From assembly GCF_964204645.1 (NCBI RefSeq), contig NC_134029.1, forward strand, positions 18,556,450 through 18,620,449: DNA of 64,000 nucleotides. Reading direction: 5' to 3'. A program made the translations under genes and the position numbers. Below the pieces are notes generated by a model. It was not told where the DNA came from and made no database searches. It saw nothing but the letters and a program-made list of their open reading frames with translations. Source of the stretch: Tubulanus polymorphus. Lineage: Eukaryota; Nemertea; Palaeonemertea; Tubulaniformes; Tubulanidae. Shown piece by piece: positions 1-64,000 of this stretch (the first letter of the stretch is position 1; the number at the start of each line of letters is the position of its first letter).

Positions 1-151
1 ATCACAAATTCACATATCAATTTCAGGATTAGATTTTCGGGATTAACAAATGTCATTCCAAGCGAGCTAGATATTGAGCAAGCATAAAGGACATTGTGAA
101 AAAGATTACTTTCAAACTAATTCGTAGTTGCGAGAGGTATAAAATTCCTAC

Positions 152-3100
152 CGTTTGAAGCCAACTTAGGGCCATGCAGATATCTCCCCCAGAACAGCCA
201 TAATTTCCATTTCCTGCACAGTCTATCATCTGTTGGGTACTGAGGTCGGATAGCGTGCCTGTTTTGATCGCATGCATAGTTTCAATATTTTCTACTGAAC
301 TGAAAGCCCTGAAAATCAATATCAAGAAGTTAAGTCGGATTTGATGAATTTAATCCTAGTAACACGGGCAATCATTCAATCTTTTTAGCGACCATAGCAC
401 TGTAGATATTTCACTTACCAACATGCTCCACAGTGGAGTTGGTTTTTGACGGGAGTAACTACTTTTTTCTCTCGCCTGCAAAAAATTATAAATGATACAC
501 TATTCACTGAGTTGAATCTATATAGTTTACATATGAATAAATACATTCAACTGATGAAGCTACTATATACTAGTAGCAAAAGCGCATGCATCAAATAAAC
601 TAGTTAACCTAAAGTACTATTCGTCTCGCATCTATTCTGCACCAGGTTATCATGGCTCCTCTACGAATCTTCATATGAAGAAATAAAACATCTCAGATCC
701 TACAAAACTTTACTTACCAATCCCATTTTTGAGGAATGTTTAATTTCTTATAGTCTATCACAGAAGGCTTGAATCTCAATACATTGCTGCTTTTGGAAGA
801 ATAGACAATAGCTGTCTGAATGGGCGGACCACCATTAATATTCAGATATTTTGCTGTTACAATGAAAAACAAGCTGGATATTATCATTTTACCAGGATGA
901 AAAAATTGTCTCTGAACAAGGGAAAACGATTTTGTCTTGATAGTCTATGTAAAGCTAAGTTAACTGTCATAGAATGAAACTGGATTAATTTCAGTCTAAG
1001 ATAGCTTTCATAGAAACCAACCCTGTCACCAAAAGTTGGACACCAATAGGGCTCTAGGCCTACCAGGCCTACATCCGTCCCTTTGTGATATTGATGATGA
1101 CGATGATCATCATAATGGTTATATCACCTTTAAATTCCTCTGGTGTAAGGTCAGAAAACTGTGTGACTCCGTAATAAGCACTCCCGTTGCTATTTGCAGT
1201 TGCGTTCAATTTTGCTTGCCGCACTAAATTATCCTATTTCAAAAAGAAAAGTAATGATACAAAAGTAAAAACAAAACGAGATGTTGAAAGCTCTTGAAAG
1301 TCCTGTTTCAAGATAATACCATAAAAATTTGATAACACTATTCCCAAATACTTTTAAGTCAAGTACATCATGGTTCCTACAGATTGGTCTTTCCAGAATT
1401 TTAGGGTTTTTTTAGGAGAATTCTTTTAATAATCTGTTCGCATCACCATGCCCAAGAAATTGAGCTCCATAAAAACGTGTATCAATTACACCTCTATTCC
1501 AGTAAGGAATCCATATATCCATTTGCTTTGTTTGTGTGACTTTATTTAGTGATTCGTCAAACAACAGAACATATTCGTCAGCTGTGGATACGGACTTCTG
1601 AAGCAGATCACTAAAATGAGGGCCTATGCCAAAGTTTACGGTATAAAGACACTTGTCTTCACCAAGACTAAACTTTCTAGCTTTCTAGCTTTGAAGCTAT
1701 TCCACTATCCGGAAACATTCTCCTATACCGTTTATTTTTATTCTCCATCGAATGAATAATTGCATTCTATCGCATCAATAGTGGACAAAATTTCAGCTTT
1801 CCTAACATCTTCTGTGACGAGATAATCCGCGATAGCATGGTTACTTGTAGAACCTGACCTAACGGTATCAGGAATTTTCGGTTGGTTTTCAGCAGTAAGT
1901 ACATCATCAATCCGTTGACAGTTTCTTTGTGACATTTTAAATCTCTCATGTGCCGCAACATGTTTCATCCCTTTTTGGTGTGACGCAACTTGAGATTTGC
2001 CCTGACCAGCAATTGAAAATGTTGTCCTACATATCGAACGCTTAGCCGAGTGCTTATCTGTTGTGTACTTCAATAACCAATCTGAGAAATCCGGAATAGA
2101 AAGCCAGGCATCATTAAATTTACAATTTCCTTTCGGCATCTTGGAATGTATACGACTGACTGCTAAGAGAAACTATTCGAAGTGTAATTTCCAGTTCATA
2201 AATTTTGCTTGAATAATATTCAATTAATTGGCTAACTTAGGGATTTGTTCAATAATTAGTAATTTGTCTATTGGTTTAATTAAGAGCCTGAGGTTTGTGG
2301 CCAGTTAAAAAACCGTTTAGTGTCTAACTGTACATGACCAGTAGGCCTACTTAATTAGTGCTTTATAGACAATAAGCAGGAGGTGATTGGATATTCTCTC
2401 TATCACCTCCCTGGTTAGTCAACAGTTCCTTCACTAGCCAGTACATTTCAATAATAATAGGCCTTTTGTGTCTGTGTGCTTGCATCTAATCTAAATTACA
2501 TCTACAATGACCAGTGGAAACAATGAGCTGAATTGAGCTACTAACTTTAACACAATTCAAAGGAATACAAAAGCCCACTATGATGTTTCACATACAGCAT
2601 CACATTCAAAAATGATCCTAAAATTTTTACGGAGATGATTTCCAGAATTTTAGGGGTATTTTAGGGGCCTGAGGTTCAAAAGCCAGAATTTTAGGGTATT
2701 TCTCCCCTAAAAAATGGAATTCCGGAATTTTAGGGTATTTTAGGAATTTTAGGGGCTGTAGGAACCATGTATGTACATTCTGATGGAAAAAAGGCACCAG
2801 AGAATTCCAGAAAATCATTAGCCCTAAGAACTAGACTCTGGTTAATTTTCAAAATCGGATCTTTTCACAAACATTATTTGTTGCTGTTGAATAGATGATT
2901 CGGTAAATAAAGCTCCATTGTCATTCGGCAGAGATTCAAACCTGATGGCATTGAGACTTAACCACAGCAAAAAACTCTGGCTTATCAGCCAAGAACGCAG
3001 GCACATGTGGAGCTTAGCTGATATCATTATAACCAACCAATCAGAAATTGTGTCTTATTCTAGCCCGGATTTTTCCATTTACCCATGACTAATTTGCCTC

Positions 3101-3603
3101 AGCGATTATTCAAAAGGCAATCCGATTAAGCCAATATGCCCATAGTCTAGTACCTAGCCGCTGTTCCTCAAAAACAACACTGGTCGTAGGGGTCCACACA
3201 TAACAACGACTGGTAGGCCTATTGGTATTCAGACTAATATGCCCACCTCAACAAAACCTGCCTATTCCTATTTCGAGGCTAGTAGACCATTGGTTTAACG
3301 GATTTCCATTGACAAATTGCTATCACAAAACCAGATACGTTTATTTGAAACCTGAATAGAGATTGTTGGAATAAATACAATTTAAATTTGACTTGAATTT
3401 ACCTGGAATATGTTGAAACGTCGCTTGTATTCATCGGAACCGGGTCGATATGACTTTCCGTACTTTACGATGAATTCCTCAAATAGTTTTTCGTTCTTTG
3501 TTTCGGTTGTCATCGGTATGCGGAGGCTGTGGCTGGCCGCAAATGTGAAAATAACGGCGAAAAGTAGCAAACCCGGAACTAACATGGGCGCTGCCATTTT
3601 CAT
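152..3603 (-). CDS. CTSO: Cathepsin O (papain-like cysteine protease), 5' part; 3' end beyond the left edge
   Basis: Lysosomal C1A cysteine protease. Five coding exons are visible: 3603-3403, 1233-1128, 853-718, 475-419 and 308-152; all have GT-AG borders and matching phases. Exon 1 encodes a hydrophobic signal peptide (LLLFAVIFTF) and the start of the I29 inhibitory propeptide (EEFIVKYGKSYR, YKRRFNIFQ). Exon 2 continues the propeptide (YYGVTQFSDLTPEEFK). The mature enzyme begins near WDWREKKVVTPVKNQ, and exon 4 carries the catalytic cysteine in CGACW. Exon 5 gives SDLSTQQMIDC and NYGCSGGD. The spacing and the NYGC(N/S)GG motif fit cathepsin O better than L or B. The active-site His and Asn lie beyond position 1. 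I chose ATG 3603; a second in-frame ATG is at 3597, and the upstream GTG at 3633 is not credible. Intron 1 (about 2.2 kb) hosts transposon debris. Confidence 0.9.
1234..3402 (-). other. CTSO intron 1: content
   Basis: A 2.2-kb intron holding the transposon ORF remnant at 1738-2139. A low-complexity tract rich in TTTTAGGG/GAATTTTAGGG units lies at 2630-2765, with a related piece near 1367-1440 on which GTAGGAACCATG recurs in inverse orientation. A small hairpin (GGAGGTGAT/ATCACCTCC) lies near 2380-2412. No exon evidence was seen. Confidence 0.5.
1738..2139 (-). mobile_element. Degenerate BED/hAT-type zinc-finger transposon ORF in CTSO intron 1
   Basis: An open frame of 133 codons from a true ATG, antisense to nothing known and in the same orientation as CTSO. 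It begins MPKGNCKFNDAWL, then SDWLLKYTTDKHSAKRSIC and TTFSIAGQGKSQVASHQKG with MKH. The W-L, C, TFSI, SH and KH spacing matches the N-terminal zinc finger of hAT-like transposon proteins common in marine invertebrates. The first zinc cysteine seems replaced by Arg (CGT, one transition from TGT), and the rest of a transposase is missing. I read this as an inactive remnant. Confidence 0.5.
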
Positions 3604-3657
3604 TTCCCACAACGCATTGCGCGCATCTGTCACTTCCTTTTGCTAAAGCTTGCAATC
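3604..3657. promoter_or_regulatory. Shared bidirectional promoter between CTSO and RPS3
   Basis: Only 54 bp separate the CTSO start codon (3603, minus) from the RPS3 start codon (3658, plus), so both core promoters must lie in or across this segment and the adjoining first exons. No TATA box is visible. The plus strand contains a pyrimidine run (CTTCCTTTT, 3633-3641) typical of a TOP mRNA start. The CTSO transcript must therefore start within or beyond the RPS3 initiation region. Confidence 0.75.
3633..3641 (+). promoter_or_regulatory. Candidate TOP (5' terminal oligopyrimidine) initiation tract of RPS3
   Basis: CTTCCTTTT, 17 nt before the RPS3 ATG, has the C-plus-pyrimidine form of ribosomal-protein TOP promoters, which put translation under mTOR/LARP1-type control in animals. 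The position is right; actual initiation here is inferred. Confidence 0.55.
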
Positions 3658-7122
<3,465 letters not shown>

Positions 7123-7130
7123 ATATGTAC

Positions 7131-7136
7131 AATAAA
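7131..7136 (+). promoter_or_regulatory. RPS3 polyadenylation signal AATAAA
   Basis: Canonical hexamer 9 nt after the TAG stop, so the 3' untranslated region would be very short, as is common for ribosomal protein genes. Confidence 0.7.
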
Positions 7137-7372
7137 ATACGACATTAAAAAAAAATGATACGGAAAATGTTTTTAGTTTCGTTCTGTTTTGTGGAGTTAT
7201 GAAGTGCACTTTCGATCACCCACCATTATTTGGACCAATGGCCTTTTGGTGGAGGTTGATCTTCAACTGTTTTGTTGGCAGATGAAAAGGTTCGGATTTA
7301 ATTTCACGAATATTAGTTTGATTTTGTTCATTATGGATTGCTGAGGGTCGAGGAGTGTGGACGTGTTAACCT

Positions 7373-7450
7373 TGGCCAACTAGCGGATCGATAATTCTAC
7401 ATCGGGTACTACTTTTATGGTTGTAGTAGTAGTAGGGCGGGTTCGAATCC
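7373..7450 (+). repeat. tRNA-derived (SINE-like) segment with A and B boxes
   Basis: TGGCCAACTAGCGG (7373-7386) resembles a Pol III A box, and GGTTCGAATCC (7440-7450) is a perfect B box. I could not fold a full cloverleaf, so this looks like a tRNA-derived SINE head or decayed tRNA rather than a working gene. Confidence 0.35.
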
Positions 7451-8480
7451 CATAATTACGAACAGGTATTCGCCGTCTATTTATCAAATTACACCCTAAA
7501 ATTGATGGTAGATTCCTGGTTTGATTATTTTCTCAATGGAGGCTAGTGAGAAAATCTAATTTAGGATCATATCTATGAGTTTCCCGTGAGACGATATGTA
7601 GAACAAAATAGTACGTTCGCGCATGCACACATAGAATGCGCTAGAATTTGCGTGGTGTGCCCATCTGAACGGGGCACTACCGAAAAATTACTGGGGAAAA
7701 TCCCATTTTTCTCCCTTTATTTGGAAATTTTATGATTTTTGACGATACGCGATGGAAGCAGCACAGTAAATTATACGTAATCACCGCTTTTACTGAGCTA
7801 TATGCTCTTGTGTTCGCAAGAAATCAGCATCGAAACGGGTCAGGTAATAGTCTTTCATTTCCTCAAATCTGACGTTTCATCATTAAACATAGGCCCTATT
7901 AAATTAGTATTGGCTCTAGTTAGTTACCTAATCGTTGGCTTATTTATAATGAATGGACCGAAAATGCTATGATGCCGGTTTTCTGCCAATCGATTTCGAA
8001 ATTTAAAACGTTGAGTTCGAAGCAAAATCCTTAACCGATTATAGGCCTAATGATCGAGGGCTTCAAATGTATAAAACGTTCTATATTTTCGGAATATTGC
8101 GGTTGTTTTGTAAATCCATACGATCTTCCAGCTTTGCAAATGCGAATTTTGTTATTTATTTTCGATCCAGGCGATTTCGGCCCTAATTTTGCGTTCAAAG
8201 ACATATAATTCACGAACTATTCATTCGAAGTTAACAGGATTAGTTTCGTAAGAAGCAGGAAGTTTTCAGCTTTCATATCATGCCTGGATTATCGAAATTG
8301 GATGAAAAATAACAAAGTAGTAAGCGACTGAAGTTGAGAAGTGTGTGTGCGTCGTTAGCTCCCTTGTTATTTTATAGGCCTATATACTATGGACATTGGA
8401 TTAACAGATTATCGTTTTATTACCTACAACTCTGATATGAGGTTGCTGACTACCTATCCTCCTGATCTCATATGAGTTTT

Positions 8481-8560
8481 TTATCTTAAAATAGGGATTG
8501 ACCCTGTTATTTATTTGATTAGTAGATTTCATTTGATTTTCTGTTTTTAGAGAGACCTTC
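8481..8560. repeat. AACAGGGAC-family repeat, inverse copy upstream of CCNI
   Basis: Reads ATCTTAAAATAGGGATTGAC then CCTGTTATTTATTTGATT, the reverse complement of the family's right end. Confidence 0.5.
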
Positions 8561-8697
8561 ATCCATTAAATTTGCACCATTGGTTCCCCGTTCCAGATCG
8601 CCTTTCATTTCCTAGAATAACTTAATTTTGGTGTTGTTACCGGTTTAGGTTCTGTGGCTAGTAGGATTGGTGGACAGTGATTGTGTACTACAACAGG

Positions 8698-11600
8698 ATG
8701 AAACTTTGTAACGAACGACTTCAGCAGCTAGGCAACCGTCTGGAGTTGGCTTTGACTCGGGAAAAGAATAACAAGAATCCTTTCAACGTGTACAAGCGAC
8801 TGATTCCGGTGAGTGTGACTAAAGTCAAAATCAGTTTAATCGTCATAGCTGGGATGATTGTTGTATTGACAACTTATGCTTAGTTAATGGAATTGGAAAC
8901 ACATAAGTAAGGACTAAAAATAGTGGTGAATTAAGTAATGTGATGACTTCAAAGTGGCGTCCACCCAGTTTCATTTTCACCCCATCCCCTGAAAATTTTC
9001 TGCCCGGACCTATTAGAGTTAATCAGACTGAGTTAATGATTAATAAACATTTTCACGCCTATTCATAGCCGTTGCATTAGTTACAATGATTGACTACCAT
9101 ACCAAATTAATTTCTCTACAACCACAAAAGCTGGTACATAGATTCTAGCGTATCGATTTCTAGTGATATGATACCAGGAAGTTATGATTTGATTACTGTA
9201 CACAGGATTTGAACCCATGACCAGATATATATCTGCGTTGAATGTTCAAACCATTCATTCATTCTGTTCCACGCTGGTGAATTTGTTTAGCTCCACAGTT
9301 TTGTTTAGATAACCATTTAAACACTATATTCGTGTTGTGACGGAAATGCGTAGAGAATCCCACAATAAGGATGAAAAAAATAATATGGAGTCCGAAAAAT
9401 GTTTCCTTGAGCTATTAGTTTATTCTACATAAAGTGCTAGCTCAAGGAAACGTTTTTTGGACTAATTTTTTCCGATATTATTGTAGGATGCTCTATACGT
9501 TTTGGTTAGAACTTTGCAAGTTAAGATTTTATTTGATAATGTTCACATCTTTCGTTTGCGATGGAATTTGACGGCCTGTAGGCCTATCGGTTCCTGTGGA
9601 TCACCGTATAAATATGTAGGCCTATATGTGATCGTTTTCAATTTCAGGGTAAAGATGTATTTCCTCAGCAGCGCGACCAAGCTGTCCTATGGATAATGCG
9701 TCTTTGCGACAAGTTTCATTTTTACCCGGAAACATTCGCCCTCAGCATAAACATTCTTGATCGAGTTCTTTCCTCAGTCAAGGTAAGAAACTATCGGGTT
9801 GTTGAAACGGTCAACCATTCCAATATATAATACGTAGAGAGCGATGATATGTTCGAGGTTGTTCGTTTATTGACATATTTTTCGATCAACTTATTCCAGG
9901 TCAACCCTCGGTACTTGCAATGTATTGTCACGACCAGTCTATACCTAGCTGCCAAACTTTTGGAAGAAAATGAGGTAAAATGTGTAACCTTTGTAATACC
10001 ACTGTTTTTGTGTTATCAAGTTAAATCAACAGGCTATCAGTTGTTTATATGAAATGTAATATAAGTGTTCTTCCCTTTGCTTGACATTTCCATATATAGG
10101 AAGAGAAAGTGTCAATATGGAAACAAACACACTTAATTTGGCTCATTGGTGAATTTTGAACTTGTTGTAATAACCATTGTTGATCCGATGAATTATAAAA
10201 TTTGAGGTTTCCTATGACAAATTAAACTTAGTAGGCCTACGCGGCCTATTTTTGACAGGTTCTAATATTGCCGCTGCAAATTTTCTTCAATTTCATTAAA
10301 AACATGGTATAGATAAGAAAGAAAAAAAACTTCATTCAGTAAATTATTGCAGCGGTAGTCGTTACACTTCCAACGCCACTTATAAACTACTTAGACATGG
10401 CTTCATAGACAATAACGATAGGACTCTGTGTGTGAAATGTAGTCATTCCATAAATATTTTTTTACTTGTCGCTTCAGGTAGTACCAGGAACGTTGGAATT
10501 TGTAAGAAGTACACAATGTGGCTGTACGGTTAGCGAAGTACTGCGAATGGAACGAGTGATCTTAGATAAACTACAGTGGCAGATCAACTCTAGTACAGCC
10601 TTAGACTTCTTGCATATTGTAAGCACGATTTACTGATTTCTTCTTTCCCAATTGTTGCGTTCAGAGACGGTCTGATTTTATCCCTTGACGGGAGGATTTG
10701 ATAGATTTGATCCATTTATCTTTCAGTTCCATACGATGCTATTGTCCAGTAATCCTCAGCTATTCGGTAGCCACAGCCACCTGACCCCGGCGTATCAGCT
10801 GTCAGCGCTGACCACGAAACTCAAGTTCTGTTTGGCCCATCATCAGCTGGTCGCTTTCAGACCGTCCACGCTAGCTTTGGCTGTTCTCAGTCTCGAAATG
10901 GAATCGTACACCGGCGAATGGTTCTCGCTGACATGTTACCTCCAACATTTGGCTCAGGTAAACTTTCATATCCATGTTATATTATTAGAAATGTTATTGC
11001 ATTATCAACATTGAGTCGAGAAGATGCACAATATCCGTGTAAGATGAATAACGAGAGAAATCCCACTATAAATTCAGATAATTAAAATACATATCATCTT
11101 ATATTTACCTTAGAACTTTTCATTTTTCGCTGGATTTATAGCAGAATTTTTCTTATTATTAACATTGTTGATATTAGGTGTTTTGAATTTCAATGTTTTT
11201 GAGATTGTCCCGCTACCCCCCTAGGGAAATCACCACTGGGGTAAAATGCATTTCCAGACATCGATACCCCCTTGAATCTGACGTTTTGACCGGAGAGAAA
11301 GTCCATTTTCAGGCAGAAAACCCATTCCTTGAAGTGTGTAATCTACTAGGGTACTCGTAAACCCAGCTATCCCGCCAGCTGGCGTGACGAGCAGTAGGTC
11401 GTCCGTTGTCAAAACGAGTTCATTTTTAGTGAACTTTGAACTGGATTTTTAGACTCCCCAATCCATATATTATCACAGCACCCGCCGAATATACAATACT
11501 TTCATTCTTCTACTCGGTTATCGGGATAGTTTTCTTGAATAATTGATTCATTTAAAAGAAAAGTTAATTTAGATTTAATTGAAATGTAGAACAAATCGAA

Positions 11601-12071
11601 TGCAGACGATCAACTTTACTTAACTGGCAGATCCTCCCTGCCATACCTGGAATCCTCGATTGCCACAGTAGTACTGCGGGTACCCCATTCATGGTTCACT
11701 GCAGATACGCTAAGCGTTAACGAGGTTCATCTTGAAGTTGTCACGATATCAAAACATTCCCAATTTTCGTTTTCTCATTTCATCAGATCGATTCTCGTCG
11801 GCTGATCCACTGTCGCGAGGCGGTCGCGTCGTGTTTGTCGAGCAGCCAATACAAGAAGAACGTCGTCTACCGCTTCAGTCTCGAGGCCGTGAACAAACGA
11901 GTGAAACGCAGTCTCAGCGAATCGGACGACGATCCGAACATCTACGACGGCATCAAACGGTTGTACAACAGCGAAGACGGCGGCGGTGGCGCGATGAGTT
12001 GCGGGCTCGCCGCGCGATGCGGCGCTGACGATACGCCATGTCCTACATTGAAACCAGTCGAAGTTAATTAG
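8698..12071 (+). CDS. CCNI: Cyclin I
   Basis: Atypical cyclin of the G/I group. Six coding exons: 8698-8808, 9648-9782, 9900-9974, 10478-10618, 10727-10957 and 11787-12071; all splice in phase 0 and give 325 residues (human cyclin I 377). The N-terminal part reads LELALTREKNNKNP. The cyclin box runs from roughly residue 40 to 200, with QQRDQAVLWIMRLCDKFHFY, YPETFALSINILDRVL, YLAAKLLEENE and SEVLRMERVILDKL. The C-terminal signature IYDGIKRLYNSED, followed by TPCPTLKPV, matches cyclin I and distinguishes it from cyclins G1 and G2. The start is the ATG at 8698; the in-frame GTG at 8677 is not a plausible start. Intron 1 contains a tRNA-like box and a 126-bp hairpin repeat. AATAAA is at 12297. 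Confidence 0.92.
9361..9486. repeat. Long inverted-repeat element (MITE) in CCNI intron 1
   Basis: Arms of about 50 nt, left reading GTTTCCTTGAGCTA and right TAGCTCAAGGAAAC. They extend outward through GTCC(G/A)AAAAA and AATAATAT to CACAATAA/TTATTGTAG. The loop is about 20 nt. No coding content. Confidence 0.55.
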
Positions 12072-12296
12072 ATAGCGACAACGACCAACTGCACAACTAC
12101 CGCGTATTAAACGACAATATTTGCCCTGTTTTAAATAAGATTATTGGTCGGGTGTTATTTGTTTATTTTACATGTATTATTGAAAACTCCGAGGGTTACA
12201 ATTTGCCTTTGAAATACTGTACGGTAGAGACTTCGGTTGGATCTTTTTCGACCGTAACAATTCGTCCGACCTGTCGATATATGGGATACGCAATCG

Positions 12297-12302
12297 AATA
12301 AA
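12297..12302 (+). promoter_or_regulatory. Likely CCNI polyadenylation signal AATAAA
   Basis: First AATAAA downstream of the CCNI stop, implying a 3' untranslated region of about 250 nt. Confidence 0.45.
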
Positions 12303-15190
12303 ATTTCTCCATATATCCAAGTTGATAATGTAAAGTTTAAATATCCAAGTTGAAAAGTAAGCATAATTTTATTAGAGGTAACCAGACATAATCGCGCGGA
12401 GGGTCCCTACAACTCCTTGATTCCTTAAAAACTCCTTCAAAAAGGAAAATGCTTTTTAAGATGCTTGAAACTCCTTTGATTAGAACGAAATGTTCAAAAC
12501 TAAAAAAACTACTTCAATTTTGGCATATATACAATTAGAAAGTTTTGACTAGTTTATAGTTGTACAGTAGAAACCAAGTTTAGGATAGAAATTTGCTTAC
12601 AAAACCACTTGAAGTTTACCGCGATAACAGTGTACCAATTTAGGAGGAGTCTACTGTAATTGAGATGAAAATGATGCAGACGCTTCCTCGAAATTCGAAA
12701 TTTTTTAAAACTCCTTGGAAACCCCTTATATCCAGGAATTGCTGATCTGTAGGGACCCTGATACAACAACCTAAGTCTAAAGCTTAGAGTTTTGATCTAT
12801 AGGTTACTGTAAACTATTTCGGTCACCTGCAAATTCTTTTTCGAAAAAAAAACGAACTTTCAGGAAATTGTGCTCTTTCGATGACTTTTCAATACGTACG
12901 TATGTATACGTTGGGTGTGTGTGTGTGTGTAATCATCGAAGACGAATAGCTTTTCGTCGTAACGCTATCTCCGCCTTCATTTCGCCGTCTGTTCAACGCT
13001 TCGTCGACTTTACTCGTGAACGCGCGACGAAACTCAACGAAGCGTTGATACACGACGAAATGTTATCATCGTTTACCTTCTTGCGATACTCGTCGATTTA
13101 TAGTCGTAACGGTATTTCGAAATACCGTCGGTGAGTTTTCTCGATCGAAAATTTTTTACACAAAAACATCTTTTTTTTCTCAGTTGATGTAAGCATTGCT
13201 GGAGCATCTCAATCACCATTTTATCGAACGGTAGTTTCTACCGTTTAAGGGTTTAAAAAAAACAATGCGCCAAACCAAAGAAGATTTCTGAACTCTTAAA
13301 TCTGACTTATTCCAACCCCTCTTATAAAAATGGATCTACTCTATTTCATTTTTGGGATCTGGCACACTCAGGCATATCCACATGTATTCGGTTTGGTGAA
13401 TGTTTTATATGCAACTGCAATTTGTGATAAGATTCTACAACCGGTAGGCTACTCAATCGAATTAATTCAATTTCATTGACAATTTCAACGAGGTTGGCAG
13501 GTTTCTATTACACTGTTGGGTCCAGTGCCTCGGTTACGAGTTGAAATCAGTTCATTTTCAGAGTTAACTCGGAGTGAAATCTGAACTCAGAACTCCGGAA
13601 CTGGGTCCCGCTTTGAATCGATTTGCGCTAGTGCAACGAGATTTAATTTCATCCCATAACGATAAGAATATGATAAAAAATCTTCGATCGAAAATGTACT
13701 TCTTTCATCATCGAAGAATTTTAGAAAAACAACTGATATTTTGACGTACTGAACGATGGCTTCTGTTTTAAATATCCGCGACATCGAACTCGATGCTAAA
13801 TTCTCTCTCTCGCGTACGTGCGGATTTTTCTCGGGAACTCCCGACGTACGGATTTCGGTTAGTTTTATTAGTATGTAAATTATTTAACGTGTAATTATTC
13901 TTAGGTTAGTCTTAAGTTCCTATTATGAATAAAAAAATATCGTAGTTCAACAGGTGCTCTTTGTGCTCGGCGGTCGCCGGTGCCGGAACAAAATACTGTA
14001 CAAAAAAAATTATAAAAAAACGGTTTTTTATACGAATTGAAAAAAAATGTATGTAAAAAGTTTAAAATGTTAGCAAAAAAGCTCCAATGGACCACGCCTT
14101 TTGTGGGGAGGTATAAAGTTATTTTATTATTATTTTGCGTGTTGCGTCTTGCTGTGTTTGATTGTGTTGCGACGACGACTGGCCGTAAAAAAAGCGCCAA
14201 ATTTCTCTCGGATGTCACGATCTCGCAAAACGAAATATCAACGAGTTATATTTTAATATATTTCCCCTTAATCAGGACATTTTTCGGGTGTGCTAGAGAG
14301 CGAGTTTGAATGCGAGCTTAAAAAGAAGATAACTGCATGGATAGATCTGGAGGAGTCAATATTATTGTCTATAAATGTTCTCAACCTTGTGTGCTCGGGT
14401 CATCTTAGAAAGGCCTATGCAGTAAATAGTCTCAAATGGTCCATTGCAAAAAATATTGTATTTTATCATCATTTGTTTATCTTTCACTATGTGTGTTACT
14501 AGTATTATTTCATTATGTATTGTTACCGGTATCATCATTTTTGACCGTATCGTCCTGTGTTAATGTCATTGTTACGTATTTATTACCAACAGTCAACTGA
14601 TCGGCTGACTGATTCAAAAGACTTTTGATGATGAAACTTTTGTCACACTCAAAAATTCAGTCGGTTTCAAGAAGAATCTGGTAGTCATTCCATAAGTAAT
14701 TGATTCCCCGTTTATATTCTCTATACTGTGTTTGTCCTGTCCACTTATGGTTCTAGATATTTTCTCTGTCTCTGCGCAAAGATCGAAATGAGTGCCAATA
14801 TTTGTTGTTTTCGTTAGCGTAGAATGACCGTAATTATAGAAATAGAACCGTTTCTACCGTTTTCCGGTCATTCTTTATTTATCATTAAATTGTCTTGTCG
14901 TGTGTTGTCATTGTGTGTCTTCTGGTGTATGACTTCAAAAATCGTATCAATCAAAAATAATCTATCAGCCATTATTGAATGAAAGGGCCCGATTTAGGTG
15001 TGGAGCTCTTATTTCTGGCTGTATGCGTGCATGATATGGTTTCTCATTTGAAGAAAAAAAATCGGTTTATTGCATGTTATGTAGCACGGGTCACTGCTTA
15101 GTCATTGTGTGGCTTAGATACTGTTCGGTGAAACTTAGCAAATTGATTACAATGAGATTTGTACTTTTTAGGGGTCTAGTACAGTAAAAT

Positions 15191-15383
15191 GGGTCATTCA
15201 TAAAATGCACGCTCCATATTACGCAAGGGTCATATTTGACTCGGGAGTCCGATCCGGGCCAAAACTTATCCATTTGATAGCCACTTATGGATTGCTTTAT
15301 GAACACGTAATTCGATACATAGAAATGAGGCCCGGGGTAGGTTTGTAATGAATCCGCAATGTTTGCCATCTTATGAATGACCC
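15191..15383. repeat. MITE with GGGTCATTCATAA terminal inverted repeats
   Basis: The left terminus GGGTCATTCATAAAATG is mirrored by CATCTTATGAATGACCC at the right. The element is about 193 bp with no coding capacity. Confidence 0.55.
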
Positions 15384-16103
15384 CTTACTAAGTCCTTGTC
15401 AATTCGCTAAGACGGATTGGTTTGGATTGAGTTTTGTTAAACTTGTATCCTGAGTATGGCACTCACTGTCGTATCTTATCATCTAATCATTCTCATTACT
15501 ATGGTTAGGCAAGACCTAAGTCGAGCCGGCTTAACTTGTATTTTTACCACTCCCTAGTTTGTGAATCGTTCAATTCGTTTTTGTCCCACGTGAGTTCGGC
15601 GGGCTCGACTGCGGTCGGTGTTGTGTATTTTTCTTTTGTTAAAGGGGATAAATCATTTTTTTTTTTTCAAGGCAGCTGAAATAACGGGAAAAAAATTATC
15701 ATTTATCCCTTCGTAAATGTCAGCGTCGTGAAATCACGATTCTCTTCTTAAACCAGGGCAAACCGTTCATAATCGCGAATATACATAGAAATTGATAGTT
15801 ACGTGTCATTTCATTTCGCGGCATATTATTCCTGTCAGTATAGTTTACCGTTTTGCTTCATCTCTTTCGGTAAAGATATACCATTCGAAACATAATATTT
15901 GTGTATGATTATTCCTAGAAAGACCCAAAGACAGAATCGAATGTTTGTTTTTTTTTTTTTAATCGGAATCGAACTTGCGCGTAATTTCCATTGAATTTGC
16001 TCATTCGTACGATATCGCGGTCAGCTATGCAAAGTGTTTCGATGGCCGAGTGTCATTGGCGAAAGAGAATGTTTTTTCTACTTTGATACTTCTTTTGTAA
16101 CAG

Positions 16104-16345
16104 CTGTACGTAGTGCTACTACTCGTTGCGAAAGACTGTCTACTACAACTACAAGCCAGGGTAGTCATGGGTCATCGGATCTCATATCGGGAACAGGTGC
16201 GTATATCGTAATGATTGATTCGCGCAGCGAAAAAAAATTCTTGTTTATACCCTAAAAAAATCAAATTAACCTGAATTTAACGATGTCTTTCGGTTTAGAT
16301 AATCGTACGGAAGTACCCAAAATTATTCATGTACCTATTGTGTAG
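16104..16345 (+). CDS. Candidate last two coding exons of an unidentified gene
   Basis: A possible exon 16104-16196 follows an acceptor (TTTTGTAACAG) and ends at GGAACAG before GTGCGT. It joins in phase to 16299-16345 after TCGGTTTAG. The joined reading frame is Ser/Thr-rich (LSTTTTSQGSHGSSDLISGT) and then DNRTEVPKIIHVPIV before a TAG. AATAAA motifs at about 16711 and 16926 could end such a transcript. I do not recognise the protein and could not find convincing upstream exons between 12.1 and 16.1 kb, so this may be chance or an alternative 3' end. Confidence 0.22.
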
Positions 16346-17478
16346 GGGTGAGTTTCACACAAAATTCTCGGGTAGGGATTAGAAATCTCTCTAACCAGAA
16401 GGTTTTCGTCGTCTCCTCCGCGCCCGGCAGCGATGCGACGCGCGGATGACCGAACGAAACTCGAGCAAAAAAATGACCAAAAAAAAAACTTGGAGACGAT
16501 CGTGCTGTGTAAAACATAGCAGCTTTCAGACAGAGTTTCAGTTAGCCTTGCGCCGTGTTTCGCCGTGAAAGAAATATGAAAAAAGATTGCCGGCTTACAC
16601 TCGGTGCAAGGTTCGAAAACGGGAATATTTTATGTATTAAAGTAGCTTTGTTTTAAAATCTACGGCATATGTTGACGGCTAAAACGATCGTTCGTTTCGG
16701 TCGTCAGAATAGCAATAAAAACAGGTGCATTTTTTACGGTGCGAGATGGGGGACACTTACTGCTGAATCGTACTAAACGACTACTACTTTAGTATCACTC
16801 TCCGTAATTGTCACACTTATCGCGACGAGAAACCCGGTACTTACTAAAAAATCTGCCCGTCTCGCATCGGATATTTGCGCGTATTGTTTATATTGTTTGT
16901 TACGATGGAGAGTGAGATTATATTAAAATAAACGTGTCTCCAAACAAAATCATTCGATCTTTTTTTCATTCGATTTGGTGTTCTATTCTTTGGTGTTCTA
17001 TTCTATGTTTAACCATGGGCTCTAAAACGGTGACGTCACATATACGAGGAATGTACGGAAAACTGTAGCTCGGATACTATTTTGCCAAGATCAACGGAGG
17101 CATTTTCACGTTCCTTCATTTTTGAGTTCATGGTTTAACAGGTTCAATGATTTTTCCAGAGAAGACTTACTTACTGCCTCTATTGTTTCAACCCGCTTAG
17201 GTCATTTGTTTAACATGGGACGAGTGCAATTTCAATAGTTGTCTTTTCAGGGGCAAAACTGTCATTACTGATTGGCCTGTAGTTCTTGATCAGAGCCTGG
17301 CTCAACTAAGTGACAAGGGAAAACATAACACAGGGGAATAATTTCTCTCATTGGAAAACAAGAGAATTTGATAAAACACTGGGAAATGGTGTCAACGCCT
17401 TTTTCCCTGCTGATTGTGTTGTATCTCTTGTCACATCTTTTCAACAATTTTCGTTTCATGCGAGTTAATTTGAATTCC

Positions 17479-17628
17479 TATAAGAATAGGATTCTTATAG
17501 ACGGTTCCATAGTCAAGACTTAAGACCAAAAGTGGTCTTAAATCTTACGACTGACCTTAAGTTGTTAGATTGGCTATAGAATTAAGTTGGTCTTAGAACG
17601 GTCATAAGTCTAAGCCTTGACTGGAACC
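17479..17628. repeat. Small palindrome plus inverted-repeat MITE
   Basis: TATAAGAAT/ATTCTTATA forms a perfect palindrome at 17479-17499. Next to it, GGTTCCATAGTCAAG (from 17503) is mirrored by CTTGACTGGAACC (to 17628), with inner GACC/GGTC blocks also paired, giving a 126-bp fold-back element. Confidence 0.5.
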
Positions 17629-17787
17629 AGCCCCTGGGCTAGCTAACTACTTGGCTGAGGTAACAACACTGGTCTCTTCTACTGATGTTTATCAGAACAT
17701 GGGGAAAGTTCCGATTTTACCGGGAAAACACAGGGAACGTGGAAGTGGATATATTGTGGTCGCCCTGCATTATATTGCATTGAAATT

Positions 17788-18040
17788 CAGGGCCGTCGGA
17801 ACACTTTTTTGCTTAACAAAAATTTTTTCAAAAGCACGCTGTACCGCGTAGCAGCTCATCGTTCTCTGTGTACTATAGGTGGTTGGCTCACGACTTCTCA
17901 TGCTCCAGTGAACGAGACCGTGAAATGGCCCCAAAGCACATCTCCGGCGATTGAATTTTCAAAATTTTTCTAGGGGAGGACCCCCAGACCACCCTTCAGA
18001 AATAAGCCTCGCCACTGAAAAATTCCTTCCGACGGCTCTG
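17788..18040. mobile_element. hAT-like MITE
   Basis: Left end CAGGGCCGTCGGAA, right end TTCCGACGGCTCTG. The 253-bp length, CAG termini and lack of coding sequence fit a non-autonomous hAT element. An exact 8-bp target duplication is not visible. Confidence 0.5.
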
Positions 18041-18295
18041 AAGTTTGAGATGGGTAAGCTACAGGAAGAGGCAGTCATTAGTCAATCATAACTGTATGTA
18101 ATATCTGCCAATGTTCATCTGTCTAAGATAATGAAGAGGGGTGCAGTAAAATAATCGTTCTTGGGCCTCTCCACAGCATTGGGATACAGATACTTCCAAT
18201 CCAATACACGTACGCAACAGTCCAATAATCAACTAGATTTGAAAGAGAACAATAGGACAACTATGGAATTTCAGTCAAATATATTAATAATTTCA

Positions 18296-18301
18296 TTTAT
18301 T
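18296..18301 (-). promoter_or_regulatory. Likely NFXL1 polyadenylation signal AATAAA
   Basis: AATAAA on the minus strand about 256 nt past the NFXL1 stop. An AATAAA also occurs inside the last codons (LNKT) but is too early to be the main signal. Confidence 0.4.
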
Positions 18302-18556
18302 AAGTAACAGTCAATGATCGATACAATTCCGGAAATTGCATATGAAGCGAAATTACATCGAAGTGAATTATAATTATTGAATTATATATGCCACTAATAA
18401 ATTATTCGACACAATAAAACTACTGGCTTTTCATTAATCACAATATTCCCTAACCTTTTAAAATCAATAGTGAAAACTTAAAATGCAAACCTCTTGTAAG
18501 TTGCGTTCCGATCGTATTTTATAAGTCAAAAAAACCTAAAACCCAGTTATTCGTCG

Positions 18557-21500
18557 TCAAGTTTTATTCAAGATCAAAACGGAGAAAATAATTAATGCAA
18601 CGACCATCAACAATACCCATATATATCGCTTATATTTCGTAAGGAAACTCGGCTCTTCAACGATTTCTTTTTTAGAACGCGATTTCCGTTTCGGACCCGA
18701 ATGAAATTTGCGGTTATACTTTTCTAATTCTTCCTTCTGTTTTCGAACTTCCTCTTCTTTTTTCATTCGCTCGGCCTCCGACGCTTCCTGTAATTGACAA
18801 TAATATTGAGGATATGCAGCGACTTCCACTAGGTGGGCACTTGTGACTTGTTTTTCCCCCGACTATTCCTAGACATACATTGTTTTCCCCGACTTGATCT
18901 GCCAAGAATCCGATCAATTAACACAGTGCGTATGACATAGACGGATACTGTTTGATTATACTTGCGATATAGCAATCTCAACAAATTTCTCTGACTCATC
19001 TCTGACTTGAGGCTTTTTCTTACAAAATTCCCTGACTTTTTTAAAGAAAAGAAAATTCCCCGATTTCCAGGTAAGTGGCCCCAATGTTACACATTTGGAA
19101 TATTTTAGGAGGGGACCCTTCTATAGAATCCGAATGCAATAAGGCCCTCAGTATCAAGATGTATAGTTCAGTTTGCTTAGTGAGAAATCTTTATTGAATT
19201 TATGTAAAAACTAGGACATGGCATCAATTAACTAGGCGTCCAGAGACACCATTGCCAAGTGGGCTAAAAACTGGAAATCTAGAAACAGATTTTGCATTCA
19301 TGTGTTTTGATGTATATTCGCCCACCATCGCAAGACGCATACAGAAACAAATATACAGCGCCACTCGTGATAAAAGTAGTAATTGTACCACATGCCATTC
19401 AAATAGCTGACAATTTTGATCAGTTATGTGATTCGCTCATTGGCGTTTTACAATAAGCAGGGTTACTTAGCTTAGTATAAAACAACATGTATGAGTCGTG
19501 CATGAAAATATCTGTTGAAAAGGAACATTTTGATTGACAATTTGAAGGATTTTGCGTCCGAGATGTAAACGTAACACCGGCGTACCTTTTGCTTTTTCTC
19601 TTTTATTTTCAAGCACGCTGCATCGCAATCGAGATTAGCTTGATGTTTTTGATTCACAACGCAGGCAAAATTTTTCTTCTTGCGTTTACACGGGCAGTGT
19701 CTAGTTACTGACTCGGTGCATTCATTCGCTTTCGAACACGCGCCATCGTGACACGATAAAATGCAGAAATGGCCGCACGACATCTGAAGGCAAAGAAAAC
19801 ATTTGAAAAGTGTTATGAAAGAGTGGACATTTTTAATCTGTTTCATTCATTTTTTACAGTCTTGCAAGTTACACATTTTTATTACATGGGAACATCTGTA
19901 CAAAATTTAAGGGCCCCAAAGATACAAATTCAGTACTAATGTCCTGTTGGGTTCTGTACATACATAGAGCATCAAGAATCTGAAAAATTCAATACACCAG
20001 GTACAGTCAAGTTTGCTTAATTTGTTTCATAGGCATCTACTTTGATTACCCATTTGATTTCTAACTTTTGTCAAGTTCGCTTATCAAAGTTAAAATTTGC
20101 TGATACGAATTAAGTGGACTTTTAATTGCATTTCATTACAAACCTGCCAAAAATATGAGTAAAAACGAACCCAATCATCAACTTACATGTTTAGTGCACT
20201 GTCCCATACAAGATTTCAGCTTGTTCTGTTCAGATTCAGAAGCAGTTATCCATTGATTGCACTCGATGTACAACTGTAAACTGCTGCAGTGACATCTTGT
20301 TTTGATTCGGTGTTCGCACGGCGGACATTGCCCCGGGTGACACGTCAGCAGACATTTATGCTTGCATCCGATTGGTCGCTTTCTGTTGCATTGAGCCTCA
20401 CACATCAAACAGTTTTTTCCTGCCTGTTAAAGAGGATAATAACGAGCGTAAACAAACGATGTCAAAAAGATTCTATATTCCACTTGATCTTCAGCCTACA
20501 ATTACGAAACACACCAGCTCATGAGGTACTATTTACAGGTTTATCGGTAGTACCAGTAACCTGAAGTTATGTATAATCAGTTTTTCAAAATTTTACTTCT
20601 ACCAAGAGGAATAGAAGTAGATTGTAGAATTTACAAGAACAAGGACTCCACAAAGCTGCTGCGGCAAGCAAAGAGCCACAAAGTTAGCTTGTGAACAGAA
20701 TGCTGGATTTCTTCTTTAACTCAATAGATTTTTATAACAAAATTGCACACTTTGAACCCTAAAGATCAATGCTCTGCAGGAGATATTGTCTAAAGACATA
20801 ATTCATAAACGGCTAAAACATGATTTCAGTTGGGCCTAATTGAAAACAAAGTCTGAAATTTTAGTGGTGGCCAACTGGTGGTATGTCCGCATTCCTTAAA
20901 AGAAAGCTGACCCTCTTCAAATGTGATTTCCTCTTGATCCGGGAGAACTTAAATGTCTCCACCAATCGATTGTACCAGGTTCCCATCCAGAGTTATTAGT
21001 GAGAATTTCAGTTCATTAAGCAAATGATTCTCTACCTTTTCATTATCACTGGCCCCTTGTACTTTGTGACACTCATGGGCACACGTATGATTGCCGCATG
21101 GTAATTTGCGACCGCAACTATTTGAACAGGAATATGATCGTGCCTCGCTGCATGGCATATTGATAGTCTGAAATAAACAAAATAATTTTGTTACCGTTAT
21201 TTGAATTTCAAGTACAGTTGAGTCCCGATAAAATTTCCCGTTTCTGAACGCCTAAAATGGAGCTAACATTGAGATCATTTGGGCATTTTGTGACTAAGAT
21301 AAGTTCATTTAAGCGTGTCCCATTACAGGGTTGCTTCTCATTTTACCTCTTACTATCTCACAGGGTGGCCACTTTTATTTGACTTGCATTTTATTTGACA
21401 TGCATGTTGTTCGCTTTTTGCAGGATCATGCAATCTCAACAATTTTCACAGATTTTGCTTTGATTCTAAGCTTTTTTTTTTTTTTTACAAAATTCCTTTG

Positions 21501-24500
21501 ACCATTTTCTGACTTTTATCGAGAAAAGAAAATTCCCCGACCTTTTCCCTGATTTCCAGTAAGTGGCCACACTGTTTCACTAAGATGTCATCACTCCATT
21601 GATTTGACCCGTTTCTCTATAGGGAAGCAAGGATCCTCTTAAAAACTTCATAAGGCTATATGGAGATCGTTCGTGCATTAGATGGCTCATTAGAAACACA
21701 ATTCCAATATTCATTAATGAAATATATATCATAGATATCAAATTCTTGTTGTGAGATTTACATGTAATAAGTCGTAAAAGAATTTTCAATACGTTATACA
21801 TTGTATCATATAAAATGAATATAATTTATGGGTTTAAATTCAAATAATAAGATAACTGACACTGTTAGGCTGTAAGGATTCAAGTTAGCGATTAGGATAT
21901 AAACTAATGGAATTTACCTCGTGATCACCTAAACATGTAACTGGAACTGGCATTTGACATGGTGGACAGGGCTGATCAACCAGTTCGTACCTTATCTCGG
22001 GCGCTGCTTCCCACGGACCGCTGCGTTCCACCTATGTAGAGAATAGATAACAATTCCAACGAAAGAAGTCACTCGGGTCCACTGATATCGATCTCATTAC
22101 TTCAGAGAGCAAAACCCACAGTTGATGATTTAAATGATGTTAAATCATCAACTGTGGGGTTTGCTCCTTAACCCTTTCAGTTCTAATTAATCAATACCCT
22201 GAAGTGCGGGAGAAATTTGCAATTTTTGAAAAGTTCCAGCCCAGTGCATCAAATAACAGGCATCCACTATAATGCGTCTATACACCGCTGTGTGGTGTAT
22301 GATTAGTTACTTTTGTCTAACTGTGTTTGGCAGGTGCTGCCATCTATCATTAGAGATAAAAACTTTTACGAATTGCATCAATACACCGCAGTGGTGTACT
22401 AGCAACGTCAGTCACCGATTTATACACCGTCCTGCAGTGTAGATGCAACTGAAAGGGTTAAGTCTATCATAAATATAATCACATCTTCCTTTGATGAAAT
22501 TTACATGTACTGTTATAAAAGAACATTTGACCGCCCAGTTATTTGCAAAACTGGTAGGAATTTTCTACAATTTGATGAATTGGAAAAAGACCACCTCAAA
22601 ACACATTCCAGACATACTTAAAATCGTTCACTAAATCTTCAATTCCAAACCCTTACATAATGCTATACCAGAACAGGACTATCACACTATCAAATCCTTT
22701 CTATTTTGACTTCCGGTATATGTACCTGGTAACCTTACTATTTCCGCCTAACTCTCGGTCCTGTGCTTACCTTATCGACCACTTTCGTGAATACAGCTAT
22801 ATGACACCGGGCAGGACAAGAATGAGTACAGGTAAGAGATTTCTCACAAACTTGACGACAAGGAGGACAACGCCCAAAATGACATCGATGGGCATCACGA
22901 AATTCATGATTACACACCGAAGCAATTCTGAAATAACAATAGAACTCAGTTTTATCGCTCAGGAATTTTCGCCCCAGGAAACGAGACATCTACCCGCGGT
23001 ACACAGTATCAGAAATTTGGTACATACTATGTATTATGTAATGGGCTATCTGGGTTGGTTTATTACTCAAGGGCCCCAGTTTGACCCTAGCTGAAGGTAT
23101 TAGAGGGTTGGTACCTCCGATTCACAGAAAAACACAGGCAATTTAATTACAGGCTTTGAAGGCAGAACATTAAATTTTGTGGAAGCCGATATAAGAAAAA
23201 ATTTCAGGTTTTCAAATAGAAGGGGCATTATCAACCGGCTTCTTTAAATCTAAGAACATCCTAATTCTTCGGGGACAGTTTTAAAGAAAATGGTTTCAAC
23301 TGTAACACTGGGGTTAACTCTAACTATACGGTAAGTCAAATTAGTTAATTTCGAAGTACGAGTTAAAACCAATCGGTTCTTTTTTTCAAACTTTTTTTTG
23401 TCAGAAAACATTTAATAGTGAATCGTGCACTTTTTTTTTTTAGTCAGAAAACACTTACTAGTGAATCATGCACTTTTTTTTAGTCAGAAAACATTTACTA
23501 GTGAATCATGCAACACAAGTGTTGGTTGACAAGGTTTTCACATTTTTAAAGATACTTACGAGCATTGTTTTGAGCAGCGAGGAGGTTTAGTGATCTTCTC
23601 GCGACCGCACCGTACGACGATCTTCGACGACTTGCAGAAACAACTGACCGTTTCTTTCAACGAACACGGATAACACCGACCTAGAAAACACAGCATCAAA
23701 ATGTCTGGTTATCTCCGGTTTGACTCACTCGAATCAGCTAATACAGTGGACCCTCGTTACAACAACTTCAGAGGATCCAAAAAGATGTTCGTTATATCCA
23801 GTATGAAATTATTGAAATTGTCCTATTTGCAACAAGATTCTAGGTTTGTTATAACTGATAAATCATCATATCGAAGGTGTATTTAACGAGGACCACTGTA
23901 CACCATTTACCAAGTGTTTCATGGATTTTTGTCCATTTCCAATTTGTAGAATGAAGAGGGTTCTAATCTGAATTCGCAAAATGTACTCGACAACAAGGAC
24001 AAGTACACCAGCATATCCAAATCAGTTATTGAAGCACTTAACTAGTAGGCATGCATGAAGAAAGTGTGCTATGGAGTGCACATCCTAAACTTAATAAAAA
24101 TACTAGACGAGATGATAACATGATGCCATTTGTCAATATAGATTAAAATATAACCCCCAGGGAGCTCCTACAAAGAATGTGTCAGTAAAGGAATGGAGAA
24201 TGAATAGAGGACATCACATTTCCGGTGCCCATTTTTTGGAAAAGTGGCCTATTCTGAAGGTACTATGGTCATAGTCACTCATCAGAATTCAAGAGAGTAG
24301 AGGAGCCGACATACCTGTATGACATCGACTGTTGCATTTGTGTTTCTTGCAGCCGAGATTTTTCGCACACGGCTGTTCACACGGTGGACAATTACCGTCG
24401 CAACACTGAAATGAAGACCAAAACTAAAAATGTCTAAAACTCGACTGTGGGTTTCCTTCTCTCAAATGATGAAACACATTTGCAGGGCTTGATTTTGTCA

Positions 24501-27500
24501 GTATCCCGGTATCGCAATGGTACTAGATTTTTTGTCGGGATACTAAACATGGAAATGAAACAAGAAATTTCGTATTTCACCATCAGAAAATGTTTAATTA
24601 AATTCTCTTCTTGATTAGAAACTTAAATCAATGACAAACTGAGATAACAAACTTTGATGTGGGATACTGAAAATAGAGGATCTTGTATCCCAAGAAGTTA
24701 CTCTAGGTATTGTATGTATCAAGCCTTGAATTTCAATGCCCCAATCATTCTTCCAGGTATTTGGGAGCTGGTTGTAATACGGCTACCACATATCTCTTGA
24801 CAATGTCACATTTGTAGAAAATTTTGCAACATATCGTGCATAATGAAATAGATGGTACACAATGAATTACCTTTCGTTTACAAGAATGTCGACCACAATC
24901 CTTAGTTTTAGTACATCTGGTGTCACAAATATAGTCCTTACAACACAACACTTCCTTTTGCCGCGCCCCGCATTTACATCTTTTAGTCACCATTTGCCGA
25001 CACTGTGGTCAAAAACAAGGATCCATCAACCGAATGAAGACACTCAATCAAACGATATGAAAAAGGAAACTTTTCACTTACAGCACCACAAGGTCCAGTG
25101 TGACATCTTTGCGCGCAAGTATGAATTCCGCAATCTAATAGTTTACCACACGTGTCTCCGCAAGTCGGTATATCTTCAGTACAAGGCAGATGTAACTCTA
25201 GAAATGACCGAAAACTATAATTGACGAACTGACCGGTTTATTTTTCTTTCAATCAATCTAGCAAAGCACTACTTACTGGACTTTCCACAGGGACACGACC
25301 TAGCACCGGCTCTCGGACAAGGTCCACAACTTCCAGCGTGACAAGTTTGCTCGCAAATATGATTTCCGCAGCCTAGAACCTTGCCACAAACCTATAAGCA
25401 GAATTTCCATTATTACATGTCACAACTGATTTTGATAAATGGTAATACCAACACTTCAGGAATTATCACCGAAACCTTCTGTCCGATCTGTATCAATATC
25501 ATTTCTCTCAGGGGGTAAGAAACATTCCAGTCGATTGCGGAGCTAAGGAGTCAGAGGCCCAGGTGCAAGGATATAACTGTGGTCCTGGGAGTCCAACATA
25601 CGACTTACGAATACAAGTATCTAACTTACAAATGAAACTACCTAGGCCTGTGAAATCACGGGGAACTATTTTCTGTCTGGGTATACTCGTGTATCGACTA
25701 ACAGCTTGGAAATACCCCCTGAAACAGAATCTTATCGTCCAATCAGGCTTTATGTTGCATTTAGAACCTCACATCAATTATTTTGAATTGAAAATGAACC
25801 ACTACAGCCAGACATTAATCACCACGCTTTCAAAAAATGATCGCAAAGACTAGCGGTGACCATTCGTCAATAACTGTAATACAGTCAACCCCGCATAAGT
25901 CGTAGTCCTCGGGACTGACGATTTTACTACGACTTAAGTGATGTATGAGCAACGTGTATGTCGTATTTTTACGAGTTATCTATAAGTCCTGGTTTTATAC
26001 GAATTCCGCGAATAACCCGTGAAAATACGATATATACGACGCTCAGATTCCAGCATGGTAAGTCATGTTGAGCTGACAGTGCAGATCCTATATCGCTCAA
26101 TCAATCAATTAAAGCCGCCACGTGCATCACACTGTAACTGTCTGACCACTAATTACAATGAGAATATTGTAGCGTATTTTTATCTGCTGCCGGCATAGTA
26201 GGCTACGACTTACGCGATGTATCTTGAATGGAATCAGAAGATTTGGCTTCTAAAATTGATATGACTTACGTGAAAATACGACTTATGAAGTATGAGTTAT
26301 AAACATAATTTCATAAGGTTTAAAGAAGAAGAAAATGGGGACCAAAATAATTATACGAGATATGTGATGATTTGGCTTATTCTTCGATGACGACTTATGC
26401 GGGGTTGACTGTAGCTTTGTTCAGAACCATACCTTGTCACACTGCCAGACCGGAGTAGCGCATGGACGCTGAGCGGTCTGCTGACCGCACTGACACCGCT
26501 GAGTGCTCGTTTTCGAGCACGTTTTACAATCGCCCTCGTGACACGCCTGTTCGCAGCGATGCTGTTTACACGACAGCGTACGCGCGCAAGGTTTACCGCA
26601 CGACCACGATTTCGATCCGCACCGACGAATCTGCGGCTGTTGTTTGTTACAATGACATTTCACCGACACCGTTTTTGGACACGGAGGACAAGGACCTGAA
26701 ACAAGATAAAACCATAATCATGGTGTTAACGTACGAAGCTTTCAAAATTTCAATTTAGGGCTGTTCTACTTTTACACCGTCATCCCGGTCGTAGTTGTAA
26801 AAGACAATCAAAACTGTTTCACTGCTGAAGGTTTGTATATTTCGTCTCAATCACATCTTCACCCGTCAAGGGATTCGAACCCACTATGCTAAAGCTGTTC
26901 GCCGAACCCCTTGACCTCACGAGTCGTTGGAGTCGTTACTAGCCGACCAGAATCCGGTCGTACCAATCACAGCGCTTGTAACAAACGACTTTAGGCTTCT
27001 ATTGGTTTTCCCGTTAAATGGACCAATCAGCGAACGTTTTACTGAACAAGGAAGTATTTCGCAAATCGATATTTGACGTCTTGCGCAACAGTGCTAGTAA
27101 TGAAATCACGCTTCGTGAGACCCGGGAGCATGTGGAAGCGAGTTCGGGAGTGATGCCGGACCCCTGGCAAGCGAGGGTGTCTCAATCAGGGATCTGTGTG
27201 TATATCTGCGCAACTTACCCGGGTGACAGAACAGCATACATTTGTGACCACAATTTGAAGGTAGCAGTTTGCCGCACTGTTGACCACACGAATGCGGTAA
27301 CAACCACGGATCATACTCGGGCTCCTCTACTTTACCACAGTAACACAAATACTTCGTCGGACATTCGATTTGTTTGTATTCCAGGCGACAATTAGGACTG
27401 TAATGAAACGACGGCCATTGGTTCAAGCGTCACAATTTCGCTTAGTTGCTTTCAGTGCTGACTAATAAATACCCTATAGTGCTGGAGGTAATTTGAAAAT

Positions 27501-30500
27501 TTTAAAAAATTCCCCCCTAGTGTGTTGAACAACGGGAATACCACTATAGCGTGTCTACACTGCGGCGCAGTATATCGTTAGTTACTAGTATTTCACCATG
27601 TTTGACAGGTGCTGCCATTTTTCAAGAGAGATAATTACTAATTACATCAATACACCGCAGTGCGGTGTACTAGCAAAAGCTATCACTGATTTATACACCG
27701 CACAGCGTAGACGCACTGAAAGGGTTAAGCAAACAAATTTCATTTCGATTTTGCTTTGGAGACTGAATAAGGCCGAATGATTTTAACAGACCAGACTACC
27801 TGGTATTTCCATTTTAGAAATCTTCCTCACAAATAAGAGCGATCCGACCTTAAAACTTGTCGCTTAATTGACGATGAACTAGAAAATCATTCTGATTTTT
27901 TTGGGGGATTATTTTGATGGTGTTTTTAGGAGTGCTTGAGCTCTAAAAGAGTTGTAATTACTCAGAAATAGGAGTGAAAGTAAGGTCTGTTCTTAACTCT
28001 TGGCCTTTCAGTGTTAGTCCAGGGGATTGAATCTTGGAAGTGGAAGAATCATTGTTAATTTGATGATGACTGTTAGGAATCTTTGAAGTCATTAACAATT
28101 CACGTGTGCATTATCAAAGTTTCCTGATATCTGTAGCACCAATTCAATAGTCGTACACTGATAGGAATTGGCCATTAACTCACCAGTTCCATGGAATATC
28201 GCGGTCGGGAAAGTTTTCATCCGACAATCGAGACTTAGTTTGATAGACGCCGTCTTTAACCCATTTCTGTATGCACGGTATGTGAAACACACAGAAACAT
28301 TGATTACAACACCAAATCTGCAAAACAGAAATCAACAATAAGATCAACTTCAAATGGTCAGCTGTGGGCATAAAAGTGTATAAGATTCAGCTTAAATCCG
28401 AATCTGATAAAACAAATACTGGGTACTTACGGCGTCAGTCTTCCTTATGTTTTCTAAGCAGATCAAACAAACCGACGTATCGGACTTGAAGAAATTGTGC
28501 AAGTATTCGCTCGTTTTTCCGATGTCGCCATCGTCTGAAAGTGTGAGACAAATCATCAGTTATTCACATAAAAATTAGCAACTGAAATATCGATAACACT
28601 GTCAGCAATGACGGACATCAGTAGAGACAAAAACCCATCACCATAAGAAGAACATCATATGGTTCTAACGTTCAGGGCAGAATACATTTGTTCATCTTCG
28701 GAGGCATGTTTGCTTTGTAATAGTATAGTTTTTAGACCAGTCTTACTTCAGTGCTACATATGACCAAAAAGTGCTGGAGAGATAATTGGAAAGTTCCACC
28801 CTAGTATGTTGAATAATGGGCGTACTGCTAACAGTGACTACACTTCGGATACCATACTCTCATCTGGAAAATTTGCGTTTTGAAATGTGCTTCCTTTCTA
28901 TCTAGTCAACACGCGGGACAATCAACTTAGAGGACTTTCTACATCTACATCTACCATAAAAAATAAATAAATTATCGGACTATTTACACGCAGAAAACGA
29001 CCAAAAAAATATAAAAATGGACAAATGATCTTCAACCTTGTAATATAACTATTTCCAAAATTTCGATGTATTAAATTAGACAGCCAGAAAAATTCACCCC
29101 AATCAGTCGCTTGCCGGTTCAGACTGGTTGGAAGATTGTTTGGATGAACTGGAACCGAATTTCCCAATTATGCACTTCGATTTAAACAAAAAATTATGTA
29201 AACTCGACCGCCGATCACACAACTGTATCTGTACTTCGATTTCAGATTTCAAAATCAAACCCCCTGTGTAAGGTTACAGACCCACCACAAGGGACACTCA
29301 ATCAAAAAATCAAACGAAATTTACCAACCAAATAAATAACAGGGACAATCCCTATTTTAAGATAAAAAAAATAGTGCATTTACACTGCCTTACATTGCCA
29401 TGCGGTGTATCGTTAGCTACTGGTATTTCATAAAAGTTTCACAGGTGCTGCCATCTTAAACTATTACATAATATCAATACACCACAATGCAATGTCCTGG
29501 CATGTCGTCGATTTATACACCGCACTGAAAGGGTTAAGACCATAAGAACACCTTGAGACCAAACTAAGATTAACAACCTTTTTTGAACTCAAGTCAAAAC
29601 TGTCACCACAGAATCTACACTTACCAGTAGAGTCGGCAAACGATTTTAAAACTGTCTGTATAGCCTCTTCATTCTTTATTTCATCTTCGCTATCATCTTC
29701 TTCATCGTCTTCATTATCGTCATTGCTATTTTGCTGCTTCAGGAGACGTTGCGCGTTTTCTCGATCTTTAGCTTTGATGTCTTGGAATTTGTCTTGCGCT
29801 CGTTTTGGGGCCATGAAATCTGGTTGAATTTTCAGAAGAATATAGAAATAAAGTTAGAAGTAAAGATTAAAAAAACCAAGCGATATTGATCCACCCTACG
29901 AATTTTACAAAAAATGAAAAGTTTGAACATGTCAAGTTATGAGAATAGTTCACATCTTGAAGCTTATGGTTCAAAGTTAACTAGGGTCTGTTTCATAATT
30001 CACTAAAATCAACGAATCTAAACAGTTTGTTATTGTAATTGGCTGCTTTTGTATAGTGGTGGATCCAGGAAGGGATTTTTATATTAAGCATAGGGCACGT
30101 TTTTACAGCCACTGAAAAAGAGACATTAGCCTGTGTGGCATCACAGCCCCCTACACTTGATAAAATGTTGCATATATAGACTGTTATTCAAGATTTTACT
30201 GACAGAAATCTTATCATAGAATTGTCTATTTACAGATTATGACAGATGATACTCAATACTTTTCCAATCACCACTGTATTCCAAAGTGCCTAGATCCACA
30301 CCTGAACCAATGGTTAATTTGATCATTTACAAGTAAACAAGTTAACCAAGCAGAGTTCAAAGACAAACTTTAAAAGCCATCTCACAAATATACATGTAGA
30401 CCTATCTATTTGTTATTTACCAGTGAAAGATGTCTTTTCTCGACCTGGTGCAGTATTTTGGTTGCTATTATTCTGATTCGTTCTACCTCCTCTTCCCATA

Positions 30501-30619
30501 CCACCGACATTTCTTTGAAATGGATTGAAGTACGCCTCGTCGTTATTGCCATTTCTATTGTACGTTCCTCGACCTCGGCCACGACCTTTAGCGGGTAAGT
30601 ATGCGGGAGTCCCGTTCAT
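18557..30619 (-). CDS. NFXL1: NF-X1-type zinc finger protein NFXL1, complete
   Basis: Cysteine-rich NF-X1 family protein with a PHD/RING-like finger, a probable ubiquitin-ligase or nucleic-acid-binding factor anchored by a C-terminal membrane helix. Seventeen coding exons, all phase-consistent: 30619-30421, 29819-29625, 28534-28431, 28317-28184, 27397-27219, 26695-26433, 25391-25277, 25197-25082, 25002-24871, 24405-24315, 23680-23560, 22927-22771, 22031-21918, 21167-21036, 20423-20187, 19783-19586, 18787-18557. They give 905 residues (human 911). The N-terminus is Gly/Arg-rich ([12 protein letters not shown]), then acidic. The finger is [10 protein letters not shown] followed by [18 protein letters not shown]. 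Next come [20 protein letters not shown] and a long array of NF-X1 fingers ([31 protein letters not shown] and so on). The C-terminus has a Lys/Glu coiled coil and the helix [19 protein letters not shown]. The introns hold many MITEs. Confidence 0.95.
18829..19084. mobile_element. GTGGCCACTT-family MITE, copy 1 (NFXL1 intron 16)
   Basis: The termini resemble CTAGGTGGGCACTT and AAGTGGCC, and it shares ACAAAATTCCC and GAAAATTCCCCGA blocks with the copy at 21361-21574. Its left end is only 42 bp from the acceptor of the last NFXL1 exon. Confidence 0.45.
21361..21574. mobile_element. GTGGCCACTT-family MITE, copy 2 (NFXL1 intron 13)
   Basis: Left CAGGGTGGCCACTT, right AAGTGGCCACACTG. About 214 bp with a T-rich core; hAT-like termini. 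Internally similar to the 18829-19084 copy. Confidence 0.55.
22107..22166. repeat. Near-perfect 27-bp-arm hairpin in NFXL1 intron 12
   Basis: GAGCAAAACCCACAGTTGAT and the next seven bases pair with the mirror arm ending GTGGGGTTTGCTC, with one mismatch and a 6-nt loop. It ends two bases before the TTAA at the left boundary of the next MITE. Part of the arm (ATCATCAACTGTGGG) recurs near 47627. Confidence 0.8.
22172..22457. mobile_element. piggyBac-like MITE, copy 1 (NFXL1 intron 12)
   Basis: Flanked by TTAA on both sides. Termini are CCCTTTCAGT and ACTGAAAGGG. The 286-bp body includes repeated TACACCGC motifs. TTAA duplication and CCC termini are the piggyBac signature. Confidence 0.7.
23391..23512. 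repeat. Three tandem copies of a ~41-bp unit (NFXL1 intron 11)
   Basis: Unit: T-run, then GTCAGAAAACATTTACTAGT and GAATCATGCA, repeated three times with small changes. The last copy ends about 48 bp before the exon 11 donor side. Confidence 0.7.
23744..23898. mobile_element. CAGTGGAACC-type MITE (NFXL1 intron 10)
   Basis: 155 bp between TA dinucleotides (23742-23743 and 23899-23900). Termini CAGTGGACCCTCGTTA and TAACGAGGACCACTG. Shares TTCGTTATATCCAGTATGAA with the RPS3-intron copies. Confidence 0.7.
25882..26411. mobile_element. 530-bp pogo/Tigger-like non-autonomous element (NFXL1 intron 6)
   Basis: A perfect 22-bp terminal inverted repeat starts CAGTCAACCCCGCATAAG and is bounded by TA on both sides (25880-25881, 26412-26413). 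The body repeats TACGACTTA motifs and has no transposase frame. Its right TA ends 19 bp from the last base of NFXL1 exon 6. Confidence 0.75.
26865..26935 (-). repeat. tRNA-like B-box segment (SINE-like), NFXL1 intron 5
   Basis: On the minus strand GTGGGTTCGAATCCCTTGAC contains a perfect Pol III B box, preceded by GTGAGGTCAAGGGG. No complete cloverleaf was found. Confidence 0.3.
27446..27724. mobile_element. piggyBac-like MITE, copy 2 (NFXL1 intron 4)
   Basis: The right end ACTGAAAGGG is followed by TTAA. The left end is decayed (TTAGTTGCTTTCAGT). The body aligns with the copy at 22172 through CAGGTGCTGCCAT and CATCAATACACCGCAGTG. Confidence 0.6.
28742..28860. mobile_element. piggyBac-like MITE, 3'-truncated fragment (NFXL1 intron 2)
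   Basis: Begins CTTCAGTGCTAC and contains GTGCTGGAGAGATAATT and GTATGTTGAATAATGGG, aligning with the left half of the copy at 27446. The right half is missing. Confidence 0.4.
29222..29370. repeat. AACAGGGAC-family dispersed repeat, copy in NFXL1 intron 2
   Basis: Ends AACAGGGACAATCCCTATTT and starts near CTGTACTTCGATTTC. Related copies are at about 4991-5066, 8481-8560, 34507-34620 and 51667-51826. Confidence 0.6.
29376..29533. mobile_element. piggyBac-like MITE, 5'-truncated copy (NFXL1 intron 2)
   Basis: The right half only: CAGGTGCTGCCATCTTAAA, TTTATACACCGCACTGAAAG, then TTAA. Its left side abuts the AACAGGGAC repeat at 29222-29370. It ends 91 bp before the donor side of exon 2. Confidence 0.5.
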
Positions 30620-31763
30620 CTTTCTCGTTGTTGGTATCTATTTGGAAAACGATGAAATAAATTGAAATTTAGTCGGCTATCCAAACAACATCGGTCCCTA
30701 AACTCTCAACACACTTTTCCGCATCATTCGTGATCGTGCAGACTTCGTATAGCCTATCAGGACCTTACCTCATGACATTTTTAATTGAAAATAAACCAAA
30801 CACAAGACATTAGCTACGGAGAGTTTATAAATGCTAGAATGATGGAAGGTCATAAACCTATTCAGTGGGATATCATTTTACAGTCAGCTGTTGCACAAGG
30901 ATTGCCGATGCCATCCTCGCTTGCCAGGGTTTGAATGCTTCCCACTCCACACAAAGCTGCTCAGTGGCCACCAGTCTCTTATCAATAGCTTTGTATTGAT
31001 AGAGGATCTGCCAGGAAAAACAACGCATCTAATTGGCGTAATACATAGACTGCTCTGCAGCCAACAGTTCACCCAAGAGCTCTTGCGCGGTGTGATAGAC
31101 CAATGGAGGGTCTGCGGCCAGGACAGGATTTGTGTTGGCTTGAACTTGGCCGGGCGGCAATCAAACCCTGGCAAGCGAGGATGTATTGATGCTAGCCAAA
31201 TTTCGATATCATGGATAAAAATTGAGAGGAAAATTTTTCTATATATCTAAAAAAATTGATTGCATCAAAAAAACATTGTGTCAGCAATATTCTTCGTTCA
31301 TGACACGCCACCACTGGAGTGGACAGGCTGTAGTAGAAAGTGTATTATTATACTCAAAGTCCAAGTTGCCACCTGGTTTAAAAATGATAATTGTCTCAAA
31401 TTCGGTCGATCCTCTGAGTTCCCTACGACCGATACACTTTTACCCAATCCCTGTTTTCCTTGATCTCTTCGACTTCGTGTTTGACAGATAGTTTCAATAA
31501 ATATCTTTGATTTATATTGAATTTATATCTCAATTTAATGACAGATTCGGTGCGGTTTTATTCACCTATTCATTTACTGGTCGGTTCAAATATCAAGCAT
31601 GTTATCGCTCGAATATAACGATCGAGAAGCCGATTCATCTGTGAGACGAGCAAGATGCATTTATAAACACAACAACCGTGCGTCGTGAGAACCGCCGACC
31701 AACGACTTATTGCAACGCCGCAGTTCCACAAAACGCAAATCCAATCCAATTCAATATATTCGC
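30620..31763. other. NFXL1 upstream region
   Basis: Holds the NFXL1 promoter or 5' untranslated exon and a 272-bp inverted-repeat element (30912-31183). A minus-strand AATAAA near 31557-31562 may end the upstream candidate gene. No other coding evidence. Confidence 0.4.
30912..31183. mobile_element. MITE with CATCCTCGCTTGCCAGGG terminal repeats
   Basis: A 22-bp perfect inverted repeat, left starting CATCCTCGCTTGCCAGGG and right ending CCCTGGCAAGCGAGGATG, spans 272 bp with no coding capacity. One end of a related element (CCTGGCAAGCGAGGGTG) is present near 27165, by NFXL1 exon 5. It lies about 290 bp upstream of the NFXL1 start codon. Confidence 0.7.
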
Positions 31764-34716
31764 CTAAACATTCAAATTCCAACTCACCTTTATTACCCCA
31801 AACTGTGTACTAAAATAAAAGAATAGAAAATCGAAAACGTTGATAGGCTTATTACTCAACGTACACAAAATATTGCTCGTTGAAGAGCTAAAAATTAGAA
31901 TGGGCACTTTAATCTGAAAGGGGCAATGCACAAGGACACACAAAACGTTTTTGACCCCATCCTACCGGAATCGGGCCGGGTAATAAAAAAAACAAGGGAG
32001 CCAACTCTCCGTCAGATCGGTCGATAGGTAAGTCACTTCAACAGTTCGTAACTTCGTTATTGATAATCCAATCCGCTTCAACCAGGGCCTAAGATTTTCT
32101 TAAAGATAACGAATTTCTGCGTTGGACCCGGTTTGACTAAGATTTGAGTGCCTTTATTAAGATTGTTAAATCGTGCGATTAATCCGAAAAAATCGGCAAA
32201 ATCCAACTGTACCGCACCAGCCTGGAAGTAGAACTTACCATGATCTTTGAAAACAAACCGTGCTTTCGACCAGTAATTCTGAACCGATTTTTACAAACGA
32301 GTATGCGAGGGGATGAGCGAAACATTGGTGGTGGTGGGGAAAGGGCTTGTAGTGGTCCTCAAACAGACAATTTGGGACAAAAGGGGATCCGGTCTTTATC
32401 TCGGCCCATTTGGATTCATTTTCCATGTGTTCCTAAACGTTTATTTGCAAACATTTCTCCAGACTTCTCAAAGGGCACATTCCCGGCACATTCGAATTTT
32501 GAAAACCGGACAAAAATCCACTCTCGACTCAAACTCGCACGCACCCTCATGGAAAAACATATAACGGAAACACTAACTAACGCATTACAGGTTACATTTG
32601 ACAAACATCTTTTAAGAAATCCCTAGGCCGTTTACCGTTAGGGGCCATTTTTAGTGGATTCGGCTACGACAGAACCGGAGTTGAAAATTCACACTGCAAT
32701 AAAAGTTGAAGGTTACGAAGGAACGATTATTATCGTAAAATGCGATACCATGATTCAGTTACACGAAAAAGAACAGCTCATATTTTTTGCTTAATTCAAA
32801 ACTTCAATTCAAAATTTTTGACGACGACAACTGTATGTTCTCTGCAATGAGATCCGAACGATTCAAACTAACCGTTTTAAGCTTTTTCATGAAACTGACC
32901 CGCATATCTCAGATTTGTCGAATATTTTTATAGCATATTCTTTATTATGTATAGATCGCAATACATTTTGAAGAAGAAATAATCCAGAACCATCTTTTTC
33001 AAAAAGCGGATCTCAGCCGACCGTTGTATCGTTGATTCGATTGAGCACTTACACAATTTGACCGGCTTAAAGTATCCAGCGTTTCGGGTTATCAATGGTT
33101 CTGGGGCGGAATATTAGCTCGAAAATTACATCCATTTTTACGTAGCAGCTAGAAACCTAAATGATTGTGTGGAGTTGAGAAAATGTCGTAGTAAAAATGC
33201 AACTTTCAATAGCAAATCACTATCAATGGAATGGTAAAATCATGGCGAAACGATGGACGATTCGGTCACCGTTTTAATGGTTTATCCAAATTGATTTTTT
33301 TCGAATAAAAATTTCCTAGATTTCAACTCTTTGAATGTTATCGAGATTTAGATCGCGAATAATGTGTGAACAACGTCCCGTATTTGCGTTCACCTTTCAA
33401 ACCGGCGACACAATCATTACCTCCCATCATCCATAATTCTTCTCGCCATTGTAACGGCGTCGTGAATTTGTTTATGACTTTCTTACAAGTTAGTTCTGAT
33501 CCGAGTGACGTCCGGACAATGCCGATCTCGACCGACAATAGCAACAGACCCATCAATCTGTTCTGCTTGTGACTTCCAAAACAAATCTTGTTTAAATGTT
33601 GCCTATAAAAAGCGACTGTTATAATTAAGTTGCATTTTTCACCACATCTGCGCGTTAACTAGTGAAAGAAAATTTAAATGAGCCACCACATAACATTGAA
33701 TAAAACATTCATTCGTTCATTGAATTTCGTTGAATGGGTGAAGTTACCGCGAAAACTTGTCCTTATACTTCGCTAAACTGTCCCGTCGACAATCGACGAA
33801 AGATTAATATGTTTGTTGAACGAGGTATGCACGACTTGACACACAAAAGCCGTATTTACATATATCCAACACCGAAAGCATTGTAACACAAATGAAATAA
33901 ACACTCCAGGTTATTCAAAGTAAAAAGTTGATCGAGGGCATATTCAAACAAATCAATTCGCTATACAAATACCGACACCGAAATACACCCTTTATCACAC
34001 CGTGAATCGTGAAAAAAATCAACCCAGAAGAAAGAAACTGGGAAATCTTTAACATTCTATAGAAAGTCGGGCTGCGTGGTATCTTTTTCAAATTACCGAT
34101 CGCTCTATGCACACTATAGCAAAGGCACTACATGAAAAAATGCTTTGCCGTCTTCGTTTGTGGGAGACCTTTTTATCTGTTCTGTATGCTCTCGTAAATT
34201 TCGTCATTAGGTGAGCAAAATCGACTCCGTAACTTCGAAATGAGCTTGAATCCCAGATTAACTTTCCCAGATGACTTTATCACCAATTTTAGGATAAGAA
34301 AATTGATACCTCGTTTCTCCTGTCTGCTGAACTTAAAAGTGTTGACCCTGCCGGCCGCCTATCTACCATGTACCGGTACATAACGTTTAGAAAATTATGA
34401 TGAAGCTTACCTTAACAGACCCAGCAGCTATAGAAATTAACTGATTACACATCTTATTGCGATTTAGAAAATGACCCGACCGATTAGGAGAAACAAGGTT
34501 TTATTTTTGATCTTAAGATAGGGATTGACCCTGTTATTTATTTGATTGGTAGATTTCGTTTCATTTTCTTGAGTTGGTGTCCTCCTTACAAACCCACCAC
34601 ACCTACCGGGAGCGAAACAGGGGTGCCATATATTAGTTACCGTTTTCATCTTCTTCCAAGGGACCGAGCTCCAGTAATCCAGAGAATTGCACGATTTCCA
34701 TGTCTCCTTTGAGCAT
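31764..34716 (-). CDS. Candidate truncated RapGAP-like gene or gene fragment
   Basis: Four exons chain in phase: 34738-34641 (ATG at 34716), 33615-33394, 32278-32239 and 31809-31788, the last reading into a TAG at 31764; about 127 residues. Acceptors are good (for example CCTTCCCGTTTAG) and donors are GTAACT, GTGAAC, GTAAGT and GTGAGT. The product starts MLKGDMEIVQFSGLL and LGPLEEDEN. It continues VAFYRQHLNKICFGSHKQN, LLLLSVEIGIVRTSLGSEL, ELLVESTVCF and TQFGVIK. The spacing of an FGxxHxN-like motif, LLLSV, IVRTS and FGV recalls the N-terminal half of the Rap-GAP module of SIPA1L/RAP1GAP proteins. The catalytic half is absent before NFXL1 begins, and a minus-strand AATAAA lies near 31560. It could be a degenerate duplicate, a short derived gene, or a chance assembly of exons. 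Confidence 0.3.
34507..34620. repeat. AACAGGGAC-family repeat, inverse copy
   Basis: Reads TTGATCTTAAGATAGGGATT then CCCTGTTATTTATTTGATT, matching the reverse of the 29222 and 51667 copies. It lies just downstream (in minus sense) of the candidate exon at 34641. Confidence 0.55.
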
Positions 34717-37642
34717 TTCGGATACTTACGGTCAAAAACTAAACGGGAAGGAAAACAATGATTTGTATATTTCAACATATTCTACATTTATTTATTTAAT
34801 TCAATTATTTATTAATTTCCTGAATAATTTACATCAATGAATACCAGATTTATAAAATGACAATAGTTAATTGATTTGTTTTGCGCATACATACATAGAC
34901 TGACGTAAAATAACAGCAGGGCAGCCGGAGAAAAGCAGAGCTTGTAATATCAGGCACCCTAAAAGAAGACAAGAGGAAATGAAATACACAAAAAACAACA
35001 TATTGCCCGTAAAGATTTCCACGTGTACTCTTCTGTCCGTAGGAGAAAGAGAGTTCGTGTGCAATTTCACTCGGCTCGGTCCGGTGGGATAAACGTTCTG
35101 GACCGAAGACAATCGTCTGCGTTGAGTAGACAAACAAACTACGCGGAGATGATCAGAATTTCATTAGTATCAGGTCAATATTTGTAGTTTACATTTATCC
35201 CGAGATAACATCCACTCGCTTCCCTAGATACCGCCAGTATTGATTAACGCGCTCGTTCTCAAATCTCTTAACTTAGCCGATAAGTCAAAAACTAATCTTT
35301 TCCATCGGAAAATGCTCATAATTCCGCGTGATCGGCGGTATTCTCATGAAATAATGCGCCGACAGTTCGCTGAAATGTGTAATGCGGTTATTTTATTGGG
35401 GATTTTGAGGGATTAGGCGACGAGGCCTAGTGAGTAATTCCTGCTGATGATACGGAGGGTTTAAGGACTGATGACGGGAAAATGATTACGTTTGTATGGA
35501 CATAGTTGATACTGTAAGACATTCATTAAATGAATTTCATAATCCCGTCGCAAAGTCGCTTGCTTAAGCGCCTATATTGATGATGCTTTTTTGAAACCAA
35601 TTCCGGCGTAAACGTAAAAATGCGGCAGCGAGATTTGAAAATGAATATACATATTCATAGTGGAACATTTGATAAGATAATTCGTTCAAGAAGTTTGTTT
35701 CATACACTCTGTCTGGATAATGTCACGAAATGCTAAGTGTGTGTAAAAGGTTAATCCCATTAAAACGAATTTGTGGCCAAATATTCCACCAGAGTTTGGT
35801 TTTTTAACTTTTGAGGTATTTTGATATTTAATATATTTAATATTCCTATTGCTTTCTTTATCAGATTCAACAAATTAACTCTAAGCTAAGACCTTGACTT
35901 GTTCCCTTTGATCTATTCATCCAACCTATACATTTTTCAGAGAAATAAATGAATACATTTCCAATAAACGTATTACAAAACAGATAGAATTAATAGGATT
36001 GAATTCGTGATTCTAGAACTACATATGGGATACCGAGGAGATTTATAGGAGCTCAATCTATATACTGGGTAAGTATATGTAGATTAGCTTTTACAAATCG
36101 TTTTAAAAATGCAAGTCAGTGAGTCTAGATTCGTTTCTCATTTATCACAAACGGATGCGTTCTTTCTCCGCCGAACATTCGAACGCGAGAATGATTTGTT
36201 GTACTCATTAAATAGGCAAATTATCTCGCCTCGTATCTACGTTCGATCGTTTATAAATCTGTGTTGAAATTCCGGAATTTGTAGCCGGATTTGTCAGTCT
36301 TGGCTTTAGAGATCCATCGCTGAAATCTCAAATGCGGCTGCCTGGATTAAACGCAGGATTAAACTCCTTCGTCGAGAACGTTTTATCAATGACTGGCGAA
36401 GATTCACTCGCCTTTGAAGCCGTGATATTTTTAAATTAAGATTTATCTGCGGCAACGCATTAGAAATCTTCAGTGATGTCTAACTTCGAGGGACTCATAT
36501 ACTCCCTATGAAAACCCCAAAATTCACAATTTCCATTTTTAATAAATGACCCGGCTTTAAGGATTATATTTTCGACAGCTTGGAGTGGCCAGTTGTAATA
36601 AATTGGGAATAATTTAGAAATTAAGGAATTTCACCGGATTAAAATGATGTGTAGATTGACGATTTTGAGGCAGATGGTGGTATGAATGGAACTTGCCGGC
36701 AATTTATCTTTTACACGATTTGTGACAAGAGTTTAAAACAGCAGTAATGAAACAGTCGGTGTCCAAATCTTCACTTGTGCTTTTTTGAAGATGCTTTTGT
36801 TTTCGAAAGTCCCTGCTCTACTACCCCATTCGATGTTATATTGTCAAGTAGAAGACACATATTAATGATCGCACTTTGCACCGCTTATGCAGAATAACGA
36901 GAATGTGAGAAAAAAAAAATCCGTATCCCTGTGATTCTGGATCTAGCTGTTAACATTCGGGGAAGGAAATATGTGGACAAGACCTAAACTAATCTGTGGC
37001 CGATGAACTACGATGGTGTGCTAAATCCTTGTGCGAAAAAACGACTAAATTTAATTATGCAGAAGTTGTGCAAAAAAGGAAATGCAATTTATTATTGAAT
37101 AGAATATCTATTAGGCAATATGACAACATATGCAGAGTATGAGTCAAAGCAATAACGATTTATCAACTACAAATAAATCCACGTGTTGAAAGTAAATCTT
37201 TAGACCAGTCGGTGCGTCATTACTGATGACATAATACGCGAAGATTGATGTCGTCTTAATCACGGCGGATTCGGGACCTAAATATTGATATTTTTGCGAG
37301 GAAGTTGACAAGATGGTCAACTTTTAAACCTTTTATGACGAAAGAACGAGAGGGTTCAATGTTCATGAACCATACAATCTATATTCATATAGTCTATATT
37401 CAATTTAAGAATTATACATTTATCAATATGATATGCATAAAAAGGATTAGCACAACAAACTTGGAGCGAGGAATACTATATGATGGCTATTATACATACA
37501 AATTCAGCCCCGTATAGAAATAAGTCCGATTCAATGAAAATGTCTTAAAACCAATTCACATTGTGGAAGAACTTGTTTTGAACAGATATATCTTCCAAAC
37601 CTTTCCATCCATTGATTTCCCGCACAAACAGGTGAAACATCA

Positions 37643-37982
37643 TAAGCCGCGATCAAACGGAGACGATTTTGCCCGGGCCTAATCGTCATGGATTAGGCCC
37701 GAGTAAATTAGGGGATAAACGGGGATTTGGCCCGTGCCTAATAAGAGAGCGCGTTCGCGCGTAATCCACTTCACAATACTAAAAAAGTGATAAGTGAGTC
37801 ACTTCCGGAACCTGTAGTAATAATTTGACTTTGCTAAAATTTGGCTCGGGCCTGGTCCAACATTTTTGGTCGGATCAAATTTGGCCCGGACCAAACAGGC
37901 GCGGGCCCATTTGGAACCCGTGTGAACAGTTGTTCCGGGCCAAATTTGGCACGAGGCAAAAATGCTCGCGTAATCGCGGCTA
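37643..37982 (+). mobile_element. GGCCCGGGCC-rich MITE, copy 1
   Basis: Left terminus TAAGCCGCGATCAAACGGAG, right terminus CGTAATCGCGGCTA. Internal GC-rich palindromes (TTGCCCGGGCC, AATTTGGCCCGG, CTCGGGCCTGGTCC) stand out from the AT-rich surroundings. Aligns with the reverse complement of 40541-40846. Confidence 0.7.
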
Positions 37983-40068
37983 TAGTGTTAATATCTTTAG
38001 CGTCATCGGCAATGCTTCTTTAACCGAGTTAATGAGTGCCATTACGGTAACCACAAAATTGCCGAGGCTTTTCGCGTCGTGTTTTAAAACGACATTAATG
38101 TTGAATTTACGTCTCGTCGTATTGCACCGTAAAGTGATTACAGTCAAAGGTTGTCCTGGCTGATAATTGCCGCAAACCTCATCATCAGATCGCACGTCTG
38201 CCCCTGATCGCATTATTGATTATGATACGAACGCGCGCGTCTAACGTGGAAAAATAGCGTTTATTAGTGTGATTGCCGTCAGTCGCTGACAATGTATTCT
38301 AATCACCCGAGGGATGGTAATTATGGATTATTTTTTGCGTCAAGTGTCATTATTAACAAGAACGATTGCATATTGGCTTTATTGAGTCTCATTTGCCTTT
38401 GATAACTTGTCAAGATTGTGATTAACAAGTTTGCTGATACAAATCCGAAGCCACGCATCTTGCTGACCAGCGTGAGAGATGGCCAGAAATCTACAACCGC
38501 GGTTTCTACCGCGGCGTCCGGGATCGGATTAAGCAAGGTGGCAATTTTTGATCACGCCAAAGATTTATGGAATGTTGTTAAGTCATATTCTTTACTTGGC
38601 CTTGATAAATCAGCTCGTCTCATACTAATTGACTGAAGGAAATCTATCACAGAAATCTCTAATTATAAGAAATCTCTTACTTGGATTTGTTTGACTTTCG
38701 TGTGAAAATGTTTCATCCAGAACACTTGTCAGCGGGATGCGTACATTGGGAACGCAAAGAATGGTAGAGCATTGTGTACACAACTAGTTCCAGGACTGGG
38801 CGAAGAATGTATTAATGAAAAACGAATAAATTAAATTATTTTTTGTGAATGAATTAACGACTGAATCAGATCATTTAATGTGAATGAATACATTTTTATA
38901 ACGTTCTTACAATGATAATCTTCTATTCAAATGAACAACACTACACCATTTCTCTTATATAACGTACACATTTGTAATATGCAAATGAAGGCGCTTAAAG
39001 ATAAAACGCCAAAGAGAGATGAACGTCGAATTTTCTATCAAAAATCGATTTATTGCGCCCTAAAGCGAAGCCTCTTTGACACACCCGTGAAAGTTTGTTA
39101 CCAAGCCTAAAATTGCAGCATTTAAAAATAAGCAATAAGGACTAAATGAAATATCGATTTGTATGGTAATAAAAAACGTAGATCGTTATTATAATAAACA
39201 ATGAAGCATGTTGTTGACAAAGGTTTTTCAGGTTGGATAAGGGGGGGGGGTCTGAATTAGTATTCGCTGATCTTTAAAAAGGGTTTTTGATTCTTAAATA
39301 GCGCCTGAAAAATCAGAAGTCCCAGCGCATTTTTAAGTCACTATATTTTGAAATGACATATATCTAGAAAAATCAATATCATATCAAATTATGTATCTTC
39401 TACAGTCATATTTGGGTTTAGCCCTCCATAGAGTTCCGAGACGAGGACGACGAGAGGTCCCTTTAGCTTTTATTAGTAAAACCATGTCGTGCCACCCGAT
39501 GATAAATAAATGATTGGGTTAAGAAATCAGCGTTTTCGGTTGCGTGCGCGAAATCCTTGGTTTGCCGGCTGAAAAGATTTCCCCGCGGACGACGAAAGAT
39601 ACAAAGCGATTCGGTCGAAAGATTAACAGCCGAACTTTCGATTGGGCCGATATGCGCGTTAATCACCGAAAACAAATACATCTGAACGCTAGATAAATAT
39701 TGATATATTAATTTCTGCAACAACATGAATCGATTGAATGCAAACGATCACCTGACACGCTATCGATGTTGATCAGATGAACCGATACCCGCCAAGCAGA
39801 CGCTCAATCGAGACATGGTTCTTGTTTAATATCTGACCACTAGAATGACTAATGAGGCGTGCAATTTAATTGACTAGATGCAGGTAATGTTTCGATGAGG
39901 TTGATTTCTTGGTGCTTCCGATATAAGATATGTCGTTTTCCCTGCCGTATAGGATATTTTGAAATTTATCAACCATTTTTGGACGTGTCATAATATGGTG
40001 GCTGCCGATTTGAAAATTATTATTCCAAATTAAAGGGTTGAGAGGCCAAAGAAGAAACTAAAAACACA

Positions 40069-40155
40069 GCCGCGGTCAGGGAATTGAATCCACGAACCTG
40101 CGATTATTGAGATCAGTACGCAAACGACCGACAATTTACACCACTCAGCCGGACA
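40069..40155 (-). repeat. tRNA-derived SINE head (unit A)
   Basis: On the minus strand GGCTGAGTGGTGTAAATTG is an A-box and D-arm-like segment, and TTCGTGGATTCAATTCCCTG a B-box and T-arm-like segment. A longer gap between them suggests a class II (Leu/Ser) tRNA ancestor. Not a functional tRNA. Confidence 0.5.
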
Positions 40156-40540
40156 AGTTAATATACGTTATGATAATAATTGACATTGAAATATTTAGAT
40201 TTAAAACATACTTTTCGAAACGAAGATTTCTTAAATACTACGAACACCGAATGATGATGTGTATAGTGATTACAAAACCAATAAGCGCCTTTAGAATTAA
40301 AATTCCCTTATCATATCGAAACAAAGAAATTTCTAGCTAACACTTCTATTTTCATTATGATTTTGCTATTAGCATTTTTTTCAAATCATATACCACGTTT
40401 CTCGTATCAATCTTAAAGATTAGATTTAGATTAGTTTCGATGAGTTTGATTTTTTCTCGGTGCTTCCGATATAAAATATGTCGTTTTCCCTGCCGTATAG
40501 GATATTTTGAAATTTATCAACCATTTTTGGACGTGTCATA

Positions 40541-40846
40541 TAAGCCGCGATCACACGAGCACTTTTGGCCCGGGCCAAATTTAGCCCGGGCTAAACAGGC
40601 TCGGGCACTTCCGGACCAAAAACATCGGACCAGGCCCGAGCCAAATTTTAGCACCAGACAAATGATTGCGTTTGAATTGCAACTGGCACCGGAAATGATC
40701 CACTTGCTTTGTTTGAGCATTGTTTAGTATCGAGTGAATGGTTTGCGTGAAAACGCGCTCTCTAATTAGGCACGGGCCAAATTTGGCCCGAGCCTGATCC
40801 GTTCAAATTTGGCCCGGGCCAAATCGTCTCTGTGTGATCGCAGCTA
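40541..40846 (-). mobile_element. GGCCCGGGCC-rich MITE, copy 2, nested in duplication unit B
   Basis: Termini TAAGCCGCGATCACACGAG and GTGTGATCGCAGCTA. Body palindromes GGCCCGGGCCAAATTT and TTTGGCCCGGGCC. The flanks GTGTCATA and ATATGG are contiguous in unit A, which gives the pre-insertion site and is consistent with a TA target. Confidence 0.8.
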
Positions 40847-40924
40847 ATATGGTGGCTGCCGATTTGAAAATTATGATTCCAAATTAAAGGGTTGAGAGTC
40901 CAAAGAAGAAACTAAAAACACTGC

Positions 40925-41008
40925 ATCGGCCAGGGAATTGAATCCACGAACCTGCGATTATTGAGATCAGTACGCAAAGGACCGACAATTTAAACCACTC
41001 AGCCAGAC
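40925..41008 (-). repeat. tRNA-derived SINE head (unit B)
   Basis: Same arrangement as in unit A: TGGCTGAGTGGTTTAAATTG and TTCGTGGATTCAATTCCCTG on the minus strand, with a few substitutions. Confidence 0.5.
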
Positions 41009-44000
41009 AAGTAAATATACGTTATGATAATAATTGCCATTGAAATATCTAGATTTAAAACATTCAAAATGACGATTTCTTAAACAGTACGAACACCGAA
41101 TGATGATGTGTATAGTGATTACAAAACCAATAAGCGCCTTTAGAATTAAAATTCCCTTATCATTTCGAAACAAAGAAATTTCTAGCTAACATTTCTATTT
41201 TCATTATGATTTTGCTATTAGCATTTTTTTATCAAATCATGTACCACGTTTCTCGTTTCAATCTTAAAGTTTGATTTAGATTAGTTTAGTTTATTTGCTT
41301 ACAGTACAGAAAAAAAATTTACAATATATGTGTAGTAAATACATGAATATGTGTATGATGGACAATCCTGTCTATAAATGTCTATAAAATGTCCATAGAT
41401 TACACTACAAATTTAATTAACTTTACCCTTTTAACTTTACACTACTGACATATATTGATGGCGTGATGTTTCCTTAAAACAAACGTGGGCTTGCCTTTTT
41501 TTACAAAATAAACCAGATTTATCAGGGATTATTAGGTTGCTATTAGAATTGATATTGTTGGTTCGATTTGCGCTACTCAATGTGAAACACTATGTCGAGA
41601 GTTGGTTCGATTAAAAATCTTCAACTACACCATTTCAAATCCTTGTTTAATATCCTTAAATCCAATGAAATGTCATTTTTCAAGATGAATCGTTGTTACA
41701 TCAGTGTTTAATCCAGAAGGCCATATCCGTCGCGTGATCTAGCCAAAGTTCTTTACGATTCTGTTCGGAGTGGATTCTTCTCGGACACGACTCCGTAGTA
41801 ATTGATCATTTCAACATCGATTATTTTTATTGACCTTTCTCTGATCCGATTTGACAATCTGATGGAAAATTGATTAGTTATTTCATCACAAAATGTGGTC
41901 GTATTTGACGGCTTAAGAAGCGTAGAATTACATATCATCATTAAAGTTTCGTTTTTTCCAAATTACTCGTCCATGATTATTTCGTGTGTTTTTTTTCGGT
42001 TTGAAAACAGATATAATCAATTTGAATTCGTTAAGATAATTAGTTATTTTCGAGTAAATCTGAACCGTGTGACAATAAATGATGTTTTAGTACTAATTGA
42101 AATGTCGCGAAAGAAAATACAGGAAAAGCGGGTTTCGAATCCACTCGTGATTTTACCTGGGATTACTATTTAGTGACAGGAAAACGTGATAAATGATATC
42201 TTGATTACACGGGAATTCAATTAGATTTTAAACCCGTGTAAGCTTTGTTCATCCGTGTCTGGTCCCATCAATCCAAAGTTCAAATAGTTTGAATTCTCGA
42301 ATCAGTCAAGAGTTCTGGGGCATGATATCTTATCGTGCGTGCATTTTGGAAAAGATCAAAACGATAACTATTCTGAAGAAACAAAAATTAGATATATCAA
42401 GACTAATTATGTGTATAATGGCACATTTCCCATCTCCATGCTTTATTCAATTTTAAGGGCCAACAACCAGTATGCTGGGTGGGGTGGAATTTAATTCAGT
42501 ATTCAGAATGGAAGAGGCCTATTCCCGACCACCTTCACACTAGATTAGACTCGCAAAATTGCTTTGTACCTTAAAGGGTTAAATGAATCAGTAGTATGCG
42601 TTTTGCGGAGATACTTTGATGATTAAAATAGAACTTATAGACATAACGCTACTCGTTCATACTTATTAAATGGATAAATTTAATTAATTTTCAACAAGAA
42701 GAGCTATATTGTGCTATACGTTTGTACGATATTATTTTGCCGTAACAAAAATTGTATCACCGTAACAGTTACAATGACAACATCACTTTAATGTCATTTG
42801 TTGCGGCCAGTAATCGTTTCTATCGCTAATCTTCCCGCAAATTTACTGACCTGAGACAACTGACCACAACTCTTTCCGCGCTACGTAGAGAAAGAACGCA
42901 TTTTCATGTAGCGCGTCATTTTAACGACCAACTCAGCCGTCGAGAAAAACTGATGCAATTGTCTTTTGCGTTGATCCCTGGATTAGCGTGATTGTGTTGA
43001 TAAATCCTACAAGATACTCAAAGATTGATGACAATTTGTGATAATGAATACATGAATTCACAAAAAGGTTCCCTGTCACGGTGATTTATGAAGTACTCCC
43101 GATACAGTTCTCCTACGTACTCGCCGTCTGATAGATTTTGGTCATATTCTGAAGATTGTCCAGGCAGGGCAGAGCCATTTAGGGTCTTCCATTTGATTCT
43201 GATTAGAAAAATAGTCTGCAGCATTATTGGCTTTTATTCAATTTGCCAAAACAGAGATGGGATCCTACCAAATATTCGTGACTGCGACCAAGTTGGTAGA
43301 TCTCCCTGATCTTCCAGCAATTCACTTTTCACCTATTTTCGTCAACAGGCCAACGCAGACGATGCAGGAAACCATGGGAACACAGAAACACGGAATCAGA
43401 CATGTTTGATCTCGGAACGGTTTTTTCCAAAACCATCTCGATTCTCGTAAACACACATACGCCACCATAAAAACGCTCTGAAACATGTTTCTATCTCATT
43501 ATCCGTGTTTCCCTGCGTCTTCTGCGTTGGGCTTAAAGCATAAAACGTTTAGTTACTAAAAATCATTTCCGTGAAATCCCAGCTACACGAGAAAATATCA
43601 GGTGACTTAGATAGGCGAAAAGATCTGCGCTGGAAATTTACGAGAAATAATTTTTGTGAATCTATTATTGAACTGAGACCACAGCGGCAGCATAGACCTT
43701 TTAGAGCCCATGAGTAGACTAACCTTTTATCTACAGTTGACACACAGGTTGATTATTTCATCCGATTGAGCGACTGGTGGTGTCTCGAGTAGTGTTTGAA
43801 ACAATGCGCTTTCAATTTTGAATCGAGAAGTTGTGGCTCCCTATACGTATCTTCAATGTAATTCATCTTCTAAAACGCATTCGTTCTTTTTCTAAATTGT
43901 GTCGCGGTGGCGAAATAAAATTACGGCTTATTGTCCGCGAGCAATTTATTCTTTTGTGTTCGTGAAAAGAAAACTCATTCGTTTCGTAAAGTTTTCGCGT

Positions 44001-44579
44001 ATTGACCCTGTTTCGCGCGCATAACGTCGAAAATCATGTATAGATAAACTTTTCACACCATCGCCGGAGCAGCTTTTCATTTTTGGCAGTTTACCCCGAG
44101 AGCGTTTGTAATAAAGAAATGGGATTCAAATTGTAATCATTTATCTATCAACGTGGTTATTAACTTAACAGACGCCTGTCACGATGTAAGTGGTTAGTTA
44201 TAGGTTTCGTGGCGACATGTTTCATTGTGCATTATTGGCGGTTTCGAAACGTAAATAAATCTATAATTTTTGAAAAGTTGACCCACCAGGCGACCCGTAG
44301 CGCAATGTCCACATCGTTTCTTTTGATGTTTCAGATATTTGACCTTTGTTGTTTTTTACCTCAAGTCAGGGTAACTGGCGTAGGCCATTTACTTGGAAGA
44401 TCGTGTGCAGATTTTGGTCGGTTGAAAATAGCGTAAAGATCTGCGATTGTGATAGCCACATTGATTCTGACTGAAGTTTGTCGCCGATCAAGTTTATCGG
44501 CTCCGGGATCTAAAAGATCTTAACACGTTGTACGCAAATTGAATATCTAATTTGATCATCTACCGATAAGAATTGAATT

Positions 44580-44885
44580 CAGGCCCGTGCCGAGGGGGGG
44601 GGGGGGCGTTCGAGGTTAGCGAACGAACCCCCTAAAGTGCCCTTCAAAAAGCCAGTGCCAAGAGATTTGGGTCAAGATTTTTCGAAATTTGAATACAATT
44701 TTCATAGCTTTTTTTTCTGGAAAATGAAAAGTTACCCATTCTCAAATGATTTATTCAGGTGTACCCGGGAACTTCATATTTAAGATCTGACCCTTTTTCA
44801 ATATGAAATGGGCCCTTTCTTACAGTGAAATGTGCCCTTTTTCTTGAAATAGAACTGACCCTTAAAGAAGCTCGGCACGGGCCTG
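44580..44885. mobile_element. hAT-like MITE with CAGGCCCGTGCCGAG termini
   Basis: CAGGCCCGTGCCGAG at the left is mirrored exactly by CTCGGCACGGGCCTG at the right; 306 bp. A run of about 14 G follows the left terminus. No coding sequence and no exact 8-bp target duplication. Confidence 0.65.
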
Positions 44886-45613
44886 AAATTCATCGAAGGA
44901 GACTTTAAAATACATATCAATCGGCACGTTAAACATTCACTGCTGCAGTTAGGAAGATGGTTAATGTGTTAGGGTAATCAGTTAATCAGTTAAAGAAATT
45001 TTCAGACGGACCAACGCACACAGAAATTTGACTATGACATGTGTAGGATTGAGTCGTAAGTTGAGAAGATACACATCTTTCGTGAAATATGAAGACATAA
45101 AAAATAAAAAAAAGTCCAGAAAAATCCAAAAAGTACAGAAAAAGATGATGGCTGTGAGCATATAAACGAAAAGTTGCTCAAAAAAAGGAAACATTTACTA
45201 CAAGAACTAAGGCTCTTTTTCTGGACATATTGTGGGATTTGTTTTCATTTTTACGTATCTCGAGTTGTACTGGATCAAATTTCTTCAATTTAGTACGTCC
45301 TAATCGGCAGTTCACTGCCGATATCTTTGGCGTAGTAAATTTGCTGCCGCTGTTCGAGAAAAAAAACAGCTACAGAACGAATGAATAATTTCGAATAGAT
45401 TCTTTCAAATGATTTTTACAGAATAGAATATCTAAGCGAAAAAATGATATATGTTGAAATTCTGTGGGTTTTGTGGATTCAATTGATATGAAAAATTGAT
45501 TAGAACTAAAAACAATATTTTGGAATTGTCTTAAAAAGTATACGTTTTCAACAACACTTACTTGATTTTTCCAACTATATGAGAGAAGTAACTTCGTTTA
45601 TTCACCGAGCACA

Positions 45614-45619
45614 TTTATT
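45614..45619 (-). promoter_or_regulatory. Likely FoxB polyadenylation signal AATAAA
   Basis: Minus-strand hexamer about 110 nt after the FoxB stop; a second copy lies at 45597-45602. Confidence 0.45.
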
Positions 45620-45726
45620 AGTTTTAAATAATGAGTGTACACTAGGAACACACACACTATAGGAATAAATTAATTCGATATTAACGATTATTATCATATC
45701 ATATTTAGATAAGGTTTTTTAAGTTT

Positions 45727-46722
45727 CTACGACGAGTTTGTCGCCGTGTTTGTTTCCTGATGTTTTGTTGGCGGCGATTCCCGTAAGGCGGATACGGTGG
45801 AACAGTTCGCGTACATGCTCCCGGCCCGTGAAATACATACTCCGTGTAGTCCCATCGGAAGACCGGCCTCGCCGCTTACAACCAACGACATCGGGGGCAT
45901 AGCAGATATCGGCGACGGTTTTATCGGCAATGGGGCAGTGATGCCGGGTAAAAATGTCCTCATATGTCCCAAACTGACTTCGTTTTTCAAGGCGGATATG
46001 GCGGAAATGTCACTACTCCACGATGGAGCCAGAGCCGGGTTGCCGACGTGCGATGATAGCGTATGGATATTGGACCCGGCAAACGTAGGAATCGCTGCCG
46101 GAATTATCGGGCTGAACGACGAACCCGACGACGACTTAAAATCCGGGGCGATAATGTTCTCAATCGTGAAGGCTTGCTTGTTAGCGTTAGAAGGTCTGGT
46201 CGATGGTACAGTACCCGCCACCGGGTATTGCGGTATTTTACTCGGAATATGCGCCGGATGAAACTGTCCGCTGTTCCCACTACCGAAATTCTGCATTCTT
46301 AGTTTCTGCTGTTGCAAGTAAAGCGCCGACTGGTCGAGGATTTCTTGCGCTTTTCCGAACTGTTCGGCGAAACATTTCGGCGATGAACGCAGTTTGAATC
46401 GCTTTCGTCGCCGCAAGAAACTCCCGTTTTCGAACATATCCCCGCAATACGGATGTAACGCCCAGTAGCTTCCCTTGCCCGGGCGGTCCGGTCGCCGAGG
46501 AATCTTGATAAAACAGTCGTTGAATGATAAATTATGACGCAACGAATTCTGCCATCTTTGCGTATTTTGACGATAGAACGGAAATCTGTCCATGATGAAT
46601 TTGTAAATGTCGTTCAACGGTAACATTTTTTCGGTTGATGATTGAATCGCCATGGCGGTCAAAGCGATATAGGAATACGGTGGTTTTTGGTCGCTGTACG
46701 TGTTTCTACCCGGCCGTGGCAT
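45727..46722 (-). CDS. FoxB: Forkhead box transcription factor FoxB, single exon
   Basis: Intronless forkhead transcription factor of 331 residues (human FOXB1 325). The true start is ATG 46722, giving [20 protein letters not shown]; the in-frame TTG at 46752 is not a start. The forkhead domain spans about residues 13-105, with [39 protein letters not shown] and [20 protein letters not shown], followed by the basic RRRKRFK. The MPRPGRN start fused directly to the forkhead and the RPDRPGKG loop are FoxB hallmarks. Residues 185-191 (FTIENII) match the eh1-like Groucho-binding motif conserved in FoxB. The C-terminal half is Ser/Pro/Ala-rich with low conservation. FoxB patterns the ventral neural tube and mesoderm in animals studied. 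Minus-strand AATAAA motifs at 45614 and 45597 give a short 3' end. About 8-11 kb on each side has no recognised genes. Confidence 0.96.
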
Positions 46723-49700
46723 CGTGCTCGATATTCTTACAGTGTCCAACAAGTGTCAAAAATACGCTAATAATATATTACGCAAATCGTGTTGAGCTTT
46801 TCTGAATTCGGATGCGGGCAAAAAATGTTCTGTGTTAACTCCGAAAATTTAGTAATCGGTTTTTCCTTCAAATTAGAAAAAAGTCCACTTAACTGAAGCA
46901 ACAGAAGCCTAATTTCCCTTATGCACTTGGTAGAAAATGATTTCACCTTTCGTTCTTGTGGCTTCGATTGGACCAGGCTCCACTATGTTAACGCCTGTGA
47001 CTGCTCTCCAACACTGACGCCAAATTCAGCAAATATTCCCAGTTTTAACAGCAGTTCTCATAATCACAGTTACACTTAATCAACTACACAAACCACACAA
47101 AACCGAACGCACTTGACAGCGCCGTCGTGAACTCCTTCCAATGACGTCAGTTGGTCTACACGGCTAGGGGAGGGGCTTCCTGAGGGAAGCGCGACCATTA
47201 ATGCCGATCCGGTAAACTATTAATGACATCTTTGACAAGAATTGTGAAGTGTTTTCAATGTCGTACTAAAGTGTTATTGAATTAGCTGACAAGAGTTAGC
47301 AAGTTTTCAAACCACATGCGTGCAAAAACGCATAAAAACCTACTCGAAATAATCATCTCGTAAGCAGATGACCAGAATCGCGAAGCAGCCAATCAGCCGT
47401 TTTCGGCAATTTATTTCAGCAACTCCGCTCGATTAAAAAGAATAATTATTCTGCGAACTATACGCATCGACGGCCTTAATCAAATTTCAAAACCCGAACA
47501 TTCATTAGATATCAAAATCATCGTCCTTGTGGTGTGCTATAATAACCTGTCTCTTACTCACCATTCGTTGCAGTTCTATTATCTAATATTAACCGCACAA
47601 GGTTATTTTGTGGAATAAACGTTTATATCATCAACTGTGGGTTCAACTTAAAAAAACTCAGAATATATTGGTATACCAGTCGACTCGATTCATCTCTTGT
47701 TGACCATACTTAAGTTGCCAAAGTAAATTATGTGAATTATGATATCGTATAACGTTACCTCTTGTATATACATTTTCCCGATTAAGATCTTGATTTCATT
47801 TGAAAAATTCATAATAGATTTTGCCCTCTGTCTGCGTATATTCACATTCACGCCTTATGAAAACAATTTCTTACAGATATTTAGTCGGCAGTTGGCAAAA
47901 TATTTTTGGGTCGGTTGCTCCGAACAAGCCACCATATGTCCCCAAAAACAGAGCTGTTACTTTAAGAACGTCGGGCCTCGCCGTTCGCAAAAAAACGTGC
48001 ACAAAGGGTTTACGGGGCGAATTTCCCGATTCTCAATTCGTCTGTGAAAAATTTATATTTCCGATAGTGAAGTAACCATGCGGCAAAGTCAACGTTTGTA
48101 AACCTAACACAAAAGAAATCAATTACAGATTTGAAATCATGGTTCCCGTACACGAAAGATTATGTGGCCGAGTTCTTTTTTTCGGGGAGTTTCAACGGCA
48201 CCTCGGAACCGAATATTATTTTCATTCTGTATACCCTCGAAAAGAATAACGCGATCTGATTGTTAGTGCGCGGCATTGTGCGCGCTACACAGGCTCACAT
48301 TTCGGTTCCTCCCTTTACTCGGCGGGGATTAATAAATTTCATTAAACATAACCGATCTAGCCATCAGAAGCCACTTGCGCGCGGCGACAGAGACTATTGT
48401 CGCCAATAGGCCGAGAATAATGGAATAACTAACATTGACATGTCGATATCATAGAGACAATCTTCAACGATGCCTTTAATCCCGAATTCGAGTTCGTCTG
48501 ATCTGCGAACCGTAATTATTCTTTTCCTATTCTATTCGCTATCTTTTCTTGAAAATCAAACGAAGCGAATGCGAATGGGTGAGATATTCACGAAATGAAC
48601 TTCATTCAATCCTATTTCGCTTTGCTTTGATGAATTATTGCTTTTTTTATCGCCGAAAAGCGATGTTCGAGTACTTTTCGAAAACCTGTGAATCTAAGTA
48701 AATCATCCGGTTTCTTAGTGTAGTGAATTATTCAAAGTTGTCAGAAATGAAGAAATACGTTTCTCAAATTGCTATTCATTGAAATATCGCTTCTTGCTTT
48801 AAGACGAATAGCTTTTTTCGACTGCAATGTTTTTGGCTTTTGAAAAGCTGAGCACATTAAGGCCCTAATGTTGTGAAATGCGAACAATAACCCATCAATC
48901 TGACGACGCTTCGATCGGTTTTCTATAATAAGCCAGTAGCTTGTAATTTCCAAAACAAGACATTCAGATCTTAGAATATAAACAACCGTACGAACGACTA
49001 CATCGAGATAGTGGTATTCATCTTTATTGCCAAGATCCGCACTTAGATATACAAAAGCGGTTAAAACGCGTATACGTCGTTTAGCAGGCGTAAATGAAAA
49101 GAGCCATACAAATACACTATATATGATGTTATTATTCATTATTCTAAAATGAGCTCATATAAATTCAACTATCCTTTTAAAAGCGTATTCGGTCGTCGTC
49201 AGACGCGAGAATAAAACTTTAGCCCAGGACAAATAAAACAACTTAATGTACATACGATGTGTATGCGGCTGTTTACATTAAAACTTCTAATATTTGTTTA
49301 GGTCATTAATCTGACTTATAAACGATGAAAGAAGACGCATTTATCACCGGACATAAACTCGCTGAAGACACTTGATTTAGGGCCTTTACGTCGCGACAGC
49401 GCTATTCATCTTAGCCCGGTTAAAGTTTCGGTTCGGCGCGTTCTAAAAAGGTGTTTTCCTCACGCAAAGACTTATTGCGAGCTGTTATTTCTTAATGGCT
49501 TCGGCAATAAATTCTCGACAATCAAAATCACACGTTAATGACAAATTTGAACGCTCGATAAAGTAAAACCACGATTTTCGTAACTTATCAAGCTTTATAA
49601 ACTTCGTTTTTCGATCTATTTTTTGCTATTATACATAAATAGTTTTATGTGTTGTTTATTTCTATTTCACAACCATTAACCAGTTTTAATAGCGGTGTGA

Positions 49701-51666
49701 ATTGATAGTGTTTGCTTCGCTTTGGCTTTGAGATAGATGGGTATATAAAAATCCAATTGTCTTCGTATCCTGAAAGTTATTTGTTCTACGGCGTTAATAA
49801 CGGTGTGAAAATAGCGTACGTCTATCAGTTGAAGTTTGTTTTAAATCCAAAGAAAATGGTGTTTTTTAAAAGTTTTTTTGATGGAATTTCCGGGCTTTGT
49901 TCGCAACGCGCATACGTTCAAATTCATTTTATGAGTATAAACGCGGCAAGATATTTTTCTCTGAATCTAGATTTTGGCCGAATACAGTTTAACGTGACTC
50001 ATATCAATATTAAATTTCGGTTCGAAAACGTCAGTCTAACGGAAATCACGGCTAATTTCCTTGGCTACGGTGAACAAAACTGTACAAAAAGCGTTTTTAT
50101 TTTGTCATAGAACAATCGTAGGAATAGTTGTGTAACTGCATCGCGTCGAGCTATCCGTCAGCGATGGAGTAATCAAATTTCAGAATGATTACTCTTAATC
50201 GATGAACAAAACATAATTTGATATAGTAAAACAGTCTTTCCGTCGTGTTCGCGTGTAACAATCTAACTCGAGTTCATCCCGCACGTGCGCACTTGCGGAA
50301 ACGGGGGTATCAACCTTAAACAATTATACGCGGCGGGCACCACGCCTTGGACGCGAACACGAAACGCCGAAACTCTCGGTGTCATTCGAATCGGAAATTC
50401 CCGCCTGGCAATATCCGCAAGATACAACCGCGTTCAGTTCTTTATTATCAATTCACGTTTACGGCGTCGCGATACCGCTGCAACATCGTCCGCCCGCCGG
50501 CGCGCGGAAACCAACCGAGTTTTATGCAACCCGACATCATCGGCAATAATGTTATTCGCCGCGATGAAAATTAATTATTAACTATCCACGGCCGCAGCAG
50601 CAGCGGCAGAAGTCCCTCGAACGATGATGAAACTAAACGCGGTATTATTATTACTCTTGCGCCACGGATAATAACGTTAGTTTATATACGTCTAAATGAC
50701 ATTAGAAAAAGCCGGTTAACTCGCGTATTATTGTCACATTCTGTAACCGCACTCGTGTGTTTGCAATTTGCTTCGCATGTAATATTTCATTTAAGGCTAA
50801 TATTGAGCTAGCTCAATGTGTCATAATTTTACGTGTCGCTCTGCAAATTGAGTTTGATTAACGTAAGTTAAGTGCGGTGTTGATTGCTGTACGGCTATAT
50901 TATTGAATAGTAACGTTATGTAAAAAAATGTTTTCGTGCATTATCATTTTTTGTTTCTACGATATTTTATTCATGAATGCAGTTACCAAGTATTAGAAAA
51001 CAAAATTCATCTTTTTTTTGGTATGATACAAATGAACGAAAATAGCTTCTATGCTCAGAAATACTGTGTAGTATAATTTTAAGAATGGTCTATATTTTAA
51101 CTAACCATCGTATCTGTAAAAATTGATTTTTCAGAAATTACATTCGAAATTCGCTAAATGATTTGTAGCTCAAATGGCATAGATATTTGTGTCATTTGAA
51201 CTTCATATTCGGCCAGAATGGAACGCAAGGCCTTATTATCATATGCTGCTATTGGTTTTAGTCAAGCCAAAAGAATTATCCAAATTTAGGGGGCCAAAGT
51301 TGTGCGTCGGTTAGTGAAACGGTTTTTCTAAATTTCACCAGATACGTCACCTCAGCCTGTTAGATTCGCTAGTTAGTGAAAAAGAAAACTGTATGCTTCT
51401 GTAGATACGTCTCTCAAGAAATACTGTGTAAAATGACCATTATTTTTTTTCCGTAAATCCCTCTTCCATATTTCAGATAGGTTCGAAGCCTATATACATG
51501 GATAATATTTTTGCCATTTTTTTCTGCTTAAGACCAAATAGCGACATCTTCGTTTAAATTCATTAAGTTTCTAAGGCGATTTTTTGTGTAACCCATTCGA
51601 TTCCTTGTACAGAAATCTATCAACGTTTTTGATAATATCTATCAACGTTTGTGACACACGTCACGC

Positions 51667-51826
51667 ATAGTCCCTGTTCTTCGATTTCCGATTTCAAAAT
51701 CAAACCGTTGTTTCGTTCCCGGCAGGTGCGATGAGTTTGTAAGGGACACCGAATCAAAACAAATCAAACAAAAACTATATACCGATCAAATAAACAACAG
51801 GGACAATCCCTATTTCAAGATAAGAT
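51667..51826. repeat. AACAGGGAC-family repeat, longest copy
   Basis: Starts TAGTCCCTGTTCTTCG and ends AACAGGGACAATCCCTATTT. The ends form an imperfect GTCCCTGTT/AACAGGGAC inverted repeat, suggesting a MITE-like element of about 160 bp. Confidence 0.6.
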
Positions 51827-54142
51827 ATATTGATAATTCTATTGCTACTGCGAAGAGGGGGCGAGAGATGAACTCTGAAGAAATCAAGATGTGGGGGCGC
51901 TGAAATTGAAGAACGTTTCCTTTTCTGCGATGCTTTAACGAGCGACGTATAACGCGACAAATGATGGATTACACTTCGTCGAGAATCCAAGCAAAACATC
52001 ATCAAATATCGGTTTTAATTGGTGTTCATACGAAACTTACACGACGCGAAATCTCCATGAAAATACACCGGGCCGCTGATTCCGTTCTTGTAAGGAAATG
52101 ACGAATGCCCGTTAGCCCTTTAAGTCCCGGATCACGCTGAGTGATTTCTGGTGTTTAACGGATGGCTTAAAGTGATGTATGTCCAATGCGACACGACTTC
52201 ATTGTTCATGTTTTTGACTTCGAACCAGGTTCTTGCGACACGGGATTTTTTGTAAATATTTGTGCAAGTACAGGTCTTTCTTTGCTTAATGACGTTTTTA
52301 TTCGGTGTGATTCCGCTTTAAGTATGATTTATGCCTTATGGATATTGCTAAGAATTGTAATAATGCGATTGAATTGCCTCTGCGATGACGGTATATGTTT
52401 TTGTAATCTTGCTTAACCTTTAAAAGACCTATGCGTGACTGATTCGCATGATCGACTAGCGATATAATGCAGGGAACAGACACCGGTCGTGGACAATGAT
52501 TTATCAATATTGAAAATGTCCGACCGACGCAGCTCAATTGAAAGATCGCAGGTACACGGTTTTTTAATTAGACAACGCGACCAGAGGAAGAGCCTGTAAA
52601 AAGATCATGTCGTATTAATTGAATATGAAAAGGAAACCTTTTCACAAATAAGTTGATACGGGGAAAACATGACTTATAAAGCATTTTATTCATACGGTCA
52701 AAATGTTAAGCTCTAGGTTCCATTCATTCTTAAGTAATTCTTGCGCGCAATCTTTTCGCAATATTCTCATAAACATACGTGTAACGCAGATCAGAATGGA
52801 AATACATCTTTTTAACGATCAATTTATGTGAAAAGTTGGCTAAACGAATGACTTTTAGATTCCTTCGAGCTCGTATTGTTTATGATATCGATGGAAATTG
52901 ATGGTCGCAACCGTAACACCGGTGACACCTTACTGAGCGGCATCCACGCCGACTACTCGCTGGAGTTATTTGCTCTGTTTCATTAGATCAACCATTCTGT
53001 GCTCAATATCATTTCATTGAATATTAAAGCGATTGTTTCCGGGAGTGACTGCCATCGGGGACTCGTCAATCAACATCTTTATTAACGATCTTTGTCGAGT
53101 AACGCGCTTTCGAGATCCTTGTACAAGCATCTTAGGCCATCAGAAAACTCGCCGTTGTCGTTACAGCAAACATTTGCCTAATAAATGTTGCAAAGGGACA
53201 AATATTTGTCGGTTGGCGACGAGCGAGTTTTTCTTGTATCAACCGGATAGCGCATCACGGCAGAGAGATACATCCATCACAGACGACAGCGTGCAACGAA
53301 AGGCAACGATATGAATTGCAAACTTGATCAAATTAACCGGACCCTCGAGACTGCTGTATTATGGCTTTTCTCACCCTCTCGGTGGCTTCTGACGCGTTCG
53401 TCGAGCTCGGTAGAAATATGGAAAATTGTATTGGGTTATTTAATTGAGGGCTATCAATGGAAATAAATCGCCTCGCAGCGAGTTTTCATCTTAGTTAAAT
53501 GTTGACAGGCACTCGATAAAACATATCATCTGTCGTCGTTTGGGGAGTGAAGATTATTCGGTAACGGTCTGTGTTAACAAATGAGATAACGGAGGGTTCA
53601 GTCGGCAGGTGTCTCCGGGGATCTAATCAGATATCTATCCATTTTTAATAACTCTCGGGTTTGAACTACGATTCATTTCATAAACGTATTAAACCGGAGC
53701 CATAAATACTCATTATATTCGGAATACGTGTATAGAAATTCAAAGTAACGTCTTTGTGCTTACCAAAAGTTAGCTTTTTTAACAAGGAATTTATTTGCCA
53801 TAGTATATATTAGTACATGGAACTTACAAAATCAACTTACAAACCCTTACTAAAATGCATTATATGCAAGTGTAGATGAAAAAATTAATTAATGTACATA
53901 GATGGCAGACCAAATGCAAAAATAAGGAAAAAGAAGAAAGGGGAAGTATCTAAGGTACCTTCTAATTGCAGTTCTTAATGCTAGTATGATTCGCTGTGAA
54001 AAAGTTTGCTACGGTGATGGTTAGTTTGTTATTTAAAAGTTTAAATACCTGCGTAAAGCATTTTGCCACGGTAAGAATATCTGTTACGCATTGGTCGTAT
54101 CTGATTCTTGCGACGAGTCGGTAGGCGTCGGGTTGCCGTCGC

Positions 54143-54276
54143 AAGCCGGCTTATGTTGAACCGATAGAGCAGCAACTGATGACGGCCTCTCGTAGGCCGC
54201 TAGTTGCTGCTAATCGGCGATAAACTCACAGTTGCGTCGATAGGCGCCGAGTCGCTTGTCAACATAAGCTAGCCTT
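54143..54276. repeat. Nested inverted-repeat element
   Basis: Outer arms AAGCCGGCTTATGTTGA and TCAACATAAGCTAGCCTT. Inner arms CCGATAGAGCAGCAACT and AGTTGCTGCTAATCGG, and an innermost GGCCT/AGGCC pair. GC content is above the surroundings. Confidence 0.6.
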
Positions 54277-54811
54277 TATAATACTTCCTGCGCTTAAACG
54301 GTGTTATATTGGATATAGGCATACGGGACTACAATAGAAGTAGGATCGGATGCATTCGGAAGCCTAGCTAAAAATAAACACGAATTGGAAAAGGTTTTTC
54401 TTGGCTAGTTTCGTGACTGCGCGCATTGCTCCAAAACAAGAAACGCAGTTTGCTGAAATAGGCTCGTGAAATCAATATGACCACAACATCCGTTTTATTG
54501 TCGCGCTAGAAAGATATCAACACCTAATAGAGTCCACGATTCAGTTTCGTTTCAAAATTATACTGATAAACTATTCTTGCTAATGAAATTCCGCAGGGTG
54601 GATTTTATAATGATAATGAAAATACATAATATCTATGAATTCGAAACGTTTCTTTTTCTTGATTGAGCGTTGATTGTAGTACAGTCGTCTCTCCATCGAT
54701 TTCTTTTTGGTCGGAGTAAGAGAGATGTATACATGTAATACATATCGTGGATAAAGGTTTAATGAAAATAGAAAAAAGAAATTTTTCAACGAATAAAGAC
54801 TTTGACCCATT

Positions 54812-57672
54812 TTATTTAACAAGATTTGCTGTATAAAACCAAGACCAGGATAAATGCACAATTTTCTGAAATGCCATACCTATAAACAATTTGTCGAACG
54901 CATGAATATGAATATTATGACTATCATTATGCACCAACCACGTATCCATATTAACGCTTGACAATTTGAATTCCAACTCGAACGTCACATTACAGACGTT
55001 TTCGATTTCAAACGTGGCTCCATTGATGAAACGTCTAGTATACAAAAATAAACAAGTCGTATTTCCGATTTTATTGTTGACTTCTATTTGCCCGCGTTCC
55101 GGTGGCGTTCTGCGAAATTGACCGTTTGTGACGGTACAGATACACAACCGTAAGTTAACATACGTCTCGGCGCATTGTCTGTACCGCTCGTAGCTGGTCA
55201 CGCGCTCGACCGACGCGACCGTTAAGCTGGATTCGTCGACGCCGTGTCTTACAGCGACGAAAAATGTCTCCCGGCGTCCGTCTGCACCAAGAATATCCAA
55301 GTCAAACTTGTAAACCATAGCGTTCTGAAAGAAATTCAAAAAGAAACTCGAAACACCTTTTTGAAATACTATACTTTCTAAATGTGTCTATATGATGTAT
55401 GGTGGCTGATTCGGGCCATACTAAAAAAATTTCTGTACGGCTAGAGAAACGATAAAAAACTTTAACATTGGCCCGTTTTTTGGTTTCTCGCGCGAGAAAA
55501 CAAAAATGTTTTGAATTCTCGCACGAGAAAACGGGCCAATGAGGACATTTTTATAGTTGCTCTAGCCGTACAGAAGTTTTTTTTAGTATGAACATGTTTC
55601 TGGTCGAGTTTTTGTCTGTGGACGATACAAACCTTGTTGATACTTTTTCTCATATTTCTAAACGATTTTGGCCGAATTCTCCGACAACTTCCGTACTCGG
55701 CACTATCGATGCTCATTTTGCCGCCATTGTCCAGAAAATACGACCGTATCTGATTGTTCAACACACCCGACGTAAATTCCGCCAGAATTTCGTGGTCCAC
55801 GTTATGACCGACTCGCAACTCGTATCCAGCGCAAATACATACGTTTGGCATAGATAACTCGATGTCGTCACAAGTACGAGTTTCCGGTACCGCGCCAAAA
55901 AGAGTCTGACTAGCCGATACGCTGCCTTGAGCGTGTAAGAGGTAACGGAGGGTATGGTGAATATCAGTCATTGATACAAGTTTATTTTGATTATCGAACA
56001 TGTTTTCGATCGACTGCTCGCCGAGAATGCGCTGAACGTTCGGCGGAATGATGAAAAACAACATCGGGTTGTACGTTTCGTATCGACCACGAGTGTAGTT
56101 CTCGGCGTACGTCCCGTAATTGTTACCGTGATCGGAGAGCAGGACGGTGACGGTGTACTCGAGCGTTGCGGCCTCGTGGACATACGCGGCCAGATCTTCG
56201 TCGATAGTTTGAACGCGAACGCCCGTTTCTTCGTGGCTAGTACTACACGTATAGAACGAGAAGTACGGCCGTCCAGACTTCGTCGCGAATACGCGATAGT
56301 TTTTGAGGTATTCGAAAAAATACTGGTGGCTATACTTATTATTGAAACAGATCTCTTTCAGATTATGAAAAGGGTTGTCGGTGTTGCTCTGCTCGAGAAT
56401 CTGACAACTTGCTGCCGTGAGACCGATATCGCTAATTGAGGCCGATTCAAAAGCCTTCAGCAAACGTTTCCAACGACGAGAACCTTTAATCGATGCCTTT
56501 TCTCTGGGCAGGAAGTCCTTCACTGGGCCCCAGCCCGACTTCCAGCACAAATCATCTAACCACAAAGTCAGATACCCACGTTCGGCGCATTTGTCCAACA
56601 GTTTTTCAGTTCTTATCGGTTCGTAATAGTCCTCGTCACGTTTGAATTTCATCCCCGAGTCGAGCGTCACGTGACCAGTGAACAACGCCTGCAGCGATTC
56701 GTACGTCCTCGCTTTGACCGATTGCATCATTTCGAAGTCGAAAATAATCGGCGCATTTCGATAAACCGAACGTTTATTGATAAAACGCATGGCGCTGGCG
56801 GTTTTTTCCAGTGACCTGTAAAAATGATCCCTGGAAAGTGAGTCGACCAAAACGATTTCGACGTTTATTTTCGTTTCTGTTGATTTTCTGTAAAACTGCA
56901 GGGGATCTAACGATTTTCGGGGCAATAGAAAGAGTTGAGCGTGTTTCGTTTTCTCGCACTGAATGAAACAAAACCCGAAGCTGTCCGTACTTGAATTTAC
57001 TATTCCAGTTAGTTCACTTTGAAGTTCAATCGCAGTTTTAGCTTTTCTCCAAATAAGATCCCCGCTATCAACACTAACAATTCCATATTCATATCCAGTA
57101 CAGCCAGGGTTTGAACCACAGAATATTGTCTTGCCCCCATCATCGGAAATTGACTAGAAAATATGAAAATGCGTCAATCTTAAAATCGATTCGAATTTAA
57201 TCCACAACGAATTAGATGATGACGTATTGCTTTTTCAGGAATGTCTACTTACGTTTAATGTGCAGTATTCAACTGGCTTTCGGGTGGCGCATTTTGATGA
57301 TTTTCCTTTTGCGAACAACTTCTGAGTGACGCCACAAATATGGCGTGATGGCGCTACCCGTTGACATGCTCGATTCTTGCCCGTATTAACAGACGAACCA
57401 ATGGTCGGAAAAATATCACAAGGGGAATCTTTTTGTGGGCTCGTGTGTTTTAGTTGACTGAAACTCCGGAATAAGTGACCACGTCCCACCGCTGGTCGAC
57501 GCACTGGTCTGGCCGCTGTAGTGACGATAGGCTTGACCACTGGCTGGACTACAGTCCGGACCACTGGTTTCCCATTATCATACCGTCGTAAAGTTACGTT
57601 CAACGCCAAATACACTACCAGACCAAGAATAATTACAGCTTTAAAACACGTAGTTACTAGCGGCAAATTCAT
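54812..57672 (-). CDS. DUF229 / alkaline-phosphatase-superfamily type II membrane protein
   Basis: Three coding exons: 57672-57253, 57153-55633 and 55324-54812, all joined in phase 0, giving 817 residues. Exon 1 encodes a short cytoplasmic tail and a signal anchor (AVIILGLVVYLAL), then a Pro/Val-rich stalk. The enzyme domain is in exon 2. VEIVLVDSLSRDHFYRSLEK holds the metal and nucleophile segment (DSLSR). CSTSHEETGVRVQTIDEDL and LLSDHGNNYGTYAENY (DHG metal-binding motif) follow, with NPMLFFIIPP after that. This order is typical of DUF229 proteins, which resemble sulfatases and phosphotransferases and face the Golgi lumen or outside. Exon 3 ends with the conserved Cys pattern YRQCAETYVNLRLCIC. 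The family's substrate is unknown. The ATG is 57672; upstream in-frame TTG is not a start. The intron before exon 3 contains a 174-bp palindrome. The SLC7 gene is divergent 1.9 kb away. Confidence 0.85.
55417..55590. repeat. 174-bp near-palindrome in the DUF229 gene intron
   Basis: CATACTAAAAAAA and TTCTGTACGGCTAGAG at the left are mirrored by CTCTAGCCGTACAGAA and TTTTTTTTAGTATG at the right. Inner CATTGGCCCGTTTT pairs with AAAACGGGCCAATG, and TTCTCGCGCGAGAA lies at the core. It fills most of the 308-bp intron, ending 43 bp from exon 2. Confidence 0.75.
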
Positions 57673-59577
57673 TCTATTGTAAACTATCAAACTATCAAAC
57701 TATCTTCATCTTGTTAGAGCTTGTAGTCTGTAAAGAGGAATCATGAATCGGATTTCAAAAGTAATATTCAAATTACACGATGCCATGTATTTTACATCAC
57801 ATGGAAATATTGAGAATAATATAATTATAATGATAAAATTAAAACTTACCAAAAATTAGACTTAATGAATACATGTACTTATAATTCTTAAAATGGTCGT
57901 ATTGGTTTTGAACGTGCACGCTTACAAAATCACGATAACGACATTCTCATTTCAGGGTTGATAATGAATGTCTTATCGACCACAAAGTCAACAGAGTAAA
58001 GGGTTGTGTATAAAAAGTAAGATTTCAGGAAAAGACAACTCGTTTGTAAAGAACTGGTCTCCTTTTATAAAGAATAATACTTTGAAGTGAAATTCAAATA
58101 GTTGGGGTGCTGTGAACAAGGTCGTAACATTCTCTCTTCATTGATATTCAAATAATGGTAGAAAAAGAATTCTAAAAGCAATTCTTAGGTTACATATGAT
58201 ACCGCCAGTCCCGGATTTGGTTTCACTCTCGTCGAATGCCGTAGCAACGGTTTCGAGAGGTTTCCCCTGACATAAGCTGAAATAAAGTGAAGAGCAAACT
58301 ATATTCAGCAGAGCTATGTACAACATCGCCGACGATGGTAAACCGCCACATCAGATGTTGCTAGCACAAAGAATCTCACCAAACGTTCGAGGAAAATATC
58401 TTCTCTAAAATCTGTTAAATATTCTCCTCTACCTACTACTATACTACAACAACTGCGCATTATATACACAGAGCTAAAACGATTTGCGCACTTACCACAA
58501 CAGTTCAAGACATAGAACAAAATCGGCAGTTCACATGCATGATAAGACGTACGTATGTGTGTAAATATGACCAAAATGAATGCCTTAATTTGTAGATATA
58601 ACTCTCGCAAAATGTGACTACGTTATATTACTCGGTTTTATATACCGGTCTATTAATTAAAATGTGTAAAGAGACGCACGCTCAGCGCACATAAATAATG
58701 AATAATACTCATGAATGGAATTCTAACTTAAAGATCTAATGTGCGTTTGTTGCATGATATATGTTCATGTATGTGTATGTTATATATTTTCGTAGAATTT
58801 CAATCTAGAATCGACTTTTTCGTGAACTTGAAATCATGATTATACGATATTATTGACTGCGTTTACGAGTAATGTGGTGACCTCTGCAACGATGTGCAAC
58901 CACATAAACAAACGATAAATCTTGAAGTAATCCCTTCGTGGGGTTTAGTTGTTATACATGCAGTTGACCATCGAATTCGCAAAGCATAACCCGCACCGTC
59001 AACAAAACTGGTCAAGATCTTAACATATGCCAATCGACAGTCAACACGCGGATACAAGCAGGGAAACTAAATAAGGGGAGCAAGAAGGTCATTTGAATTG
59101 TTCTCGGTAAAAACCTGGATCTACGGTAAGATCGTTGGAGATTTACCTCAAAAGATCGGCTGATTTCTGTTTCTAATCGTTTATAAATCGGAAGTAGCGC
59201 ACGTCAGGTCCACGTTTTTCAATTGTAGAACGTGTTATGAAATTCAACACACAAAAAGAGGGCAATATAGTTATCGGTCGTAGTACTGGGTCTGTCGTTT
59301 GTGTGACATTCAATTGTAGTCACGCTCGTATATGTTAAGTCCGCCTCGACGAATAGAGAAGAACCAGGTTATGTGTATTTAATATTCGGCAAAATCGTAT
59401 CGTCAATTCATTGCGTTGCCAGGAATGTGCGTTTATATCTAAATTTTTAAGCTTCTGCGCTATCAGATTAAGATATAGTTCAGTTATATGATTTATTTTG
59501 CATAGGGCGCCATTTAGAAACAGTCACTCGCGATAGAATACGCCGAGTATATTACGAAGTCGAAGGATACTAAAATT
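57673..59577. other. Divergent intergenic region between the DUF229 gene and the SLC7 gene
   Basis: 1.9 kb of AT-rich DNA that must hold both promoters. No coding sequence or clear repeat was recognised. Short open frames on the minus strand (for example 58314-58610) lack any similarity or splice support. Confidence 0.45.
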
Positions 59578-62500
59578 ATGGCTACGGACTCGAAAGAACC
59601 GGAAGATTCTGTGAAATTACAACGAACCCTAGGATTACGAAGTGGAATTTCAATCATTGCCGGCATCATTATCGGTAGTGGGATATTCATCAGCCCGAAA
59701 GGAATTTTTCACGAAGTAGGGTCTCTGGGATTGGCCTTGATTATATGGGCAGTATGTGGCTTGTTTGCTTTGTTCGGTGCTCTGTGCTACGCTGAGTTGG
59801 GCGTCTGCATTCCAATATCCGGGGGTCCGTACATCTATATTCAAAGAGCGTTCGGACAATTACCGGCATTTCTAGTGTTATGGATAAACATCATCATTCG
59901 CGTACCAGCCGGATGCACTGTCATCGCTATGGGGTTCGGCTACTATATCGTCGAGCCGTTTTTCCCGGACTGCAAACAGCCGGATGAAGCGGTTAAACTA
60001 TTTGCAGCAATAGTCATGTGTAAGCATTTCCACAGTTTCGAAGATTCAAAGTTTATTTTGCTCCGTATCTTACAAAAGATTTGAGCACAGATATTTCTGT
60101 CCTACAATACATATTACATATTTATATCTGTTTTGTGTATAGGGTGACTTGTAAGTCCACCTTTGGGCTTGGTGCAGGTTAAGGTAATTGACCATATCAT
60201 TTGCATTTATATTTCACATGTCACTTTAATTAATAAATAGACGGATATGAATAGATATTACAAGGTGAACAGACAAAATCAATTCCTTTCGAAAACTTTT
60301 CGAAGAACACGACACCAGCATATTTTCTGTCCAAGTAACAGTAGCATACAACATGTAGATTTAATTATAACCCGACGTATTCAGTTGTATTTGAATATCA
60401 AGTAAAAGCAAAAATACATCCTCTTTATGTATGTTTGGTAGGGGAATAATGAATATACCATGGCTTTTATACTAGTTCTTTTTGATAGAGCTAACTTTTT
60501 TTTTCTATTTCGCAGGTTTTCTTACCGTGCTGAATTGCGTCAGCGTAAAATGGTCGTCGTGGGTATGCGACGCATTTATGTTGGCGAAATTCCTAGCTTT
60601 GATACTTATCATCGTCACTGGCATCGTACAGTTATTCAGAGGTAAAAATTACGCCGGCTTCGCACACAGCTGTGCACTATCTAGTAGCGTTTATTGCGTA
60701 ACTTATAAACAATTCACGTTCGCGAAAATACAACGAGCTGTTTCATTTATCAATATTTGGTACACTGTATTCATAAGTTTACTAAATCCTTAGGACCGCG
60801 CCGTACCTAGCATTTGAGATTTGTTTTTTGCTCGCCCACACAGGCACTTTTCCAAAATTTCCGCCCCCCCTCCGAGCCCCCTGCTGGTAGCTTCGGCCTT
60901 CAACACTGATATATATCTGCATAAAGAGCTGAATACCAAGAAATGTTTGCGATCAACTTATTTTCAAAATTCTTTTTAGGCCACGCTGAAAATCTAACGA
61001 ATGGTTTTGAAGGGAGCACGACGAATTTAGGGAAGATTGCCATTGCTATTTACATCGGCATGTTCTCATTCTCGGGCTGGTAAGAATGATTTCTAAAAAA
61101 AACTGCATCTAATCGACTTTGAGTTCTAAATCGCCATCAGACCATATGCTATTTTGTAGGGATGCGTTCAATTTCGTAACTGAAGAAATAAAAAATCCAA
61201 GAAGGTATTCCTTGTTTCTATCGTTTGTCGAATGATTAAGAAGCATTTTTGAATTATCTTCCACTTTTTCAAATCTACGTATATATATGAAAACAATTAA
61301 GGGTGAATGAACTTTTCACACGTGTTTGATGTTTTGTAAGGTTTCTGTAAAATTTTCAGAAATCTACCATTAGCCATTTGGATATCGGTACCGGCTGTGA
61401 CTGTGATATACGTTCTAGCAAACGTTTCCTATTTTGCAATTCTTTCACCTTATGAGATGTTACAATCCAACGCGGTCGCTGTAGTGAGTATAATGCACAA
61501 CACCTTATGTAAAAATAATCTAAATCTACACGTACCACACCCCTAGACATTTCACCATCTGTTACGTGTATAAGCTATCATAAATATCTAATTACGTTAC
61601 GTTATTTGATTGGATATTTGGTGGTTTAAATCGATCAAATAAACAACAATAGATTTTCCTGATATTTCGTTACACTACTTTTTCTTACGAATGATACGTA
61701 ATCATATTACGCATAAAAATGTTCGTAACGTTAATACGTGTACATACGCGTTATGCAAACACTTATACTCTAAAACTGCACCTACTGAAAAAGTTATGTT
61801 GTTTTTTTTTTAAATGATGAATCATAACCACGCCTTATCGTTTTATTCGTATCAATCATGTAGTCAGTCAACTTCAAAGATTATCATCTATTTCATGATT
61901 CTGCACTACAACCGATAGACTCGTGATTCACCAAAGACAGAACATTGGAATCAAACTACGGTACTCTACAACTAAATGGACTTTGTTTTGTAATTTCTTT
62001 TTATTATCTCATTGCAGACATTTGGTAATAAAGTGTTTGGTGTCATGGCTTGGTGCGTCCCAGTTTTTGTGGCCGGGTCGTGTTTCGGAAGTCTAAACGG
62101 CTGTATACTTACAGGTTCAAGGTAACCAAGACGAGACGTTCAGGCTAAATTCGATAAAGACCGGTCAAAGTTTGATTCCGTGTGAATAGACGTTGGAAAA
62201 GTTTTGTCATTGAAATTTGAGGCATTGTTTTATTGGTCTAAAGTGTCAAAATGTTATCCATAGACAAGCTAGAAATCTAGAAAAACCGTCAAAACAATAA
62301 CAACAAATTATTGAGTTTAATTAGGCCACACAAAAAACTGCTTGTTTCTCATCAGTTTCATTTTCCGAGTACGCGTCAAAAAGGTCCCTCAGTAAAAATG
62401 AAAATAGAAATGAGCATTCCGCATGCAAAAATCTGTTTTCGTTTATTTTCTTAAAGTGAAACACTTCTGTACGCATCCCAATAAAGCACCTAATCGCACT

Positions 62501-63877
62501 TACGATTTTTCTACCCGGTCGCTCCCCAATTGTTACTGTGGCAGGTGAGTATTTCGGTAACGAAGTGGACTCCTGATTCAAAGTCGTTAACGCCTAGATT
62601 TCCCCATTTGAAAAAAAGAAAATAGTTGCCCTCGTCACTTTTAGAATTTGGAATAAGGCTTTTTATTTCTCTCTAGCTTTTGAAAAAAGGAAGTAAAAAT
62701 AAAAACCTGCCGCCCTCTTCACTTTTCCAAAAAAGAGCTGATGAGAAACAAGCATATTTCTTTGCGTAGTTTTATGCTTTTAGTTTGTTTTAAATCATAT
62801 GTTTATCTAAGTTTAGTTTAGCAAATTCACGCCAAATGTCACTGTCGTTTGTATCATGATTAATCTAATGGATTTAAACTAACTGCATAAGGGGTTATAA
62901 ACTTCAAAAATTTTCATGGTACCTTAAAAACACTGAAATGGCACTTTAGGATTTATTGCGTGTAGTACATTGAACCATGGACTCTTAAACGAAGTCCATG
63001 ATAAACTGAGCTTCTGAAGACGTCGTGTAAAAATTGCTTTATCTATTTTCTAGGATGTTCTTTGTTGGGGCGCGTGAAGGACAGCTTCCGGACTGTCTGG
63101 CACTTGTTAACCTTCGTTTTCTAACGCCAGTGACTAGTGTGATTTTTACAGTACGTATATATAAATCGAGAGTTATCGGTTCAATTGGAACCTTGCCAAA
63201 CCTTCAAAAAGATAAGATTTATTTTCAAACAACCGTAAAGACTGTCCCGAATAATAGATAAGTCGAGAAGAATACATATAGGTTGATAATCGGTGAGGAC
63301 GAATACAGGGCGACCGATTCGTTCTGCACCGATGTGGGCGATATATCGGGGGTTGACTGTAGTTTTTTTCTGAAATACGTAATCACCCTTTATTCGTTTC
63401 AGGGGATCATGTCGTTGGTTTTCCTATTTTCTAACGATATCTACACGCTGCTATCCTTCCTGGAGTTCACGGAGACGTTAGTTCTAGCTTTACCTGTACT
63501 TGGTTTACTGTATCTCAGGTATACTGAACCAGATCTCAAACGCGAAGTGAAGGTAAACCAACATAGCAATCCCTTGAAAAATCAAAATCTGGAATTTCAA
63601 TTTGGTACTACATTATAGGCGTCTACGGGGTCGGCGACGCAAACGTCCTGCTTTTGGGTCAATATTTTCTATTTCAACGACTTATTTTCAGGTGAATATT
63701 ATAATTCCGATTATCTATATGATTCTATCGGTATTCCTGTTGATTTTCCCGTGGTTTACTGCACCTGTTGAATCAGCTATCGGTCTCGCATTTGTATTGT
63801 CTGGCATTCCATTTTATTGGTTCGGCGTATGCTGGAAGAACAAGCCAGCATCCATCAGAAATGCCATAAGTAAGTAA
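59578..63877 (+). CDS. SLC7 L-type amino acid transporter (LAT/SLC7A8-like); 3' end may lie past the window
   Basis: Light chain of a heteromeric amino acid transporter, an APC-superfamily exchanger of the plasma membrane. Nine exons in phase: 59578-60019, 60516-60641, 60980-61079, 61160-61204, 61360-61483, 62018-62121, 63054-63150, 63403-63552 and 63692-63869; 455 residues so far. TM1 contains the substrate motif [14 protein letters not shown]. Then come [17 protein letters not shown] (usual EE-NP loop), [31 protein letters not shown] and [20 protein letters not shown]. The last two blocks resemble SLC7A5-8 (y+LAT/LAT) more than SLC7A9. The conserved cysteine that pairs with the SLC3 heavy chain would lie between TM3 and TM4 (DCKQPDE). 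Exon 9 ends at GTAAGTAA, a strong donor, so a C-terminal tail exon probably lies beyond 64000; reading through gives a stop at 63877. Confidence 0.88.
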
Positions 63878-63967
63878 AGTTGTAGAGAAGCCGTGCTAAA
63901 TATCCCACAACGTTGATCTCTGGGGAGCATAGGTGATCGTATCTCTCGATGCGTAATTTGGTGTAAT

Positions 63968-64000
63968 ACAGTATGGAACCTCGTTACTTCACGGCACGAG
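63968..64000 (+). mobile_element. Left end of a CAGTGGAACC-type MITE cut by the window edge
   Basis: TACAGTATGGAACCTCGTTAC followed by TTCACGG matches the termini and inner sequence of the copies at 6541-6858 and 23744-23898. Confidence 0.45.

Follow-up and report, generated by a model that had tools for sequence, protein, structure and literature searches.

A tandem duplication in Tubulanus polymorphus with a MITE in one unit and the empty site in the other

The window, a stretch of 64,000 nucleotides of Tubulanus polymorphus DNA, contains two adjacent, direct repeat units, one of which is interrupted by a MITE. We consider it likely that tandem duplication of a single-copy stretch of about 545 bp came first and that the MITE was then inserted by cut-and-paste into the second unit (unit B), so that the first (unit A) represents the empty site. 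The locus shows one MITE insertion before and after within a single genome; together with four further empty sites it fixes the boundaries of the family and its 3-bp target duplication, a result that corrects the TA (mariner-type) assignment that one site alone would suggest. The finding is clean but ordinary, a paralogous empty site of a common MITE, and of limited wider interest, since comparison with such sites is a routine tool.

Results

Unit A (39889-40433, plus strand, 545 bp) is directly adjoined by its repeat, unit B (40434-41283, plus strand), in the same orientation. The units were compared by BLASTN and by global alignment, which bore out the direct duplication with a MITE in one copy that a sequence-only reading of the stretch had proposed. 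BLASTN returned two blocks (107 columns, 94.4% identity, E 7e-45; and 445 columns, 93.3% identity, E 0), a similarity far above chance; in unit A the two blocks share 2 bases (TA), and in unit B a 306-base insertion lies between them. In this 2-bp parse the insert occupies 40541-40846, beginning TAAGCCGCGATCACAC and finishing GTGTGATCGCAGCTA. With the insert left aside, the alignment contains about 25 substitutions in about 535 aligned bases (counted before a misaligned tail), the substitution identity being ~95%, and unit B differs from unit A by four further indels of +3, -5, +2 and -1 (net -1). Direct comparison of three junctions (the start of A, the start of B and the sequence after B) shows GTTT to be common to all, a 4-bp microhomology. 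The sequence-only reading had placed the duplication correctly but ended unit B at 41284; the end is 41283, because the GTTT that follows (41284-41287, plus strand) is the microhomology, which the unit start also carries. The unit lengths had also been said to differ by exactly the insertion, and while the figure of 306 holds, the equality is accidental, because the four further indels add up to -1 and are cancelled by the overshoot of 1 base in the stated end of B. Unit A used as a query against the whole 268-Mb assembly matched A and B only, which identifies the pair as a local duplication and not a dispersed repeat.

The history first proposed for the locus opened with a SINE insertion in the unit, presumably referring to 40064-40160 (minus strand), a stretch that genome searches place in units A and B only. 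Searched against the genome, it had no DNA match beyond A and B, and two 24-mers taken from it occurred in A and B alone even when as many as 3 mismatches were tolerated. No tRNA was found in it, either in Rfam up to E 10 or by ARAGORN. A tRNA-derived SINE was accordingly rejected, there being neither a dispersed multicopy family nor a tRNA-like head; with no SINE family visible, the SINE-insertion step of that history is unsupported. A very decayed SINE relic at 40064-40160 is still conceivable.

The inserted element belongs to an abundant family. With the insert as query, 95 matching places were obtained in the genome, 40 of 2103 first-look candidates being scored. The 14-mer AGCCGCGATCACAC occurs exactly 850 times (428 + 422) in the 268-Mb genome, and its backwards control had 0 exact occurrences there. 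We read 65 distinct copies with both ends, which range from 88 to 417 bp (mostly 210-360 bp, commonest length 327 bp) and most of which carry AGCCGCGATCACAC and its complement at their two ends as terminal inverted repeats. Inverted repeats, short length, high copy number, lack of coding capacity and a target duplication of fixed length make the focal element a MITE. An older relative of 337 bp, ~16% diverged from the consensus and flanked by a perfect ATA/ATA 3-bp duplication, lies in the window at 37645-37981 on the minus strand, ~2.6 kb upstream of the focal MITE and opposite to it in strand.

Target duplications were counted with the element ends taken as AGCC...GGCT. An exact 3-bp duplication flanks 36 of the 65 copies, whereas 10,000 shuffles averaged 10.2 such copies and never exceeded 21; 2-bp matches are present at the flanks of 7 copies. 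ATA (16 copies) and TAT (8 copies) are the commonest exact duplications and account for 24 of the 36; TAA and TTA account for 3. In 3/65 copies the core is immediately flanked by TA at both ends. The empty-site profile is symmetric, three central A/T positions being preceded by C/T and followed by G/A, giving a preferred, roughly palindromic target Y-WWW-R that is mostly ATA or TAT.

Four more empty/filled pairs emerged when the two flanks of every copy were joined and the product was compared with all available loci. One copy (L002, 1502-1828) is inserted within another copy of its own family with an exact TTT duplication, the filled site reading CGCAATCATTT, element, TTTGTCTGG and the empty site CGCAATCATTTGTCTGG; this pair is cleaner than the focal one. 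Another (L022, 1388-1736) lies in a repeat that is found empty both at 530-745 of the same locus and in L063, with an exact AAT duplication. A third (L070), for which there are three empty relatives, shows 3 extra bases, which are mismatched (ATT/ATG), and the pair at L043 has 2 extra bases. Because TTT and AAT are unreadable as TA, the target duplication of the family is 3 bp, and it is A/T-rich.

At the focal locus the empty site GTGTCATAATATGG runs uninterrupted at 39985-39998 (plus strand) in unit A, with no extra bases, so that direct reading upholds the claim of an empty site without a footprint. The corresponding filled site in unit B is GTGTCATATAAGCC...GCAGCTAATATGG. From the 3-bp duplication established by the 65 copies and the four other pairs, the bounds of the element are 40543-40845 (plus strand; 303 bp; ends AGCCGCGATCACAC...GTGTGATCGCAGCT). 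It is flanked on the left by ATA (40540-40542, plus strand), the presumed left target copy, and on the right by AAT (40846-40848, plus strand). The filled site has gained 303 + 3 bases net, as expected of a 3-bp duplication; a MITE is indeed present where one of 306 bp had been described, but the element is 303 bp and the remainder is the 3 bases. The two focal flanks are no longer equal. Within the empty site, ATA at 39990-39992 (4.9 bits) is the best fit to the family target profile, and AAT at 39992-39994 (2.8 bits) equals the right-hand copy; were AAT the target, the left copy would bear two changes, and were it ATA, two small TA indels would be required. Such a decayed duplication is unremarkable, because 29 of the 65 family copies have imperfect 3-mers. 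Taken alone, the focal locus can be parsed as a TA duplication around an element TAAGCC...GCAGC that has not mutated since; the 3-bp reading requires two changes, and this is presumably why a TA target was chosen originally. For the family, that target is contradicted by the 3-bp duplication common to its copies and by the TTT and AAT empty sites, which cannot be TA.

The ages of the two events were compared by divergence. Over the right-hand 230 positions of the family consensus, the focal MITE differs at 7 of 229 sites (3.1%), and outside CpG at 4 of 194 (2.1%). The divergence of the units per lineage is ~2.3%, and 1.7% outside CpG. Equal age gave P values of 0.33 and 0.81 in the two directions at all sites, and the ages of the MITE and of the duplication are indistinguishable. 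Since the divergence of the MITE is not below that of the units per lineage, the clock gives no confirmation of a younger MITE; divergence outside the insert, proposed as a measure of relative age, could be computed but has no power to order the events.

Elsewhere in the window, a long open frame with a forkhead domain (45727-46752, minus strand; Pfam Forkhead, E 2e-36) is, on our reading of its sequence, presumably FoxB-like. A DUF229 protein (55465-57153, minus strand, E 2e-31) and an amino acid permease exon (59518-60081, plus strand, E 9e-19) were also observed, as was an open stretch (5752-6117, plus strand) that matches the C-terminal domain of ribosomal protein S3 (E 1e-18) and is either a gene or a processed copy.

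Discussion

A single-copy stretch of ~545 bp was probably duplicated by microhomology-mediated repair or replication slippage at GTTT, a mechanism that we infer from the 4-bp identity at the junctions. A non-autonomous MITE of an abundant family would then have been inserted by cut-and-paste into unit B. The family's transposase is envisaged as making cuts staggered by 3 bp in A/T-rich, roughly palindromic sites, and such cuts would leave every insertion flanked by a 3-bp duplication, as shown for the family. At the focal site these copies would have changed after insertion to ATA and AAT.

Duplication followed by insertion, the order claimed originally, is the simplest reading, but it is not proven, the ages being indistinguishable. 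Indistinguishable ages also suit a history in which the unit carried the MITE when it was duplicated and unit A afterwards lost it by precise excision, which brought back the original sequence and left no footprint. Joining the flanks of unit B without the left 3 bp gives the unit A site exactly, and Tourist-like MITEs are described as generally excising precisely, with their 3-bp duplications guiding repair via microhomology (PMC4561436). On that description, the footprint check on unit A, which found no extra bases, would have given the same result after precise excision, and loss of the MITE from unit A is compatible with the site. Precise excision is documented for PIF/Harbinger, a group in which the focal MITE is not placed, and this course of events needs one event more than insertion after duplication; we regard it as unlikely.

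Less probable still is an insertion that was polymorphic at the time of the duplication, which would have come about when a chromosome with the MITE exchanged with one lacking it, the two events overlapping in time or the insertion being older. The resulting anatomy would be the same, and the ages are indistinguishable, but a junction with 4 bp of microhomology is more characteristic of an event within one molecule, and allelic divergence would have to underlie the later divergence of the units. An empty unit beside a filled one also has the look of a heterozygous MITE insertion, as if the assembly had set two haplotypes of one locus in tandem. We think such an artefact very improbable: the block is only 545 bp long, with unique flanks on both sides and a defined microhomology junction, and its ~5% substitutions and four indels are unlike retained haplotigs. 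Tandem duplication followed by insertion into unit B is the most economical reading of the locus.

Among known systems, the PHIS superfamily comprises PIF/Harbinger, Pangu, NuwaI, NuwaII and ISL2EU, with target duplications of TWA in PIF/Harbinger, ANT in Pangu, CWG in NuwaI and TNA with C and G outside in NuwaII (PMC4482050). The focal family resembles PHIS MITEs in being short, non-coding and of high copy number, with inverted repeats, mostly 3-bp duplications and A/T-rich symmetric targets, but unlike these TWA, ANT, CWG and TNA groups it duplicates mainly ATA and TAT. The TWA target of PIF/Harbinger was rejected, TAA and TTA making up merely 3/36 exact duplications against the 24 of ATA and TAT. 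The genome holds at least 150 DDE_Tnp_4 (PIF/Harbinger-type) matches. A search for an autonomous partner was negative: the focal inverted repeat was found at 0 of the 12 of these loci that were inspected, and two long intervals between family inverted repeats (L098 and L099) contained no recognisable transposase with the family's ends. Twelve chromosomal places share an identical-score DDE_Tnp_4 match (137.6 bits) in a 400-aa open frame, which suggests a recent burst, and the one copy of this set that was read (L086) is without the inverted repeat of the focal MITE.

The family is also like Tc1/mariner (Stowaway-type) MITEs, which are small inverted-repeat elements, and the focal site alone is readable as TA. 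In contrast to that group, it duplicates 3 bp, and its targets comprise TTT, AAT and ATG sites, at which TA fails; with TA on both sides in only 3/65 copies and the L002 and L022 empty sites excluding TA for the family, Tc1/mariner was rejected. A 3-bp duplication is shared with Zator, which is related to ISAzo13 (PMC10045372); the ISAzo13 transposase profile had no match in the genome, but the control set was equally silent, so that this blank does not speak for absence. It is possible, though doubtful, that the family represents an undescribed group of DNA transposons with a 3-bp stagger at Y-WWW-R, mainly ATA/TAT, apart from the TWA, ANT, CWG and TNA groups. In its logic the analysis resembles the RESite analysis of ATon elements in Aedes aegypti (PMC3422177), where paralogous sites with and without an element likewise fix its boundaries and target duplication; unlike that case, the empty and filled paralogues at the focal locus are tandem neighbours.
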